From positions 43,992 through 107,991 of the forward strand of contig PHBW01000013.1 in the NCBI GenBank assembly GCA_002840715.1: a stretch of DNA of 64,000 nucleotides. The letters are read 5' to 3'. Below are positions 1 through 64,000 of this stretch, in pieces. The DNA comes from Chloroflexi bacterium HGW-Chloroflexi-4 (lineage in GTDB: Bacteria > Chloroflexota > Anaerolineae > Anaerolineales > Anaerolineaceae). The notes beneath the pieces were generated by a model that ran no database searches, was not told the DNA's origin, and was given only the letters and a program-made list of their open reading frames with translations. The position numbers and the translations under genes are program-made. The first letter of the stretch is position 1. Every line of letters starts with the position of its first letter.

Positions 1-74
1 GTGGACCTGGGGGGATTCGAACCCCCGGCCTCTTCAGTGCGATTGAAGCGCGCTCCCAACTGCGCTACAGGCCC
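1..74 (-). tRNA. tRNA-Ala (anticodon CGC)
   Basis: Read on the minus strand the 5' end is at 74 and the window edge falls just after the discriminator base, so the 3' CCA is cut off or not encoded. A cloverleaf can be drawn: a 7-bp acceptor stem, an anticodon stem (32-36 with 44-48) and a T arm containing GGTTCGAATCC. The anticodon loop is ATCGCAC, giving anticodon CGC (39-41), which reads GCG alanine codons. The third acceptor pair is G-U, the classic G3:U70 identity element of tRNA-Ala, which agrees with the anticodon. No other tRNA is visible nearby. Confidence 0.95.
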
Positions 75-229
75 GTGTTTCAAACTGCAGACAGGATTTT
101 ACCTGAGAGGTGGTGCCTTGTCAAGGAAATGAGTTATTGAAATTAATGTTTTTTAGTAAAAGGTTTTACAAAATGAGGATCCTTGTTTCCGTATAACAAT
201 TACTTAGCCCAAAGGCAAAATTTTTATTT

Positions 230-255
230 ATGATTGTTGATTATTCAACAATCAT
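230..255. repeat. perfect 11-bp inverted repeat downstream of the FapA-like gene
   Basis: ATGATTGTTGA (230-240) and its exact complement (245-255) enclose a 4-nt loop. The repeat lies between the end of the leftward FapA-like gene and the leftward tRNA. It may be a transcript end or processing hairpin, but no clean T-run follows on either strand, so it is not called a terminator. Confidence 0.5.
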
Positions 256-291
256 GTCAACATCCAAGATATCTGAAGGGGTTATTGCCTT

Positions 292-1701
292 CTATCCCCT
301 GAGCGGAACCGGTTTAACCTCACCCTTATCATAGATAAACATCGTACGGCCAAGGTTTTCATTGACATCGAAAGTATTCTTGACAATGGTTACCTTGACG
401 CCGGGGTAAACTTTTTGAGTCGCCTTAACCGCGCCGTGATCCAATTTGGCAAGTTCCTCTTCAAACACTTTTAGTTTTTCTTCAAGCACCTCAATTTCGT
501 TTCTTAAACCGGAATAACTGCGCAGGCGTTCATTCATGGTGCGCCTGTAGGATTCAGAAATTTCCTTTTTGTTTTCGCGATAGTTCTTATACTCGTTGAT
601 AAAGCCTTCAAGAGACAAAAGTGATTTTTTCTTTTCACCATATTTGCCTAATAATTCAACATATTCCTGCCTGAATTTTGGTTCAATCCCTAATTCCAAT
701 TCTGTTGGAACATGCAGATCAGAACCAAAAGCCCCGGCCGTAATCTCTTCAAGCGCTTCTAGGTGCCCGCCGATAATATCCCCTTGGTAGTTATTGACCT
801 TTATCTTGCCGCCAGCTTTGATGTGAGAACGAGAAATGCTGTCATTGACAATGACATCTTTCATCGCTTTGAGGGTGGCATTTTCTACATATTTGGCAAC
901 GATATTACCACCTGCGTAAAGATGGCACTTGCCAGCACCAAATATACCATTCTTGATTAGAATATTACCCTCTGCATAAATTTGTGCTGCTTCAACCATT
1001 CCCATAATCTCAACGTCACCGCCAGCTCTGATGCTAAAACCCGATTTAACATCACCTTTTATTTGAACATTTCCAACAAAATCAATATTGCCAACCGCAA
1101 AGTTGACATCATGTTGAACAGTATATAAAGAGATGATTGAGGGCTTGTTATCAAACATGCAGGCATGTCCATCTTTGGAAGCGAGAAGACGAACACCAGA
1201 AGAATCAAATGCAGTATCACGGCCTGCCACCAGCGAAGGATTCTTTACTTTGGGCGGATAAATAACTTTGCCAGTTACAGTTTGTCCAGTTTTGCCATCT
1301 TCAGCAGGAAAACGCTCTGCGAGCAGTTCCCCCTTTTTAACATTATGGATTAAATTAAGATTTCTGAAATCCACTTTGCCATCTTCAGATTCTACAACGG
1401 GCATTAAATCAACCGTGGTGGGGAAATAATACTCTATATAGCCATCTTTGCCTTCTTCAGGTTCAGTTCCAGAAGCAACCAGATGTGGATGATCCCATAG
1501 CTTTAGATAGACTGTCTGTTCAACAACTAATTGGTTAATATTTACAGTAACACCATTTTCCGCTAGCGCTTGATTTACCTGTCCAAGGGTGACCTCTGCT
1601 CCACCATTTTTAGGTGAATTCAAGGTTATCCACGCACTCATTCCATCTTCAGAAATGGTGACTGAACATGTTCCGTCAATTGGATCAGTGGAATTTTCCA
1701 T
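292..1701 (-). CDS. FapA family (DUF342) polymer-forming protein
   Basis: 469 aa, soluble, with no signal peptide. The central part (about residues 80-330) has repeated short Gly-rich hydrophobic strands ('AGGDVEIMG', 'AEGNILIKNG', 'AGGNIVAKY', 'AGGKIKVNN') expected of a right-handed beta-helix of the FapA/DUF342 type. The C-terminal about 120 residues form a charged coiled coil. Some family members are called flagellar assembly protein A, but no flagellar gene is present here and most members have no proven role; a cytosolic scaffold or polymer is the usual assumption. The gene is leftward, downstream of hemerythrin with a 113-bp gap, so it is probably separately transcribed. The Shine-Dalgarno is weak (GAG about 9 nt upstream of ATG). 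Family call good, function open. Confidence 0.85.
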   Translation of the reverse strand: MENSTDPIDGTCSVTISEDGMSAWITLNSPKNGGAEVTLGQVNQALAENGVTVNINQLVVEQTVYLKLWDHPHLVASGTEPEEGKDGYIEYYFPTTVDLMPVVESEDGKVDFRNLNLIHNVKKGELLAERFPAEDGKTGQTVTGKVIYPPKVKNPSLVAGRDTAFDSSGVRLLASKDGHACMFDNKPSIISLYTVQHDVNFAVGNIDFVGNVQIKGDVKSGFSIRAGGDVEIMGMVEAAQIYAEGNILIKNGIFGAGKCHLYAGGNIVAKYVENATLKAMKDVIVNDSISRSHIKAGGKIKVNNYQGDIIGGHLEALEEITAGAFGSDLHVPTELELGIEPKFRQEYVELLGKYGEKKKSLLSLEGFINEYKNYRENKKEISESYRRTMNERLRSYSGLRNEIEVLEEKLKVFEEELAKLDHGAVKATQKVYPGVKVTIVKNTFDVNENLGRTMFIYDKGEVKPVPLRG

Positions 1702-1814
1702 ATCAGTTAACTCTACACGAATAGATTTCAGAAAAGCATAAAAAGCAGGTAAAAGGTAAGAACATAAATGTAAATATGCTACGTATTTACTAAAGTCTGC
1801 ATAAATGCACTTTG

Positions 1815-2363
1815 CTAGTTTTTATCAGTATATTTTAATTTCAAGTCATCCAAGAATGAATGCAATTCATCATGCCTGCCATGACCAATCACTTTTTCTT
1901 CGAGTTCAGAAAATGCCTGGTAAATGGAATCAAGTTGTTCAGACGAAATGGCTCTTTCAGCCATCGGAAACAGAACATTGTTTTCTTTTTGGATGTGTAC
2001 CCTCAACAATTCTATATAAGACCGACCCACTTTTTCAAACTTGCCGTAATCTTCAGGTTCTTCCAAAGCTTCCAACAGGTTGAATATGTAACCCCTAGCC
2101 TGAATATGGTCCGCCATCATCACACCGATAGGCCCCCCACGATCTGGAATGCCACATGCGATCATGGCAGGGAACAAAATGCCTTCTTCTTTGCCATGAT
2201 GACATTTATCTGAAAATTCTCTGAGAAAATCTACAAAACCCAACAAATCATCGATATCTACTTTTTTTTCTTTTGATATCTTGTTAAGAATATTTTCAAA
2301 TACATTCAACGCCGATAAAATGGCTTCGTGATCGTTCATCAGATCAGTCACTGCTTTACTCAT
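1815..2363 (-). CDS. hemerythrin HHE cation-binding domain protein
   Basis: About 182 aa. The start is placed at 2363 because GGAGG lies 7 nt upstream; an ATG seven codons earlier overlaps that ribosome site and is unlikely. The four-helix HHE pattern is visible: 'NDHEAIL', 'HHGKEEGILFP', 'ADHIQARGY' and 'HIQKENNVLFP', supplying the His/Glu ligands of a non-haem di-iron centre. Such proteins bind or sense O2 or NO, or store iron; in anaerobes they are often tied to oxygen or nitrosative stress. There is no signal peptide, so it acts in the cytosol. It stands alone between the deacetylase and the FapA-like gene. The exact ligand cannot be told from sequence. Confidence 0.9.
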   Translation of the reverse strand: MSKAVTDLMNDHEAILSALNVFENILNKISKEKKVDIDDLLGFVDFLREFSDKCHHGKEEGILFPAMIACGIPDRGGPIGVMMADHIQARGYIFNLLEALEEPEDYGKFEKVGRSYIELLRVHIQKENNVLFPMAERAISSEQLDSIYQAFSELEEKVIGHGRHDELHSFLDDLKLKYTDKN

Positions 2364-2468
2364 TTTATGGCCTCCATTCAACAAATAATAGGAACCAAGT
2401 ATTAACTGGCAACCAAATACAAGTATACAGTAAATCGATAATTAAGAGAATTTTAATGTTTGCACTAC

Positions 2469-3395
2469 TTACTGGATTGGTCCACTCCACGGAAGCTTTG
2501 AAATAAAGGTCTCCATGGAGAAATCATTTTCGATTTCGATTCGTTGAAGATAGAAAATACTTTGCATTGTATGGGTAATAGATTCACCCAGCCCGACTGC
2601 TGATTTGTATCCATATCTACTGGTTAGCCTGACCACATTTTCATTGATCTCGCCATAAGGGTATGCAAAAGAGTTAATGGGCACTCCCAGTTTTTCTTCA
2701 AGATTGATCTTTGACATTCGGATTTCTTCTGGAAGCAACTCTTCACTTACAGACGGAAGACTTTCATGTGTTTTGCTATGTGAACCAATTTCCCAACCAT
2801 TTTTTATCAGATCTTTAACCTGATCCGTGGAGATCATATCTCTACCATTCATGTAAATTTGAACGATATAAAAAGTAGCAACAAATCCATATTTTTTGAG
2901 AATTGGGAAAGCATTATTGTAATTATCAATATTTCCATCATCAAAGGTAATCACCACCGGACGCTGCGGAATTTCGCCACCTTCATAAATCAAATCAGCA
3001 AGTTCACTAATCGTAATTGTCTGATAACCATTATCGAACAACCATTTCATTTGTTCTTCAAATTTCTCAGGCGGAATATTATAACGGCTGTCTTGTGTGT
3101 CACTGTTTGTTGAGACATGATGGTAAAGCAAAATTGGCGCGGTCACAGATCCTGCCGGAATGGTCATTTTAGAGGGTGTTACCGTTGCCGTAGGCGCAAA
3201 TGTGGGAGTTATAGTTGGAGTTACTGTAACCGTGGCCGTTGGAGCCAATGGTGCTGTTGCTGTTGGCGGCAAAGGCGTTTCAGTCGGACGAAGGAAACTC
3301 AAAGGGGATTGCCCCTGACACGCTGATAATAAGAACCCAATAATTAAGACCAGGCAAACTGTAAATATCGATGTCTGTTTCATTCTGTTATCCAT
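2469..3395 (-). CDS. polysaccharide deacetylase lipoprotein
   Basis: 308 aa. A signal peptide ends in the lipobox LSAC (Cys at about 26). A Thr/Pro-rich linker (about 35-80) follows, then a NodB-type carbohydrate esterase 4 domain. CE4 signs: 'VVITFDDGNIDNYNNAF' with the catalytic Asp pair, 'WEIGSHSKTHESL' with the metal-binding HSxxH, and 'FAYPYGEIN'. It probably removes N-acetyl groups from a cell-wall or extracellular polysaccharide, anchored outside the membrane. It lies 21 bp downstream of the MBL hydrolase gene and may end that operon. The start may be the first Met or the Met four codons later; neither has a strong ribosome site. Confidence 0.9.
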   Translation of the reverse strand: MDNRMKQTSIFTVCLVLIIGFLLSACQGQSPLSFLRPTETPLPPTATAPLAPTATVTVTPTITPTFAPTATVTPSKMTIPAGSVTAPILLYHHVSTNSDTQDSRYNIPPEKFEEQMKWLFDNGYQTITISELADLIYEGGEIPQRPVVITFDDGNIDNYNNAFPILKKYGFVATFYIVQIYMNGRDMISTDQVKDLIKNGWEIGSHSKTHESLPSVSEELLPEEIRMSKINLEEKLGVPINSFAYPYGEINENVVRLTSRYGYKSAVGLGESITHTMQSIFYLQRIEIENDFSMETFISKLPWSGPIQ

Positions 3396-3416
3396 TCTAA
3401 TATCACTAAATCAATT

Positions 3417-4055
3417 TTAACTAACCAAAAAGGGATTATGCAGTATTTCTTCAATAACAGTTGATTCCTGTCCATGCCCAGGAATCAAGCGCGTCTCTGG
3501 CGGCAAAGTTAAGACCTGTGTTTGAATGCTATTGATAAGTGTTTCATGATTTCCACCAATCAGGTCGGTTCGGCCTATGCCGTGGTAGAAGATCACATCT
3601 CCGCAGATGGCAGTTTTTGCGTCAGGTATATATAAGATCACAGATCCAGCAGAATGCCCGGGTGCAAGTCTCACCTGGATTATTGCATCTGCCAGTTCGA
3701 GTTCCATTTTATCCTCAAGGAAAAAATCAGGTTCATCAGGAGGCAAAACTGGCATATGAAATTCTTTGGAACCGCCGCCATCTCTGAGTAATTCAAGATC
3801 ATTGCGATGCATGGCAATCTGTAGTTTTTCTGGCAACATGTTGATTAAATAATTGACCCCGGCAAAATGATCAAAATGACCGTGTGTCAACAAAATCATT
3901 TTGACTTTCAATTCCTTGTCAATAATATAATCAAGCACCATTTCTGGTTCATAAGAAGGATCGACCACAATCGTTTCTTTGGTGTCAGGATCTGAGAGGA
4001 TGACAACATTATTACTCAATTGTCCGGTAGAAAACACCCAAACATTTATCGTCAT
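3417..4055 (-). CDS. MBL-fold metallo-hydrolase (glyoxalase II-like)
   Basis: 212 aa. The metallo-beta-lactamase metal site is seen as 'THGHFDH' (HxHxDH), followed by 'APGHSAGS', 'ICGDVIF' and 'IPGHG', which supply the remaining His and Asp ligands. The small size and the 'PGHSAGSVILY' spacing resemble hydroxyacylglutathione hydrolase-like cytosolic enzymes, but the substrate is unknown. Its start overlaps the stop of the upstream MFS gene by 4 nt (ATGA type), so the two are translationally coupled. There is no signal peptide. Confidence 0.88.
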   Translation of the reverse strand: MTINVWVFSTGQLSNNVVILSDPDTKETIVVDPSYEPEMVLDYIIDKELKVKMILLTHGHFDHFAGVNYLINMLPEKLQIAMHRNDLELLRDGGGSKEFHMPVLPPDEPDFFLEDKMELELADAIIQVRLAPGHSAGSVILYIPDAKTAICGDVIFYHGIGRTDLIGGNHETLINSIQTQVLTLPPETRLIPGHGQESTVIEEILHNPFLVS

Positions 4056-5194
4056 GAAGGTTTTACCTTTCGCTTGTTGATAATTGTGAAAATGATTGCA
4101 TTAATGATCAAAACAGCCGCCAATAAATATAATCCCACCCGGTACATGGAATAAGGATCATTGCGGTAAAGAACGCCGGCCAGAATGGGAGCAAGAATCA
4201 TCGTGACGGCATTCATGGTTTCCAATAATCCATAGGCCAGCCCGGTTTCAGCAGGATGAATCAATGAACGCCCGATAGAAAGAATCATTACGCGGCACAA
4301 GCGGTAGCCACCAACAAAAAGGTACCCCAGTCCGAAAATAATGCTGCTGTTGCATTTTAAGAACAGCAAGGCAAAGATTATGAGCATGATCTGACTGATA
4401 AAGAAACCAGTCAATGACCCGAGGTGGCTCAAGAATAACATGGATAACGCTGAACCGAGACTGCCAAATGCACCTAAAATGCCAATGGTTGAGCTTGTGA
4501 GATGCTGCTGGTTTTGCAAGAAGTTGGGCGTGAACGGCTGCGGTAAATACAACACAAAGGTAGTAATCAGCACCACGCCCATAAAAGCCATAAACCTTGT
4601 GTTTTTCAGCAACCCTTTCGGATTGACGGATTCTTGATCAACATGGTGTACATCGGATTGTTTTTGAACAAACATAATAATGGTTGTTGAAACAATAAAA
4701 ATGATGCCGGCAATTATATATACTACTTGAAACCCCATTCGGTCGGCCACAATTCCACCAATGATCGGACCGATCACCGTCCCCAGGCTGTATATTCCCG
4801 AAGGTATGGCAATTGCCCTGCCAATAGAAAGATTGCCGCGTACATTGGTAATATAGCTGTTCATGGGTGCCAAAACAAAACCAGCCAATCCATAAAAAAC
4901 AATCCCTGCAACAAAAAGCGGCAGTGAGTTGGCTAGAGCCATCGTCCAAGCTGATACGGTTCCCAATATCCAAGACAGCCACATGATATTTCTTGAACCA
5001 AGGCGATCGGAGAGATAACCAGCCGGGATTTGAGCCAGCGCCATGGTCACCCCCATTGCGCCGTATATTCCACCAATCAACAAAGGGTCGGCTCCCCATT
5101 GCTGAAGATAAAGAGGTTGAAAGTAAATGAAGAAACCCTCACCAACTCCCCATGTGCCCATGGCCAGGGTGACTAAAAAGAGATTGCGATTCAT
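4052..5194 (-). CDS. MFS transporter
   Basis: 380 aa, with about 12 hydrophobic helices and little else. The loop 2-3 MFS signature is recognisable as 'AGYLSDRLGSRN' (about residues 58-69), and a similar 'GGIVADRMGF' lies further on. It probably exports or imports a small molecule by proton antiport; the substrate is not readable. The gene begins 2 nt after the esterase stop and overlaps the MBL hydrolase by 4 nt, so these three are one operon, perhaps for handling a xenobiotic or an ester. Confidence 0.85.
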   Translation of the reverse strand: MNRNLFLVTLAMGTWGVGEGFFIYFQPLYLQQWGADPLLIGGIYGAMGVTMALAQIPAGYLSDRLGSRNIMWLSWILGTVSAWTMALANSLPLFVAGIVFYGLAGFVLAPMNSYITNVRGNLSIGRAIAIPSGIYSLGTVIGPIIGGIVADRMGFQVVYIIAGIIFIVSTTIIMFVQKQSDVHHVDQESVNPKGLLKNTRFMAFMGVVLITTFVLYLPQPFTPNFLQNQQHLTSSTIGILGAFGSLGSALSMLFLSHLGSLTGFFISQIMLIIFALLFLKCNSSIIFGLGYLFVGGYRLCRVMILSIGRSLIHPAETGLAYGLLETMNAVTMILAPILAGVLYRNDPYSMYRVGLYLLAAVLIINAIIFTIINKRKVKPS

Positions 5195-5196
5195 AA

Positions 5197-5955
5197 TTAT
5201 TGCGTGATCCGTTTAATGAATTTTTTAACCTCGGTGAAAATCATTTCTCGTTCTGGTTCGCGGATTATCACATGTCCGCTGTTCTCGACCCACAATTTGG
5301 ATTTATCAGTGGAACTAATGCGGTTCAAGATTTTTTCAAGACTCTCTGCAGGAATGCCATGATCTGTACGAGATTGAACCAATAATGCGGGTACTTTTAC
5401 ATGAGGTAATTCTTCGACCATAACATCAATCAGTTTTTTGAGCTGTAAAACTGAGCGAGTTGGATAGGCTGGATAATCAACATGATTTTTCATTGCCTCA
5501 AGGTTGCGCCAATCTGGCTTGCCTTTTCCAACCTGCGGCACCAACCAGGTCATGTATGGGAGGAATATTGCCCGCGGGTCAGGCGGCAAAGCGCATGGAG
5601 CAGAAAAAGTGACCACACCCTTTACATCATAACGGGCAGCCGCCAGCAAGGATAGCACCCCGCCCATCGAAAGCCCCATTATCACCTGTTGATCAGTACA
5701 GCCTTTAAGCAAGTTTATGCCATCTTCAACGGATGCCAGCCAATCACGCCAGGTGGAATGCCGCATGTCTTCAAGATCGGTCGCATGCCCCGCCAATCGA
5801 ATGCCGAGAATTGTGTATTTCTCAAGTGTTAAAGAATCAGCCAGATTGCGCATTTCTTTTGGCGTACCGGTGAATCCGTGAATGAGAAGACAACCAATTT
5901 TTCCACCTGGAATGAAAAAAGGCTCAGCTGTTGGAATGATCAACTTGGTTGTCAC
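5197..5955 (-). CDS. alpha/beta hydrolase, carboxylesterase type
   Basis: 252 aa. The GTG start at 5955 has GGGAG 6 nt upstream. Features of a Est30/YvaK-like carboxylesterase or monoacylglycerol lipase: oxyanion loop 'LLIHGFTGTP', nucleophile elbow GLSMGG, then 'SRTDHGIP' (acid) and 'SGHVIIRE' (His). The lack of a signal peptide suggests hydrolysis of acyl esters in the cytosol. It is tightly linked to the MFS and MBL genes downstream and lies 27 bp from the M24 peptidase gene upstream. Confidence 0.88.
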   Translation of the reverse strand: MTTKLIIPTAEPFFIPGGKIGCLLIHGFTGTPKEMRNLADSLTLEKYTILGIRLAGHATDLEDMRHSTWRDWLASVEDGINLLKGCTDQQVIMGLSMGGVLSLLAAARYDVKGVVTFSAPCALPPDPRAIFLPYMTWLVPQVGKGKPDWRNLEAMKNHVDYPAYPTRSVLQLKKLIDVMVEELPHVKVPALLVQSRTDHGIPAESLEKILNRISSTDKSKLWVENSGHVIIREPEREMIFTEVKKFIKRITQ

Positions 5956-5982
5956 TTTTCGCTCCCTGAAAAATTGAATTGA

Positions 5983-7086
5983 TTATAAAACTTTCAAATC
6001 ACGAGGCATATCACTGAGAGACTCACATCCGTTATCTGTTACCACAATATTATCCTCAATTCGCACACCGCCTATCCCTGGCAGATAAATGCCAGGTTCA
6101 ACTGTATAAGTCATGCCAGGGGCGAGTTCCAATTGGTTGCCAGCAAACATGTAGGGGGATTCATGCGCTTCCATGCCCAAACCATGACCGGTGCGGTGGG
6201 TGAAATACTTGCCATAACCAGCCTGGTCTATCACTCTGCGGGTGACGTCATCCACGGCTCCGGCAGGGAGCCCGGGTTTGCCCACAGCCCTGCCCACGGC
6301 ATTGGCAGCCTGCACGGTTTTATAGATTTCCATCAATTCAGAAGACGGTTCACCAATGGCAAAGGTGCGAGTTAAATCAGAATAATAGTCTTCAAAAGCT
6401 CCACCCCAATCTATCACCAACAGATCGCCATTCTGAAGTTTTCGAGAAGTCGGAACCGCATGCGGATTGGCGCTGTTCGGTCCGCTGGCGATTATCGGCA
6501 TAAAAGGCAGTTCAGGAGAAGAACCGGCTTTGTACAATTGAATGATCAATTCTGATGCCAGTTCTTCTTCGCTAATGCCGGGTTTTATAAACGGCAAAGT
6601 CGCCAGCAACCCTTTTTGGGCGATTTGAACAGCCTTGCGCATGCACTCAATTTCATGGTCATCTTTCTGGCTTCTTAAAACGCCAATAACAGACTCACCA
6701 GATAATAACTTAGCTAAAGGGGCGGCTTTCTGCAAATACTCCATTTCAAGGAATCTCAATCGGTTCGGTTCAACACCAACCAAGACTGATTTGCTATTCC
6801 ATTTTGCAAGCGCCAGATCAAACACACTTTGCCAGGTTGAGGGATCATCACCAAATGTATGCACATTGAAGGGCAATGAAATTCCAGCCAGCTTGGCACC
6901 TTCAAGTTCCGGAAGGATCAATGTTGCTGCTCCGCCCTGGTGGTAAACAAAAAGGGTTGGTCTTTCCATGAGATGAAAATGCAAGCCTGTCAAATAAACC
7001 AAGGAAGGACCCGGGTTAAGTACAATGGCGTCAATTTTATTTGACGCCATTAATTTATCCAGACGCAGTAATCGACTCTTGAGCAT
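5983..7086 (-). CDS. M24 family Xaa-Pro aminopeptidase-like protein
   Basis: 367 aa. An N-terminal creatinase-type domain (1-125) is followed by the pita-bread M24 domain. The five metal ligands are visible in order: D in 'VIDWGG', D in 'YYSDLTRTF', H in 'RTGHGLG', E in 'VEPGIYL' and E in 'RIEDNIVV'. It probably cleaves the N-terminal residue from Xaa-Pro peptides in the cytosol, with two Mn or Co ions. The ATG at 7086 has GGGAG 9 nt upstream. Its 5' end contains two inverted repeats, listed separately. It probably heads the esterase-MFS-MBL-deacetylase run. Confidence 0.9.
   Translation of the reverse strand: MLKSRLLRLDKLMASNKIDAIVLNPGPSLVYLTGLHFHLMERPTLFVYHQGGAATLILPELEGAKLAGISLPFNVHTFGDDPSTWQSVFDLALAKWNSKSVLVGVEPNRLRFLEMEYLQKAAPLAKLLSGESVIGVLRSQKDDHEIECMRKAVQIAQKGLLATLPFIKPGISEEELASELIIQLYKAGSSPELPFMPIIASGPNSANPHAVPTSRKLQNGDLLVIDWGGAFEDYYSDLTRTFAIGEPSSELMEIYKTVQAANAVGRAVGKPGLPAGAVDDVTRRVIDQAGYGKYFTHRTGHGLGMEAHESPYMFAGNQLELAPGMTYTVEPGIYLPGIGGVRIEDNIVVTDNGCESLSDMPRDLKVL
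7024..7051. repeat. perfect 11-bp hairpin inside the 5' end of the M24 peptidase gene
   Basis: AATGGCGTCAA (7024-7034) and its exact complement (7041-7051) enclose 6 nt, about 12-20 codons into the leftward M24 reading frame. It would form a stable hairpin in the early mRNA. Confidence 0.6.
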
Positions 7087-7109
7087 AATTATATTCTCCC
7101 GAGTCGATT
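7070..7109. repeat. 9-bp inverted repeat flanking the M24 peptidase start codon
   Basis: AATCGACTC (7070-7078) pairs exactly with GAGTCGATT (7101-7109). The 22-nt loop holds the start codon (7084-7086) and ribosome site of the M24 gene, so the folded mRNA could present or hide them; the repeat could also be a protein-binding operator. Confidence 0.5.
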
Positions 7110-7160
7110 ATAGCGCCAAGTAGGCTTTGGGTCAAAAAACTGGGTTTGTTCTATTGCTTA

Positions 7161-7907
7161 TCAGTGATTCAAAATTTGTGAAAGAAAGAGTTTCGTCCGT
7201 TCATGCGTGGGATTGGTGAAAAAGACAACGGGGGATGCTTTTTCAACAATCTGGCCTTTATCCATGAAGACGACTTCATCCGCTGCCGCCTTGGCAAAAC
7301 CCATTTCATGCGTGACCACAATCATGGTGATGCCTGCTTTGGCAAGATCGAGCATAACTTCAAGAACCTCTTTAATCATTTCAGGATCAAGGGCGCTGGT
7401 CGGTTCATCAAACAACATCAATTTAGGGTTCATTGCGAGTGCACGCGCTATGGCTACACGCTGTTGTTGTCCACCTGATAATTGCGCCGGATAATTATTG
7501 GCTTTTTCTGGAATACCGACCCGTTTTAACTGTGCCATGGCATTTTCAAGCGCTTTTTCTTTTGAAATCTTTTTCACGATCTTCTGTGCCAGGGTTATAT
7601 TTTCAAGCACAGTAAGATGCGGATACAGATTGAAGTGTTGGAAAACCATGCCAATTTCAGAGCGGATTTTATCAATCTGCTTTGAATTGTGGGTCAACTT
7701 TTCACCGTCGATCCAAATTTCGCCGCTGGTTTTTTCTTCAAGTTGATTCACACAGCGTAAAAGGGTTGACTTGCCTGAGCCGCTGGGTCCGAGGATCACG
7801 ATCACCTGCCCCTTTTTAACGGTCAAACTGACACCATCAAGGGCTTCAATGCCGGTGAAATGTTTCTTTAAATCTTGAATTACTACCATATCATCAGCGC
7901 TGCTCAT
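7161..7907 (-). CDS. polar amino acid ABC transporter ATP-binding protein
   Basis: 248 aa, GlnQ/HisP type. Walker [11 protein letters not shown]-loop region '[14 protein letters not shown]', signature [15 protein letters not shown], Walker B '[14 protein letters not shown]' and the switch His in 'VVTHEMGFA' are all present. It powers uptake of a polar amino acid with the permease and binding protein encoded just upstream; its start overlaps the permease stop by 14 nt. Full length for the family. The substrate cannot be fixed from this subunit. Confidence 0.95.
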
Positions 7908-8778
7908 TTTTTTGGATCCGTTTCTCGATAAATTTCATCAAAAAGGAAAGTAAGATCGTCATGGTTAAATACAAAACGGCCAATGTAATATATGCCTCCT
8001 GGTATTGAAACGTTCTTCCGGCATATAGTTTGGCGATCTGAGTGATGTCTCTTACTGCCAACACTGAAACCAGTGATGAATCTTTCAACATGGAGATAAA
8101 ATCATTACCTAATGCCGGCAAAACATTGCGAATAGCCTGCGGCAAAATAATATAGCGCATGGCTTGCCAATAACTCATACCTTGTGAACGGGCGGCTTCC
8201 ATTTGACCACGGCCAATAGATTGGATGCCTGCCCGAAAGATTTCAGCTAAAAATGCACCATAGGTGGTAGAAAGCGCAATGACAGCCCTAGTATTCATGG
8301 GGACTTCATTCTTAATGGCAGATAACCACCCCCCAATACCAGAAACGCCAATCTCGGTCAACCAAATACCAAAAGCTTTTAGTCCGTTGACCACACCTGG
8401 TATACCCACAAATGCAATAAAAAAGATCAGCACGAGCATGGGAATGCCCCTGATCAATTCCACATACAATGTAGACAAGTTTTTGAAAAAAGTATTATCT
8501 GATATTCTACCGAGGCCGGTTAACAAACCCAGAACCAGGGCAAATATAAAGGCAATCAGGGTTGTAGTGATGGTGACGCTCAACCCCGCCTTGATAAATA
8601 AAAATGCCTTTTGAAATGGAATATTTGTAAAAATAGTGATAAAAGTTAAGATTGCAATGGCGATAATCGCGTAAAGCCACCAGGGGGCAGCTCTAAGTTT
8701 TAATCTTAGATACTCACGATATTCGGGCGAATTTCGTCTGGGAGGTTTTACTTTGGCATTCGTTAGTTGTGCCATCAT
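7894..8778 (-). CDS. polar amino acid ABC transporter permease (HisM/GlnP family)
   Basis: 294 aa. An N-terminal cytosolic stretch (1-33) is followed by a first helix and a BPD_transp_1 domain with about five more. The EAA loop is seen as '[22 protein letters not shown]'-like sequence (about residues 193-215), which docks the ATPase. Only one permease gene is present, so it probably works as a homodimer. Two adjacent ATG codons (8778, 8775) could start it. A long hairpin without a T-run lies between this gene and the binding-protein gene. Confidence 0.93.
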
Positions 8779-8788
8779 TACTCTTTCT

Positions 8789-8820
8789 ACGGGCTCCCTG
8801 AAGTCTTCAAGGGAGCCCGT
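8789..8820 (-). other. intercistronic hairpin between binding-protein and permease genes
   Basis: An 11-bp perfect stem (8789-8799 with 8810-8820) encloses a 10-nt loop that can add three more pairs. On the coding (minus) strand no T-run follows, so it is not a terminator there; the T-run lies on the plus strand, where no gene needs it. Such hairpins after a binding-protein gene typically protect the upstream mRNA from 3' exonucleases, giving more binding protein than permease. Confidence 0.75.
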
Positions 8821-8836
8821 TTTTAGTTAAGTAGAT

Positions 8837-9673
8837 TTATTTAATGTCGTCGTAAGTAATGTTGAAATCAGGGCCAAAGTATTTAACTTGCAAAGCTGCA
8901 AGTGTGCCATCGTCAATCATTGCTTGAAGTGCAAGGTCAACAGGTTCTTTAAGATCACTGCCAAGTGGATAGATAAAACCTAATTCATCACTGGAGATAG
9001 AGGGTCCGATGAGTTCAAGTTGATCAGCATTGGTGCCTTGATAACCCAAACCGACAACTTCATCAATTATGATGGCATCCAGATCGCCGGCGAGCAAAGC
9101 TTGCACAGCAAAGGGGAAGGTCTCAAAAGCCTGAATGCGATCTTCAGGAAGGAATTTGGCTGCGGTTTCATAATTGGTGGTGCTCACCTGGGTGCCCAAT
9201 TTGAATTCTTCATTGGCAACGATGTCTTCGATGCTGGCGAATCTGGTTTCGCCGATGCGGACGAGCAAGCGTTGTTGAATCTGTTGATATCCGATGGAGA
9301 AATCAACCTGTTGTGCACGATCTTCCGTATAGGTAACGCCATCAGCACCGACATCATACTGACCATCAGCCACAGCCTGAATCATGCCATCCCAGGCAGA
9401 TTCGACATAGATGGGGGTGCAGTGCAAACGATTGCAGATATCATCCCATGCTTCATAATCCCAACCGCCGGCTTCACCGGTTGTGGCAGAAATATAGTTG
9501 AATGGAAGATAAGCGTTTTCAACCGCAATTTTGATCTCGCGGCAATCGAGATCAACAATTGCGTCATCCGCTGTTCCCAAACATCCAGAGGCAGGTTTGC
9601 TGCCGGCGCAGGCGCTCAACACAATAATACAAAGCGCTAAAACAATAGCAAGTACAACTTTCGTGTTTTTCAT
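8837..9673 (-). CDS. amino acid ABC transporter substrate-binding lipoprotein
   Basis: 278 aa. A signal peptide ends in lipobox LSAC (Cys 22). The rest is a family 3 (SBP_bac_3) binding protein: 'EIKIAVENAYLPFNYI' opens the domain, and 'VGADGVTYTEDRAQQVDFS' is the characteristic mid-domain motif. GGAGAAGG lies 4 nt before the ATG. It captures an amino acid outside the membrane for the permease and ATPase encoded downstream. A 243-nt 5' leader with a folded element and an intrinsic terminator precedes it (separate entries), so its ligand may be sensed by the leader RNA. The ligand is not readable from sequence. Confidence 0.93.
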   Translation of the reverse strand: MKNTKVVLAIVLALCIIVLSACAGSKPASGCLGTADDAIVDLDCREIKIAVENAYLPFNYISATTGEAGGWDYEAWDDICNRLHCTPIYVESAWDGMIQAVADGQYDVGADGVTYTEDRAQQVDFSIGYQQIQQRLLVRIGETRFASIEDIVANEEFKLGTQVSTTNYETAAKFLPEDRIQAFETFPFAVQALLAGDLDAIIIDEVVGLGYQGTNADQLELIGPSISSDELGFIYPLGSDLKEPVDLALQAMIDDGTLAALQVKYFGPDFNITYDDIK

Positions 9674-9767
9674 TTTTCCTTCTCCTCAATAAAAAGTATT
9701 TACAACATCTTCAACCTGCAAGAGAAGTACAATTGCAGATTGCGGTTACCAAAGTATTTGAGAGCAT

Positions 9768-9795
9768 AAAAAAAACCTTCCCTATGAAGGGAAGG
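9768..9795 (-). terminator. intrinsic terminator inside the leader of the amino acid ABC operon
   Basis: Minus strand: an 8-bp perfect stem CCTTCCCT/AGGGAAGG (9788-9795 with 9776-9783), a 4-nt loop and eight T (9768-9775). It lies about 120 nt downstream of the predicted start of transcription and about 95 nt upstream of the binding-protein ATG. It therefore acts on the operon's own leader and not only on the upstream diguanylate cyclase transcript. Confidence 0.85.
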
Positions 9796-9831
9796 CGGGA
9801 ATTCCTGAAAAATTTTGCTGCTTCTAGGTCA

Positions 9832-9898
9832 ACCTAAATCGAATCAGCGCCCGATACCCTTCGTGAGTGCGGCGTTTGCCTTTCGATGATGCTTAGGT
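9832..9898 (-). ncRNA. folded 5' leader element, candidate riboswitch of unrecognised class
   Basis: Minus strand. Closing helix: ACCTAA (9893-9898) with TTAGGT (9832-9837), continued after a 5-nt one-sided bulge (GCATC, 9888-9892) by ATCGAA (9882-9887) with TTCGAT (9838-9843). Inside are a GGC-AAAC-GCC hairpin (about 9871-9880) and an alternative CGCC/GGCG pairing. The loop contains GAAGGG (9857-9862), which is complementary to CCCTTC in the downstream terminator, a possible antiterminator contact. The element sits between a strong promoter and an intrinsic terminator ahead of an amino acid transporter. I compared it by eye with T-box, lysine, glycine, SAM, c-di-GMP, TPP, FMN and purine elements and recognised none. 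Confidence 0.55.
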
Positions 9899-9922
9899 GT
9901 ATAGACCAATATCATAGGTATG

Positions 9923-9951
9923 TTTATAGCAAACTACAATTTAAAAGTCAA
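9923..9951 (-). promoter_or_regulatory. sigma70-type promoter of the amino acid ABC transporter operon
   Basis: Minus strand -35 TTGACT (9946-9951), 17-bp spacer, -10 TATAAA (9923-9928). Transcription would start near 9916, giving a leader of about 243 nt before the binding-protein start codon. Confidence 0.8.
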
Positions 9952-10042
9952 TGGGTTTTAATTAATTCTTTATTATTTAATAGGATTTGTTGATTTTTGG
10001 ACAAATGTATAAAGAATCCCCTGAAATAAAGTTCTTGAATAA

Positions 10043-11578
10043 TTACGATCGCTTTTTGGATTGTTTCTCGATATACATTGCCTGGTCAGCATCATTTACT
10101 AAGCGTTCCAGAGATACAGGATTTTTCCATTCATAAATTGCGCTACCAGTACTAAACGAAAGATTAAAATTATTCGTTTTATCAGAAATCATATTTTTGA
10201 GTTGTTCCTCCAACCGGGCAAACATGCTTTTCTTTGAATTTTCTGTTGTCTCTATAGCCAAGACGACAAACTCATCACCCCCAAATCGGGCAACAATATC
10301 AGAAGAACGAAATGATTTTTTGAGGATGAAAGCCATATCAATGATGGCCTGATCACCTGCTGCATGTCCAAATTGGTCATTGATCTGCTTTAGGTTATCC
10401 ATATCAAAGAAAAACAATATGGCGTTCATTTCCATGCGCAGACAAAAGGTGCACAACTGATCAGAAAGCACAAAAAAGCCTCTGCGGTTGATAAGCTTTG
10501 TCAGGTCATCGACCAGGCTGAGCTCATGGAGCTCTTCTTCAATTTTTTTGCGATTTGAAATATCGTGCATGACCAAAAGATAGCCAACTACAAATTGTTG
10601 TTTATTCCGCAAGAGTGAGACAGTGATTTCATAAACCGTTTTTTGGTTTTCCCGGATAATTTGCTTTTCAAAACAATAATCGCCTGTCAAAGACTGGAAC
10701 AGCTTTGTGTCGACCAGCGGTAATTCCGATTCCTCAATCTTTAATCCTAAGGGTGTTTTATTCCATCCAAAAATTGCCTGTGCTTTTGGATTGGAATCAA
10801 CAAGCCTGAATTGATCGTCCAATACCAAAACGGCATCTCCCAAAATTTCAATAAGTGCATCTCTCGCGATCGGCACCAGGTCAAACAGTTTATATTTGAG
10901 GATGGCATAGCTGATTGCAAAACCCCAAAGCGTATAAACAAAAGGATTAAGGTCAATATTTTTAAAATTGGGAATTATTTCAATGCCGCTTAAATAAAGT
11001 AAATAAGAAGCGTACAAAACAATAGAAACTCCCAGAATAATGTTGGTTTGCCGGAGGTACAACGATGAAGCATGCCGACGTTTGTAAACCAATAAAAATG
11101 TTCCGATAGTGACCATCACAAGGTTATAAGCCACAGTAATGTAATAGATTGGACCTTTTTCAAAGGAGAGTAGCGGGATCGTTCCGCTGTAATCAATGGT
11201 AGATGAACTATATATAAGTTGTAAAGAATCATCGAAGAATTTTATTACGAGGCAAACAAATGGAATTATAAATAACAGTGGTGCATTTTTCTTGGTGACC
11301 CAGTTATTGCTGCCGCTGAAATGGCTGGCGAATATCAGATAAAGAGCTGGAAAGGACAAAATGCCAATATACTGCACCTTATTCCAAAAAAGCATCAACG
11401 AAATTTTCAAACTAGCAAGTTCAAAGCTATACCCGAATATGTATATATCCATGGCGACCATAAATAGGGTAAAAACCTTTGCCATTTCAATTTTTCCCTG
11501 CCGCCATGCATAAACTGCAATAACAGCAATCATGATGGCGCAGATAAAAACAATTAATGCTATTGGATTCAGAGCCAT
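10043..11578 (-). CDS. membrane diguanylate cyclase (7TM-PAS-GGDEF)
   Basis: 511 aa. Seven hydrophobic helices (about 1-225) of the histidine-kinase N-terminal 7TM type are followed by a PAS-like domain (about 235-350, 'EILGDAVLVLDDQFRLVDSNPKA') and a GGDEF domain. The active-site motif is a canonical GGDEF (433-437), so it should make c-di-GMP from two GTP. RSSD (424-427), exactly five residues before it, is the inhibitory RxxD I-site, predicting product feedback. No EAL domain is present. The signal sensed by the 7TM part is unknown. It is transcribed leftward on its own. The candidate riboswitch of the ABC operon lies just downstream on the same strand. Confidence 0.92.
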   Translation of the reverse strand: MALNPIALIVFICAIMIAVIAVYAWRQGKIEMAKVFTLFMVAMDIYIFGYSFELASLKISLMLFWNKVQYIGILSFPALYLIFASHFSGSNNWVTKKNAPLLFIIPFVCLVIKFFDDSLQLIYSSSTIDYSGTIPLLSFEKGPIYYITVAYNLVMVTIGTFLLVYKRRHASSLYLRQTNIILGVSIVLYASYLLYLSGIEIIPNFKNIDLNPFVYTLWGFAISYAILKYKLFDLVPIARDALIEILGDAVLVLDDQFRLVDSNPKAQAIFGWNKTPLGLKIEESELPLVDTKLFQSLTGDYCFEKQIIRENQKTVYEITVSLLRNKQQFVVGYLLVMHDISNRKKIEEELHELSLVDDLTKLINRRGFFVLSDQLCTFCLRMEMNAILFFFDMDNLKQINDQFGHAAGDQAIIDMAFILKKSFRSSDIVARFGGDEFVVLAIETTENSKKSMFARLEEQLKNMISDKTNNFNLSFSTGSAIYEWKNPVSLERLVNDADQAMYIEKQSKKRS

Positions 11579-11752
11579 AATTTATCCATTGAATTCGTGT
11601 TATTTTTGCTTTTTAATAATTTGCATGTTTTGCAAGATTAATACCAATTTGATGTTCCAAAAATCCATGAAAGGCTTTCATTAATAAAAATTAGATATTG
11701 GCTTAACGTGTTACTTGGCAATGATTTTTAAAGTTAGTTAATTATTCCTGAA

Positions 11753-11758
11753 TATAAT
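11753..11758 (+). promoter_or_regulatory. probable -10 box of the alpha-toroid gene
   Basis: A consensus TATAAT lies 26 nt upstream of the ATG at 11785, with AAAAGGAGA as ribosome site in between. No clear -35 element was found at the right distance. Confidence 0.5.
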
Positions 11759-11784
11759 ATTAACATGAGAAAAGGAGATAGCTT

Positions 11785-12744
11785 ATGGAACAAACAATAG
11801 AATGGTTGATTTCAACATCTCCTCTAACTGATTATCGCACTCGCCTGGACCTTCTTCACCAGCCAGAGACAGACACTTTAGTCATCACTGCACGAAAAAC
11901 TATGCTTGAAAACCCATTAATCACCAGCATGATCAAGGAGATTACCAATTGGCCAGGAACCTTATTGGTCAGCCACAAAAGCGCTGGGCACTCCCTACAC
12001 AAGCTGGTTTTTCTGGCAGAGATTGGATTAACCGTTAATGATCCGGGTATGCAAGAATTGATCTCGAGAGTTATGGAACATCAGGATTCTGATGGTCCTT
12101 TTGAGATGTTAACCAATATTCCAACCCATTTTGGTGGAACAGGGGAAGATGTATGGTCGTGGGCATTGTGTGACGCCCCCTCCTTACTGTATGCCTTGGT
12201 AAAATTCGGTTTGGGTGACGACCCACGAGTCAATCGCGGGATTGAATATCTCTCAGGACTGGTGAGAGAAAACGGGTTTCCGTGCGCCGGACCCACAAAA
12301 TTGGGAACCTTTCGCGGACCTGGCAGAAAAATTGACCCCTGTCCTTATGCCAACCTGATCATGGTCAAGCTGCTTTCTTCAATCCCAGAGTATTGCGACA
12401 GCGATGCCTGTCATAAAGGTGCTGAATCGATTCTGAAGTGTTGGGCTGAACGACAGACTTTTCATCCATACATCTTCTACATGGGGAATGATTTTTGCAA
12501 ACTCAAAGCACCATTGGTTTGGTTTGACATCATTCATGTTTCATTTGTTTTATCACAATTGCCCTGGATAAAAGGCGATCAACGGCTTGAAGAGTTGAAA
12601 GCCCTCATCGCACAAAAAGCCGATGCAGAAGGACGTTTTACACCTGAATCCATTTGGACAGCCTGGAAAGGATGGGATTTTGGGCAGAAAAAAGTACCTT
12701 CCCCTTATCTCACATTTTTGGCCACAAAAATACTATCTGATTAA
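11785..12744 (+). CDS. terpenoid cyclase/prenyltransferase-fold (alpha-alpha toroid) protein, function unknown
   Basis: 319 aa, soluble. GGAG lies 8 nt before the ATG. The spacing of helices and of segments such as 'HQDSDGPFEM', 'WALCDAPSLLYALVKFGL', 'RVNRGIEYLSGL' and 'WTAWKGWDFGQKK' resembles alpha/alpha-toroid proteins of the squalene-cyclase/prenyltransferase superfamily. The catalytic DxDD motif of squalene-hopene cyclases is not visible, so cyclase activity is not claimed. Similar stand-alone proteins in other bacteria are annotated only as hypothetical. The gene stands alone between divergent and convergent neighbours. Confidence 0.65.
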   Translation: MEQTIEWLISTSPLTDYRTRLDLLHQPETDTLVITARKTMLENPLITSMIKEITNWPGTLLVSHKSAGHSLHKLVFLAEIGLTVNDPGMQELISRVMEHQDSDGPFEMLTNIPTHFGGTGEDVWSWALCDAPSLLYALVKFGLGDDPRVNRGIEYLSGLVRENGFPCAGPTKLGTFRGPGRKIDPCPYANLIMVKLLSSIPEYCDSDACHKGAESILKCWAERQTFHPYIFYMGNDFCKLKAPLVWFDIIHVSFVLSQLPWIKGDQRLEELKALIAQKADAEGRFTPESIWTAWKGWDFGQKKVPSPYLTFLATKILSD

Positions 12745-12793
12745 CGGTTGATTCCAATTTTTCAAATTGAAACCTTATAAATTCTAACTTACT

Positions 12794-12822
12794 AAAAAAA
12801 AACGACCTGATTTCTCAGGTCG
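12794..12822 (-). terminator. intrinsic terminator of recX-rny
   Basis: An 8-bp stem CGACCTGA/TCAGGTCG (12803-12810 with 12815-12822), a TTTC loop and nine T on the minus strand (12794-12802), 22 nt after the rny stop. Confidence 0.92.
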
Positions 12823-12844
12823 CTTTAGAATTTCTTTGTCAAAC

Positions 12845-14383
12845 TTACTTGGCGAACTCAATTGCTCGCGTTTCGCGGATGACGGTCACTTTGATCTGAC
12901 CTGGATACTGCATGGATTCTTCAACCTTTTTGGCCACATCACGTGCCAGGCGGGTGGATGCGAGATCGTCGATTTCTTCCGGGCGGACAATGATGCGAAC
13001 TTCACGCCCAGCCTGGATGGCATAACTTTGCTGCACACCTTTGAAGGAGTTGGCAATTTCTTCAAGCGCACGAAGACGCTTGATGTATTGTTCCAAATCT
13101 TCTCGGCGTGCACCTGGACGTGCACCAGAAATGGCATCAGCAGCTTCAACAATCACAGCTTCGAGTGATTCTTGATCAACTTCATGGTGATGAGATGCCA
13201 TGGCATTCACCACCTTGGGATGCACCCCATAGCGTTTGGCGTATTCTGCACCCAATTGGGCATGAGTGCCCTCTGTGTTGTGGTCAAGTGCTTTGCCTAG
13301 ATCATGCAGCAAACCACCAGCCCGGGCAACTTCCACGTTCCCGCCTAATTCGGCAGCCAATACTGCAGAAAGTTTGGCTACTTCAACGGCATGTGAGAGT
13401 TGGTTTTGACCATAAGAGGTACGGAATTTCAAACGACCCAGAAGTTTCAAAACCTCAGGATGTATGCCAGCCACACCGGCGTCAAAAGCAGCGCCTTCAC
13501 CTGCTTCAATAATGGCTTTTTCAACTTCTTTTTCTTCTTCAGCAAGAATTTTTTCAATGTGGGCAGGATGGATTCTACCATCCACAATCAAACGATCCAA
13601 AGAACGTCTGGCGATTTCACGTCTTACAGGGTCAAAGCAAGAAATGGTCACTGCCTCAGGGGTATCATCCACAATCACGTCAACACCGGCTGCCTGTTCA
13701 AATGCCCTGATGTTGCGTCCATTGCGTCCAACGATGCGGCCTTTCATTTCTTCATTTGGAAGGGTTACGAGAGAAGTAGAAACACTGACCACGTGTTCTG
13801 ATGCCACACGTTGAATGGCATCGGTGATGATCTCGCGGGCGCGTTTTTCGCCTTCGTTTCGGGCTTCAGCTTCAATCTGGCGGATGATGCGGGCCATATC
13901 ATTTCGGCCTTCTTTTTCAGCCTCACCAAGTAAAACCTGTTTGGCTTCTTCCATGCTCATCTGCCCAATCCGTTGAAGTTCTTCCAACTCAGTGGCATAA
14001 AGTTTTTCAATTTCGTTGGCGCGTTTATCCAATGCGCTTTGGCGTTTGTTAATATTCTGTTCTCGAAGCTCAAGTCGTTCAATACGATTGTCCAGTTCAA
14101 GGCGGCGTTTTTGAAGTCGGTCATCTTCACGAAGGATTTCACTTCTTCGCCTGGAGTTCTCGGTTTCTGCATCTTGAAGAATCTTGAGTGACCTGTCTTT
14201 GGCTTCCATCTCAATATTCTTGGCTTTTTCTGATGCCAACCTAACCAGACTGTCTGCTTCATTTTGTTGGCTTTTTTTGAATTTCTCGGTAAAACTTTTT
14301 ACCAGAAGATATGAAACTCCTCCGGCTGCTACCAACCCTACTGCCAGTGCAATGAGAATTGTGGCAAGATTAATATTTTCCAT
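12845..14383 (-). CDS. rny: ribonuclease Y
   Basis: 512 aa from the ATG at 14383, which has GAGG 6 nt upstream; in-frame starts further upstream lie within recX. Order: one N-terminal membrane helix (about 5-28), a long charged coiled coil (about 30-200), a KH domain with 'GRIVGRNGRNIRAFE', and an HD domain with 'LLHDLGKALD' holding the metal-binding His-Asp. It is the membrane-bound endoribonuclease that starts mRNA decay in many bacteria lacking RNase E. It overlaps the end of recX by 14 nt, so the two are co-translated. The sequence is full length. Confidence 0.96.
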   Translation of the reverse strand: MENINLATILIALAVGLVAAGGVSYLLVKSFTEKFKKSQQNEADSLVRLASEKAKNIEMEAKDRSLKILQDAETENSRRRSEILREDDRLQKRRLELDNRIERLELREQNINKRQSALDKRANEIEKLYATELEELQRIGQMSMEEAKQVLLGEAEKEGRNDMARIIRQIEAEARNEGEKRAREIITDAIQRVASEHVVSVSTSLVTLPNEEMKGRIVGRNGRNIRAFEQAAGVDVIVDDTPEAVTISCFDPVRREIARRSLDRLIVDGRIHPAHIEKILAEEEKEVEKAIIEAGEGAAFDAGVAGIHPEVLKLLGRLKFRTSYGQNQLSHAVEVAKLSAVLAAELGGNVEVARAGGLLHDLGKALDHNTEGTHAQLGAEYAKRYGVHPKVVNAMASHHHEVDQESLEAVIVEAADAISGARPGARREDLEQYIKRLRALEEIANSFKGVQQSYAIQAGREVRIIVRPEEIDDLASTRLARDVAKKVEESMQYPGQIKVTVIRETRAIEFAK

Positions 14384-15041
14384 TATCATCCTCGTTTTCC
14401 AGGTTATTGCTTTGGTCTTGTTCCAACTCACGGATCAGGTTTCGGATTACAGGTGTAATAGTCCCATAAGAGAAACCCCGTCTGGCCAAATAAGCACTCA
14501 ACTTTTTTCGAAAAACTTCACGATCCTGATAATTCAGTTTTCGTGCATAATGGGCTGCTGCCCGAGTGGCCAATTCTATGTCATCCGCACTGTCTGCCAA
14601 AGCAGATTCAATCAGTTGCTCACTTACACCTTTAATTCTTAGTTCATATCGCATCAACCGTTGGCTGCGAGGATGGTAATCGTTGCGATTCTCTATCCAC
14701 ATTTTGGCAAATTGTTGGTCTTGAACAAGATTTGCCCTTTTCAGCCGAATTACTACTTGGTCGATTTCTAAAGTGCCAAATCCTTTTTGAATTAATCTTT
14801 GTCTAATTTCTTTTTCTGTCCTTGGGCGATAATCCAACAACCGAGTAGCCTTTTGATAAGCTACTTCTGAACTATCCGATTCGATCAAGGTGGTAATGCG
14901 ATCTTCACTTAGAAAATCCCCTACCTTGAGCCAGGCAGCTACCAATCTTGAAAGCCCAAAAGCAAATTCCCCATCCAGTTCGATATTGAGCCGGTCGGGA
15001 TCGTGTTTCTGAACGTGAATGGCAGTGATCTGACGCTCCAT
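14370..15041 (-). CDS. recX: regulatory protein RecX
   Basis: 223 aa from the ATG at 15041; a TTG two codons earlier is possible but less likely. The protein shows three tandem RecX three-helix repeats, with 'LDYRPRTEKEIRQRLIQKGF' as a typical first repeat and 'YELRIKGVSEQLIESAL' as the second. RecX binds RecA filaments and limits strand exchange. recA is not adjacent here, although recA-recX linkage is common. It is co-transcribed with rny. A terminator-like hairpin lies just upstream of the start and may act as an attenuator. Confidence 0.9.
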   Translation of the reverse strand: MERQITAIHVQKHDPDRLNIELDGEFAFGLSRLVAAWLKVGDFLSEDRITTLIESDSSEVAYQKATRLLDYRPRTEKEIRQRLIQKGFGTLEIDQVVIRLKRANLVQDQQFAKMWIENRNDYHPRSQRLMRYELRIKGVSEQLIESALADSADDIELATRAAAHYARKLNYQDREVFRKKLSAYLARRGFSYGTITPVIRNLIRELEQDQSNNLENEDDNGKY

Positions 15042-15052
15042 GATCAATTAAC

Positions 15053-15089
15053 AAAAAACAGCCAAATTCACTTTAGATGACTTGGCTGT
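15053..15089 (-). terminator. terminator-like hairpin just upstream of recX
   Basis: Minus strand: ACAGCCAA (15082-15089) with TTGGCTGT (15058-15065), a 16-nt loop, then a run of T (15053-15058). No coding gene upstream on this strand needs it, so it either ends a small RNA or attenuates recX-rny transcription. Confidence 0.7.
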
Positions 15090-15112
15090 CGATCTTCAAT
15101 TAACTGGATATC

Positions 15113-15207
15113 AATTCAATAAGGAGGTTACCGTTTTTACACTAATCAGTCTATTCAATTACGGGTTCACATTAACAAGACTTATTCAAAGAGATCCTGA
15201 TTGAATT
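15113..15207 (-). ncRNA. possible structured RNA (leader of recX-rny or independent small RNA)
   Basis: On the minus strand AATTCAATCAGGA (15195-15207) can pair with TCCTTATTGAATT (15113-15125), 12 of 13 positions. Within the enclosed 69 nt, AGTCT (15178-15182) pairs with AGACT (15148-15152). The terminator-like hairpin at 15053-15089 follows 24 nt later. No start codon or open frame of note lies on this strand, and no clear promoter was found. The family is not recognised. The remainder of the 450-bp gap (15208-15477) shows nothing I can name. Confidence 0.35.
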
Positions 15208-15477
15208 CTAATTCGGATTTGCTCTTCTTAACGTCATTAAAGTTCGCCTCAGTGGACCCAATTCGTAAAAGAAACCTGATAACCAAGTGACAAAAACATC
15301 CAAACTCCAGATGGAGTGAAAAACTTTCCAGCCAATATAGGAATCGATCAGCAAAAAGGCTTTATAAGATTACCTCTAAATCAAATCATTCCAAGTTATT
15401 ACAATTATACATTATTTTTTAAATTATTGCTTATAGATAAATCTTTCGGTCTTGATTGTTTTATCTGCTTTGATTCA

Positions 15478-15486
15478 TGCTACAAT
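15478..15486 (+). promoter_or_regulatory. extended -10 promoter, probably leaderless
   Basis: TGCTACAAT matches an extended -10 (TG-N-TACAAT). Its last base is 6 nt before the ATG at 15493, so transcription should start at or next to the start codon. No Shine-Dalgarno is present. Confidence 0.55.
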
Positions 15487-15492
15487 CAAAGA

Positions 15493-15909
15493 ATGGAAAA
15501 TAAGAAAAAACAAGTCACCATTGAGCCCGAACACCTTCATAGAAATCAATCTGTTACGCAAGTGTTATTACCAATTATTGGTGCTGGCCTCATTTGTCTG
15601 ACGGTTTGCCTGTTACTGCTTTTTTCCACATCTGCAGAACCTCAATCTACCGAACAGTGGGCTCAAATTTCAACCATGTTTTTGATCTTTCCAACGTTGT
15701 TTTTAGGGCTGGTCAGCCTGGCTTTATTGATTGGTTTGGCAATTTTATCCAGCAAATGGAATAAAAGCTGGCCTCCTGCTCTGCGTAATGTACGACTAGT
15801 GATCATCAATTTTGAAAAGAATATTCAAGGATTAGCTCAAAAACCAGCCCAGCCAGTAATTAAATTAAAATCCATTTTGGCTGGTATAAAAGCTGTTTTT
15901 AAGAAGTAA
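15493..15909 (+). CDS. small two-helix membrane protein, function unknown
   Basis: 138 aa from the ATG at 15493. An in-frame open stretch continues upstream, but its residues are AT-rich and unlike a protein, and the promoter falls inside it. A hydrophilic N-terminus (1-22) is followed by two membrane helices (about 24-44 and 60-85) and a basic C-terminal tail. No known family is recognised. It is followed after 19 nt by another small membrane protein with a strong ribosome site, so the two form a transcription unit. Confidence 0.6.
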   Translation: MENKKKQVTIEPEHLHRNQSVTQVLLPIIGAGLICLTVCLLLLFSTSAEPQSTEQWAQISTMFLIFPTLFLGLVSLALLIGLAILSSKWNKSWPPALRNVRLVIINFEKNIQGLAQKPAQPVIKLKSILAGIKAVFKK

Positions 15910-15928
15910 AGCTTTTTTTGGAGGAATA

Positions 15929-16135
15929 ATGGAAGAAAACACTAAATGGAAATCATTAACCTACCTGATTGGTGGGACTTTAGGTTTGGCAACAGGTTTG
16001 GCGGCAGCCTTCTTATTCATTAGATCACGTGAAAATTCTGAGGGTGATCATAGCATTACCTCAGGCCAGGGTGTAAAAATTGGAATGGGAATCGTCACAT
16101 TCTTACGCAATATCATGGAAAGTACTTCAAAATAG
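15929..16135 (+). CDS. small YtxH-like membrane protein
   Basis: 68 aa. GGAGG lies 5 nt before the ATG. One Gly-rich helix ('IGGTLGLATGLAAAFLFI', about 14-31) is followed by a charged segment, the usual look of YtxH-like general-stress proteins. Glycine spacing suggests helix packing in the membrane. A second protein of this type is encoded at 19454. Confidence 0.7.
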   Translation: MEENTKWKSLTYLIGGTLGLATGLAAAFLFIRSRENSEGDHSITSGQGVKIGMGIVTFLRNIMESTSK

Positions 16136-16183
16136 GTTTTTTCATTACAAACTATGGGGAAAATCACTTTACTGAATTAATTA

Positions 16184-16189
16184 TATAAT
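16184..16189 (+). promoter_or_regulatory. -10 box, probably leaderless promoter of the PfkB-like gene
   Basis: A consensus TATAAT ends 5 nt before the ATG at 16195, and no ribosome site is present. Transcription would start at the start codon. The -35 region is weak. Confidence 0.55.
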
Positions 16190-16194
16190 CCGGT

Positions 16195-17202
16195 ATGTCT
16201 GATTTTGAATTCTTTGATTTTCTGGTAGTCGGAGATATCGCAACAGAATTTATTATTGATCTTCATAACAGGTCTCACCCAAATGTTATTGGAGGATCAG
16301 TGTTATATGCCGCCGGGGGTATTCGGTGCTGGAATGACAGAATCGCCATTGTCAGTCATACGTCTTCAAAATATCAAAACGCTCTAGAACGCATTAAAAA
16401 TTTTTACAAAATAGATTTTCAAGGGGTTCATTTTCACAAGGATCAATATGATGATCGACAATTCCTCGGATACATTTCACCGAGTGAAGTCGTTTTCGAC
16501 AATCCGGTTGCCTTTTTTTCAAGCAGAAAAATTCGTTTTCCAAAAGATCTGATCGGCTACACAAAAAAAGATCCTGAAGCTGATATCAATGGAAGATTAA
16601 AATATTACCCTGAGGATTTTCCTAGCCATTACCGCGACGCAACAGCTTCAATCATTTGCCCTTATAACATTTCCACCCAAATCCAACTTTCTACAATTCT
16701 ACTTAATGCATCGACAAAACATCTCGTGATTCACTCAAGCTCACAATATATGAATCTATCAAATTTCGAGTCAATGCCAGTATTACTCAAGGATCTCACT
16801 GCTTTCGTTACGACATCTGATCAAATTCGCAATCTATTTCGCAATCGAACATCAGATCTCTGGGAAATGGCCGACCATTTATGCAGCCTAGGATGTGAAT
16901 ATATAATCATTAGTGATGTACAAAATGGCTTTTACTTGGTTGATCGAAAATCAAAACGCCGCATCCTGTCACCAGCATATCCAGTAGAATGTGTCGATCC
17001 GACCGGGATGTTATCATCCTTTTGCGGCGGATTTTTAGCCGGGTTCAAGAAAAATTATGATGCAGTTGAAGCTTTGAGTCTGGGTATTGTTTCTGCATCG
17101 TTTACTTGTGAAGGCAGCCATCCATTTTTTGGCGCTGATGCCATTTCGGGTTTGCATCAAAATCGATTAAAATTGGTACGCGAGTTGGTGAAAATATTAT
17201 GA
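16195..17202 (+). CDS. PfkB-family sugar kinase homologue lacking the catalytic Asp
   Basis: 335 aa. The ribokinase/PfkB fold is suggested by the start 'FDFLVVGDIATEFIID', 'VIGGSVLYAAGG' (about 31-42) and a C-terminal anion-hole segment. The usual GAGD motif with the catalytic Asp reads DPTGMLSS (267-274) here: the Gly is kept but Ala-Gly-Asp becomes Met-Leu-Ser. Known PfkB kinases use that Asp as base, so this protein may bind but not phosphorylate its ligand, or use another residue. It overlaps the M20 peptidase gene by 4 nt and probably acts with it. There is no signal peptide. Confidence 0.75.
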   Translation: MSDFEFFDFLVVGDIATEFIIDLHNRSHPNVIGGSVLYAAGGIRCWNDRIAIVSHTSSKYQNALERIKNFYKIDFQGVHFHKDQYDDRQFLGYISPSEVVFDNPVAFFSSRKIRFPKDLIGYTKKDPEADINGRLKYYPEDFPSHYRDATASIICPYNISTQIQLSTILLNASTKHLVIHSSSQYMNLSNFESMPVLLKDLTAFVTTSDQIRNLFRNRTSDLWEMADHLCSLGCEYIIISDVQNGFYLVDRKSKRRILSPAYPVECVDPTGMLSSFCGGFLAGFKKNYDAVEALSLGIVSASFTCEGSHPFFGADAISGLHQNRLKLVRELVKIL

Positions 17203-18296
17203 GTGATTCCCATTTGTCAGAAATTTCAAGGCAGGCGAAAACAATTCAGGCCATCTCCTCTTTAACATTTTTCGAGCAAAAACGCGGAGAGTATTTGGCA
17301 GCTCAATTTTCGACGTTGGGGTTGCAAGATGTGCATAAAGATAGCATCGGAAATGTATTCGCCAGAATAAAGGGCGGCTATTCTCTTCCATTGGTGATCA
17401 CAGCTCACCTGGATTCAGTATTAACACCCGACGGGAATAATCCGCTCATTGAAGTTGACAAACATTTGATAGGGCCTGGTATCGGTGACAATGCTCTGGG
17501 TGTCGCCATGCTTATTGAAATTGGGCGAGCTTTGAGAGAAAGGTCTAACACTCCGTCTGGTGACATTTGGCTGGTGGGAAATGTTGGAGAAGAAGGACTT
17601 GGTAATTTAAAAGGAATGCACCAGGTTGTCGAGAAATTTAACGGAAAGGTTAAGGCGTACCTTGTCCTCGAAGGAATTGGATTGGGAATGATCCAGACAG
17701 CAGCATTGGGAGTTCATCGATATAAAATTGAAGTGAATACCAAGGGCGGCCATTCCTGGAGTAATTTCGGTGAACCCTCAGCCATTCATGAATTAATCAC
17801 TCTTTCAGCAAAAATCCTTACTTTAAACCTCCCGGTTAATCCGCGCAGTTCAATCAATATCGGAGAGATATCTGGAGGTGGGTCAATAAATTCCATTGCC
17901 AGTCATGCTGAAATGCAAATTGAAATTCGTTCTGAAGATGAATCGATACTTGAGTCTCTGGCAAGAACCATTCACAAGATTACCCACCAGAACCCAACGA
18001 CACGTTCTAATTTCATTATTTCTGACATAGGAATGAGACCCTCAGGCAGAATTTCGGATAGTTCTCCTGTGATTATCGCAGCTCAAGCTGCGCTTCGCAG
18101 CACTGGCATCACTCCGGTTTTTGCCATATCTTCTTCAGATGCATCTTTACCGATAAGCCTTGGCTATCAGGCTACCTGTCTGGGCATAACAACAGGTCGG
18201 CATGTTCACACCCCGCACGAAACGATTGACCTCAATGCCATCTCTAAAGGCACCGCACAGGTGTTTCATTTTATTGATCACTTGTGGGATTACTAA
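17199..18296 (+). CDS. M20 family zinc aminopeptidase/deacylase
   Basis: 365 aa. M20 di-zinc signs: 'ITAHLDSVL' (H, D), 'IGDNALGVAML' (bridging Asp), 'GEEGLGN' (catalytic Glu) and a C-terminal 'GRHVHTPHETID' His. The dimerisation (lid) domain occupies about 175-290 ('HSWSNFG', 'SINIGEISGG'). It hydrolyses a peptide or N-acyl amino acid in the cytosol; exact substrate unknown, with tripeptidase-like (PepT) and carboxypeptidase-like members both possible. It is translationally coupled to the PfkB-like gene. Confidence 0.88.
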   Translation: MSDSHLSEISRQAKTIQAISSLTFFEQKRGEYLAAQFSTLGLQDVHKDSIGNVFARIKGGYSLPLVITAHLDSVLTPDGNNPLIEVDKHLIGPGIGDNALGVAMLIEIGRALRERSNTPSGDIWLVGNVGEEGLGNLKGMHQVVEKFNGKVKAYLVLEGIGLGMIQTAALGVHRYKIEVNTKGGHSWSNFGEPSAIHELITLSAKILTLNLPVNPRSSINIGEISGGGSINSIASHAEMQIEIRSEDESILESLARTIHKITHQNPTTRSNFIISDIGMRPSGRISDSSPVIIAAQAALRSTGITPVFAISSSDASLPISLGYQATCLGITTGRHVHTPHETIDLNAISKGTAQVFHFIDHLWDY

Positions 18297-18402
18297 TTCT
18301 CATATTGGTCATGGCAATTTATTTTGTGTTTGTTTATCCTTATTGTAAAATCACTTTGGTCTAATTGTCTTTGAAAACATATAATGAAACAGGAGCAAAC
18401 AA

Positions 18403-19380
18403 ATGGACTCATTGTTTAATATCGAAATTTGGATCACACTTTTCTTACAAAACCTTGGTGAATGGCTGTTGCTTCCTTTTCAAGCCATCTCTTTTTTGGC
18501 CACCGAGGAGTTTTTCATTCTCATCTTGCCGCTCGTCTTCTGGAGTATTGACGCAATGATGGGGTTTCGTATGGCAATCATGTTGGTCATCAATGGAAGT
18601 TTCAATAATTATTTTAAAATGCTTTTTCACAGTCCTCGTCCATTTTGGTATGATGCCAGGGTGAAATCTTACAGCTTGGAAACCGGTTTTGGTTTACCTT
18701 CTGGTCATTCACAAAACGCAGCCAGCCAGTTTGGCATCATGGCAGCGACAGTCCGCAAAAGAGGTTTCACTATCGCCATGCTGGTCGTTATATTTTTGGT
18801 GGGACTCTCAAGATTGTATCTGGGCATGCATTTCCTGCGCGATGTTCTTTCAGGTTGGCTTTTAGGCGGATTATCTGTCTGGCTTTACATGCGCTTTGAA
18901 AAACCCACAGGAGCATGGTTGTCAACCAAAACTCTTGCACAACAAATACTACTGAGCCTAGCGTTGGCTGTGACCCTGATATTGTTAGGGTTTGGTGTCC
19001 AGGCACTATCTGCAGCCTGGCAAATGCCTGCAGAGTGGATCAATAACGCCAAACTCACCGGTGGAGCGGTACCTGATCCCTTCAACATGGAAGGCACCAT
19101 TACATTGGCTGCTGTCGCGTTTGGGTTCCTGTCTGGTTATGCCATTTGGGTAAAAAAATACGGTCAACCTCAAACACTTGGCTCAGCCGTGAAACGTTTT
19201 GCAAGATATATCGTAGGTATAGTTGGAGTGATCGCTTTATATCTGGGATTAAAGATGCTCTTTCCTGAAGAACCACTATTCTTAGGCTTTGTACTCAGGT
19301 TTGTTCGATACACTCTCATTGGATTTTGGGTAACTTATTTTGCACCCCTCATTTTTAAAAAGCTCAATCTGGAAAAATAA
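18403..19380 (+). CDS. PAP2-family membrane phosphatase
   Basis: 325 aa with about eight helices. The three lipid phosphatase motifs are intact: 'KMLFHSPRP' (KxxxxxxRP), 'LPSGHSQNA' (PSGH) and 'SRLYLGMHFLRD' (SRxxxxxHxxxD). It probably dephosphorylates a lipid phosphate such as phosphatidic acid or undecaprenyl pyrophosphate on the outer face of the membrane. A TATAAT lies about 20 nt upstream and AGGAG is the ribosome site. The C-terminal third adds extra helices beyond the core domain; the role of that part is unknown. Confidence 0.92.
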   Translation: MDSLFNIEIWITLFLQNLGEWLLLPFQAISFLATEEFFILILPLVFWSIDAMMGFRMAIMLVINGSFNNYFKMLFHSPRPFWYDARVKSYSLETGFGLPSGHSQNAASQFGIMAATVRKRGFTIAMLVVIFLVGLSRLYLGMHFLRDVLSGWLLGGLSVWLYMRFEKPTGAWLSTKTLAQQILLSLALAVTLILLGFGVQALSAAWQMPAEWINNAKLTGGAVPDPFNMEGTITLAAVAFGFLSGYAIWVKKYGQPQTLGSAVKRFARYIVGIVGVIALYLGLKMLFPEEPLFLGFVLRFVRYTLIGFWVTYFAPLIFKKLNLEK

Positions 19381-19453
19381 CGAAATATTAATAAACTACA
19401 CCGATAATTAACCATATAATCAATAAGTAGAGTAGGCTAGTGATGGAGGAAAA

Positions 19454-19672
19454 ATGAATAAATTATTAAGTTTTGTCATCGGGATTTTCAGCGGTGCACT
19501 TGTTGGCGGTGTATTAGCATTACTGTTGACCCCCATGAAAGGAACTGAAGTACGCGCCCGCTTGGGAAGTTCATTTATGCACGTTCAGAATGAAGTAAAA
19601 ACAGCAGCTCAAACCAAGGTCAATGAACTTAATCAACAATTAGCCAGGTTGCAGAATAAAGTCAGCGAATAA
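19454..19672 (+). CDS. small YtxH-like membrane protein
   Basis: 72 aa with GGAGG 5 nt before the ATG. One Gly/Ala-rich helix (about 7-26) is followed by 'TPMKGTEVRARLG', the usual YtxH junction, and an amphipathic helix rich in Gln and Lys. Probably a stress-related membrane-associated protein. A TATAAT lies upstream, so it has its own promoter. Confidence 0.8.
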   Translation: MNKLLSFVIGIFSGALVGGVLALLLTPMKGTEVRARLGSSFMHVQNEVKTAAQTKVNELNQQLARLQNKVSE

Positions 19673-19727
19673 TGCAAATTATTAAGACCTACCTTTTCAA
19701 AGGCCAAACCCTTTTGATCTTTTTACT

Positions 19728-19758
19728 AAAAAAGCCAGTTCTTTTGAACTGGCTTTTT
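19728..19758. terminator. bidirectional intrinsic terminator
   Basis: AAAAAGCCAGTTC and GAACTGGCTTTTT form a 13-bp stem with a 4-nt loop. It separates the rightward YtxH-like gene from the leftward protease gene and has a T-run on both strands. Confidence 0.92.
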
Positions 19759-19763
19759 GCTTA

Positions 19764-21794
19764 TTACTCTGTCAAAGTGATTGTATAGTGCGCTCTTTGT
19801 CGCGTGAATCTTGACGCGCCGCTAACTATAATTATTGGATCCTCACCAAAGCAGTTGGGATCAAGACGTAAATCCAGTGTTTCTCCAGCCTCTACAAGAT
19901 ACTTATTGACTTTTACCTCAGGGTTGTAAGTGATGATGGAGACTAAAAATGGCTGTGGAATCAAGTTATGAAGGAGTGAAAACCCTTCAAGCACCCAACC
20001 GCTATCACCGGATTCAAATGTTTCGACATATCCGATTTCCGGGATTTCTAAATTATCAATCCCAATTCCTTCATTGCTCAATGCACCATCGCTGATCATT
20101 TCAAACCTCAGCCAGACCAACTTACCGGCAAAATGAGAGAGAGAAGCATGATGGTTTTGCCAACCATCGGATAAACCATTGAATGAGCAGCCCAAACTGC
20201 TGCTAATGCTGTCTGATGTAGAACAGGCATCCGTGGTTTCAACCTGCCAGTTGACGCCATCCAGACTTGACATCAAATAGGCATAATCATAATCCTCTTC
20301 GAGATCATACCAGGCATCGAAAGACAGATTAATATCACCAGAAATGCCTGTGAAATCAAACAATCTGGATACTGTTGTATCCACTGAATCGCCTCTGTTT
20401 GACCACATGAAAGCCGAACTGTTTTCTCTGCGGTCCGGCAAAATATTTATGGTTGAGTTTCCGGCAAAATGAAAATTGACGGGATTGTCGCACGCAATTT
20501 GGTAGTAATCAGAGCCAAATTGATACACACTGTCAGTCACCGACGTACCGTCGCATTCGTTTAACCATACCGTCTGAGAAACTAATGGAACATCCAGATA
20601 TTGTGAATAGAAATATCGTCCTTCCTCAACGGATCGATCATTTATATAATTTGTGATCGTCCAATCTTGAAAGAAGGTGTCTGCGGTGAGTATGCTCCCA
20701 TTAGTAGCATCATTCACCTGGTTCGACTTAAAAACATCATCCAGGCTGTCAAAACCGTTATACGGATTGGATGCCCACTGTCGCATCATATCTTCGCCAA
20801 ACCGCCCATAATAATAGGTGGTAAACATATAACTGGCGCCGTAATTGAGGTCATTAATATCCGGGTCAGATGACCAATTATTGAGCTGCATGTCAGGGTC
20901 AAGTGTAAAGTAATAATCAAACCCTCCAGCGTCAAATCCATTGACCAGCGTGGATAATTCTGAAAACCCTTCGTTCAACCACAATTCCTCATCGGGGTCG
21001 CGATACCCCTGGATGACATGCTGATGCTCGTGTGCCATGGTGCTGAGTGTATAAGGATCGGTGATTGATTGTCCGTCGGCGTTAATCGAAAACATCTCAT
21101 GGACGTTTGAATATTCATAAACTTCTGGCACCACATAATCTGTCGAAAGCGCGTAACCGGCCAGTGAATCACCCAAATCTCTCGCATATAAAATATACAA
21201 ATGCGGGTCGTTATCCACACCAGGAATCCATTCGGTTCCGAACATGGCATGGTTTAAGGGGTAGACCTGCTCTGCAAACTTATCCACCAGAACTTTCAGT
21301 TCCGCTTCGTCCACGACAATGTCGTTTTCAGCCCAGAAATAGATTTTGTCGGTGGCATACCTCAAAGTCGCCGAGGTACGAATCATATTGTCCTCGGCAT
21401 CCAGTTTGTAAAAATATTTTTGGTCGCCAACCTTATATTGAATCGGATCTGTGGTCAATTGAATAGGAAGTGCGATGCCGCCATGAAATTTTTCATTAAT
21501 TTTATTCAAATCGGCCGTTGGCAAGCTTGTATCTTCCAATTCGGCTTGTGACTGGAGTGCAGTTTGAAGCGAATTCTGATCCTTGCCGGTGGCAAGATTT
21601 GAATCCAATTCCAGCACGCCCACACTGCAAACTGGATCGGCAGGCATGGCGGGGGTTGGCACTTCCGGGATAAGTGGATTGGAAGCAAATTTATCAGAAA
21701 TCAAAAATACTGCAGCACACAGACCTGAAAATAATAAACACCCGACCACAACACCCAGCACAACAAATAATATGGTTTTTTCAGATTTATCCAT
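19764..21794 (-). CDS. membrane-anchored HExxH metalloprotease with M6-like C-terminal domain
   Basis: 676 aa. One N-terminal membrane helix (about 8-32) anchors the protein with its bulk outside. The zinc site is HEHQH (255-259) with a third ligand Glu 275 in 'LWLNEGFSE', a gluzincin layout. The C-terminal half holds beta-sandwich segments ('FDFTGISGDINLSFDAWYD', 'GIGIDNLEIPE') like the MAM/lectin-like part of immune inhibitor A (M6) peptidases. It overlaps the O-antigen ligase-like gene upstream by 8 nt, so a cell-surface protease is made with polysaccharide genes. The substrate is unknown. Confidence 0.8.
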   Translation of the reverse strand: MDKSEKTILFVVLGVVVGCLLFSGLCAAVFLISDKFASNPLIPEVPTPAMPADPVCSVGVLELDSNLATGKDQNSLQTALQSQAELEDTSLPTADLNKINEKFHGGIALPIQLTTDPIQYKVGDQKYFYKLDAEDNMIRTSATLRYATDKIYFWAENDIVVDEAELKVLVDKFAEQVYPLNHAMFGTEWIPGVDNDPHLYILYARDLGDSLAGYALSTDYVVPEVYEYSNVHEMFSINADGQSITDPYTLSTMAHEHQHVIQGYRDPDEELWLNEGFSELSTLVNGFDAGGFDYYFTLDPDMQLNNWSSDPDINDLNYGASYMFTTYYYGRFGEDMMRQWASNPYNGFDSLDDVFKSNQVNDATNGSILTADTFFQDWTITNYINDRSVEEGRYFYSQYLDVPLVSQTVWLNECDGTSVTDSVYQFGSDYYQIACDNPVNFHFAGNSTINILPDRRENSSAFMWSNRGDSVDTTVSRLFDFTGISGDINLSFDAWYDLEEDYDYAYLMSSLDGVNWQVETTDACSTSDSISSSLGCSFNGLSDGWQNHHASLSHFAGKLVWLRFEMISDGALSNEGIGIDNLEIPEIGYVETFESGDSGWVLEGFSLLHNLIPQPFLVSIITYNPEVKVNKYLVEAGETLDLRLDPNCFGEDPIIIVSGASRFTRQRAHYTITLTE

Positions 21795-23259
21795 GCGAGT
21801 CCAAATCAGTCGGTTTGATCCATCTTGAAGCTGCAGTTACCAACCCCAGAGTGAACCAATAATAAGGCAGTGCAAAACTATCTACACTGAATTCTTCGAG
21901 AATGAAAGTAATTAACATAAAAATACCCATCCAACCAATCGTTTTGCTGAGTTGATCTTTGCGGTTGGAGAGATCTTTGGCTGTGAAGGCTATCACCACC
22001 AGAAAAACCACAAACAAGGAGAAACCGATAATCCCTGTCTCTGCCATGAGGCGTGTCCAAAGGTTTTTAATATTCAACAATCCAGAAGTCCATCCAGTCA
22101 GTTTATGCACCTCAGGCAACTGCCAGGCGTAATCAGGCAGGTATTGTGTGAAGTAATAACCCGAAAACCCAATGCCAACCCCTGCCACTGGATAATCGTT
22201 GAAGATATTCCAGCCTGTCTGCCAGTAGATCACCCTCTCACCAAACTGCAGATTGTCTGCATATTTCAAGAGCGGATTCTCAACTGTAGATGAAAATTGA
22301 AAGACCTTTTCCATGCGCGGATCAAGTTTGCTTAAGACAAACAATCCGCCAATCAAGATGCCAACATAAAGCATGAACATGGCGACACCTGTTATGATGC
22401 CCACCAGAACGGTATTTCTGGCATTCCATTTTTTAACCACCCACTTCGCAAAACGAATGTTTGCCAGCAGGAATAAAAAGGCGAACACCAGCATAAAGGC
22501 GACCAAACCACCGCGCGAAAAAGTGACAAACAATACCACAAACCCGGCAGCCAGCAGCAGGTTCTCAAAGGTAAATTTCCAAATACGAAAGTTGTGGGCA
22601 CTGAATTTATTCTTTGCTGCAGCCATCCAATACATCAGATAGACAAGATTCAATTGGTGAGCCAACCAGGAGGGTTCAGACGCAAACCCGGTGGCACGTC
22701 TGTCAAACAGAACCGTAGTCGAAAAAAGATGCTGAAAAGCCCGCATACCGTCTGTGAAATCGTTATAGATAAATGAAATCGTAATCTGGGCTAATGACCA
22801 AATGATGAGCACCAACCCACCCCAATTGACGAATTTCAACGTTTGCTTAATTTTCTCGGACGAATTCGGCATCGCAGTTGTAACGACATAAAACAACGCA
22901 CCCAAACCAAGGGTTGCAACACCTTCGAGCGCGGCGTTGATCATGGAAGCATTTTTATAATCCGGGATGTACCGTAAGAACCCCAGCGCGATGGTGATCA
23001 AAGCAAAGATAAAGAAAAACAGGGCTGGTTTGAGTTGAAAAGGAAAGCGGCCATTTTTTAAGAGATACACTGGCAGCCAGAGAATTGCCAGCAGCAGCAC
23101 GAAAATGCCGGATGCCGGCGCCACAGAACTGGTATGCAGAACTTTAGCAAAAAGCGGGAAGCTGGTAATCGGAAGAACTGCTACCAAACACAGCCACAGG
23201 ATCCAGACACTTTTTTGCCATATCGGCTCAAGTTTCTGCAATTTTTGACTAATCATCAT
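21787..23259 (-). CDS. O-antigen ligase/polymerase-like membrane protein
   Basis: 490 aa with 11-12 predicted helices. The large loop 'YPVAGVGIGFSGYYFTQYLPDYA' (about residues 355-385) with a Gly-rich PVxGxG motif is the Wzy_C/WaaL signature. It probably polymerises or ligates polysaccharide repeat units at the outer face of the membrane. It overlaps genes on both sides (4 nt with the Wzz-like gene, 8 nt with the protease), forming a leftward three-gene operon. Ligase and polymerase cannot be distinguished by eye. Confidence 0.85.
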   Translation of the reverse strand: MMISQKLQKLEPIWQKSVWILWLCLVAVLPITSFPLFAKVLHTSSVAPASGIFVLLLAILWLPVYLLKNGRFPFQLKPALFFFIFALITIALGFLRYIPDYKNASMINAALEGVATLGLGALFYVVTTAMPNSSEKIKQTLKFVNWGGLVLIIWSLAQITISFIYNDFTDGMRAFQHLFSTTVLFDRRATGFASEPSWLAHQLNLVYLMYWMAAAKNKFSAHNFRIWKFTFENLLLAAGFVVLFVTFSRGGLVAFMLVFAFLFLLANIRFAKWVVKKWNARNTVLVGIITGVAMFMLYVGILIGGLFVLSKLDPRMEKVFQFSSTVENPLLKYADNLQFGERVIYWQTGWNIFNDYPVAGVGIGFSGYYFTQYLPDYAWQLPEVHKLTGWTSGLLNIKNLWTRLMAETGIIGFSLFVVFLVVIAFTAKDLSNRKDQLSKTIGWMGIFMLITFILEEFSVDSFALPYYWFTLGLVTAASRWIKPTDLDSHG

Positions 23260-24023
23260 TTATTTTTCCCAAAAATGAGAAACCCCAGTCCAACCAATAA
23301 TCCGCAGATGCTGCCGGCTAGTGTTGCGAGGTTCATTTTTAGCAGCACCGGGCTTGATGGTAGATAGGCATCGTCTGTTTTTTCGGTGCTGACATTAGAG
23401 AGCAAGATAGCATCTTGTATGTTGAGCAACTTATCTGAGGTGGTCAATGCAGCCAGAATATCGCGAAAGGTAGCCATGTTTTCAGTCGAACAGTAACCGG
23501 ATGCAGGTTCTACGATTACTGATTGGCTAAAACAATTTTGCAGTGCAAGTTGAGCTGAACGCACAGCTAAAATTGCTTGGTTTTTTTGATGAAATTGTGT
23601 CAAAGCCTGATCGGCTGCATCCACCCATATTTGGGTTAAGGATCGAGCATTTTGAGGATCGGTGTCGCGAACGGTTAACTCCCAGCGAAAACCTTGTCTG
23701 GCCTTGGTAAATCGATCGTTGATTGTCTCATCTGTTACTGTTATGCCAAACGCCGCTGCTTCTTCTTTAACAACATTCATAACCATCGTTGAACTGATCT
23801 CATCGCCAATAACTGAAATCAATGCATCAGCCTGTGATTCGTCAATTCTGCCTGCATACGCAAAATCAATGGAGGTTGTAATGGACGCTTGTGATTCATA
23901 AACCGGTTTTTGAAGCCGAACTGCCAAAATGTCGGCAGCTCCGCCAGCAATCATAAGCAAGACCAGCAGCCACCACCAACGAATCACACGTTTCATTAAT
24001 TCAGAAGGGACAATATCTTCCAT
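23256..24023 (-). CDS. Wzz/YveK-like polysaccharide chain-length protein
   Basis: 255 aa. Two membrane helices at the ends (about 15-32 and 226-248) flank an external domain, the Wzz topology. 'RLQKPVYESQASITTSI' after helix 1 is typical of the Wzz domain. No kinase domain is fused. It probably sets chain length or helps export with the adjacent polymerase/ligase gene. It is the first gene of the three-gene leftward operon; a terminator lies upstream at 24059-24083. Confidence 0.82.
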   Translation of the reverse strand: MEDIVPSELMKRVIRWWWLLVLLMIAGGAADILAVRLQKPVYESQASITTSIDFAYAGRIDESQADALISVIGDEISSTMVMNVVKEEAAAFGITVTDETINDRFTKARQGFRWELTVRDTDPQNARSLTQIWVDAADQALTQFHQKNQAILAVRSAQLALQNCFSQSVIVEPASGYCSTENMATFRDILAALTTSDKLLNIQDAILLSNVSTEKTDDAYLPSSPVLLKMNLATLAGSICGLLVGLGFLIFGKNK

Positions 24024-24058
24024 AACGAATCCTCCAACTTTAATTATTATACACGGAC

Positions 24059-24092
24059 AAAAAACCCGGCACGAGGCCGGGTTGATTTTTTT
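24059..24092. terminator. intrinsic terminator after the PT-rich secreted protein gene
   Basis: AACCCGGC (24063-24070) pairs with GCCGGGTT (24076-24083) around a short loop. Six T follow on the minus strand (24059-24064) and eight on the plus strand, so it may work both ways. It ends the leftward gene at 24109. Confidence 0.9.
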
Positions 24093-24108
24093 TGAAGTAA
24101 ATAATTAA

Positions 24109-24810
24109 TTATTTTGCTTGAAAATTGATGATTTGCAGGTTTTTCGAGCAGGATGCATACGTATCGATTGAGACCGGACCCAAAACCTCAGTACCCGTGG
24201 GACTGAAAACCTGGATCGTGAGCAAATCATCAGACGCAATCGCGGTTGTACCCAGAACAAATTCAAAACTTCCGGGGCCATAAGGCGTGTTGGTCACCAA
24301 ACCGGATAACCCAATCAAGTTGATGGATAAACCATTATATTTGCCTGAAATTTTCAGAATATAGTTGGTCAATGGTGCACCGGTTTTACTTAACACTTGA
24401 CCGGCGACACCCTGCCAATTGCAAGCAGCATCCGGGTGGGCAAAATTCACAGTATAAACCGGGCTGCCAGTTTGAACCTCAAACAGATCGGTATTTTGAG
24501 TAGGGGTGGCGGTTGCCGTGGAGGTTGGTGTATTGGTAGGCGTAGCCGTGGCAGTCGCTGTGGATGTAACCGTTGCGGTCATCTCTTCAGTTGCCGTTGG
24601 AATCTCGGTGCCGGTGGCTTCGAGGGTGGCTGTTGGCGCTGCTGTTTCAGTCACCACGATCGTTTCTGCAACCTCTGTCGTTGCAACTGTGGTCGTTATT
24701 GCAACCGTTGCGGTTGGGTCCGGGTTAAGAAAATCAAAACCCTCACCCAAGAAAACTGTGAGCGCTGTACCAGCCAGCAATATGATCAACATAATAAATC
24801 TTTTTACCAT
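24109..24810 (-). CDS. secreted protein with Thr/Ala/Pro-rich stalk
   Basis: 233 aa from the ATG at 24810, which has GGAGG 5 nt upstream; an earlier in-frame ATG lies upstream of that site. An N-terminal hydrophobic segment (signal or anchor, about 5-20) is followed by a low-complexity stalk rich in T, A, V and P (about 30-105), then a domain of about 125 residues with an Ig-like/carboxypeptidase-regulatory look ('VAGQVLSKTGAPLTNYILKI'). No known function. Its neighbours make surface polysaccharide, so it is probably exposed on the cell surface. Confidence 0.7.
   Translation of the reverse strand: MVKRFIMLIILLAGTALTVFLGEGFDFLNPDPTATVAITTTVATTEVAETIVVTETAAPTATLEATGTEIPTATEEMTATVTSTATATATPTNTPTSTATATPTQNTDLFEVQTGSPVYTVNFAHPDAACNWQGVAGQVLSKTGAPLTNYILKISGKYNGLSINLIGLSGLVTNTPYGPGSFEFVLGTTAIASDDLLTIQVFSPTGTEVLGPVSIDTYASCSKNLQIINFQAK
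24490..24720 (-). repeat. degenerate short tandem repeats coding for the Thr/Ala-rich stalk
   Basis: Within the gene at 24109-24810, irregular GTTGCGGT/GGCGTAGC-like units of 6 nt repeat for about 230 bp. The result is low complexity and long open frames on the opposite strand as well. Length variation between strains is likely. Confidence 0.7.
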
Positions 24811-24965
24811 CACGTCCTCCAAACACCATAATCTCTATCACATATGGTGCATTATTCATGCCAATCGAAGAGTCTCAACCTGCTCTAAAACAAATTTGTA
24901 AATCAAATTAATAAAATCAAAACGCACCATCCATTTATGTAATATAATTTGGGAAAGGTGAAAAT

Positions 24966-27113
24966 ATGAAGCAAATTCTGCAAAACATGCGAGATGGAAA
25001 AACTACAGTCGTTGACCTTCCTGTTCCTTCAGTAAAACACAAAGCTGCCCTGGTGCAAACCTGTAATTCACTGGTTTCCGCCGGTACAGAGCGGATGCTG
25101 GTGGAATTCGCCGAAAAAAGCTTGATCGGCAAGGCTTCATCAAGACCAGACCTGGTCAAACAGGTGCTCAGCAAAGCACGGCGTGAGGGTATCATCCCGA
25201 CCATTGAGGCGGCGTTCAATAAATTGGATCAACCCATGGCGCTGGGCTATTCATCTTCCGGCATTATCGTTGAAATCGGTGAAGGGCTGCAAGGCTTCAA
25301 ACCAGGCGACCGCGTGGCTTGCGGCGGCGGTGGATTTGCCGTACATGCAGAATACGGCGTGGTTCCGCAAAATTTGCTGGTTCACCTGCCAGATAATGTT
25401 GATTTTGAGTCAGCCGCTTTTACCACCCTGGGTGCCATCGCTTTGCAGGGTTTCAGACTGGCGCAACCGCAATTAGGCGAAACCGTGTGCATCATCGGCA
25501 TGGGGCTGCTCGGGTTGCTTACTGCTGAAATAGCCAAAGCCGCCGGATGCCAGGTCTTTGGCATCGATCTCTCGCCTGACCGCATTAAACTGGCTGAACG
25601 CATGAACGTCCCCTGTGTGCTGCGCGCCGAATGTGAAGAAAGCGCCATGAATTTCACGCAAAATCGCGGTTTTGACCATGTTTTAATTTGCGCTGACACT
25701 TCTTCTGATGACCCCGTGAACCTTGCTGGTCTGCTCGCCCGTGAAAAAGGCACCGTAATTGCGGTGGGTGCAGTTGGCCTGAATATCACCCGCAAACTTT
25801 ATTATGAAAAAGAACTGGATTTCAGAATCTCCCGCTCGTATGGACCTGGCCGATATGACCCCGTTTATGAAGAAGGTGGTCAGGATTATCCCTTTGGCTA
25901 CGTGCGCTGGACGGAAGGCCGAAATATGCAGGCCTTTGTCGATCTATTAGCACAAAACAAGATCAACCTCAAACCGCTCATTATTCACCGCTATCCTATA
26001 GAGGATGCACCTCAAGCCTATGAACTGATCACAGGCAAGACCGGTGAACTCTTCCTGGGTGTCTTGATGACCTATCCGCAAAAAACATCAACCAACCCTG
26101 TTCGCAGGTTGGATTTTTCACAACCCGGTCAACCCACGGGCAGCATCCGTTTGGGGGTGCTGGGTGCAGGCAACTATGCCCAGGCCGTTTTTCTGCCCAT
26201 TGTGCAAAAAACCGGAGGGATTGAATCTATTGGTATTTGCACGGCTTCAGGCTTGACGGCCACCCATGCTGCCAAAAAATTTGGCTACCAGTTTGCCTCC
26301 TCCACAGAATCAGATGTTTTGGAAAGCGGAGAAATCAATACGGTGCTTTTGCTCACCCGCCACCAGCAGCATGCCCGGCAATCAATTCGTGCTCTTCAAA
26401 ACAACAAACACGTTTATTGCGAAAAACCATTGGCCCTCAATGCAGAAGAACTGACTGCTGTCGAATCTCAGTTGCATCAAAAGAACTCCCCTCTGCTGAC
26501 GGTGGGATTCAACCGCCGTTTCGCTCCGTTGGCTGTACAGCTAAAAAAATATTTTGAAGATCAATCAGAACCCCTGATGATCAACTACCGGGTCAACGCC
26601 GGCTTTTTACCTTCCCATCACTGGCTGCATGACGCCCAACAGGGCGGCGGACGCATCATCGGCGAAGGCTGTCATTTCATTGATTTTGTGATCTGGATGG
26701 CCGGGTCACTCCCCACTGAAGTCAGCGCCCAGGCTCTGCCGGATGGCGGTAAGTATCACCAGGATAACTGCCTGATCACTCTGCGTTTTGAGAATGGATC
26801 GATGGCCAGTGTAAGCTACCTGGCAAACGGCAACAAGAATTTTGCCAAAGAAAGGGTTGAGGTTTTTGGTGCGGGCAAGATCGGTGTTTTGGATGATTTC
26901 AGGTCACTGGAGATGGTTAGTGAAGGCAAACGGCAGATGATCCATTCAAGGTTGAAACAGGATAAAGGCCACCAGGCCGCCTGGCAAGCCTTCACGAAAG
27001 CAATCACCAGCGGCGCGAGCGCACCCATCCCTTATGACCAGTTGATGGCAGTGCATAAAGCCTGTTATGCTGCGGTGCTTTCAATCAATAACGGCGAAAC
27101 CGTAAAGTTGTAA
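24966..27113 (+). CDS. two-domain oxidoreductase (zinc-type alcohol dehydrogenase fused to Gfo/Idh/MocA)
   Basis: 715 aa. Residues 1-370 are a medium-chain dehydrogenase-like part ('ALGYSSSGIIVEIGEG', 'FKPGDRVACGG', Rossmann 'VCIIGMGLLGLLTAEIAK'). Residues 385-715 are a Gfo/Idh/MocA part ('RLGVLGAGNYAQAVFLP', 'HVYCEKPLAL', with the EKP lysine). This fusion is repeatedly found in bacterial surface polysaccharide clusters beside heparinase-like lyases and glycosyltransferases, as here. It probably oxidises or epimerises a sugar or sugar nucleotide, but the substrate is unknown. AAAGG precedes the ATG and a TATAAT lies further upstream. Confidence 0.9.
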   Translation: MKQILQNMRDGKTTVVDLPVPSVKHKAALVQTCNSLVSAGTERMLVEFAEKSLIGKASSRPDLVKQVLSKARREGIIPTIEAAFNKLDQPMALGYSSSGIIVEIGEGLQGFKPGDRVACGGGGFAVHAEYGVVPQNLLVHLPDNVDFESAAFTTLGAIALQGFRLAQPQLGETVCIIGMGLLGLLTAEIAKAAGCQVFGIDLSPDRIKLAERMNVPCVLRAECEESAMNFTQNRGFDHVLICADTSSDDPVNLAGLLAREKGTVIAVGAVGLNITRKLYYEKELDFRISRSYGPGRYDPVYEEGGQDYPFGYVRWTEGRNMQAFVDLLAQNKINLKPLIIHRYPIEDAPQAYELITGKTGELFLGVLMTYPQKTSTNPVRRLDFSQPGQPTGSIRLGVLGAGNYAQAVFLPIVQKTGGIESIGICTASGLTATHAAKKFGYQFASSTESDVLESGEINTVLLLTRHQQHARQSIRALQNNKHVYCEKPLALNAEELTAVESQLHQKNSPLLTVGFNRRFAPLAVQLKKYFEDQSEPLMINYRVNAGFLPSHHWLHDAQQGGGRIIGEGCHFIDFVIWMAGSLPTEVSAQALPDGGKYHQDNCLITLRFENGSMASVSYLANGNKNFAKERVEVFGAGKIGVLDDFRSLEMVSEGKRQMIHSRLKQDKGHQAAWQAFTKAITSGASAPIPYDQLMAVHKACYAAVLSINNGETVKL

Positions 27114-27129
27114 AACGTCTTTTGGCGTT

Positions 27130-29103
27130 TTGAGAGATTCATTGAATAAGCTGCAAAAACTCTGGTATTCCTGCAAAGAGATTGGCATTCCGCAAATGGC
27201 GGATTATGCGATCTATCTTGTTCAGAAAAAATCCGGCAGCCTTATCAAAAAAACACCTCTAAACGGATTTGCCCTTGATTTCAATCCGCAAGAAGTTAAC
27301 CTCAAGATCCCTATTACCCCATTTAATCCACAACTTCAACAACTCCTCGAAAAAGACCGTATTCGTATTTTTATGAGCGCGGATGAAATCATAAGCGGCT
27401 GGTATCAACCCTTCGGAGGCGAAAAGACACCCTTATCTTTTGCGACCGGGGTTGCCTCCTTTGTCCATTGGTCCGAAGTCGGCGACCAGATCAACGGCCG
27501 CGACATAAAATGGCTTTGGGAACCTGCCCGCTTTACATGGGTTTATGATCTGGCGAAAGCTTGGCTGCTGACCAAAGAAGACCACTATCCGAAATTTTTC
27601 TGGCAGAAGTTTACTGAATTTGTACAAGCCAATCCGGTTAACAGCGCTCCCAATTGGAGTTCGGCGCAGGAAATAGCTATGCGCATGATTGCCTGGCTGA
27701 TGGCTTACCAGGTGTTTAAAGATTCACAGGCCACCACCGCGGAACACACTTCACAGTTGGTGACAGCCCTTTGGCAGCATGCTTCACGCATCCCCTCCAC
27801 GCTTGGATACGCCCGCTCACAGAACAACAATCACCTTCTTAGTGAAGCATTGGGCATGGTGATCGCCGGTTCTCTCTTTGGAGGAAAATCCTCCCGCGCA
27901 CATGATTGGCTGAAACTGGGTCTTACAACTTTTGACCAAGCCATATTAAAACAAGTTGAAAAGGACGGTACATATTCGCAACACAGCGCCAATTACCATC
28001 GCCTGATGCTGCATTTAGCACTTATCTATCGTGTCTATGCGAAGCATCTAAGCATTGATATTCCACAAAAAATCCTTGACCGGTTAGCTTCTTCCACGAA
28101 TTGGCTGGGCGCTCAACTTGATCCCATCAGCGGACGCCTACCCAACCTCGGACATAACGACGGGTCTCTGCTTTTTCCGCAAGGTTCAGTCGATTATCGC
28201 GACTACCGCCCCACCTTGCAGGCTGCCAGTTTGGCTTTTACAGGTCAAGCCTGCCTGCCCTCCGGCGCGTGGGATGAACTCGTCCTATGGCTGGGTTTGA
28301 GTGAAATTGAAAAAGTGAATGACCCTCATCAATTAACATCTCCAGCCATCCATGCCATTACTGAAGCAAACAAAACAGCTTTGCTGCGCGGCGTCACATT
28401 TCACGGAAGACCCGCCCATGCTGACCAGCTTCATCTCGATCTGTGGTGGGACGGGCTGAATATCGCTCAGGACGCAGGCACATATGCCTATAACGATGCC
28501 CCCCCCTGGCAAAACCCTTTCTCTTCCACTTTGGTCCATAATACAATCACTATAAATGATCGAGATCAGATGGAAAAGGCTTCCAAATTCCTTTGGCTGC
28601 GTCAAGCCCAGGCAAAATGGCAGACAGCGCCCTCAAAAGATATTCTCATGGCCAGCCATGATGGCTACAGACGGATGGGAGCAATACACCAACGCATCGC
28701 CACCTTCTCTGATTCTGAGCATCTTGAAGTTATTGACCAGATTCACTTCTTTCGCAAAACGGACCCAAAACAAATCATATTGCATTGGCTGCTGGCTGAT
28801 TGGCAGTGGCAGTTGGATGGCAGCTTTTTTACGCTCACCAATGACAAACGAAGTATAAAAATTGGCTTCAATGCCACCGCCATCAACCATGCCGCGTCAA
28901 TCCTGCCATCAGACGTGTCGCTGATCCGTGGCGGAGAGACGCTGGCAGGCAGGCGCTATGAACCCATTTTAGGATGGGCGTCTGACACATACGGTGAAAA
29001 ACATGCTGCCTTGTCTCTTTCGCTTCAATATCAAACCAAAGTGGGTATTCAGATCGTAACCCGCTTTGAGTTTTCAAAAATCGGTTATGAGTCACCAGGA
29101 TAA
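27130..29103 (+). CDS. heparinase II/III-like polysaccharide lyase
   Basis: 657 aa from a TTG at 27130; this start is uncertain because no ribosome site is seen and the first ATG lies about 20 codons in. An N-terminal alpha/alpha toroid (about 90-380, 'RSQNNNHLLSEALGMVIAG') and a C-terminal beta-sandwich with 'HADQLHLDLWWDGLNIAQDAG' and 'VHNTITINDRDQ' are diagnostic of the heparinase II/III family. No signal peptide is visible, so it may act on cytosolic or lipid-linked polymer, as in other surface polysaccharide loci. It lies 16 nt after the two-domain dehydrogenase gene. Confidence 0.88.
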   Translation: MRDSLNKLQKLWYSCKEIGIPQMADYAIYLVQKKSGSLIKKTPLNGFALDFNPQEVNLKIPITPFNPQLQQLLEKDRIRIFMSADEIISGWYQPFGGEKTPLSFATGVASFVHWSEVGDQINGRDIKWLWEPARFTWVYDLAKAWLLTKEDHYPKFFWQKFTEFVQANPVNSAPNWSSAQEIAMRMIAWLMAYQVFKDSQATTAEHTSQLVTALWQHASRIPSTLGYARSQNNNHLLSEALGMVIAGSLFGGKSSRAHDWLKLGLTTFDQAILKQVEKDGTYSQHSANYHRLMLHLALIYRVYAKHLSIDIPQKILDRLASSTNWLGAQLDPISGRLPNLGHNDGSLLFPQGSVDYRDYRPTLQAASLAFTGQACLPSGAWDELVLWLGLSEIEKVNDPHQLTSPAIHAITEANKTALLRGVTFHGRPAHADQLHLDLWWDGLNIAQDAGTYAYNDAPPWQNPFSSTLVHNTITINDRDQMEKASKFLWLRQAQAKWQTAPSKDILMASHDGYRRMGAIHQRIATFSDSEHLEVIDQIHFFRKTDPKQIILHWLLADWQWQLDGSFFTLTNDKRSIKIGFNATAINHAASILPSDVSLIRGGETLAGRRYEPILGWASDTYGEKHAALSLSLQYQTKVGIQIVTRFEFSKIGYESPG

Positions 29104-29105
29104 GC

Positions 29106-30347
29106 ATGCACATTCTTCTCATTCATCAAGCTTTTGCGGCCATCAATGAACCCGGCGGCACCCGGCATCACGAAATTGCCAGGTACATGGTCAAACAAGG
29201 CCACCAGGTAACTATCATCACCAGCCCAATTAGTTACCTGACCGGTGAAAACGCCGGTGGAAAAACCCGATGGGTCACCCGTGACAATAGAGAACCCGGC
29301 ATCACCATACTGCGTGCTTACACCTACCCCGCATTGCATCGCAGTTTTGTACACCGCATTCTCAGCTTTTTCAGCTTTATGTTTTCATCTTTCTTCATCG
29401 GATTAGGCGTAAAAAAAGTGTCTGCGATCTGGGGCACAACCCCTCCCATCTTCCAGGGTTGGACGGCGTGGTTATTGTCACGTTTGAAAGGCGTTCCAAT
29501 TTTATTTGAAGTACGCGACCTTTGGCCAGCCTTTGCCATTGCGGTCGGCGTCTTGAAAAACAAAACCCTTATCCGCTTGTCAGAATGGCTTGAGTGTTTT
29601 CTTTACCGCCACGCGGATGAGATGGTGGTTAATTCACCCGGTTTCATTGACCACATCAGTCTGCGCGGCGCCAAAAAGATCACACTGGTGGAAAACGGTG
29701 TGGATGTCAGCATGTTCGATATGACAGAAACTGGAACCAACTTTAGAAAAACTCACCACCTTGAAAACAAATTCATCGCCTTATATGCCGGCGCACACGG
29801 TATTTCAAATAACCTGGGCGTGGTCCTTGAGTCAGCAGCCCTCACACTTGATGACCCTGAAATTGCTTATGTCTTCGTAGGTGATGGCAAAGAAAAAGCC
29901 AACCTGATCGAAGAAGCCAAAGCCAAACAGTTAACTAACATCCTCTTTTTATCTTCTGTACCTAAAATGGAAATGAACGCCGTGCTGGCTGCCGCCGATG
30001 CATGTATCGCCATTCTTAAACCTATTGACATGTACAAAACCACCTATCCCAACAAGGTTTTTGACTACATGGCAGCGGCAAAACCTGTTTTACTTTTAAT
30101 CGACGGCGTTATCCGCAAGGTGGTTGAGGATGCGCATTGCGGAAAGTTCATCGAGCCTGACAATCCAACCGCTCTTGCAGAACAAATAAAAATCATGCAC
30201 AATGGTGGTGAAGATGCAAAACGAATGGGACTGAATGGACGAGAGTATGTACAGCAGCACTTCAACCGATCAACCCTGGCGGCAAAAATGGAAGAGGTTT
30301 TTTTAACCTTGTTGAGGATTAATGAAAAATCGCATCCTGGTCGTTGA
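29106..30347 (+). CDS. family 4 glycosyltransferase
   Basis: 413 aa, GT-B fold. The N-terminal domain starts '[22 protein letters not shown]', as in WbuB-like enzymes, and the nucleotide-sugar site region has 'EKANLIEEA' and '[13 protein letters not shown]'. It transfers a sugar to a growing polysaccharide at the cytosolic face. The gene begins 2 nt after the heparinase-like stop and overlaps the response regulator gene by 26 nt, an unusual link between polysaccharide synthesis and the phosphate regulators. Confidence 0.9.
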
Positions 30348-31032
30348 AGATGAAAAAGCTTTACGCGAAACCCTTGAATACAATTTATCCAATGAAGGCT
30401 ATGAAGTTGATACCAGTGCGGATGGACTCGATGCGTTTCAGAAAGCCCACAACGGTAATTACAACTTAATCCTTTTGGATATTATGCTGCCGGGCATGGA
30501 TGGTTTTGAGATCTGCCGAAAGATCAGGGCTGAAAAAAACACCCCCATCTTGATGCTCACCGCCCGCGATGACGAGATTGACCGAATTGTCGGCCTTGAA
30601 GTTGGAGCGGATGATTATATGAGCAAACCTTTTTCAATGCGCGAGTTGCTCGCCCGCGTTAAAGCCATGCTGAGGCGAGTACGCCTCATGCAGGAAGAAT
30701 CCACTCCGGCGCTCGTAGAAACAGCATCCAAAGAAGTGCTGACCTTTGACGACCTGGTCATTGATTCAATTCGCCGCGAAGTACGCGTAAAAAATGTGAA
30801 TCTCGAACTAAAACCCAAAGAATTCGAATTACTCCATTATCTGGCGATCAACCGCGGCAGAGCGTTATCACGAGACAAAATCCTTGAAGATGTATGGGGC
30901 TGGGATTATATGGGGGAAAGCCGCACAGTGGATGTTCACATGCGCTGGTTGAGGCAAAAAATAGAAATCGATCCTGGTCAGCCAAACCGATTAATTACTG
31001 TCAGAGGTGCCGGTTATCGTTTTGAAGGATAA
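30322..31032 (+). CDS. phoP: OmpR/PhoB-family response regulator
   Basis: 236 aa. The receiver domain has the acidic pair in 'VVEDE', phospho-acceptor Asp 53 ('[11 protein letters not shown]'), Thr 80 and Lys 102 ('SKPFS'). The winged-helix DNA-binding domain ends with '[16 protein letters not shown]' and '[10 protein letters not shown]'. GAGG lies before the ATG, inside the GT4 gene. With the kinase encoded 3 nt downstream it controls the phosphate-starvation response; the tandem repeats before pstS are its likely target. The symbol is inferred from gene order. Confidence 0.9.
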
Positions 31033-31035
31033 GCC

Positions 31036-32808
31036 ATGAAGGGTCTCTCGTACGTTCAAAAAACAGCCATACCTTACCTTATTTTGCTGGCGCTTTCCTT
31101 GGCCAGCATCGCTATCACCACCTCTACTTTTTTTGATCAGTTCGTCCTTACCAATTTGGAAAAGGAATTAATTTCGGAAACAATCCTGGCTGCAGAATCA
31201 CTTGAGAATAATCCCTTCTTGACAGAAATTGATGCTGAAGCAAAACATCTTGCTGAAATCACAGGTAATCGAGTCACTATTATTATGGCTGATGGTACTG
31301 TGATCGGTGAATCTGACCGCAGCGCATTGGGCATGGATAACCATTTACTCCGTCCGGAAGTTCAATCCGCTATACATGGCAAACCTGAACCGTTTATTCG
31401 CTTGAGTTTGACCATGCACCAACGATATATTTACGTGGCTGCACCAATCTATAGCAAACAAGCCATGATCGGTGTGGTACGGCTCGCAAGATCACTAGAA
31501 AGTTACGACGCAACAATTGAAAAATTCCGTGGGGTGCTCATCTTAACAGCCAGCATCAGCCTGTTGATCGCAATAATATTCATGATTTTACAAACCTCCA
31601 AGAGATTTAATCCGTTGCGCAAGATCAGCGAAGCTATTTTTACATCATCCGAAGGCGAGTTAAAGACAATTGCAGACAAAAGCCGTCATGATGAAATCGG
31701 ATTGCTCATTTCATCTCACAACGCACAGGCTGAACGGATCAATCTTCAAATCCAAAATTTACGCAACGAGCGGACAAAACTGTCGGCGATTCTCTTCAAC
31801 ATGACTGATGGCGTAATTCTGGTCAATGGTCAGGGGGTTGTCACCATGATCAATCCCTCAGCCCAAAAGTTGTTTCAGACCAATTTTCAAGCCGAAAAAG
31901 ATAATACGCTGATCGAAGTTGTTCGCCAACACCAAATCGTTGATCTGTGGCAATTAACACTTCAATCCGGCAAAACGCAAAATATCACCATCCAGACCTC
32001 TATGGAAAAAGATAATGTGCAAGTCATAGGATCCCTGCTTGGCCCAATCCTTCCCGGTGAAGTATTGCTCTTGTTTCAGGATCTAACCCTGCTGCGCAAA
32101 CTTGAAACCGTCAGAAAAGACTTTATCAGCAATATTTCTCACGAATTGCGTACACCTCTGGCATCGTTGAAAGCATTAACCGAAACCCTTCAAAACGGCG
32201 CGATCAATGATCCAAAAGTTTCAGGTCGTTTCTTGTCACAGATGGATGAAGAAATTGACAACCTCGCCCAAATAGTGACTGAAATACTGGAACTTTCAAA
32301 AATTGAGTCAGGCAAAGTGCCATTGACCAAAAAGTTATGCACCATTGATGAATTGGTCACCCGCCCCGTAGAACGTATGCGCATGCAAGCCGAGCGCGCA
32401 GGCATCAATCTAGATTCTGTGTTGGATAAGAACCTGCCAAAAATTGAAGTGGATATTGTGCGCATCCAGCAAGTATTTGTGAACTTGATCCATAATGCGA
32501 TCAAATTCACCTCTCCCGGCGGCACAATTAAGGTGAGCGCTGCATTGAAAAATCAGACAGTTCAATTTAGCATCGCAGATAGCGGCATTGGAATTCCACC
32601 TACTGATCTCAAACGTATTTTTGAGCGCTTTTATAAAACCGATCCTTCACGCTCCAGCAGCGGTACCGGCTTGGGGCTATCCATTTCAAAACACATCATC
32701 GAAGCCCATGGTGGGGAGATCTGGGTTGAAAGTACATTAGGAATGGGCAGTACTTTTACTTTTTCCATTCCAATCGTAAAAACAGAAAATATTTTTCGAA
32801 AGCCTTAA
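31036..32808 (+). CDS. phoR: PhoR-type sensor histidine kinase
   Basis: 590 aa. A membrane helix (about 11-33), an extracytoplasmic sensor domain (34-165), a second helix (166-187), HAMP (about 190-240), PAS (about 250-355), then HisKA with His 369 in 'NISHELRTPL'. N box 'LIHNAIKFT', G1 'DSGIGIP' and G2 'GTGLGLSIS' are intact, so it should autophosphorylate. This is the usual PhoR layout. It probably senses phosphate through PstSCAB/PhoU encoded downstream. The last codons overlap the first repeat of the pstS operator. Confidence 0.9.
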   Translation: MKGLSYVQKTAIPYLILLALSLASIAITTSTFFDQFVLTNLEKELISETILAAESLENNPFLTEIDAEAKHLAEITGNRVTIIMADGTVIGESDRSALGMDNHLLRPEVQSAIHGKPEPFIRLSLTMHQRYIYVAAPIYSKQAMIGVVRLARSLESYDATIEKFRGVLILTASISLLIAIIFMILQTSKRFNPLRKISEAIFTSSEGELKTIADKSRHDEIGLLISSHNAQAERINLQIQNLRNERTKLSAILFNMTDGVILVNGQGVVTMINPSAQKLFQTNFQAEKDNTLIEVVRQHQIVDLWQLTLQSGKTQNITIQTSMEKDNVQVIGSLLGPILPGEVLLLFQDLTLLRKLETVRKDFISNISHELRTPLASLKALTETLQNGAINDPKVSGRFLSQMDEEIDNLAQIVTEILELSKIESGKVPLTKKLCTIDELVTRPVERMRMQAERAGINLDSVLDKNLPKIEVDIVRIQQVFVNLIHNAIKFTSPGGTIKVSAALKNQTVQFSIADSGIGIPPTDLKRIFERFYKTDPSRSSSGTGLGLSISKHIIEAHGGEIWVESTLGMGSTFTFSIPIVKTENIFRKP

Positions 32809-32843
32809 CCAACCGTTAACAAATCATTTTTTACTCCTTAACC
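32805..32843 (+). promoter_or_regulatory. Pho box: four TTAACA-like repeats at 11-bp spacing
   Basis: Hexamers begin at 32805 (TTAACC), 32816 (TTAACA), 32827 (TTTTTT, degenerate) and 32838 (TTAACC), each separated by 5 nt. The array fits the PhoP-type operator TT[ATC]ACA-N5 known from Bacillus. It overlaps the phoR stop codon and ends 44 nt before the pstS ATG, with a weak TAAGAT -10 about 10 nt beyond it. Confidence 0.7.
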
Positions 32844-32886
32844 TTGGATTTGTAAGATAAATATATCTAAGAAAAGGAGATGAAAA

Positions 32887-33954
32887 ATGCGTTCAAAATC
32901 ATTGTTAGTGTTTGTTAGTATCGTTCTGGTAAGTGCCTTTGTTTTATCCGCCTGTTCCACTCCGGTTCCAACTCCCACCGAAGCACCTATTGTTGAAGCC
33001 ACTGAAGCTCCTGCTGCATCAGCCACAGAAGCCTCCACCGCTGTTGCCGCAGAAGCCGGTCTCTTACCTGAAGTTGATCCATCAACTGTTTCAGGCGACA
33101 TAATTTCAGCGGGCAGCTCCACCGTCTATCCCCTGAGCGAAGCCATTCAGACGCTCTTTGAACAGGAAGGCTACACCGGACAGCACACCCTCTCTTCAAT
33201 CGGTAGTGGTGCTGGTTTCGAACGTTTCTGCAAGACCGGTGAAATTGACATCGCCAACGCCAGCCGCGGCATCAAAGATTCAGAAGTTGAAGCCTGCGCA
33301 GCCCTTTCTCCTGCCCGCACTCCCGTTGAATTTCGTGTTGGAACCGACGCCATCGCAGTCGTGGTCAGCAAAGAAAATACCTTCCTCACCAATATCACTC
33401 TTGAAGAATTAGCCCTCATCTTCACTACCGCTACCAAGTGGTCTGATGTGAACCCTGATTGGCCTGCTGAAGACATTCTTCGCTTCACCCCCGGCACAGA
33501 CAGCGGTACCTTCGATTTCTTCACCGAAGTTGTTGTTCAGAAACCCCAAGAAATCAAAGAACTTGACGATGCAAAAGCCCTTGTTCTGGCCGCCAGTAAT
33601 TTGCAAACCAGTGAAGACGACAACACCCTCGTCCAAGGCGTTGAAGGCAGCCCATATGCCATCGGTTACTTTGGTTATGCTTACTTCAATGACCAGGCTG
33701 AGAATTTGACTGCAGTTTCAGTCAACGATGTTGTTCCTTCCTTCGAAACCGCTGAAGACGGCAGCTACAAGCTCTCTCGCCCCCTCTTCATCTACTCTGA
33801 TGCCGAAATCATCAAAGCCAAACCCCAGATCGGTTCCTTTATCAACTTCTACTTGACCCGTGTCAACGACGTGATCGGCGAAGTTGGTTATTTCCCCGCA
33901 AGTGAAGCTGCTCTTGACGAAGCAAAAATGAAATTGGCCGAAATACTAAAGTAA
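32887..33954 (+). CDS. pstS: phosphate ABC transporter binding lipoprotein PstS
   Basis: 355 aa. The lipobox is LSAC (Cys 23), followed by a Pro/Thr/Glu/Ala-rich linker (about 27-60). Phosphate-binding loops: 'AGSSTVYPLSEAI', 'SIGSGAGFERF' and 'DIANASRGI', then 'TPGTDSGTFDFF'. It captures phosphate outside the membrane for PstCAB. AAGGAG lies 7 nt before the ATG, and the tandem Pho box upstream predicts induction by phosphate lack. Full length. Confidence 0.95.
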   Translation: MRSKSLLVFVSIVLVSAFVLSACSTPVPTPTEAPIVEATEAPAASATEASTAVAAEAGLLPEVDPSTVSGDIISAGSSTVYPLSEAIQTLFEQEGYTGQHTLSSIGSGAGFERFCKTGEIDIANASRGIKDSEVEACAALSPARTPVEFRVGTDAIAVVVSKENTFLTNITLEELALIFTTATKWSDVNPDWPAEDILRFTPGTDSGTFDFFTEVVVQKPQEIKELDDAKALVLAASNLQTSEDDNTLVQGVEGSPYAIGYFGYAYFNDQAENLTAVSVNDVVPSFETAEDGSYKLSRPLFIYSDAEIIKAKPQIGSFINFYLTRVNDVIGEVGYFPASEAALDEAKMKLAEILK

Positions 33955-33972
33955 TCTCGCATACACTGCACA

Positions 33973-34007
33973 GGAAATTGGCTGAGGAACAACCTCGGCT
34001 AATTTCC
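33973..34007 (+). other. intercistronic hairpin between pstS and pstC
   Basis: A 15-bp stem (33973-33987 with 33993-34007, two wobble pairs) encloses AACAA. No T-run follows, so it is probably an mRNA-stabilising hairpin that raises PstS over the permease, like the one at 8789-8820. It also argues against a TTG start for pstC at 33978. Confidence 0.75.
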
Positions 34008-34031
34008 ATCACCAAAAATGGAGAAAAATCC

Positions 34032-34991
34032 ATGCAAAAAAGCATATCCATTAGCAATGGTTCACCAGAATCTCTTGGTATAGAACATAAAAGAATTTTC
34101 CGCAATAACAAACGGTGGTCTGAAAATATTATCAAGATGCTTCTTACACTCGCTGGTATCGTTTCAATATTTACAACCATTGGAATCGTATACGAACTCG
34201 GCAAAGAATCCCTCTTGTTTTTTAATCTTCCGGGAGTCACGCTAAGAGATTTTCTCACCGGCACGACCTGGCAGCCTACCATCGGAAAATTCGGGGTTCT
34301 TCCTCTTGTGACTTCTACAATGATTACTAGCTTGGTGGCAATGTTTGTCGCCATCCCGCTCGGGTTAGGTGCTGCAATCTTCTTGAGCGAATACGCAGCG
34401 GATAAAACCAGAAAAGTACTTAAACCATTACTAGAGATCCTGGCTGGAATTCCTACTGTTGTTTATGGATATTTCGCACTTACCTTCATGACGCCGATTT
34501 TGCGTGGAATATTTGGACAGGATAATGTTGAAATTTATAACATGCTCTCCGCCGGTCTGGTGATGGGCATCATGATTTTGCCCCTCATCAGTTCAATGAG
34601 CGAAGATGCCTTGCATGCAGTGCCGCGGTCGCTTAGAGATGCAGCGCTCGGGCTTGGGGCAACAAAGTTTGAAACCTCCATCCAGATTGTTTTTCCAGCA
34701 GCGCTCTCTGGCATCATCTCTGCCATCATTCTGGGCATCTCAAGAGCGGTTGGCGAAACCATGATCGTGGCCATTGCAGCCGGCTCTGGACCAAATTTCA
34801 CCTTCAACCCATTTAAAGCAGCCGAAACCATGACAGGCTACATCGCACGTATCAGTGGCGGCGACCTTGGATATGACACTCCTGATTACAACAGCATTTT
34901 TGCAATCGGCTTGCTGCTTTTCATCGTTACGCTTGTTTTGAATATGGTGAGCCGCGCGATTTCAAGAAAATACCGTGAGGTATACGAATGA
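34032..34991 (+). CDS. pstC: phosphate ABC transporter permease PstC
   Basis: 319 aa from the ATG at 34032, which has GGAG 8 nt upstream; a TTG further up would start inside the hairpin stem. Six helices. PstC signs: 'LAGIPTVVYGYFAL', 'MSEDALHAVPRSLRDAALGL' (EAA-type loop) and 'SRAVGETMIVAIAAGS'. It forms the channel with PstA. Its stop overlaps the pstA start by 4 nt. Confidence 0.94.
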   Translation: MQKSISISNGSPESLGIEHKRIFRNNKRWSENIIKMLLTLAGIVSIFTTIGIVYELGKESLLFFNLPGVTLRDFLTGTTWQPTIGKFGVLPLVTSTMITSLVAMFVAIPLGLGAAIFLSEYAADKTRKVLKPLLEILAGIPTVVYGYFALTFMTPILRGIFGQDNVEIYNMLSAGLVMGIMILPLISSMSEDALHAVPRSLRDAALGLGATKFETSIQIVFPAALSGIISAIILGISRAVGETMIVAIAAGSGPNFTFNPFKAAETMTGYIARISGGDLGYDTPDYNSIFAIGLLLFIVTLVLNMVSRAISRKYREVYE

Positions 34992-36232
34992 AAAATCCTG
35001 TGAATCTCTTTAGTTCGATTTCTTATAGCAAAGACCTGCATCTCGAAAACCGCCAAAAGAAAGCTTCAATTTGGAAGGCGCTTTTTCGCCTCTCAACATT
35101 GGTTGGCGTAATCGTTCTGGCAATCTTGATTCTTTCAATTGTGAATCAAGCTTTTGGTCTTGTTGCGTTTGAAGACATAAATGATCGCAATGAATTTATT
35201 TCAACATCAATAATTGATGTGCCAAAAACAGAATTAATCCAATTAATTGAAAACAATTTAAATAAGAACCGTGTTCGCACCCTGGATACTGAAAAACCGC
35301 TCCTTGATCGTTCAAAATCAGATCTCATCAGAATTGTTGAAAGCGAAGTATTTAAACAACGAATTGTTGATAGTTACCCCTTATTCCAATCAATATTCAC
35401 ACCAAATGAATTTAAATCAACTGTTGCAGAAAAATATCCCGACGCCATTATGGAATTCAAATCCTGGTTCACACCTCAGTTTTTGACTGAAAGTATGTCA
35501 AAAACACCTGAACTGGCAGGTGTGAGAACCGCACTTTTAGGTTCGCTTTTGCTGATCGTGATTACCATTGTCGTTGCATTTCCTTTGGGGGTAAGTTCTG
35601 CAATTTATCTTGAAGAGTATTCCAGGCAAAACACCTGGCTTAGTAGGGTCATACAAACCAATATTGACAATTTGGCCGGTGTGCCCTCAATTATCTATGG
35701 TATTCTGGGTTTAACCATTTTTGTCAGAGCTTTTGAACCGCTCACCAGTGGACGCTTTTTTGGATATGAAGGTGCCAATGGACGAACCATTCTAGCGGCA
35801 GGGCTAACCATGGCGCTGCTGATTCTACCCATCCTAATAACTAATGCACAGGAAGCCATTCGGGCGGTACCCAATTCGTTAAGGCAAGCAAGCTACGGTT
35901 TGGGTGCAACGCAATGGCAAACGATATGGCACCACGTCTTGCCCTATGCCTTACCGGGCATTTTAACCGGAACAATTCTTGCCATATCGCGTGCCCTGGG
36001 CGAGACTGCGCCGCTGATTATCGTGGGTGCAGCAACTTATATCTCCAAAGATCCGAGTGGATTGTTCTCAAATTTCACCGCTCTTCCAATTCAAATTTAT
36101 AATTGGACTACTCGTCCACAACAAGAATTCCGCAATATTGCAGCCGTGGCTATTCTTGTTTTGATGATTATGCTATTATCAATGAACGCTGTTGCCATTT
36201 TATGGCGCAACAAGATTCAGAATAAACGGTAA
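34988..36232 (+). CDS. pstA: phosphate ABC transporter permease PstA with extra extracytoplasmic domain
   Basis: 414 aa, about 110-130 longer than most PstA. After the first helix (about 32-56) there is a charged, helix-rich insertion (about 61-158), then the normal core: '[17 protein letters not shown]', '[13 protein letters not shown]', '[20 protein letters not shown]' and '[16 protein letters not shown]'. The insertion faces outward and may contact PstS or the envelope. The gene is coupled to pstC by a 4-nt overlap. Confidence 0.92.
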
Positions 36233-36239
36233 GGTTAAA

Positions 36240-37022
36240 ATGACAAATCAAACAAGCAAACAATGGGCAATTGAGACACAAGATCTTGATATTTTTTATG
36301 GTGATTTTCGTGCAGTAAAAAACGTAACTTTAAAGATTGAACCAAAGAAAATTACCTCCATCATCGGTCCATCAGGATGCGGAAAAAGTACAGTTCTCCG
36401 CTCATTTAATCGTATGAACGATTTCATCCCTGGCGCCCATGTCAAAGGAGAGGTTCTTTTTCAAGGACAAAATATTTACGATCCCCGCATTGACCCTGTT
36501 CAAGTTCGCCAGCGGATCGGCATGGTTTTTCAAAAACCCAATCCGTTTCCGAAATCGATCTATGAAAATATTGCCTGGGGTGCAAAGATTAATGGCTACA
36601 AAGAAAGCCTGAATGATCTGGTCGAAGAATGCCTTGTTAAATCAGCCCTTTGGGATGAGGTTAAGGATCAACTACAAAAACCTGCCCTCTCACTCTCAGG
36701 TGGACAACAGCAGCGTCTGTGCATTGCACGTGCATTGGCCGTCAAACCAGAAATCATTCTGATGGATGAGCCCTGCTCTGCGCTTGACCCTATTGCTACA
36801 TTAAAGATTGAAGATTTGATGCGGGAACTCTCAAATCAATATACAATTATCATTGTGACACATAACATGCAGCAAGCCGGTCGTGCTTCAGATTTTACAG
36901 CGTATTTTACAATGGATACCGACCGGGCAGGTTCAATGATTGAATATGGTGTAACCAGTCAAGTGTTTACCAACCCAACCAATAAATCAACCGAAGATTA
37001 TATTTCGGGAAGATTCGGATAA
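36240..37022 (+). CDS. pstB: phosphate ABC transporter ATP-binding protein PstB
   Basis: 260 aa from the ATG at 36240, preceded by AAGG; an earlier in-frame ATG at 36192 would extend 41 nt into pstA. Walker A 'GPSGCGKST', PstB-type 'LRSFNRMND', '[17 protein letters not shown]', signature '[15 protein letters not shown]', Walker B '[15 protein letters not shown]'. It energises phosphate uptake. Length and motifs are typical. Confidence 0.95.
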
Positions 37023-37041
37023 TTCAAGTAAAGAGGTAAAT

Positions 37042-37719
37042 ATGTCAAGAGAAAACTTGATGCTCCATATCCACCAGATTCAAGATGAGATGCTCGTGAT
37101 GGGCAGTCTCGTTGAACAAGCCACCATTCAATCCATTGAGTCGCTAAAAAAACGCGACAAGAAACTTGCAGTTGAAGTATATAATGCTGATCGCAAGATT
37201 AATGAGAAACGCTATGCGATTGAAAATTCGGTTTTAATCCTGATTGCCACTCAACAACCCCTGGCTCATGATTTACGCCTGTTAGCTGCACTGCTTGAAG
37301 TCTCTGCCGAGATTGAACGCATGGGTGATTATGCAAAAGGTATTGCCAAAGTCGTCGTCAATCTTGGGGATTTTGAAATTCCGGTTCCGATTAAAGAAAT
37401 CGAGCAAATGGCAAATATGGCACTTAGTATGCTGCATCGAGCCTTGGGTGCATTTATTATTGAAGATGCTGCAACAGCCAAATCCATCCCTGCAGAAGAT
37501 GATAAAGTAGATGAACTATACAATAAGGTTCAACATCAAATAGTCGATTTGATGATTGAAAAACCTCACATCATCGATCATGCCAATCTTTTAATGTGGG
37601 TTGCTCATAATCTTGAACGCATGGCCGACCGTGTAAGCAACATCTGCGAACGCACCATATTTGTGACCACTGGCGAATTGCTTGAAATTGAATCAAAAAA
37701 GAAAGAAATCAAACTGTAA
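37042..37719 (+). CDS. phoU: phosphate signalling protein PhoU
   Basis: 225 aa, all helical, two PhoU three-helix repeats. 'ERMGDYAKGIAKV' and 'ERMADRVSNICERTIF' carry the conserved E/DxxxD metal-cluster motifs. PhoU connects PstB activity to PhoR and represses the regulon when phosphate is plentiful. It is the last gene of the operon, with AGAGG before the ATG. Confidence 0.95.
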   Translation: MSRENLMLHIHQIQDEMLVMGSLVEQATIQSIESLKKRDKKLAVEVYNADRKINEKRYAIENSVLILIATQQPLAHDLRLLAALLEVSAEIERMGDYAKGIAKVVVNLGDFEIPVPIKEIEQMANMALSMLHRALGAFIIEDAATAKSIPAEDDKVDELYNKVQHQIVDLMIEKPHIIDHANLLMWVAHNLERMADRVSNICERTIFVTTGELLEIESKKKEIKL

Positions 37720-37821
37720 CTGCTGATAATTTGAAAATTTAGCATAGAATAAGCGATAATATAATTGTTCATAAATTCATCGCTGGTGTTTTTCGGATAA
37801 TCATCAACAGGAGACTAAAAA

Positions 37822-38883
37822 ATGGCAGCAGACCAGGTAAACCCGATTGAAGAAATTCGTAAAGAGATCAATTCGGCAAGAAGTGATCTCTCCAAACTAA
37901 TTAGTGATTGCAGACTCTCAACCATTACAGATGAAGTTTCTGCCTTGGATACAAAAATAGCCAATATGGGTTTACGTATTACAAAAATTCGGGACCGCAA
38001 ATATGCCTTTAATAAAATCTCAGAACAACTCGGCATTGAATACCAGAAACAGTGGGCGGCAAAAAAGGGTTTGATCCAAAATCAAACATCCATTGAATCA
38101 AACAATTTGCGTCTGGGTCTGCGTCCGCTTGAAGCTCGAATCGCCGCGCTTCAAGTGAATATGAGCTCTGCCTCACTGGTCAAAATGGCACAAAATGAAC
38201 TTGATAATTACGAAACCAGAATCAACGCTTCTGAGAGCATGCTTCGCAACCTTTATGATGACCTAAAAGCTGAGGTTGATAAACTGGATGCTCAACTCGA
38301 CCTGGTGGAATATACCCTCGATAACATTGATGAAGCTTCATTTGGATTTCTTCCCGGTGAAAGTGTGGTCATGGCTGTTAAAGCAGTATGGGCAAGAGAC
38401 GGCAAAGAGAAAAAAGATGACCCTGAGGGTGTTTTATTTCTAACTGATCAACGTTTTATATTTGAACAAAAAGAAGAAATCGCCACCAAGAAGGTGCTCT
38501 TCGTCACCACCGAGCGAGAATTGGTTCAAAAGCTGCAATTTGAAACACCGGTGGTTTCAATAGAATCTGTCAAAGCCACCAAACAAGGTCTTTTCAAAAA
38601 TGAAGATTGGATTGAATTGGTGCTTGCCACAGGTTCATTTAGCCGTGAAGTTTCACTCCATCTCGACGGACAGGATAGCGCCGAATGGCAAAAGCTCATC
38701 AATCGCGTAAAGACTAAAGAGATCGATGCCGATCGTGCCATCGCCCTCGATCAGGCGGCGGTTGAGAAAGCTAAATCTGCTCCCACCCAATGTCCCAACT
38801 GCGGTGGCGCCATCACCAAACCAGTGTTACGCGGCATGGATACCATTACGTGTGAGTTCTGCGGAAACGTCATTCGACTTTGA
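37822..38883 (+). CDS. coiled-coil, PH-like and zinc-ribbon protein of unknown function
   Basis: 353 aa, cytosolic. About 1-165 is coiled coil. About 170-300 is a GRAM/bacterial-PH-like domain ('GVLFLTDQRFIFEQKEE' is the typical start of such domains). The C-terminus has a two-CxxC zinc ribbon: 'CPNCGG' and 'CEFCG'. The arrangement suggests an adaptor that binds membranes or a partner, but no enzyme is visible. GGAG precedes the ATG, a TATAAT lies upstream and a strong terminator follows, so it is monocistronic. Confidence 0.65.
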   Translation: MAADQVNPIEEIRKEINSARSDLSKLISDCRLSTITDEVSALDTKIANMGLRITKIRDRKYAFNKISEQLGIEYQKQWAAKKGLIQNQTSIESNNLRLGLRPLEARIAALQVNMSSASLVKMAQNELDNYETRINASESMLRNLYDDLKAEVDKLDAQLDLVEYTLDNIDEASFGFLPGESVVMAVKAVWARDGKEKKDDPEGVLFLTDQRFIFEQKEEIATKKVLFVTTERELVQKLQFETPVVSIESVKATKQGLFKNEDWIELVLATGSFSREVSLHLDGQDSAEWQKLINRVKTKEIDADRAIALDQAAVEKAKSAPTQCPNCGGAITKPVLRGMDTITCEFCGNVIRL

Positions 38884-38897
38884 TTAGGGTCTTTCAA

Positions 38898-38930
38898 AAC
38901 CCCCGTGGATTCGAATCCACGGGGGTTTTT
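38898..38930. terminator. bidirectional intrinsic terminator
   Basis: A 13-bp perfect stem (38898-38910 with 38915-38927), loop TCGA, T-runs on both sides. It separates the rightward zinc-ribbon gene from the leftward PIG-L gene. Confidence 0.93.
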
Positions 38931-38947
38931 ATTTACTTTTTGCCAAC

Positions 38948-39796
38948 TTAAATCCCTTCAAATAAATCACGTTCGATGTGTCTTGTGGGCGGCGGATACG
39001 CTCGCATAAATTGGTCGGTAACACCAAATATTTTCCGCATTACACCCATTGCACCGCTGGTCATCTTTGCGCCGCCCTGACTGACATGGCAGGCAGATGC
39101 CTTATCGCGTTTTTCAAGTACGCTGCGATAATCCACTCTGGCATTGATCGGAAAATTCGCCTCAGCAATCGGCACCAGATTGATGTCGCCATTATTGCCA
39201 AACTTGGTTGGGTCTTTGCCAAATAACCGCAGGAAAAACAATGCCATTTTCATAAACCCTTTGGGGAAGGTATGAAAGTATAGTTTCCTAGATTGGAAAG
39301 GCTCAAGACCATCTTGATATTGAGCACCATCTGCAGCGGCATAAAAAGCCTTGACCGTGGCATTATGGATGGCGATGTGATCCGGGTGGTGATAGCCGCC
39401 GATGGGATCAAAAGTAATTACCACCTCAGGCTTGAGTTCACGCAGGTAGCGAACAATCTCACCGGCCACTTGTTCAATCGGCGCTGCCGCCAACGCTTTG
39501 GGATGCACATTGTCTATCGAACCGGGCATGCCAGAATCTCTATACTCCAACATATGAACCTTGGCAAGTCCAAGCGTTTCTGCCGCACAACGTAATTCGT
39601 TTTCGCGCAGGTCAGCGATGCTGTCAAAACCTTCAAGCAGTTCAGGCTCAACATCCCCCACTTCACCACGTGTGGCACAGATCAGATGCACTTCAACACC
39701 CTTGCTGGCATAATAAGCCAACGTTCCACCTGTTCCAAAAGTCTCATCATCAGGATGAGCCATTACGACAAGTAATTTCCGTTTTTCAGTGGACAT
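38948..39796 (-). CDS. PIG-L family deacetylase
   Basis: 282 aa. The zinc/active-site motif 'MAHPDDETFGTGG' (AHPDDE) is near the N-terminus, with a second metal His in 'GGYHHPDHIAIH'. It removes an N-acetyl group from a GlcNAc-containing compound; MshB, BshB and diacetylchitobiose deacetylases are relatives. A mycothiol- or bacillithiol-like thiol pathway is possible, but no other gene of such a pathway is here. It stands alone, divergent from the CCA fusion gene. Confidence 0.87.
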   Translation of the reverse strand: MSTEKRKLLVVMAHPDDETFGTGGTLAYYASKGVEVHLICATRGEVGDVEPELLEGFDSIADLRENELRCAAETLGLAKVHMLEYRDSGMPGSIDNVHPKALAAAPIEQVAGEIVRYLRELKPEVVITFDPIGGYHHPDHIAIHNATVKAFYAAADGAQYQDGLEPFQSRKLYFHTFPKGFMKMALFFLRLFGKDPTKFGNNGDINLVPIAEANFPINARVDYRSVLEKRDKASACHVSQGGAKMTSGAMGVMRKIFGVTDQFMRAYPPPTRHIERDLFEGI

Positions 39797-39925
39797 AAGC
39801 GACCTTAGTAATATAGTAGATAATTTTCATAATTATAAGCGAAACCTTTAACCAATTGTGAAACTAGCTCAATTTCTAATGAGATTCTGACACTCAAAAC
39901 AGCTAAATTCCAAAAAAGCGCTTAA

Positions 39926-39934
39926 TGTTACAAT
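39926..39934 (+). promoter_or_regulatory. extended -10 promoter, probably leaderless
   Basis: TGTTACAAT (TG-N-TACAAT) ends exactly 6 nt before the ATG at 39941; only A residues lie between and no ribosome site is present. Confidence 0.6.
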
Positions 39935-39940
39935 AAAAAA

Positions 39941-42583
39941 ATGGAAATAATCCTCACGCACGAACAGGCAGACTTCGATGCAATGGCAGCCATGCTGGCA
40001 GCCTCCCTTCTCGCCGAGGAATCGCAGCCGGTGCTGCCCAACCGTATCAATCGCAATGTACGCAAATTTATCAATCTCTATGGGACTGAACTTCCATTCG
40101 TAGATGCACGCGACCTGCCTGTTGAAAATATTAAAAAGGTCACCCTGGTGGATACTCAATCTCTGATCACATTAAGAGGTATCAACAAGAATACGCAAAT
40201 TCATGTCATCGATCACCATCACGCCAAACCGGATCTTGCACCAGATTGGATTTGCACCCTTGAAAAATTAGGCGCCACCACCACTATTCTGGTGGAGATG
40301 TTGATGGATCGAGATATTAATCTCACTCAAATTCAGGCAACTTTACTATTGCTTGGCATTTACGAAGATACAGGTTCTCTCACCTACGCCGGCACCACCA
40401 TCCGAGACGTCAAAGCTGTTGTGTTTTTACTTGAAAATGACGCCAGCCTCCGTATCGCAGCAGAGTATCTCAATCCTGCCTTGACGCTCAATCAACGCGC
40501 CCTGGCTGAGAACCTGATGCAAAACGCTGTCACACTGCCCATATTTGGTAGAAATATACTCATTTCTAATGCTGATGCCTCGTTGATGGATGAGGAAATA
40601 TCTAGCGTGGCGCATAAACTGCGAGACCTGCTTGACCCTGATGCCCTTTTTCTTATCGTTCAGACCAAAGAAGGCACGCGCATCATCGCCCGTTCGACCA
40701 GCGATGAGGTTAATGTATCACGCATCCTCATCCCATTTGGCGGCGGCGGTCACGAACGCGCCGCATCTGCCTTGTTGATCAGAAGTCATCTGGCATTCGA
40801 AAACACACTTCAAGAAATAACCATTAAGTTGACCGATGAAATCAAAAAAAATATTCAGCCTTCTTTAACCGTTCAAAAAATTATGTCCAAAAAACCACTG
40901 CTGCTGAAACCTGAAACCACGATCGCCGAAGCGGACCTTCTAATGCAGCGCTATGGTTATGAGGGTTACCCGGTGGTTGAAGACAATAAAGTAGTTGGCT
41001 TGTTAACCAGACGCGCTGTTGACCGCGCCCGCAACCACAAATTGAAAATCACCATCGGCAGTTTAATGGAAACCGGCTCTCATTCGCTTGAACCCAACCA
41101 ATCACTCGATCAGGTGCAAGAATTGATGGCCTCCACTGGATGGGGACAAATTCCAGTGGTCGATCCTGATTCACACAAAATTCTTGGCATTGTTACGCGC
41201 ACAGATTTGTTGAAGAATCTGGCAAATAAAGAATCGACTCATCTACCCAGTTCTAAATATTCCGATCTGATTGAAAAAGCGCTTCCTCCTTGCCGATTGG
41301 CACTGCTGAGACAGATCATTGAGCTTTCTCACCACGAGCATCAGGCACTTTACATCGTGGGCGGTTTTGTCCGCGATTTGCTGATGAACATCCCCTCACA
41401 GGATTTTGATATCGTTGTTGAGGGTGATGCCATCCGTCTAGCCAACTTGCTGGCAGAGAAGTTTGGAGGTAAGGTAATTGCCCACCGCCGGTTTGGCACA
41501 GCCAAATGGCAGATCAAAGAAATTCATGAGTCTCTTAAAACACGTGTCGGGTGCATCTCTGATGATTCATCTGATCTGCCTGAAGCACTGGATTTGATCA
41601 GTGCCCGCACCGAATTCTACGATCGCCCCACGGCATTGCCCATCGTGGTAAATTCCAGCATCAAACAAGACCTTCACCGCCGCGATTTCACAATCAACAC
41701 GCTGGCGCTGCGCCTCGATGGCTCTCATTTTGGTGAACTGCAAGATTATTGGGGTGGCCTGGACGATCTGAAAAAGAAACAGGTCAAAGTGCTGCATTCC
41801 CTTTCTTTTGTGGATGATCCCACCCGCATGCTGAGGGCAGTCAGGTTTGAACAGCGTTTTGGATTTAATATCGAAACGCGCACCCTGCAATTAATTCAGG
41901 AAGCCCGCGAAAATCTGAAACAAATCAGCGGCGACCGCATTCGGCATGAATTCAATCTGATCTTCCAGGAAGCTGATCCCTGCAAAGTTTTAAATCGATT
42001 ATCAGAACTTAATTTGCTTTCCGCGGTTAACCACAATCTTGGATGGAAGGAAAAGTGGGCGCCTGCTTTGGAAAAAGCGCTTTCAGGATCTCCGGCTAAA
42101 CCTTGGGCAATCACATCACAAGCAAGTTTTGGTGATCAAAAAATATCAGCAGCCTATCTGGTTTGGTTTTCCCACTTTACTATTGAAGAAGCATTAGCCA
42201 TCGCAAAAAGATTGCATTTCTCCAATCCAATGGTCACTTCATTAAAAGCATCTATCAGCCTAATCAATGGAGTCGATGATTTAGAAACAATGACGCCAAG
42301 TCAATTTACAGAACGCGTCCAAAACTTACCCGAGATTGCACTTTATGCTTTTGATTGCCTGACTGAAAATCAGATCATTAAGCAGCAAGTTAAAAACTAC
42401 CTGAATGTCTGGCGCGGACTTGAACCCTTTACCAACGGTGAAACATTGAAATTTAAAGGCATTCCCCCGGGTCCACGCTACACCGCTTTATTAAAAGAAC
42501 TTAAACGCGCTAAATTGGACGGCAAAATCTCTACTCAAGAGCAAGAATTGGTATACCTTGAACAATTGATCCAGGAAAACTAA
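39941..42583 (+). CDS. DHH-CBS-CBS-tRNA nucleotidyltransferase fusion protein
   Basis: 880 aa. Order: DHH phosphoesterase (1-about 200, 'HEQADFDAMA' and 'VIDHHHAKPD'), DHHA1 (to about 300, 'FGGGGHERAAS'), two CBS domains (about 310-430), then a class II poly(A) polymerase/CCA domain ('YIVGGFVRDLLM', 'DFDIVVEGD' with the two catalytic Asp) and its RNA-binding helices. The C-terminal half probably adds or repairs tRNA 3' CCA. The DHH half could cleave oligoribonucleotides or a cyclic dinucleotide, gated by adenine nucleotides at CBS. The fusion is known in several phyla. Apparently leaderless. It is followed after 15 nt by a GNAT gene. Confidence 0.92.
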   Translation: MEIILTHEQADFDAMAAMLAASLLAEESQPVLPNRINRNVRKFINLYGTELPFVDARDLPVENIKKVTLVDTQSLITLRGINKNTQIHVIDHHHAKPDLAPDWICTLEKLGATTTILVEMLMDRDINLTQIQATLLLLGIYEDTGSLTYAGTTIRDVKAVVFLLENDASLRIAAEYLNPALTLNQRALAENLMQNAVTLPIFGRNILISNADASLMDEEISSVAHKLRDLLDPDALFLIVQTKEGTRIIARSTSDEVNVSRILIPFGGGGHERAASALLIRSHLAFENTLQEITIKLTDEIKKNIQPSLTVQKIMSKKPLLLKPETTIAEADLLMQRYGYEGYPVVEDNKVVGLLTRRAVDRARNHKLKITIGSLMETGSHSLEPNQSLDQVQELMASTGWGQIPVVDPDSHKILGIVTRTDLLKNLANKESTHLPSSKYSDLIEKALPPCRLALLRQIIELSHHEHQALYIVGGFVRDLLMNIPSQDFDIVVEGDAIRLANLLAEKFGGKVIAHRRFGTAKWQIKEIHESLKTRVGCISDDSSDLPEALDLISARTEFYDRPTALPIVVNSSIKQDLHRRDFTINTLALRLDGSHFGELQDYWGGLDDLKKKQVKVLHSLSFVDDPTRMLRAVRFEQRFGFNIETRTLQLIQEARENLKQISGDRIRHEFNLIFQEADPCKVLNRLSELNLLSAVNHNLGWKEKWAPALEKALSGSPAKPWAITSQASFGDQKISAAYLVWFSHFTIEEALAIAKRLHFSNPMVTSLKASISLINGVDDLETMTPSQFTERVQNLPEIALYAFDCLTENQIIKQQVKNYLNVWRGLEPFTNGETLKFKGIPPGPRYTALLKELKRAKLDGKISTQEQELVYLEQLIQEN

Positions 42584-42598
42584 AGGTCAAAAGATCAA

Positions 42599-43135
42599 AT
42601 GGAAGAAACCATCCAGGATGCCAATATGTCAGAGATCGCCGAACCGGTTTTAATTCGACCGCTTGTAAAATCTGATCTGCCAGCCCTCGAATGGGATGGC
42701 GAGTATTTGCATTTCAGAAATGTTTTTGCAGATGTCTTCAAGAAAGTAGAAAAAGGGACAGTCAAAGCATGGGTGGCCGTCTCCCAAGATGGACGTATGG
42801 TTGGGCAGGTCTTTTTACAGCTCTCCAGCGACCGGCGCGAATTGGCCGACGGATGGAACCGTGCCTACCTTTATTCACTGCGTGTGCGTCAAATCTGGCA
42901 GAACCAGGGGATAGGCTCCAGACTGATGGATGTCGTTGAAGATGACTTGAAAAGAATGGGCTACACCAGGGTGACTTTAAATGTTGCGCGCGATAATCAA
43001 GGCGCCATCAGATTGTATACTCGGCTTGGGTATCAAATTGTGGCTGAAGAACCCGGGGTCTGGTCGTACCCGGATCACAAAGGCATCTGGCGCACCGTTT
43101 CTGAACCTTCGTGGCGCATGGAAAAGAAACTGTAA
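42599..43135 (+). CDS. GNAT family N-acetyltransferase
   Basis: 178 aa. The acetyl-CoA loop is 'VRQIWQNQGIGSRLMDVVE' (Q/RxxGxG/A), followed by 'VARDNQGAIRLYTRLGYQIV', the usual GNAT end. Substrate unknown. Start at 42599 or at the Met nine codons later. It is probably co-transcribed with the CCA fusion gene. Its stop codon directly abuts the stop of the convergent CapA gene. Confidence 0.88.
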   Translation: MEETIQDANMSEIAEPVLIRPLVKSDLPALEWDGEYLHFRNVFADVFKKVEKGTVKAWVAVSQDGRMVGQVFLQLSSDRRELADGWNRAYLYSLRVRQIWQNQGIGSRLMDVVEDDLKRMGYTRVTLNVARDNQGAIRLYTRLGYQIVAEEPGVWSYPDHKGIWRTVSEPSWRMEKKL

Positions 43136-44161
43136 TTATCTCATTTCAGATTTCATATACATTTTTACACCAACCCGGCGATCTAAACTTGCTGTAAGTC
43201 TTGTAAGAATATTTTCACGTAAAGTTGTTCCCTCAGCACTTTGAAGTGATTTCATGCTGCGGTTCATCTCAAGCGGAATAATCTCGATTTTATTAATTCT
43301 ATTTCCATGAAATGACAACCTCACCAACGCAGTATGCTTTGCATCTTCGAGCATCCATTGGTCGGCCAACAGGTTGCCCAGACTGTAGATGACCAACACT
43401 TTTCGGCCATCTGCAGACTCAAACCACTCCATTTTTTGAAGCACGTGGGGGTGGTGTCCCCAGATCACATCTGCGCCGGCATCTGCGATTTGCTGCGCCA
43501 AAGATTGTTGACGTTCATCCGCACCAGCCTGGTACTCATTGCCCCAATGCATCGAAACGACCACCACTTGAGCGTGTTGATCAGCATTTTTTATCGCAGT
43601 GAGCAAATCTTCAAGATCAAGAGAACCGGTAATATCTTCCGCGGCGATGACCGCCATGCTGCCACCCGGAATGTCAAGAGTTGTCGCTTCAGCACCCATG
43701 ATTGCGGATTGAATGTTTTCTTTGTCAAGATATTCCTTGGATTGGGCAGGTCCATCGCCGCTGCAATCATCGCGATGATTGTTGGCCAGACTGACAATAT
43801 CCACGCCGCTCTCCACCAGCACCTTCAGTTGGTCAGGGTGGCTGCACAAATTCATATCGGTTAATTGATTTGAGTTTTCACCCAGCGGGGATTCGAGATT
43901 TGCAAAGAAATAATCCGGCACTTCTACATTGGCTTCAATTAACACACCTTCTTCTTGAAGCAACTGCCACGGGTTGATTGCCACCCCATGGCTGGTAAAT
44001 ATGGATTCACCCTCGCGGGCCAGCATGATGTCGCCGCCCAGAGTAAGCGTGAAATCTGCCTCCGGGCGGCTGCATGCGTTTAGCGTGAGGAGCGCCGCTG
44101 CCAGCACTCCTCGTAGAAAAATCTGTCTTAGTCTCAAGGGATGATGTACGAATTCGTCCAC
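43136..44161 (-). CDS. CapA-family lipoprotein (poly-gamma-glutamate synthesis protein-like)
   Basis: 341 aa from a GTG at 44161, overlapping the upstream gene by 28 nt; the exact start is uncertain. Lipobox 'LTLNAC' (Cys about 30). CapA metallophosphatase-like motifs: 'LGGDIMLAREGE', 'NNHRDDCS', 'VVSMHWGNEY' and 'WGHHPHVLQ'. Members are linked to poly-gamma-glutamate or capsule anchoring, but the true reaction is debated. It sits outside the membrane and is co-expressed with the DUF3160 lipoprotein. Confidence 0.88.
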   Translation of the reverse strand: MDEFVHHPLRLRQIFLRGVLAAALLTLNACSRPEADFTLTLGGDIMLAREGESIFTSHGVAINPWQLLQEEGVLIEANVEVPDYFFANLESPLGENSNQLTDMNLCSHPDQLKVLVESGVDIVSLANNHRDDCSGDGPAQSKEYLDKENIQSAIMGAEATTLDIPGGSMAVIAAEDITGSLDLEDLLTAIKNADQHAQVVVVSMHWGNEYQAGADERQQSLAQQIADAGADVIWGHHPHVLQKMEWFESADGRKVLVIYSLGNLLADQWMLEDAKHTALVRLSFHGNRINKIEIIPLEMNRSMKSLQSAEGTTLRENILTRLTASLDRRVGVKMYMKSEMR

Positions 44162-46362
44162 TCAGGCATGGCGGGGGCTTTTCCCGACTCAAGCATTTCA
44201 CGCCAGGCTTCATCAGTAAGCCGTTCATTGGCCGGAACAGGAAACTCGTAATATGTATAAACAGCGCCAAAAGTTAAATGATATGGCGCTAATGGCGACA
44301 CCACCAAAATCGATGTTGGATAACCCACACCTTCTTCCAGTGCAAAGCCGTATCCTGAAGCCACATCCGCCACTAAAGCGGACTTTTGGTCTTCAAGGTA
44401 ATTTCGCCCCTCGCCATCTTCGGGAGGATCGGCTGCAGCAATGGTCATGGCTTCCAACCAGCCGCCGTAATATTGAATGCGCCAGTAGTCCTCATCGCTG
44501 ATGGTGACGCCGTTGAGTTCGCTTTGCACAATGGTCAGCAGGAATTGCAATTCATCGATCAAATTATCCAAATTTCCCCGGGTCGTTTCATCCAACAATC
44601 CCCGTTCTTCCAAGCCGCTGCGGGTCATCTGCGCCAACGCCAGCAGACGAGCAAATGCTTCAGGGTTCGGCTCAACATAACCCTTAGGTGGATCAGCATC
44701 TTCACCGCCGCCCATTTCAGCCATCACCTGTTTGGAATAAAGGATTGTGTCATGCTTGAGTTCGGTCCAGGTGCTGAGCGCGGTCGCCATATCTTTACGC
44801 AGCCAGGCCTGATTTTGCATGAAGGCCGGATACTGCGGACCCTTGACCGCAAAGATGGGCTGCATGGAATATAACCATGCCCAATACAAATTCTGCGTCC
44901 AGGAATCCAAACCAAAGCCGGCAACTTCTGCTTTAACTTTGGTTAGTTGAGTATCAAAGTTTTCATATTTTGTTTCACCCATCTGATCCAATAATTTGTA
45001 GGCTTCATCAGATTCCATCGCGGCAAGTAAATCCAAGCCTTTCGGCAGACCGCGGGGTTCACTGAGTGTGCCCACTTTTCTAAAGATCAACTCTCCGAAA
45101 ACATACTGATCGAGTGTGAAGCGCTGCCCCATGAATCTAAATCCCTGGGTGGCATCATCACGATCCTGCCAGATATAAACCCACATGGAATTGATCTGAG
45201 GCGGAGGCAGATTTTTTGCGGCTTTATTATATTCATCCATCTTGGTTTCATCGGCAAAACTGATCAGGTCAGGTGATTCACCAAATATTTGATCAGAAAG
45301 CGCGCCATATTCATGGAAGGAAAGATCATCCGCCTTGCCGACGATGAAAACGGTCGGGTCATAAATATTTTGCCAGAGTTCGGTGGCTGATTTGCCTGAG
45401 GAGGTTTGCGCCGACCGCAAGGCCTGGATCATCAGCAAAGCCCGCTGTGTTTCGACGCGGTCCTTCAATCTGAAAGTCATCCGTCCGAACCACATCATGG
45501 ATTTGAAATATTTTTCCAGGGCAGGGCTGAGGGTGTAATGGCCCCGCGGTGTATATTGCGAATAATCCTCATTTAAAATGTCATTGATTCCTTCACCGCC
45601 CATCGTCCAAATCGGAGAAGGCGACATCGGTGACTTGGATTCCATCAATGCGAGTTCCATGTCAACCAATGTTTTGGCTTCTGCCGGGATGGAAATGGAC
45701 AATTCAAGGATTTCAGCAGGCACACCAAAATAAGCCACGTTACGCAATGCCGCTTCTTCCAAGTCTGTACCTTTTAATAAATCGTATTGCACCAGACTTG
45801 ATTCAAGCATTGCCGTAGTCAATTCATTTAAGATCGGAATGAAAGATGTCTTTTCAAGATCGCGCAGCATTTTGTCAAAGATTAAATGGTAAACATGGAA
45901 CATTGAATCTGTGGTGATAAAGACAGGCAGCGCACCATAACGGTTGCTTTCATAAAGTTGATAGAACTCCGAGTACATTTTGCCAGGATCACTGCTCGGC
46001 GGAGTAACCACAAAGCCGTTGGTCAAAAGTGCTTGTTCCTGCGCCGCAGACAAGGTCAGTGCCTCATCATCTAACCCAACTACTTGATCAGCGGTTAATG
46101 GCAAGGTATAACCATCAATAAAAGTATCTGGAATATTCACCTGCTGAATTTCATAGCTGGCAAATGCACTGCCGTAAACAGCTTCAGGGTAGGTGGTTGC
46201 TTCTTGTGAGATGTCATCAGGAATTTTGGTGCTAATTTCTTCAACAATAGTTGAGACGTCATCAATCTTTTGAGAGATAAGGTTTGTTAAATTACATGCC
46301 GAGAGCATCAATGTTATGATAATCAATCCGCTTGCGAATGCCCAAATACGATTCTTTTTCAT
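44134..46362 (-). CDS. DUF3160 lipoprotein
   Basis: 742 aa. Lipobox 'LMLSAC' (Cys 23), GGAGG 5 nt before the ATG. The body matches what I know of DUF3160: 'VFITTDSMFHVYHLIFDKML' (about 150-170), 'FMGQRFTLDQYVF' and a C-terminal 'YTYYEFPVPANERLTDEAW'. No enzymatic activity is established for the family. It lies between an FG-GAP-like protein gene and the CapA gene, all probably exported. Confidence 0.85.
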   Translation of the reverse strand: MKKNRIWAFASGLIIITLMLSACNLTNLISQKIDDVSTIVEEISTKIPDDISQEATTYPEAVYGSAFASYEIQQVNIPDTFIDGYTLPLTADQVVGLDDEALTLSAAQEQALLTNGFVVTPPSSDPGKMYSEFYQLYESNRYGALPVFITTDSMFHVYHLIFDKMLRDLEKTSFIPILNELTTAMLESSLVQYDLLKGTDLEEAALRNVAYFGVPAEILELSISIPAEAKTLVDMELALMESKSPMSPSPIWTMGGEGINDILNEDYSQYTPRGHYTLSPALEKYFKSMMWFGRMTFRLKDRVETQRALLMIQALRSAQTSSGKSATELWQNIYDPTVFIVGKADDLSFHEYGALSDQIFGESPDLISFADETKMDEYNKAAKNLPPPQINSMWVYIWQDRDDATQGFRFMGQRFTLDQYVFGELIFRKVGTLSEPRGLPKGLDLLAAMESDEAYKLLDQMGETKYENFDTQLTKVKAEVAGFGLDSWTQNLYWAWLYSMQPIFAVKGPQYPAFMQNQAWLRKDMATALSTWTELKHDTILYSKQVMAEMGGGEDADPPKGYVEPNPEAFARLLALAQMTRSGLEERGLLDETTRGNLDNLIDELQFLLTIVQSELNGVTISDEDYWRIQYYGGWLEAMTIAAADPPEDGEGRNYLEDQKSALVADVASGYGFALEEGVGYPTSILVVSPLAPYHLTFGAVYTYYEFPVPANERLTDEAWREMLESGKAPAMPEWTNSYIIP

Positions 46363-46376
46363 TTTTCCTCCATACC

Positions 46377-47075
46377 TTAATCGGTCACAATCAAGACGTT
46401 TTGATTTACTGAAACGATCCCAAAATCCGAAATGCCTTCCTTAATGCTGTCACGTAAACGAAAACCGAAACCGCTCCAATCCCATACGGTCAAGTTGCCA
46501 GTAATCTGGTTATCATCATAATCTCCCTCAAGCGCAACCAGTTCCTGAAAACCATCCTGATCCAGGTCTACAGCTTGGATGTTGAATACGGGAGCAATTA
46601 ATGAGGAACCCGCCCACATCTCACGGTATTGGCTGCCATCCCATCCCACCAGGATCAAATGACAGCTCATGCCGGCTTGATCGTGAAAATTCGCTATCCG
46701 TCCTCCAGATGGGAGAAAAGAGTCAATCGGCCAGCGCTTATGCTCACGCCACACAACCATGGCAAGTTCATTGCTGCCGTCACGGTTCAAGTCGCCAGTA
46801 ATAGTTTCGGTGACACGCCAGGGTTCGGGGCTTTGCCACTTAACCAACTTGCTTTGACAATCCACAATCTTGATTGAGTCGTCCGAATCATCGAGACAAT
46901 CCTGTTCACTTCCAAAATCAAAACGTGAAAGCGGAGTGGGGCTGATCAGTTGAATTTTAGAAAAGGAGAGTGGTTCACGGATGAGAGACTCCTCTGCAAG
47001 ACTCCAAAAGCGAATGGACACAGGAGAGAGAATCAAAAAAAGGCTAAGAGAAATCAGTGTTAATCGAAGTTTCAT
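46377..47075 (-). CDS. exported FG-GAP/VCBS-like protein
   Basis: 232 aa from the ATG at 47075; an upstream TTG is not credible. A signal or anchor helix (about 5-25) is followed by repeated 'DLNRDGSNELAMVVW' and 'DLDQDGFQELVALEGD' segments, the Ca-binding DxDxDG loops of integrin-like/VCBS beta-propeller repeats. There are too few repeats for a full propeller. Possibly works with the DUF3160 protein encoded 14 nt downstream. Confidence 0.65.
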   Translation of the reverse strand: MKLRLTLISLSLFLILSPVSIRFWSLAEESLIREPLSFSKIQLISPTPLSRFDFGSEQDCLDDSDDSIKIVDCQSKLVKWQSPEPWRVTETITGDLNRDGSNELAMVVWREHKRWPIDSFLPSGGRIANFHDQAGMSCHLILVGWDGSQYREMWAGSSLIAPVFNIQAVDLDQDGFQELVALEGDYDDNQITGNLTVWDWSGFGFRLRDSIKEGISDFGIVSVNQNVLIVTD

Positions 47076-47225
47076 AATTGAATTTTTGCTACTAGATCTA
47101 ATCTCATTGTACAACCATTAATTATAGAATTTCTTGTTCTTTTGAAAGTTTTTGACTAAATAAGTGAAAAAGTAGCGATTATTTAACTTCTTGTAAAAAT
47201 AGTATAAACAAGTGGCGGCTTTACT

Positions 47226-47254
47226 TTGACAAGAATCTACTATTCACTTAAAAT
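47226..47254 (+). promoter_or_regulatory. strong sigma70-type promoter of the EF-G-like gene
   Basis: Consensus -35 TTGACA (47226-47231), 17-bp spacer, -10 TAAAAT (47249-47254). Start expected near 47261, giving a 38-nt 5' UTR with GAGAAGGG as ribosome site. Confidence 0.85.
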
Positions 47255-47298
47255 GGGAAGATTGAAGTCATCTCAAGTTAAGAGAAGGGCCATCTTTC

Positions 47299-49269
47299 AT
47301 GAAAGAGTACTCGACCGACAAGATCCGTAATGTTGTACTGGCATCTCACTCCGGTGCAGGCAAAACAATTCTGATTTCACTTTATACATCCGTGATTCCG
47401 GTTGAATATCGTGATTCAAAGGTTAACTTTTTAGACACCCCCGGATACACAGATTTTATTGGCGAAGTTATTTCTTCCATGCGCGTTGCTGAAGGTGTGG
47501 TGGTGCTGGTAGACGCTGTCAACGGTCTGGAGGTCGGCACTGAAATCGCCCTGAATTACTGCTCCAAAATGAACATGCCTCGTTTCTTGCTAATCAACAA
47601 GATGGAACGCGAGAATGCAAACTTTCAAAAATCCCTCACCTCCGTTCAGGAATACTCTGATATTCGTCTTATCCCTGTGCAGCTCCCATGGGGTGAAAAA
47701 CTGGAATTCAAGGGCGTGATTGATCTGCTTTCGATGAAAGCATACAAAGGCGAAGGCAAAACTGCTGAAGAAATCCCCGCTGAATTAAGAGCAGAAGCCG
47801 AAGAAGCACGCGCCAAATTGGTTGAAGCCGCCGCTGAAGGCGATGACACTTTGCTCGAGAAATACCTCGACTCAGGTGCCCTTACTGATGAAGAAGTCAT
47901 CAAGGGTCTGGCTGAAGTGGTTCGTTCTTGCAGCTATATGCCAGTATTAGTTAGCGCCGGTCATACTGGTGTCGGTGTACTTAAATTGCTGGATGCCATC
48001 CTTGACCTGATCCCCTCGCCTGCCACCGCAGTTCAAGCAGTTGCTGAAGGCAAAGCTGGTGAAGAGAAACTTGAAGCAAAAGATAACGGCCCTCTGGCTG
48101 TCTATGTTTGGAAAACCACAGCTGATCCGTTTGTTGGAAAACAAACTTACTTTAGAGTTTATTCAGGTACCGTTTCGGCCGATTCCCGCATTTGGAATCA
48201 GACCAAGCAAATGGAAGAACGCATCGGCACCATCGGCATTCCCCGCGGCAAAGAAGCCCTCGGCGTCAAAGTCGCTCATGCCGGTGATATCTGCATCGTG
48301 CCAAAATTGACTGAAACCTCAACGTCTAACACACTTTGCGACAAGGCTCACCCCTTGACGCTCCCCATCCCCGAATACCCGACCGCATTGTATTCGGTGG
48401 CCCTCTTCCCCAAGACCCAGGGTGACTCCACTAAGATCACATCAACCCTGCACCGTCTGGTTGAAGAAGACATGACCCTAAAATGGTACAACGACGGAAC
48501 CACCCTGCAAACCATTCTGCAAGGTCTGGGCGATCAGCATATTGACGTCGCCATTCGCCGTGCCGAGACCAAATTCCAGGTTGGCATCATCCTGCATGAA
48601 CCGAAAGTCTCATATCAAGAAACGATTACCAAATCTGCATCCGCCATGCACCGCCATAAGAAACAAACCGGTGGTTCAGGTCAATTTGGTGAGGTCCATT
48701 TGAAGGTATCTCCGCTGACTGATAAAGAATTTGATTACACCTGGGATGTGTTCGGCGGTGCCGTTTCTCAATCCTATTCCTCTTCCATCCAAAAAGGCAT
48801 CGCAACCGTGATGAAAGAAGGCGTCATTGCCGGTTATCCCGTCTCTGGCGTGCATGTTTCAGTCTTTGATGGCAAGGAACATCCCGTTGACTCAAAACCG
48901 GTTGCCTTTGAAGTTGCCGGTCGTAAAGCCTTTGAAGAAGCCGTGAGAGAAGCAGGACCTGTGCTGCGTGAACCGATCATGCTGGTGCATATCACCGTCC
49001 CTGAGATCAACATGGGCGACGTGATGGGCGATCTTAACACCCGCCGCGCCCGCATTCAGGGTATGGAAACCGAAAAAGGCCGTTCTGTCGTGACCGCTAC
49101 TGTTCCTCTTGCTGAAATGCTGCGCTATACCACCACCTTGCGCTCCATCACCGGTGGACGCGGCGTCTTCAGAATGGAATTTGACCACACAGATGTTGTG
49201 CCAGCTCATATTGCACAACCCATCATTGATGCCCGTACCAAAGAAATGGAAAACAGAAAAGAAGAGTAG
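47299..49269 (+). CDS. elongation factor G-like GTPase lacking the switch I segment
   Basis: 656 aa. Domain order is that of EF-G: G domain, beta-barrel (about 240-350), then domains III-V ending with 'RSITGGRGVFRMEFDH'. The P-loop 'SHSGAGKT' (16-23) and 'DTPGY' (46-50) are present, but only about 22 residues separate them, where EF-G proteins have about 60; the segment with switch I and its Mg-binding Thr is missing. The G4 motif is NKME (100-103) instead of NKxD. Members of this EF-G-like branch are not the main translocase. The deletion keeps the frame and the promoter is strong, so the gene looks expressed; a collapsed assembly is the alternative. Confidence 0.85.
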   Translation: MKEYSTDKIRNVVLASHSGAGKTILISLYTSVIPVEYRDSKVNFLDTPGYTDFIGEVISSMRVAEGVVVLVDAVNGLEVGTEIALNYCSKMNMPRFLLINKMERENANFQKSLTSVQEYSDIRLIPVQLPWGEKLEFKGVIDLLSMKAYKGEGKTAEEIPAELRAEAEEARAKLVEAAAEGDDTLLEKYLDSGALTDEEVIKGLAEVVRSCSYMPVLVSAGHTGVGVLKLLDAILDLIPSPATAVQAVAEGKAGEEKLEAKDNGPLAVYVWKTTADPFVGKQTYFRVYSGTVSADSRIWNQTKQMEERIGTIGIPRGKEALGVKVAHAGDICIVPKLTETSTSNTLCDKAHPLTLPIPEYPTALYSVALFPKTQGDSTKITSTLHRLVEEDMTLKWYNDGTTLQTILQGLGDQHIDVAIRRAETKFQVGIILHEPKVSYQETITKSASAMHRHKKQTGGSGQFGEVHLKVSPLTDKEFDYTWDVFGGAVSQSYSSSIQKGIATVMKEGVIAGYPVSGVHVSVFDGKEHPVDSKPVAFEVAGRKAFEEAVREAGPVLREPIMLVHITVPEINMGDVMGDLNTRRARIQGMETEKGRSVVTATVPLAEMLRYTTTLRSITGGRGVFRMEFDHTDVVPAHIAQPIIDARTKEMENRKEE

Positions 49270-49285
49270 TTGCCCAACTTCTCGC

Positions 49286-49317
49286 AAAAGCTGGACGGGT
49301 GACCGTCCAGCTTTTTA
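49286..49317 (+). terminator. intrinsic terminator of the EF-G-like gene
   Basis: A 12-bp stem AAAGCTGGACGG/CCGTCCAGCTTT (49287-49298 with 49303-49314) with loop GTGA, then T-rich sequence. Confidence 0.93.
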
Positions 49318-49377
49318 TTTCAAGCCCTGCTTGACGCTGTACTTTATGTCTGGTAATCTTGGAGAATCAAACACAGG

Positions 49378-49596
49378 ATGAACCGAATGGAAGAAACATT
49401 TCTTGAAAAAGCCTGGGATGACCTCCTCTCAAGAGACCCCAAACTGATTGAAGCCCGCTACAAGTCATTGGATCCGAAAAGCCAGAAAGTAGTCATTGAA
49501 CATCTTCAAAACATGGTCACTGACACCGGATGGCATCCGGTACAGGTCATTTCTGCACAAAATGCATTAGACACACTCACAAAACTGGGGTATTAG
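49378..49596 (+). CDS. small conserved-looking protein of unknown function
   Basis: 72 aa, acidic and helical ('LEKAWDDLLSRDPKLIEARYKSL'), with no motif or membrane helix that I recognise. It precedes the MazG-like gene by 3 nt and probably starts a five-gene run to 52754. An upstream GGAG lies about 17 nt before the first ATG; the Met three codons later is an alternative start. Confidence 0.6.
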   Translation: MNRMEETFLEKAWDDLLSRDPKLIEARYKSLDPKSQKVVIEHLQNMVTDTGWHPVQVISAQNALDTLTKLGY

Positions 49597-49599
49597 ACA

Positions 49600-49926
49600 G
49601 TGGATATCCGTGAACTGACTGATGAGATGAACCAGTTTGTAACCGCCAAAGGTTGGACTCAAAAAGATACCCGGCGGCCGCAAACACCGCGCAATCTGGC
49701 AATTTCACTTTCACTTGAATCTGCCGAAGTCTTGGAACATTTTCAGTGGAATGATGAACTGAAAGATCAGAAAGAATTTCGCGGTGAACTTGCCGATGTG
49801 GCACTTTATCTGCTTCAGCTTGCCAGCATCACCGGAGTGGATCTTGAACAGGCCATTCTTGAAAAACTGCAATCCAATTACGGCCGCGTATGGGATCAAC
49901 CCAAAGAAAATGAGGAAATCCAATGA
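49600..49926 (+). CDS. MazG-like nucleotide pyrophosphohydrolase
   Basis: 108 aa from a GTG. The all-alpha NTP-PPase motif is visible: 'SLESAEVLEHFQW' (ExxE) and 'GELADVALYLLQLA' (ExxD), giving the Mg-binding acidic cluster. The short length fits the RS21-C6/dCTPase branch, which hydrolyses dCTP or modified dNTPs to the monophosphate. It overlaps the LOG gene by 4 nt. Confidence 0.88.
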   Translation: MDIRELTDEMNQFVTAKGWTQKDTRRPQTPRNLAISLSLESAEVLEHFQWNDELKDQKEFRGELADVALYLLQLASITGVDLEQAILEKLQSNYGRVWDQPKENEEIQ

Positions 49927-50477
49927 GAATAGCAGTTTACGGCGGCGCAGCACCCAAACCCGGTGAACAAGCCTACGAAGATGCCCGCCAACTGGGTTTC
50001 CTTTTAGGCAAATCAGGTCATACCATCATGACCGGTGGTTATATCGGTGTTATGGAAGCCGCTTCAAGAGGTGCCAGCGAAGCCGGCGCTCATGTGATCG
50101 GTTCCACCTGCATCCAACTTGAAACCTGGCGCGGAATCACCGCAAACCAGTGGGTCAAAGAAGAGTGGAAGCATGAAACCCTGCGAGATCGGTTATATGC
50201 GCTGGTCGAAAAGTGCGATGCAGCCGTGATGATGCCCGGCGGTGTCGGCACGCTCGCAGAACTGGCAGTCATGTGGAATGAAGAGATCATCTCGATGAAA
50301 CCCGGCCGCATGATGGTATTGGTTGGCAAAGGCTGGCAGAAAACGGTTGAAATGTTTATCGCAGAATTGGGAGGTTACATGCCCGAGCACGACCAAAAAA
50401 GGGTAATTTTTGCCGAGGATATTCAGGCGGCAGTTGAATTGATCAACAAATTTGAAGCAGAAACCCAGAAATCATAG
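49923..50477 (+). CDS. LOG family protein (putative nucleoside 5'-monophosphate phosphoribohydrolase)
   Basis: 184 aa. The family signature 'PGGVGTLAEL' is intact, and 'GGYIGVMEAASRGASEAGA' matches the nucleotide-binding region. LOG-type enzymes split nucleoside monophosphates into base and ribose 5-phosphate; older databases mislabel them lysine decarboxylase. Co-translated with the MazG-like enzyme, suggesting a shared nucleotide clean-up role. Confidence 0.88.
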   Translation: MRIAVYGGAAPKPGEQAYEDARQLGFLLGKSGHTIMTGGYIGVMEAASRGASEAGAHVIGSTCIQLETWRGITANQWVKEEWKHETLRDRLYALVEKCDAAVMMPGGVGTLAELAVMWNEEIISMKPGRMMVLVGKGWQKTVEMFIAELGGYMPEHDQKRVIFAEDIQAAVELINKFEAETQKS

Positions 50478-50495
50478 CTTATCAGGAAAACTCTT

Positions 50496-51929
50496 ATGGA
50501 CAATGAAAAATTAACTCCCCGCAGCGAAAACTTTTCAGAATGGTATAACCAACTCATTCAACGAGCCGAATTAGCCGATAATGCTCCCGTCCGCGGATGC
50601 ATGGTGGTGCGCCCTCACGGCTGGGCTTTGTGGGAAAACATCCAATCCGCACTCGACAAACGCTTCAAAGACACAGGCCACGTCAACGCGGCATTTCCGC
50701 TGCTCATTCCCATGTCTTTTTTACAAAAAGAAAAGGAACACGTCAAAGGGTTTTCACCCGAATTGGCCGTGGTCACCCACGGCGGCGGATCGGAACTTGA
50801 AGAACCCCTTGTGGTGCGCCCGACCTCAGAGACCATCATTGGATATATGTATTCCAAATGGATCAAGTCTTACCGCGACCTGCCGGTGCTGATCAACCAA
50901 TGGGGCAACGTCGTGCGCTGGGAAATGCGCACCCGCCCCTTCTTGCGCACACTTGAATTCTACTGGCAGGAAGGCCACACCGCCCATGCCACCGAAAAAG
51001 AAGCGGATGAAGAAACCATGCGCATGCTTGAGGTTTACACCCGCTTCGCCATTGACGAAGCTGCCGTACCGGTCATCCCCGGTCGTAAAAGTGACACCGA
51101 AAGATTCGCTGGTGCGGTACGCACTTACTCCATCGAAGCCATGATGGGCGATACCAAAGCTTTGCAATCAGGCACCTCTCACCTGCTCGGCCAAAACTTC
51201 GCCAAAGCTTTTGAGATTCAATACCTGGATGAAAACAATACCCAGCAGTTTTGCTGGACCACCTCATGGGGTCTTTCTACCCGTTTCATCGGCGCAATCA
51301 TCATGACCCATGGCGATGACCAAGGTCTGGTGCTGCCGCCCAAACTAGCGCCCATCCAGATCGTGATCGTACCCATTTATAAAAACGACGAAGAACGCGG
51401 CAAGGTCATGCTGTTTATTGAAAATCTTAAGGGTGAGTTGAGCAGCTTCCGCTTCAAAGTGGATGACCGGACAGAGGTAACGCCCGGCTTCAAATATAAC
51501 GATTGGGAAATGCGCGGTGTGCCCGTGCGCCTCGAGGTCGGTCCGCGCGACGTTGAAAAGAACTCGGTCATGTCAGCCCGCCGAGACATCCCCGGCCGGG
51601 ATGGCAAGAAGATACTTTCACTTGAAGGTCTCAGCGGAGAGATATCGAATCTGCTTAAAGAGATCCACACCAGCATGTATGAAAAAGCCAAAGCTTTCAG
51701 AGATTCACACATCTTTGACCCCAAAGATTATGAAGAACTGAAATCCACCATCGAAAAAGGATGGGCGTTCTCATGGTGGTGCGGCGACGGCGCTTGCGAA
51801 GCCAAAGTCAAGGAAGACACCAAAGCCACCACGCGCTGCATCCCGCTCGATCAACCCGGCGGCAAAGACAATTGCATCGTCTGCGGCAAAGAAGCTCACG
51901 AAAAGGTTTACTTCTCCAAGGCGTATTAG
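50496..51929 (+). CDS. proS: prolyl-tRNA synthetase, archaeal/eukaryotic type
   Basis: 477 aa. Class II motifs: 'VRPTSETIIGYMYSKWI' and 'RWEMRTRPFLRTLEFYWQEGHT' (motif 2), then 'GTSHLLGQNFAKAF'. The anticodon domain follows, and the C-terminal zinc-binding extension ('CGDGACEAKV', 'DNCIVCGKEAH', ending 'FSKAY') marks the ProS type found in archaea, eukaryotes and some bacteria. It lacks the editing insertion of the usual bacterial form. It charges tRNA-Pro. Confidence 0.96.
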   Translation: MDNEKLTPRSENFSEWYNQLIQRAELADNAPVRGCMVVRPHGWALWENIQSALDKRFKDTGHVNAAFPLLIPMSFLQKEKEHVKGFSPELAVVTHGGGSELEEPLVVRPTSETIIGYMYSKWIKSYRDLPVLINQWGNVVRWEMRTRPFLRTLEFYWQEGHTAHATEKEADEETMRMLEVYTRFAIDEAAVPVIPGRKSDTERFAGAVRTYSIEAMMGDTKALQSGTSHLLGQNFAKAFEIQYLDENNTQQFCWTTSWGLSTRFIGAIIMTHGDDQGLVLPPKLAPIQIVIVPIYKNDEERGKVMLFIENLKGELSSFRFKVDDRTEVTPGFKYNDWEMRGVPVRLEVGPRDVEKNSVMSARRDIPGRDGKKILSLEGLSGEISNLLKEIHTSMYEKAKAFRDSHIFDPKDYEELKSTIEKGWAFSWWCGDGACEAKVKEDTKATTRCIPLDQPGGKDNCIVCGKEAHEKVYFSKAY

Positions 51930-51941
51930 TGAGAACCTGGC

Positions 51942-52754
51942 ATGCCAGCCATTGAATTCAGCCGTTTACGCACAAAAATTGAACTGCTCGGAAAGGTCTA
52001 CAACCAGCCCGGGCAGTTCCTCAAGGATTTACAGGACCTCTATTTTTTCTATTCCGATCTCACCTTCCAGTCTGGAAAATCCAACGCCGCCAATGTCAAC
52101 GCATTAAAAACCTACCGCACGCCGCTCATCATCAACCGAGAACTTGAAAGGCTATTGCGTCCGCGCGCACTAGCCGAACCGGAAGAAACGCTTAAAATCA
52201 TTGATGAGCTTTGGCAAACCAAAATGCTTGAACCCTGTCAACTGGCTGCAGGTTTATTGGGTTCTCTGCCGATGGAGTCTGCCGATGCCGTGTTTGAACG
52301 CATTCAATCATGGTCACGTACCGGCGAAAATTCTGAACTGCTGGATATCCTGCACACCAAGTCCACCGAAACTGTCCGCCGTGAATCTCCAGCTTTATGG
52401 ATCAAAACCCTCAGATCCTGGGTGCACGCCGAAGATCCAACCTTGCAAAAATTTGGCGTTTTGGGTCTGATCCCTATGCTCAACGACCCCGACAACGACA
52501 ACCTTCCGATCATCTTTGATTTTCTGCAACCAGTGATTGCTGAGACCGATCCGCGCCTTGTCGTCACCCTCATGCAAATCATAGAAATCCTGGCGCAAAA
52601 ATCAGAATCTGAAACCGTCTATTTGCTCAAGCAAATCATCAAAGAATCGACCAACCCCGACCTGCCCCGCTTCATCCGCCGCGCCCTGCCGAGTTTTTCA
52701 GAAGGTGCGCAGTTGTCATTGAAGAATTGTCTAAAAGAAAACCCCATTTCATAA
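51942..52754 (+). CDS. HEAT-repeat-like helical protein, function unknown
   Basis: 270 aa. Alternating amphipathic helices ('TLQKFGVLGLIPMLND', 'NLPIIFDFLQPVI', 'RLVVTLMQIIEILAQ') suggest a HEAT/ARM or DNA alkylation repair-like superhelix. No catalytic motif is visible. It starts 12 nt after proS and ends a run of genes; no terminator hairpin is seen in the 33-nt gap to the convergent lipoprotein gene. Confidence 0.6.
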   Translation: MPAIEFSRLRTKIELLGKVYNQPGQFLKDLQDLYFFYSDLTFQSGKSNAANVNALKTYRTPLIINRELERLLRPRALAEPEETLKIIDELWQTKMLEPCQLAAGLLGSLPMESADAVFERIQSWSRTGENSELLDILHTKSTETVRRESPALWIKTLRSWVHAEDPTLQKFGVLGLIPMLNDPDNDNLPIIFDFLQPVIAETDPRLVVTLMQIIEILAQKSESETVYLLKQIIKESTNPDLPRFIRRALPSFSEGAQLSLKNCLKENPIS

Positions 52755-52787
52755 TAGTGATTTGCCATTCCTTGTAGTATTTTTCCA

Positions 52788-54287
52788 TTAACGGTTTTTC
52801 CATTTATCGGAAAATTCCTTTGCAATCTCCAGGTAAATCTCCCCGTAAGTTTCACTTGGTGCAATGTGCGTGTTTTCACCAAACTCATTCCAAGAAGTAA
52901 TCATTATCCAATCAGGATTTGATTGAACAGCTGAATTAAATTGTTCTCTGAAAAAATCCCCGTTATCGCGTTCAACCATCAAAAATTGGTCCTTATTATC
53001 ATACGGGCAATTATTAAAACCGGGCGTTACAGTCGCCACAAAGTATTTCTTAGTCTCCTTTCCAAAAGAATAATATTTTATAGAATTAGAAAGAGTTGAA
53101 TAGAGGTTATTAAGATTTTCTGTTGTGAGGTTAATATATTGATGCAAACCTGTAGTTATTTGAAGGTCATTTAGATTGTAACTAGTGGGAATATAAGCAG
53201 CATCTATATCCATTTCATGTAAAAGATCAAATAGACTCTTCCAGAATTCAAAAGTCTCATTTTGATATCCATAAAGCATAATAACGGGAAGCCCATTGAT
53301 CCGCATATAAGCAGGATGATCCCCAAAGTTTCGAGCCGCATAGATGATACTTTTACCGATATCAGGATTTACCTTATTATCCAAAAGAGATTCCAAATAA
53401 ATCGCAATTTTGAAATCCATTTCATTTGCTACTATGAGTAAATTTTCGAGCTCATGGTTGCTGACAGGATCATTGAACCAGGAAACAAAAAAACCATCGA
53501 TCCCGGCCCGTTTCGCTAATAAAATCTCCTGTCTGTATGTTTCAATGGTCCTTGAGCCGTCCTGCTCAAATTCATACAAAAGTAGAGGATGGTCAGTACA
53601 TTCAAGACCTTGTTTCCACCCGATCCACGGATAATAGACGGCCCATAACATTTTTTCTGGTGCTGCGAGAACCACCTTTTCAGTAATTGGGATAATATTT
53701 TTTAAAGACTCTAACGATAAAACAAAAACTTCTGGGTTTTCATCGGGATTTATTGGATTACGGAAATAGTGATCAAACCAAGTGATTTGAGTTTCAACAC
53801 CTTTTTCAAGGTGTAATAAATAGAAACTACTTCCACCCTCATAGGCATGTCGAGACCTTATTCTTAAGCCGTTCTCTAATGCATCAGGATTAATGTGAAT
53901 AACAAAATTTATCTCAACAGGTTTGCCCGTTGGATTTGATTCTGCATGACGATCAATATTTATAAACGGGTATTCAAAAGAAACAATTAATTGCTCATCA
54001 TATTCTACGTTTGTCACATTCTGGATTATTTCGGGATTCAGAAATTCAATGCTACAAAATTTTGACACACATATAAACTTGATATTTAGTTTATAGAATT
54101 GGTTTGTTTTAACTAATTGGGTTGAAGTAGGCTGAAAGGTAGGTGTGTTTGAGATTTGTGGAATAATCGTGTTAGTAGGAGTGGGAGTAATCGATTCTAC
54201 TTCAGCCTGTTTTGATAAAGCATCACTAGAGGCACAGGAATTAAGAAAAAAGAAGGCTAGCACAATGAATTTGAATAATCGTTTCAT
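52788..54287 (-). CDS. lipoprotein with GH99/GH71-like glycosidase domain
   Basis: 499 aa. Lipobox 'FLNSC' (Cys 18), then a Thr/Pro-rich stretch (about 33-58) and a domain of about 140 residues. From about residue 210 the sequence has 'WAVYYPWIGW', 'EILLAKRAGIDGFFVSWFND', 'INGLPVIMLYGYQ' and 'WIMITSWNEFGENTHIAPS', the hallmarks of the GH99-like/WbsX group. It probably cuts an extracellular mannan-like or unknown glycan at the cell surface. Monocistronic. Confidence 0.85.
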   Translation of the reverse strand: MKRLFKFIVLAFFFLNSCASSDALSKQAEVESITPTPTNTIIPQISNTPTFQPTSTQLVKTNQFYKLNIKFICVSKFCSIEFLNPEIIQNVTNVEYDEQLIVSFEYPFINIDRHAESNPTGKPVEINFVIHINPDALENGLRIRSRHAYEGGSSFYLLHLEKGVETQITWFDHYFRNPINPDENPEVFVLSLESLKNIIPITEKVVLAAPEKMLWAVYYPWIGWKQGLECTDHPLLLYEFEQDGSRTIETYRQEILLAKRAGIDGFFVSWFNDPVSNHELENLLIVANEMDFKIAIYLESLLDNKVNPDIGKSIIYAARNFGDHPAYMRINGLPVIMLYGYQNETFEFWKSLFDLLHEMDIDAAYIPTSYNLNDLQITTGLHQYINLTTENLNNLYSTLSNSIKYYSFGKETKKYFVATVTPGFNNCPYDNKDQFLMVERDNGDFFREQFNSAVQSNPDWIMITSWNEFGENTHIAPSETYGEIYLEIAKEFSDKWKNR

Positions 54288-54436
54288 GGTGATTTCCTAA
54301 GGAATATGCCTTATTTTATATCAGAATCAATTTCAAAAATATTTTTTAGCTTATAAACTCAACATGCGATCTGACAAAACCAACCACTCGTAGGGAGGGT
54401 TCGTTTTCCGAACCCATCATTTACCCATTACCTTCC

Positions 54437-54465
54437 TTGACAAACAAGAACATTTGTGCTATTTT
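54437..54465 (+). promoter_or_regulatory. promoter-like element with overlapping inverted repeat
   Basis: TTGACA (54437-54442), 17-bp spacer, TATTTT (54460-54465). CATTTGT (54451-54457) and ACAAATG (54467-54473) form a 7-bp inverted repeat over the -10. No gene starts within 400 nt downstream, so it may drive a small RNA or a long rpsO leader. Confidence 0.45.
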
Positions 54466-54572
54466 TACAAATGATAATTCATGATAAGCGGCGAAAAACA
54501 TCCGATCCTTTGTTGTATTCTAATTTGCTGAATCTTAAATAATTGTGTGATTTTAGAAAACATTGGTGCATA

Positions 54573-54590
54573 AAAACAAATATTTGTTTT
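54573..54590. repeat. 18-bp perfect AT-rich palindrome
   Basis: AAAACAAAT followed directly by its complement ATTTGTTTT. The half-site ACAAATAT recurs near 54660. Possibly a protein-binding site; it could also be chance in AT-rich DNA. Confidence 0.45.
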
Positions 54591-54803
54591 GTCGAGATTT
54601 TCAAATTTTCATATTGTAAAACGATTCGTTTTGATTTGTTTTCGATTTTCAAAAAACAAAAAACAAATATCCTTAACACAAATTGGTGGTTTCAATTGTC
54701 AATCTTACGTTTCGCCAATTTTCAGATGGGATTAAAAAAGAAATCACATCATATTCGCAACTATCGGTGGGTTCAACGATCGATCCCACCCTGCGACTTT
54801 TTC

Positions 54804-54812
54804 TGGTATAAT
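54804..54812 (+). promoter_or_regulatory. extended -10 promoter of rpsO
   Basis: TGGTATAAT (TG-N-TATAAT) lies 76 nt before the rpsO ATG. The leader of about 70 nt contains short complementary segments (CCAATC, GGTTGACC, GATTTGG) that may form the S15-binding autoregulatory structure; this part is inference. Confidence 0.7.
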
Positions 54813-54888
54813 GTTTAGCTGTGACTCGACCAATCTGTGGGGTTGACCTGCGGATTTGGAGACATAAATTTAAACAGGAGAAATTGTC

Positions 54889-55161
54889 ATGCCCTTATCA
54901 AAGGAAGTAAAGTCCGAAAAGATTGCTGAATTTCACGTCCACGATACGGATACAGGTTCAGCCGCAGTGCAAATCGCACTGCTCACCACCCGCATCAAGC
55001 AGCTCACTGAGCACATGCGAAACAACAAAAAAGACAATTCATCACGTCGCGGTCTGCTCCAATTGGTCGGAAGGCGACGCCGGTTGCTGGCTTACTTACG
55101 CCGAACGGATTTCCCCCGTTTTGCAGCCATCACCGAAAAGCTTAGCATCCGCACAAAGTAG
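54889..55161 (+). CDS. rpsO: 30S ribosomal protein S15
   Basis: 90 aa, the normal length. '[23 protein letters not shown]' and '[21 protein letters not shown]' are diagnostic for S15, which binds 16S rRNA in the platform. AGGAG lies 7 nt before the ATG. It is followed by pnp, the classic rpsO-pnp order, with a terminator hairpin between them. Confidence 0.97.
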
Positions 55162-55174
55162 GGCCTAACTTAGA

Positions 55175-55206
55175 CGAGTAGGTGGCAAACACCACCTACT
55201 CGTTTT
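55175..55206 (+). terminator. rpsO terminator
   Basis: An 11-bp perfect stem CGAGTAGGTGG/CCACCTACTCG (55175-55185 with 55192-55202), then four T. The short T-run suggests partial read-through into pnp. Confidence 0.85.
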
Positions 55207-55234
55207 GATTTACGCCTGCTCTGCGGAACCGTAG

Positions 55235-55306
55235 CCGCCGGTTGGGTATTGAAAAATGGTGAGGACGCCATCCGTCCCCGACAATTTTCAGTTCCTAACT
55301 GGGCGG
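55235..55306 (+). promoter_or_regulatory. long hairpin in the pnp leader
   Basis: Three nested stem segments can pair: CCGCCGGTT (55235-55243) with AACTGGGCGG (55297-55306, imperfect), TGAAAAAT with ATTTTCA (55250-55257, 55284-55290), and GGACG with CGTCC (55263-55267, 55273-55277). A double-stranded leader before pnp matches the RNase III/PNPase autoregulation known from E. coli; that it works so here is inference. Confidence 0.55.
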
Positions 55307-55325
55307 AAAATGAAAGGAACTTAGT

Positions 55326-57575
55326 ATGAAACCAGAAAGCAAGAAATATATCACCTCTGTTGGTGGACGTCCCCTGACGTTCGAAACCGGCAAATTGGCA
55401 GCCCAGGCTGGCGGTGCTGTAACCGTTCAGTTTGGTGACACGGTTGTCTTTGCAGCCGCCACTATGGGCAACGAACCCCGCATGGGACAAGACTTCTTCC
55501 CCCTCACTGTTGAGTACGAAGAAAGAATGTACGCTGGCGGCAAAATCCCGGGATCATTCTTCCGACGCGAAGGCCGCCCCGGCACCGACGCCATACTTGT
55601 CTCTCGTTTGACCGACCGCCCTCTGCGCCCCCTGTTCAATCAGGCAATCCGCAATGAGGTGCAAGTTATCATGTTCTCACTCTCAGCTGACACAGACAAC
55701 CCACTTGATGTTTTAGCCATCAATGCCGCTTCCGCTGCCTTGATCATCTCCGACATCCCCTGGGGCGGACCTGTCGGCGCCGTCCGCGTTGGACGCGTCA
55801 ACGGAGAGTTCATCCTCAACCCCACCTACGCCCAGATGGACGAAGGCGATATCGACCTGCGCATCGCCGGCACCTCTGACGCCATCTTAATGGTGGAATG
55901 CGGCGCCCTCGAAGTCGATGAAGAAACCATGGTTGCCGCCCTGCTCTTCGGTCATGAAGCCATCAAGACCATTTGCGAAACACAGCTTCAAATGGCCAAA
56001 GAAATTGGCAAAGCCAAACGCGAAGTACAACTCTTCACCCTCGACGAAACCATTGCCGAGAAGGTTTACAATCGCGCTTCAAGCGATATTGACGAACTTC
56101 TCGAAGCACCTCACACCAAACATGAACTTCAAGACCAATTGGATGCCCTGCGCGATTCCGTCGTGGTGGAATATGTTGACCCAGAAGATTCAGATCAGAT
56201 CAGCGCATACAAAGAAGCCTTTGAAGAAACTCTCAAACGAGTAGTGCGCTCACGCATCCTTGACCAACACAAACGTCCTGACGGACGCAATATCACCGAA
56301 ATCCGCCCGATCTGGTGTGAAGTGGGCGTCAGCCCGCGTGCTCATGGTTCAGGTCTTTTCACCCGCGGCGAGACCCAGGTCTTGACACTGGCCACCCTTG
56401 GCACCCCCAAAGAAGCCCAGGAGATCGATACCTTATCTCCCAATGACACCAAACGCTACATGCACCATTACAATTTCCCGCCCTATTCCACCGGTGAAGT
56501 GAAACGAACGGGCGGGCAATCACGCCGCGAGATCGGCCACGGCGCCCTCGCCGAACGCGCCCTCGTGCCCGTGATCCCTTCTGAAGCTGAATTCCCCTAC
56601 ACTCTGCGCCTGGTTTCTGAAGTGCTCGCCTCAAACGGCTCTTCATCCATGGCTTCAGTCTGCGGTTCAACTCTCGCCTTGATGGATACTGGTGTACCCA
56701 TCAAAGCCCCCGTCGCCGGTGTGGCCATGGGTCTCATCAAAGAAGATGACAAATTCGTCGTCCTTACTGACATTCAAGGCGCTGAAGACCACCTCGGCGA
56801 CATGGATTTCAAAGTAGCCGGCACCACCGCAGGCATCACTGCTTTGCAAATGGACATCAAAATCAAGGGCATCACTTCTGAAATCATGAGCCAGGCCTTG
56901 GCCCAGGCAAAGGTCGCCCGTCTCTTCATTCTTGATCAGATGCTGGATGTGCTTCCTGCTCCCCGACCTGAACTGCGTTCATTCGTGCCCCGCATCACCA
57001 CCATGAAGGTTCCCGTCGACAAGATCGGCGCCATTATCGGACCCGGCGGCAAGATGATCCGCGCATTGCAGGAAGAAACCGGCACCAAGATCGATATCTC
57101 TGACGACGGTACTGTCTTTATTGCAGCCACCGACAGCAAGAGTGAGAACGAAGTCCGCGAACGTATCGCAGCCCTCACCGAAAGCGCCCAGATTGGACGC
57201 ATCTATACCGGCAAGGTTGTTCGCGTGGCAGATTTTGGCGCCTTCGTCCAGATTCTGCCCGGTATTGACGGCATGGTTCACATCAGCCAACTTGACACCG
57301 AACGTGTTGAGAAGGTTGAAGACGTGGTCAAGATGGGTGATGAACTCACCGTCATGGTCACCGCCGTGGATGAGAATGGCAAGATCCGCCTCTCACGCCA
57401 GGCCGTGCTCGAAGGCTGGACCCCCGAAGAAGCCCTCGAACATGACAAGGGCGGCAGAAACGGCGGCAGCGGACGCCCCCGCCCGGGTGGAGATCGCGGC
57501 GGACGCCCAGGCGGCGATCGTGGTGGTCGTCCTTCAGGCGGCGGCAACCGTGGCAGCAGCGGCCCAAGAAGATAA
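55326..57575 (+). CDS. pnp: polyribonucleotide nucleotidyltransferase (PNPase)
   Basis: 749 aa. Two RNase PH domains with the linking helical domain (1-about 545), a KH domain ('[20 protein letters not shown]'), an S1 domain ('[18 protein letters not shown]') and an unusual Gly/Arg-rich tail of about 40 residues with GGDRGGRP repeats. The enzyme degrades RNA 3' to 5' by phosphorolysis. The RGG-like tail probably adds RNA binding. AAAGGA precedes the ATG. With RNase Y at 12845 it covers general mRNA decay. Confidence 0.97.
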
Positions 57576-57584
57576 ATAAACACG

Positions 57585-57614
57585 AAACCGGGAGTCTGAG
57601 ACTCCCGGTTTTTT
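57585..57614 (+). terminator. pnp terminator
   Basis: A 12-bp perfect stem AAACCGGGAGTC/GACTCCCGGTTT (57585-57596 with 57600-57611), loop TGA, T6. Confidence 0.95.
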
Positions 57615-57636
57615 CTTCTTGTATCATGTTGAAACG

Positions 57637-59052
57637 CTATCTGATCTTGCGTCGTGAGAGCCAGAATATCAATCCAATGGGTGCAAAAAGAAAACTTCCA
57701 CAAATCGAAATTCCCTTTTTGGTTTGTTGTTCAGATGTTGGAATACTTGTAGGTTTTTTTTCTTTCGGAATTGATGTCGCGACGGATAATTCAATTGTTG
57801 GTTGTTTTGTTGGCGCAGGTGTTTCAGTAAAAATAATTATTTCCTGAGTAGAAAACCTGGGTGTTGCGGTTAACCAAGGAAATTGATAGGATTCCCCGTT
57901 TTTGACCAATCCTCCTTCAAGTTCGTAAACCAAACTTTCGGCAATTTCCTTAACAATCGGATCATTAGGAGCAAGTTCAAGAGCAGATTGAATCTGAATT
58001 AACGAATCGTATGCCTCTGAACGGGTATCTATCTCCTCAAAATCACCAGCCCAAAATGCATAATAGCCCAATAGATCCGCAAAACCTGCGTGCCAGAGTG
58101 GGTCAATAGGTTTTAGACTCACAGCTTTTTGATAGGCCTCAGTACTTAACCTTATCAGGTCTTGAGCTCCCTGATCTTCAGATAATCTCCACGTACGAAA
58201 TCCCTTTCCACGAGAAGAAAATGCAATTCGTTTATAAAGCATCCCTAACCTTCCCCAGCCTTCACCATCATTGGGATTTTTTGAGATATTGGATTTTTCA
58301 TTCAGCACTGCATTCCAAATCGAAGGAGCAACTAATGTAATCTTAAAATTGTCCTCGGGTTGAGGTTCAAAATCAGTATATACCCAGGTTAATTGGTTGG
58401 GTCCTGATTGATGTGAAATTGAATCGTACCTACCAGAATAATCTGGTAAAACGTTGAGGTTGCTAATCTCATAAGGGAAACTAACTATTAATGTTGCACT
58501 TCCAATGGTATCTTTCCAACCGGTGCCAGTGGCAAAAATATAATCAAATTGAACAAAAGGCATTTCTCCACCAGCTTCTAGGGTATAAGCCACCTGGAGT
58601 GAGACATCTTGATTCGGAAGAAAAACTACGTCAAATCCAGCCCAAGGCATATCATCAACATTTTCAAAATATTGATTCTGGCCTGTTCCATCTATCACTC
58701 TGGTTGATACGATTTGATTATTGACCTTGACAACGATATCTTCGATTCCTTTCCAACCTGGCCAACCAATATCTCGACCTAACGGAAAACGAACTTCCAT
58801 TGATTCAGGCTCATTACCTAAATTACGCATAGTAAAGTCGGCTGTAACTCTGGCTTGTCCCATACTATCTTCAGGAGTGTTTGACAAAACTTTTATGATG
58901 ACGGTTTCCTCAACCATCCGTACCTGGGTGACCTCAGATCCAGGAGCCACGTTTAACCCAGGGGCCTGTTCAGGTGGTGCTGCGTCGGCATTAACATTAA
59001 CCGGGAATGCAAAAACAATCATGATCATGATGGTTAAGATCAACTCACGCAT
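57637..59052 (-). CDS. cell-surface TPR protein with C-terminal membrane anchor
   Basis: 471 aa from the ATG at 59052, which has GGGAGG 5 nt upstream. A signal peptide (about 1-20) is followed by a beta-rich domain (about 60-260, 'FTMRNLGNEPESMEVRFPLG'), two or three TPR-like helical pairs (about 280-400), a Thr/Pro-rich stalk, and a final helix followed by 'RRKIR', anchoring the protein with its bulk outside. No enzymatic signature. Monocistronic; it converges on pnp. Confidence 0.7.
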   Translation of the reverse strand: MRELILTIMIMIVFAFPVNVNADAAPPEQAPGLNVAPGSEVTQVRMVEETVIIKVLSNTPEDSMGQARVTADFTMRNLGNEPESMEVRFPLGRDIGWPGWKGIEDIVVKVNNQIVSTRVIDGTGQNQYFENVDDMPWAGFDVVFLPNQDVSLQVAYTLEAGGEMPFVQFDYIFATGTGWKDTIGSATLIVSFPYEISNLNVLPDYSGRYDSISHQSGPNQLTWVYTDFEPQPEDNFKITLVAPSIWNAVLNEKSNISKNPNDGEGWGRLGMLYKRIAFSSRGKGFRTWRLSEDQGAQDLIRLSTEAYQKAVSLKPIDPLWHAGFADLLGYYAFWAGDFEEIDTRSEAYDSLIQIQSALELAPNDPIVKEIAESLVYELEGGLVKNGESYQFPWLTATPRFSTQEIIIFTETPAPTKQPTIELSVATSIPKEKKPTSIPTSEQQTKKGISICGSFLFAPIGLIFWLSRRKIR

Positions 59053-59193
59053 AAGTACCTCCCTGATCAATTCGATCAATGTGATTATTATGGCATAAAG
59101 AAAGTCTTATGTATAATGGATATTTTCGGTTCTGTAATAAAGACCAATATTGGTGTTTTACTAATTTAGGGCTTTCATAAAATTCGGTTTATA

Positions 59194-60150
59194 TCAGCTC
59201 TTATAGACCTTATTGATTTGCTCCGCAAAATCCTGCATGGTCACCCTGAGTGCGTCAGGTTCGATCACCTCTACTGCATTACCCCATCCCAACAAGTGTG
59301 ACCGGGCAGAGGTCAGGTTTTCATATGCCAATGTACAACGCCTCCAACCTAGAGAGTCAATTTGAGGTTTTAACTCAATAATTTGATAATGAATGCCCCA
59401 AGACGGCTCAGTAATATAAGGGGTCAATTCTGGAGAAATGCGAATCACAACTGAAAACGAAAAGTTGCTTTCCTCTTCAACAATACACATTTTTTTCCAG
59501 GTGGATTCAAGGTCAAAGTCATCCTGTCGTTGAAAAGTTTGACCAGTCAATTTAATGCTTCGAAATTCAGAAATTCTTCGCATACGGCAGCGCCCGGCAT
59601 TCATATACACAAGGTACCATTCACCCGCCTTGGCTACCACACCGTAGGGATCAATCTCCTGCTCGAATTCCATGCGGTTCCACAGTGGGAAAATCACGTT
59701 CAGCTTTTGACGGCTACACACAGCATTGTAAATCAGCTCCAAATTACTGCCATCTTTACTTTTTGAGTGCCCCCACCAACTCCAATCAATAAACAGATTT
59801 GGTGAACTTGTGGTTTGATTCGGCAAGGAGGCAAACATTTTTAGCAGCGCACGCTGCATGGTTTTGCCGGTTTCGAGTGAAGTTAATGGGTCAGGAATCT
59901 TCATCATCTGAAGAGCCTCCACTTCTTCCATGGTCAACGTTTTCACTCCGCCTTGGTAATCGTCAAAAATACATATACCACCCCCTGGTCCATGCTCGGC
60001 GTAAATCGGAAAACCATTGGCGCTCAAAACCACCAGATCACGATAGATGGTGCGGATGGATACACCTAATTGTTCAGCCAGATTTTCCGCGCTGATTTTT
60101 TTACGCTGCTGAAGCAATAAAACTATGGATATCAACCTGTCTGCTCTCAT
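59194..60150 (-). CDS. YafY-family HTH-WYL transcriptional regulator
   Basis: 318 aa. An N-terminal winged HTH ('ISAENLAEQLGVSIRTIYRDL', about 19-39) is followed by a WYL domain (about 140-220), with 'VAKAGEWYLVYMNAGRCRMRRI' as the ligand-binding part. A WCX-like C-terminal part follows. WYL regulators sense small molecules or nucleic acids. It is divergent from the GyrI-like gene and probably controls both. TAAAAT lies 6 nt before the ATG and no ribosome site is seen, so its mRNA may be leaderless. Confidence 0.9.
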   Translation of the reverse strand: MRADRLISIVLLLQQRKKISAENLAEQLGVSIRTIYRDLVVLSANGFPIYAEHGPGGGICIFDDYQGGVKTLTMEEVEALQMMKIPDPLTSLETGKTMQRALLKMFASLPNQTTSSPNLFIDWSWWGHSKSKDGSNLELIYNAVCSRQKLNVIFPLWNRMEFEQEIDPYGVVAKAGEWYLVYMNAGRCRMRRISEFRSIKLTGQTFQRQDDFDLESTWKKMCIVEEESNFSFSVVIRISPELTPYITEPSWGIHYQIIELKPQIDSLGWRRCTLAYENLTSARSHLLGWGNAVEVIEPDALRVTMQDFAEQINKVYKS

Positions 60151-60156
60151 GTTTCT

Positions 60157-60162
60157 ATTTTA
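60157..60162 (-). promoter_or_regulatory. -10 box, probably leaderless promoter of the WYL regulator
   Basis: TAAAAT on the minus strand, 6 nt before the ATG at 60150. The nearest TTGACA (60174-60179) is only 11 bp away, too close to serve as its -35. Confidence 0.45.
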
Positions 60163-60173
60163 CTTTAAATAAC

Positions 60174-60205
60174 TGTCAATAGGTGTCATCTATTATTGAG
60201 ATAAT
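60174..60205. promoter_or_regulatory. operator candidate and extended -10 between WYL regulator and GyrI-like gene
   Basis: TGTCA repeats directly at 60174 and 60184 (10-bp spacing), and CAATAG/CTATT around 60177-60195 forms an interrupted inverted repeat. TGAGATAAT (60197-60205) is an extended -10 for the rightward gene. A regulator bound here would touch both promoters. Confidence 0.5.
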
Positions 60206-60243
60206 AGACTAAACCGCGCGGAATATTGAAAATGGAGAACAAA

Positions 60244-60735
60244 ATGGCAACAATCGAAGTGAGTATAAAAGAGCTGGGTCCGATGAGGATGGTAAGTTTT
60301 CATGGATTCGGTGCTGAACCCGAAGGCATTGCCTTTGCAGCGATGTTTGAGTGGGCCGAGAAAAACTATTATTTTCAAATGAATAGCACAAGATGTTTTG
60401 GATTCAACAATCCCGACCCAACCCCGGGAAGCAGCAATTACGGCTATGAAGTTTGGCTGTCCATTCCAGAAGGTATGACTGTTGAAGATAAACCGATCAA
60501 GTCATTCAAAGGAGGGTTTTACGCTGTAGCCAATTGCAGCGGTCCCATCGAAGCTGGAGGGACATTCATCCCGGCAGCCTGGAAGGCGCTGGTTGAATGG
60601 ATGGAAAACAGTCCTTACCAGATGGGAAAACACCAATGGCTGGAAGAACATAAATCCGTGGAGGGTTTATCTTTGCCGCAAATGAATGCTCAAGGTAAAC
60701 TCAACCTTGATCTTTACTTGCCCATAATAAAATAA
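60244..60735 (+). CDS. GyrI-like small-molecule-binding protein
   Basis: 163 aa from the ATG at 60244, with GGAG 6 nt upstream; in-frame starts at 60226 and 60232 overlap that site. The body resembles the AraC effector-binding/GyrI-like (SOUL-related) domain: 'PMRMVSFHGFG', 'YGYEVWLSIPEG', 'IKSFKGGFYAVANCSGP' and 'EEHKSVEG'. No DNA-binding part is present. Such single-domain proteins bind hydrophobic or cationic drugs, or hydrolyse small electrophiles. Divergent from the WYL regulator. Confidence 0.85.
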   Translation: MATIEVSIKELGPMRMVSFHGFGAEPEGIAFAAMFEWAEKNYYFQMNSTRCFGFNNPDPTPGSSNYGYEVWLSIPEGMTVEDKPIKSFKGGFYAVANCSGPIEAGGTFIPAAWKALVEWMENSPYQMGKHQWLEEHKSVEGLSLPQMNAQGKLNLDLYLPIIK

Positions 60736-60754
60736 AATCGATTCACATAAAACA

Positions 60755-60786
60755 ATGATCCGGTTTCTTGTTTGAAATCGGATCAT
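60755..60786. terminator. hairpin between convergent GyrI-like gene and murE
   Basis: ATGATCCGGTTTC (60755-60767) pairs with GAAATCGGATCAT (60774-60786), 13 bp with one wobble. No long T-run follows, so termination is probable but not certain. Confidence 0.55.
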
Positions 60787-60811
60787 CGAAAATAATCTTG
60801 AACTAGATTTA

Positions 60812-62380
60812 TTATAAATTGGAAGTGGGCAGATCCGGCATGCGCGGACCCTTGACATGCATATATTCAGCCAGGGCAGCCCGCAGAGCGATGCGGTCAT
60901 CCCACGGGTACTCAATCGTGCCAAAACACATGGATTGTTCGTGCCCCTTGCCGCAGGGCATCACCAGGTCGCCCGGCTCAGCCAGTTTCACACCCAATCG
61001 GATCGCGTCGCCGCGGTCTGGCACTCTGAAAAAAGTCTGCCCCTCAATCCCGCCGGCTTTTACTGCTTCATCTGCCATCTCTGCTAATATATCATCCAGC
61101 GATTCGGTGCGCGGGTCTTCTGCAGTCAGAATGGTAATATCAGCCATTTTAACCGATGTCTCAGCCATCATGCGCCGCTTTTGACGATCCCGCAGACCAG
61201 CTGAACCAAAGACGGCAATCACTCTGCCGTGTGTTATTTGCCTGGCAGTCTCAATCGCGCGCAGTAGTGCATTGGGAGTATGCGCAAAATCCACAATGGC
61301 GGTGAATGGCTGACCAAGATCAATCCATTCCATCCGACCTGAAACCCCCGGTAGTTCTGCAATTCCTCTGGTTGCCACTTCGGCATCAATCCCCAGCCCT
61401 TCAACTGCAGCCGAGAATGCTGCCAGACAGTTTGAAACATTAAACGCACCGGGTAAATTGCAATGTATTGAAACGATGGCTTTATTGACCTCCACCACAA
61501 AATCCGTGCCATTGGGCGAATATCGAATGCTTGACGCATTTATTGATCCGCTGCCTTTGATGCTGTAACTGCACTTGTTGCCTTTAACAAGATCATTCAA
61601 ATAATCGTAAACATCATCATCAGCATTCAAGACCGCCAGGCGTGGATTGCCAAACGGTTTTTCTTTTGTCTCATTCAATAATGTAAACAACCTGGCCTTG
61701 GCGCCGCGGTAGCCTTCGTAAGAACCGTGATAATCCAGATGCTCGTGAGTGATATTGGTCACCACGGCAATGTCATATTCACAGCCGGTCACTCGGTGCT
61801 GCGCCAGTCCGTGCGAGGTGGTTTCAAGCACCACATGGGTCAGCCCGGCTGCCACCATTTTGGCGAGGAGTTGCTGCACTTCTGTAGCTTCAGGCGTGGT
61901 GACATGAAAACCGGTATCGATCACCTCATCCCCGATGACTGCATTGACTGTGGACACTAATCCGGCTTTAATGCCAGCAGTTTTAAGAATGTGAAAGAGT
62001 AAATTGGAGGTGGTAGTCTTGCCATCCGTGCCGGTGACGCCGATTACGGTCAGTTTGCGCCCCGGATGGTCGTAAAAGGAAGCCGCAAGATAAGCCAACG
62101 CTTCTCGCGAGTCTTTTACTTTAATGTAAGGAACTTCCAACTCTAAATCTTTGGTGCCAACTACTGCCACCGCACCATTTGCTACAGCCGCCGGGATATA
62201 GTCATGCCCATCCGCACTGCCTCCAGTAAGCGCTACAAATATATTGCCCTGTGAAACTTTGCGGGAATCAAATTGAATACCATTAATATCAACATTCACA
62301 GATTTAACAGTGCTATTTATGCAATTTGGGCAATCCATAACTAGATTTGTGAGTTTCTTGGAAGTTTGTAAGGCCATCAT
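60812..62380 (-). CDS. murE: UDP-MurNAc-tripeptide synthetase MurE
   Basis: 522 aa. Mur ligase ATP loop 'GVTGTDGKTTTSNLL', carbamylated Lys region 'GAKARLF', 'DYAHTPN'-like 'DFAHTPNALLRAI', and C-terminal 'CGKGHEQ'. The residue-selecting motif, DNPR in diaminopimelate enzymes, reads EDPRTES here, so the third amino acid of the peptide (Dap, Lys or Orn) is not certain; ornithine is reported for some Chloroflexota walls. It acts in the cytosol. No other mur gene lies inside the window. TATAAA lies 8 nt before the first ATG. Confidence 0.94.
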   Translation of the reverse strand: MMALQTSKKLTNLVMDCPNCINSTVKSVNVDINGIQFDSRKVSQGNIFVALTGGSADGHDYIPAAVANGAVAVVGTKDLELEVPYIKVKDSREALAYLAASFYDHPGRKLTVIGVTGTDGKTTTSNLLFHILKTAGIKAGLVSTVNAVIGDEVIDTGFHVTTPEATEVQQLLAKMVAAGLTHVVLETTSHGLAQHRVTGCEYDIAVVTNITHEHLDYHGSYEGYRGAKARLFTLLNETKEKPFGNPRLAVLNADDDVYDYLNDLVKGNKCSYSIKGSGSINASSIRYSPNGTDFVVEVNKAIVSIHCNLPGAFNVSNCLAAFSAAVEGLGIDAEVATRGIAELPGVSGRMEWIDLGQPFTAIVDFAHTPNALLRAIETARQITHGRVIAVFGSAGLRDRQKRRMMAETSVKMADITILTAEDPRTESLDDILAEMADEAVKAGGIEGQTFFRVPDRGDAIRLGVKLAEPGDLVMPCGKGHEQSMCFGTIEYPWDDRIALRAALAEYMHVKGPRMPDLPTSNL

Positions 62381-62493
62381 TGATTTTCTTTATATCCTAA
62401 ACGAGTAAATGGATGATTTAATAATAATTAGTGTTTTATGAAAGGTGCGATTCAAATTATAACAACTAAAAAGAGGAAATTTTTCAGATTTTT

Positions 62494-62502
62494 TGTTACA
62501 AT
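62494..62502 (+). promoter_or_regulatory. upstream extended -10 of the V-ATPase operon
   Basis: TGTTACAAT (TG-N-TACAAT), identical to the box before the CCA fusion gene, 105 nt before the first ATPase gene. It would be the first of two tandem promoters. Confidence 0.4.
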
Positions 62503-62520
62503 CCACTTTGTACAGACTTT

Positions 62521-62562
62521 TTATACCTTCTTTATTTATTTTTGTTCACGAGAAGGTATAAT
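62521..62562 (+). promoter_or_regulatory. V-ATPase promoter with 11-bp inverted repeat over the -10
   Basis: TTATACCTTCT (62521-62531) and AGAAGGTATAA (62551-62561) are perfectly complementary with 19 nt between. The right arm includes most of the TATAAT -10 (62557-62562). It may be an operator for an unknown regulator of the ATPase operon. No good -35 is seen. Confidence 0.55.
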
Positions 62563-62606
62563 ACAAAGATTGAAGTTCAGTTCGGCGCAAAGAGGAGAAT
62601 TTCACT

Positions 62607-62918
62607 TTGAACGAAAAACGCATCCAGGAAGTAATTGAAATTGAAAAGAAAGCTGATGAGATTTTCAACAAAGCAGTCGCAGAAGCTGAGCGCATGCCCC
62701 AACAAGCCGAACAGGAAGTTAAAGTCCTGATCGAAAGCGCACGCCTGCAAGCCGAGAAGGAAGCTCAAACATTATTGGCTAATGCCCAGACCAAGGATGA
62801 ATCGGACAAGATCCTTAGCCAGGCAGAAGAAACCTCTCAAAAAAATACGGCGCTTGCCAAGCACAATTTTGAGCGGACCACGACCTACGTCATATCAAGA
62901 GTAGTGGGTCGAGGATAA
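62607..62918 (+). CDS. V/A-type ATPase subunit G/H (peripheral stalk)
   Basis: 103 aa from a TTG with GAGGAG 9 nt upstream. It is almost wholly a charged coiled coil ('EIEKKADEIFNKAVAEAER', 'ESARLQAEKEAQTLLANAQ') ending in a short hydrophobic region, the pattern of the stalk subunit that pairs with subunit E. It starts the ATPase operon, directly followed by subunit C after 4 nt. The identification rests on composition and neighbour. Confidence 0.8.
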   Translation: MNEKRIQEVIEIEKKADEIFNKAVAEAERMPQQAEQEVKVLIESARLQAEKEAQTLLANAQTKDESDKILSQAEETSQKNTALAKHNFERTTTYVISRVVGRG

Positions 62919-62922
62919 TCAG

Positions 62923-63987
62923 ATGTCGTTTAACGCAACCTCAGATTATGCTGCAGGCAATGCGCGGGTACGTGTAAAATACTCAACCTTGCTGACAAGA
63001 AAAGATTTTTTAGCCCTAAGTGAAGCGCCTGATCTGGATTCACTCTTTACCCAGTTAAAAACTACTGTTTACGGCTCATATCTCGAACTTGCCAAAGACA
63101 AAGAGTTGAATGCCAGACGCGCAGCATTTTTGATCAGACAACGGCTGAGTGATGAGTTCCATACCATCATTAACGCTTCCCCTGATTCCGCCAAAACGGT
63201 ATTGCTGCAGCTTTATCGAATGCATGAAGTCAACAATCTCAAAGCCGTCTTGCGCGGCATTGTGATCAATTCCAGTTGGGATAAAGTGCGTTTTGTGCTT
63301 TTTCCACTCAGGTCTGAAGGTGTGTTGCCTGCTCAATCCATGGTGGAAACCGGTAATGTTGCCCAGGCTGTCGAATTATTAAAAGGCACCCTCTATTACG
63401 ACACTCTTGCTTTTGCCATGAACCGTTACAGCGCGGAACAAAGCCTCTTCCCCATTGAAGTCGCTCTAGATCTCGCCTATTGGCGTGAGCTTTGGAACGA
63501 TGTCAAGAAACTCCCCCGCGACGATCAGGAATACGCGGCACGCATCATTGGTTCGATGCTCGACATGAACAATTTGATGTGGGCTATTCGTTACAGCGTT
63601 TATCACAAGCTTTCAGAAGAAGAAGTCATCAACTACACCCTGCCCTTCGGCTATCGGGTGCATGACGACAGCATCCGCAGCATCGCCGCCGGTGCGGAAA
63701 TCACCCATATCGTAAAGCACATCTACCCTGAGCTTCGCAATGTGGATGACGTACTTTTGGATCTGCACACCGGATTGCCAAAACTTGAAATGATGCTTGA
63801 GAAACAAATTGCACAAAAATGTCACGGCGTTTTTGAAGGCAATCCTTTCCAAATTGGTATTCCACTGGGTTATCTGGTGCTATTGGATTATGAAATTCGC
63901 GACTTAACTGTATTACTTGAAGCCAAATCCAACCAGATTCCTGTTGATAAATACAACGAATTCTTAACCTTTGACTTAATGAAATAA
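62923..63987 (+). CDS. V/A-type ATPase subunit C (d-like)
   Basis: 354 aa, all helical. 'YAAGNARVRVKYSTLLTRKDFLALSEAPDLDSL' at the N-terminus and 'YRMHEVNNLKAVLRGI' are typical of the archaeal/bacterial V-type subunit C, which links the central stalk to the membrane ring. The remaining subunits should follow past the right edge. Complete within the window: its stop lies 13 nt before the end. Confidence 0.92.
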   Translation: MSFNATSDYAAGNARVRVKYSTLLTRKDFLALSEAPDLDSLFTQLKTTVYGSYLELAKDKELNARRAAFLIRQRLSDEFHTIINASPDSAKTVLLQLYRMHEVNNLKAVLRGIVINSSWDKVRFVLFPLRSEGVLPAQSMVETGNVAQAVELLKGTLYYDTLAFAMNRYSAEQSLFPIEVALDLAYWRELWNDVKKLPRDDQEYAARIIGSMLDMNNLMWAIRYSVYHKLSEEEVINYTLPFGYRVHDDSIRSIAAGAEITHIVKHIYPELRNVDDVLLDLHTGLPKLEMMLEKQIAQKCHGVFEGNPFQIGIPLGYLVLLDYEIRDLTVLLEAKSNQIPVDKYNEFLTFDLMK

Positions 63988-64000
63988 TTATTAACGTCCC

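Follow-up and report, generated by a model that had tools for sequence, protein, structure and literature searches.

What does the RNA hairpin do that stands between a promoter and an intrinsic terminator, ahead of an amino acid ABC transporter operon, in this Anaerolineaceae genome? The original prediction saw in it a riboswitch-like leader of a class not recognisable by eye, sensing the transported amino acid or another metabolite, with c-di-GMP as a ligand worth considering. A letter-by-letter check finds the promoter, the helix in two parts separated by a 5-nt bulge, the terminator and the GAAGGG/CCCTTC complementarity just where that prediction had put them (Table 1; positions are those of the window, i.e., the whole 64,000-nt stretch of DNA analysed). 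What it overlooked is a short in-frame ORF (9915-9844) running through the helices. With this ORF in view, the leader is very probably a ribosome-mediated transcription attenuator with a leaderless leader peptide, reading charged tRNA for basic amino acids. The claim of attenuation ahead of the transporter is supported, the pairing being found to co-vary in relatives, whereas the claim of an aptamer gives way to a conserved in-frame ORF.

Table 1. Features of the leader and of the operon behind it, in window coordinates
Feature	Position	Strand	Details
Sigma-70-type promoter	9923..9951	-	-35 TTGACT 9951-9946, 17-nt spacer, -10 TATAAA 9928-9923; checked letter by letter
Leader ORF MILVYTPKHHRKANAALTKGIGR	9844..9915	-	ATG 9915-9913, stop 9846-9844; 23 codons + stop; family-wide conservation of the start position, the frame and the Lys-Arg/His codons
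Putative stall codons Lys-His-His-Arg-Lys (AAG CAT CAT CGA AAG)	9880..9894	-	K[RH] in 45/47 leaders, K in 47/47
1:2 (protector) hairpin	9832..9898	-	outer helix ACCTAA 9898-9893 with TTAGGT 9837-9832; second part ATCGAA 9887-9882 with TTCGAT 9843-9838; 5-nt bulge between the parts; inner helices
Candidate antiterminator strand GAAGGG	9857..9862	-	within the ORF, 13 nt short of its end; complementary to CCCTTC 9791-9786; family-mean complementarity to own terminator above all 200 ORF shuffles and all 200 terminator swaps
Intrinsic terminator GCCTTCCCT-TCAT-AGGGAAGGT + T run	9768..9796	-	5′ arm and loop contain CCCTTC 9791-9786
Gene 1, amino acid ABC transporter substrate-binding lipoprotein	8837..9673	-	best NCBIfam model TIGR01096, below cut-off
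Gene 2, polar amino acid ABC transporter permease	7894..8778	-	
Gene 3, amino acid ABC transporter ATPase (GlnQ/HisP type)	7161..7907	-	

The first base of the leader ATG lies 7 nt past the -10 box (which a promoter scan requiring T as the last -10 base passes over), and for this reason the ORF is expected to be leaderless, with almost no 5′ UTR. We infer the start from the position of the -10 box, and the ORF, most of the hairpin region included, should then be translated as a leaderless mRNA. The spacing is a family trait: 6–10 nt separate the end of the -10 box from the ATG in all 47 family leaders described below, and 0/47 show a tetramer resembling an SD within the 14 nt upstream of the ATG. 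PMC3160421 describes leaderless bacterial genes as marked by TA signals about 10–12 bp upstream of the start. In the source genome, a strict promoter-ATG pattern has 16 matches, the known leader included, among which no second leaderless attenuator was recognised. Six of the 16 (L080, L085-L088, L092) open an ORF of at least 96 codons, with the ATG 6–11 nt after the matched -10, so that a leaderless look is shared by certain ordinary genes of the lineage.

Searched as DNA against 147 genomes of the family, the leader recurs in four congeneric species at 91, 89, 88 and 74% identity, and beyond these the best listed match has E = 0.011. As the DNA search is weak at that distance, leaders were located via the binding protein, which has a match with E < 1e-30 in 49 genomes; 48 of them gave upstream regions (up to 800 nt) for the ortholog set, and the last one (G071), whose match is fragmentary and lies at the start of a contig, was left out. 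The rule defining a leader uses the promoter and the ATG position only. A promoter, an ATG 6–10 nt after the -10, an ORF of 19–33 codons and then an intrinsic terminator are found in 47 of the 48 orthologs, the sole exception (L075) being cut by a contig end inside the leader. The -35 reads TTGAC in 47/47 leaders, the spacer is 17 nt in 45/47, and the terminator follows the ORF by 15–59 nt in every one. By comparison, 12 of 235 dinucleotide-shuffled upstream regions satisfy the promoter-ATG rule and 91 of 940 shuffles the terminator rule, with the locus's own score reached by none of the 940. Folding energy, at z -1.51 for 150 nt of the leader (16 of 200 shuffles as good) and z -0.79 for the hairpin part (42 of 200), does not differ significantly from shuffles and is therefore not used as evidence; it is conservation, of the DNA in four congeners and of the architecture in 47/48 orthologs, that lifts the leader above chance.

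The family leaders also show what is being conserved. Lys is present in all 47 leader peptides, and Lys followed by Arg or His (K[RH]) occurs in frame in 45 of them. When residues were shuffled within each peptide (2000 trials), the pair turned up in 15.2 leaders on average and in 27 at most; the two remaining forward frames of the same leaders give 0 and 4. Since the in-frame pair beats both the shuffles and the other frames, the hairpin region is conserved as a coding ORF. The pair is written in nine codon combinations, with both AAA and AAG and four Arg codons, and the Lys of the first such pair stands at codons 8–13 in 41 of the 45 leaders. Lys, Arg and His together make up 56% of the residues at codons 9–12, compared to 13% at codons 2–5 and 12% at codons 21–30. 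In the two leaders without the pair, L035 and L053, the peptide has KQHRK and VMRHH, respectively. Substitutions between close pairs of leaders number 82, 83 and 119 at codon positions 1, 2 and 3, a weak third-position excess drawn from pairs that are not independent. There is no long run of a single codon: the window's leader has K-H-H-R-K, and several relatives just K-R.

If such an ORF controls the terminator, a part of it should be able to pair with the terminator's 5′ side. The mean best complementarity of the 47 ORFs to the 5′ arm and loop of their own terminators is 17.7, above anything reached by 200 mononucleotide ORF shuffles (maximum 13.65) or 200 terminator swaps (maximum 16.53), so the antiterminator co-varies with its own terminator, and the type of pairing first proposed for GAAGGG and CCCTTC recurs in relatives. 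The 1:2 helix around K[RH] likewise has a family score of 14.89, the maxima being 13.10 in 100 shuffles and 14.12 in 100 swaps. Transcripts reaching as far as the terminator loop were also folded, a ribosome being placed on K[RH] or at the stop codon, or left out. In these foldings, a ribosome on K[RH] leaves the antiterminator formed in 45/47 leaders, against 27.5/46 when the remainder of the ORF is dinucleotide-shuffled; L037 and L059 form none even with the stalled ribosome, and the antiterminator pairs counted for L047 sit just past the ORF. With the ribosome at the stop codon the terminator forms in 47/47. Without a ribosome the antiterminator forms in 20/47, so that the expected terminator is obtained in 27/47, the window's leader not among them, and for the window's own leader, with four antiterminator pairs both with and without the stalled ribosome, the folding model is non-discriminating. 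The best antiterminator segment ends at most 23 nt from the ORF end in 34/47 leaders and further upstream in 13. Judged by the size of a ribosome's footprint, a terminating ribosome could cover the segment wholly or partly in those 34, with poorer cover in the other 13.

Put together, the attenuator would work as follows. Transcription would start at or beside the ATG at 9915 and a ribosome would initiate on the 5′-terminal AUG. When charged tRNA for Lys, Arg or His is scarce, we infer that this ribosome would stall at the Lys-His-His-Arg-Lys codons and open the 1:2 hairpin, freeing GAAGGG, which could then pair with the terminator's 5′ arm and loop ahead of synthesis of the 3′ arm and let the transporter operon be transcribed. 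When basic amino acids are abundant, the ribosome would reach the stop codon and mask GAAGGG, and the terminator would form; with no ribosome at all, the 1:2 hairpin would sequester GAAGGG, with the same outcome. Comparison of the relatives, which gives the ORF, its codons, the terminator and the co-varying antiterminator, strongly supports an attenuator at this locus.

If uncharged tRNA is what such leaders read, those of other operons should carry other codons. The promoter-ATG pattern was run over five relatives, with 47 matches, 46 of which were read. Seven of these look attenuator-like, two standing before a transporter, two before cysK, and one each before lysW, homocitrate synthase and dihydroorotase; the remaining ones are full-length genes or short ORFs without a clear kind. 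Homocitrate synthase, lysW and cysK, which we take, by family resemblance of the translations, to be lysine, lysine/arginine and cysteine genes, were then searched family-wide under one leader rule. They were chosen because they had already matched the pattern, so that the frequency of leaders at these three genes is biased by the choice; codon content played no part in it. The homocitrate synthase gene has 4 leaders among 18 loci (19 matching genomes), all four with KK (2.0 by shuffle, i.e., just twice the expectation) in the motifs KKEGKK, KKECKK and, twice, KKGKK. At lysW there are 14 leaders among 30 loci (of 56 matching genomes), all with a terminator and 13 with KR or RR, compared to 5.3 by shuffle. 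For cysK the count is 12 leaders among 30 loci (of 106 matching genomes), every one with CxC (1.5 by shuffle), six with a terminator by the rule and six with none. CxC is found in 0/47 transporter leaders, and His amounts to 6.1% of their residues versus 1.3–2.3% in the other three leader sets. These leaderless ORFs with codons matching the pathway of the gene behind them support the attenuator reading. As the sensor ORF begins at a 5′-terminal AUG, such an attenuator might have two inputs, tRNA charging and 70S/leaderless initiation, and searches of the open-access literature listed no description of a two-input attenuator of this kind. It is tempting to speculate that leaderless leader peptides form a set spread across Anaerolineaceae, each member reading both inputs and carrying pathway-matched codons (K[RH] for the basic transporter, KKxxKK/KKxKK for lysine, KR/RR for the LysW pathway, CxC for cysteine), but we regard this generalisation as tentative and rather doubtful.

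The same codons bear on the other explanations. Among these, the one that fares best supposes that the leader peptide itself, by way of its Lys-Arg/His within the exit tunnel, arrests the ribosome upon binding of a free basic amino acid or polyamine; the downstream RNA switch would be the same. A nascent-peptide sensor of this sort has a precedent in SpeFL, a leader peptide that senses ornithine, and a short motif kept in 45/47 leaders with no single-codon run does resemble a possible arrest motif. However, with the pair at codons 8–13 in 41/45 leaders, few residues would have been made by the time K[RH] occupies the ribosome's centre, which is short for sensing in the tunnel; the remainder of the peptide differs, by eye, between genera; and the leaders of other operons bear different, pathway-matched codons, as tRNA charging predicts. 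We consider this explanation improbable.

Less probable still is a leader that is constitutive, or relieved of termination by a protein or by the general level of translation (a gauge of free 70S ribosomes), with no amino acid specificity. Leaderless initiation depends on the state of the ribosome, and the ORF directly behind the promoter in 47/47 leaders would suit such a gauge. PMC9031893 describes 70S particles as binding the AUGs of leaderless mRNAs. Such a leader, however, leaves unexplained both the basic codons at K[RH] and the pathway-matched codons elsewhere.

No better a chance can be given to a riboswitch of a new class, in which the 9832–9898 hairpin would be the aptamer and sense the transported amino acid directly. 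The conserved outer helix and the alternative terminator and antiterminator pairings are what such a riboswitch would have, but the helix region is an ORF in which codons, not merely bases, are kept, the best helix varies in register and sequence among loci, the folding energy is ordinary and an Rfam match is absent. The conserved ORF and its codon pair point instead to a leader-peptide attenuator, the very outcome that the original prediction had set against a riboswitch. An Rfam scan of the leader gives no relevant family even at E up to 10, and at gathering scores both the 64-kb window and eight relatives yield tRNA only. The proposed c-di-GMP ligand is not upheld, with no c-di-GMP match in Rfam and a GGDEF/GGEEF motif in the upstream stretch (up to 800 nt) of only 3/48 orthologs, compared to the leader's 47/48; the Rfam scans, the in-frame coding constraint and the lack of a conserved neighbouring cyclase (3/48) led us to reject riboswitch and c-di-GMP together. 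T-box riboswitches regulate amino acid genes according to tRNA charging, frequently via an intrinsic terminator; they bind the tRNA directly, without translation, whereas here an ORF would be translated, and a T-box was rejected as no T-box model matches the window, the leader or the eight relatives. Nor does the Rfam his leader match the window or the leader, and the window's peptide has just two adjacent His codons.

An attenuator reading basic amino acids raises the matter of what the transporter carries. Its binding protein scores 103.8 bits against TIGR01096 (Lys/Arg/Orn), where the cut-off is 256.35. Among solved relatives of the protein the top one is AncQR, which, going by its name, we take to be a Gln/Arg ancestor; ArtJ comes second in one search and fourth in another. 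ArtJ is named an Arg-, Lys- and His-binding protein in a reference title in PMC4022495. Together with the leader codons, this suggests that basic amino acids may be both the signal and the cargo. The leader would in that case let the cell sense a shortage of Lys, Arg or His and switch on an uptake system, and it hints at the kind of cargo carried by an ABC transporter to which sequence models assign none.

In its logic the proposed attenuator is an old acquaintance. The his, trp, ilv and thr leaders of enterobacteria are ribosome-mediated transcription attenuators of amino acid operons, and the present locus shares with them a short ORF, here with putatively relevant codons, alternative 1:2, 2:3 and 3:4 helices, and a terminator before the first gene. 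It differs from them in lacking a Shine-Dalgarno sequence, in a 5′ UTR that the promoter position would reduce to almost nothing, in its mixed basic codons, in its transporter target and in belonging to Chloroflexota. Polycysteine-encoding leaderless short ORFs of mycobacteria have reportedly been described by Canestrari et al. 2020. Mycobacterial leaderless cysteine ORFs regulate translation of the genes downstream according to PMC9031893, work on the polycysteine ORFs is cited in PMC13236596, and an earlier proposal of them appears in PMC4633059. As is proposed for our locus, the codons of a leaderless short ORF tie downstream expression to an amino acid, and these ORFs are the nearest precedent for the mode of initiation; there, however, it is cysteine, translational output and actinobacteria, here basic residues and a predicted transcription terminator, and contiguous Cys codons are out of the question in the window's peptide, which has no Cys. 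The His attenuators of Firmicutes, to which the proposed mechanism is likewise akin, have leaders with three to five consecutive His codons according to PMC9413887, unlike the mixed K-H-H-R-K found here. A leaderless or basic-residue leader-peptide attenuator in Chloroflexi or Anaerolineaceae was not found among titles and abstract beginnings of the open-access literature, and PMC4833913 treats the Chloroflexi group as too small to judge. The attenuator mechanism itself being known, what is most likely new is its combination of a leaderless leader peptide with an intrinsic terminator and mixed basic codons, in Chloroflexota. One candidate orphan riboswitch is thus removed and a concrete, testable attenuator class put in its place, in which leaderless initiation would be coupled to the textbook mechanism of alternative hairpins.

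How far does the leader extend? Under the same rule, 0/27 class-level loci outside the family (L169-L195; drawn from 109 matching genomes outside it, four of the loci having less than 400 nt upstream) have a leader with terminator, and one of them (L187) has a promoter-like short ORF with the terminator absent. Among 70 named loci, which largely repeat genomes of the ortholog set and are kept apart from the count of 47, 41 have leader and terminator, two (L150, L162) a chance-like ORF without terminator, and 27 none; those labelled Anaerolineaceae among the 27 are L101 and L139, the latter cut by a contig end. Cultured strains with the leader include Bellilinea caldifistulae GOMI-1, Ornatilinea apprima P3M-1, Longilinea arvoryzae KOME-1, Anaerolinea thermolimosa IMO-1 and Thermanaerothrix daxensis GNS-1.

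Several smaller observations were made at the other operons. Short KK-type ORFs stand before a terminator upstream of homocitrate synthase in L242, L243, L245, L248, L249, L254, L256 and L258, with the motifs KKEGKK, KKECKK, KKGKK, GKKPE and DKKPD; L242, L254, L256 and L258 are leaderless by the rule, the other four are not. In the upstream regions of cysK (L291-L320) CxC is often followed by an RG motif (CMCPRRG, CLCLGRG, CACPGRG), and cysK of the source genome (L302) has, by eye, an apparently SD-led CxC ORF, MNQKCLCRRRGAI. Upstream of a dihydroorotase-like gene, L198 (in genome G070) has a promoter-proximal ORF of 47 codons, which spans two hairpins resembling terminators and stops shortly beyond the start codon of the gene that follows; the hairpins and the gene's name were judged by eye, and the arrangement may be a pyrimidine attenuator.

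At the transporter loci themselves, the interval between terminator and binding gene holds a second conserved element, GGAGGT, in 29/47 leaders, 16–84 nt after the terminator (L038, L044, L046, L048, L050, L052, L055, L056, L067, L070, L076-L079 and others). Lys/Arg-type codons often come after it (GGAGGTGCCACTAAAAAGAC, GGAGGTGTGCCAAGAAGACC), and clear uORFs read by eye behind it in L070, L076 and L077, and behind another SD in L074, encode MKKIKPKQ, MKKYKIQHQK, MKKYKILP and MKKYKIK; the element may be a second, translational attenuator. The window's clade (L032-L036) has no GGAGGT element. In its place the window (9713-9750, minus strand) and its close relatives L033-L035 have a common hairpin-like stretch, GGTAACCGCAATCTGCAATTGTACTTCTCTTGCAGGTT, with small differences. 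Finally, L129, a locus without the leaderless leader, has an SD-led ORF rich in Lys, Arg and His, MQIKENCKFMRKYVKMNHRQHGLICRTLISK, roughly 200–310 nt upstream of the binding gene, followed, by eye, by a terminator, AAAGAGTGTGGC/GCCGCACTCTTT, and by a second promoter closer to the gene, and it is possibly an analogue that is not leaderless.
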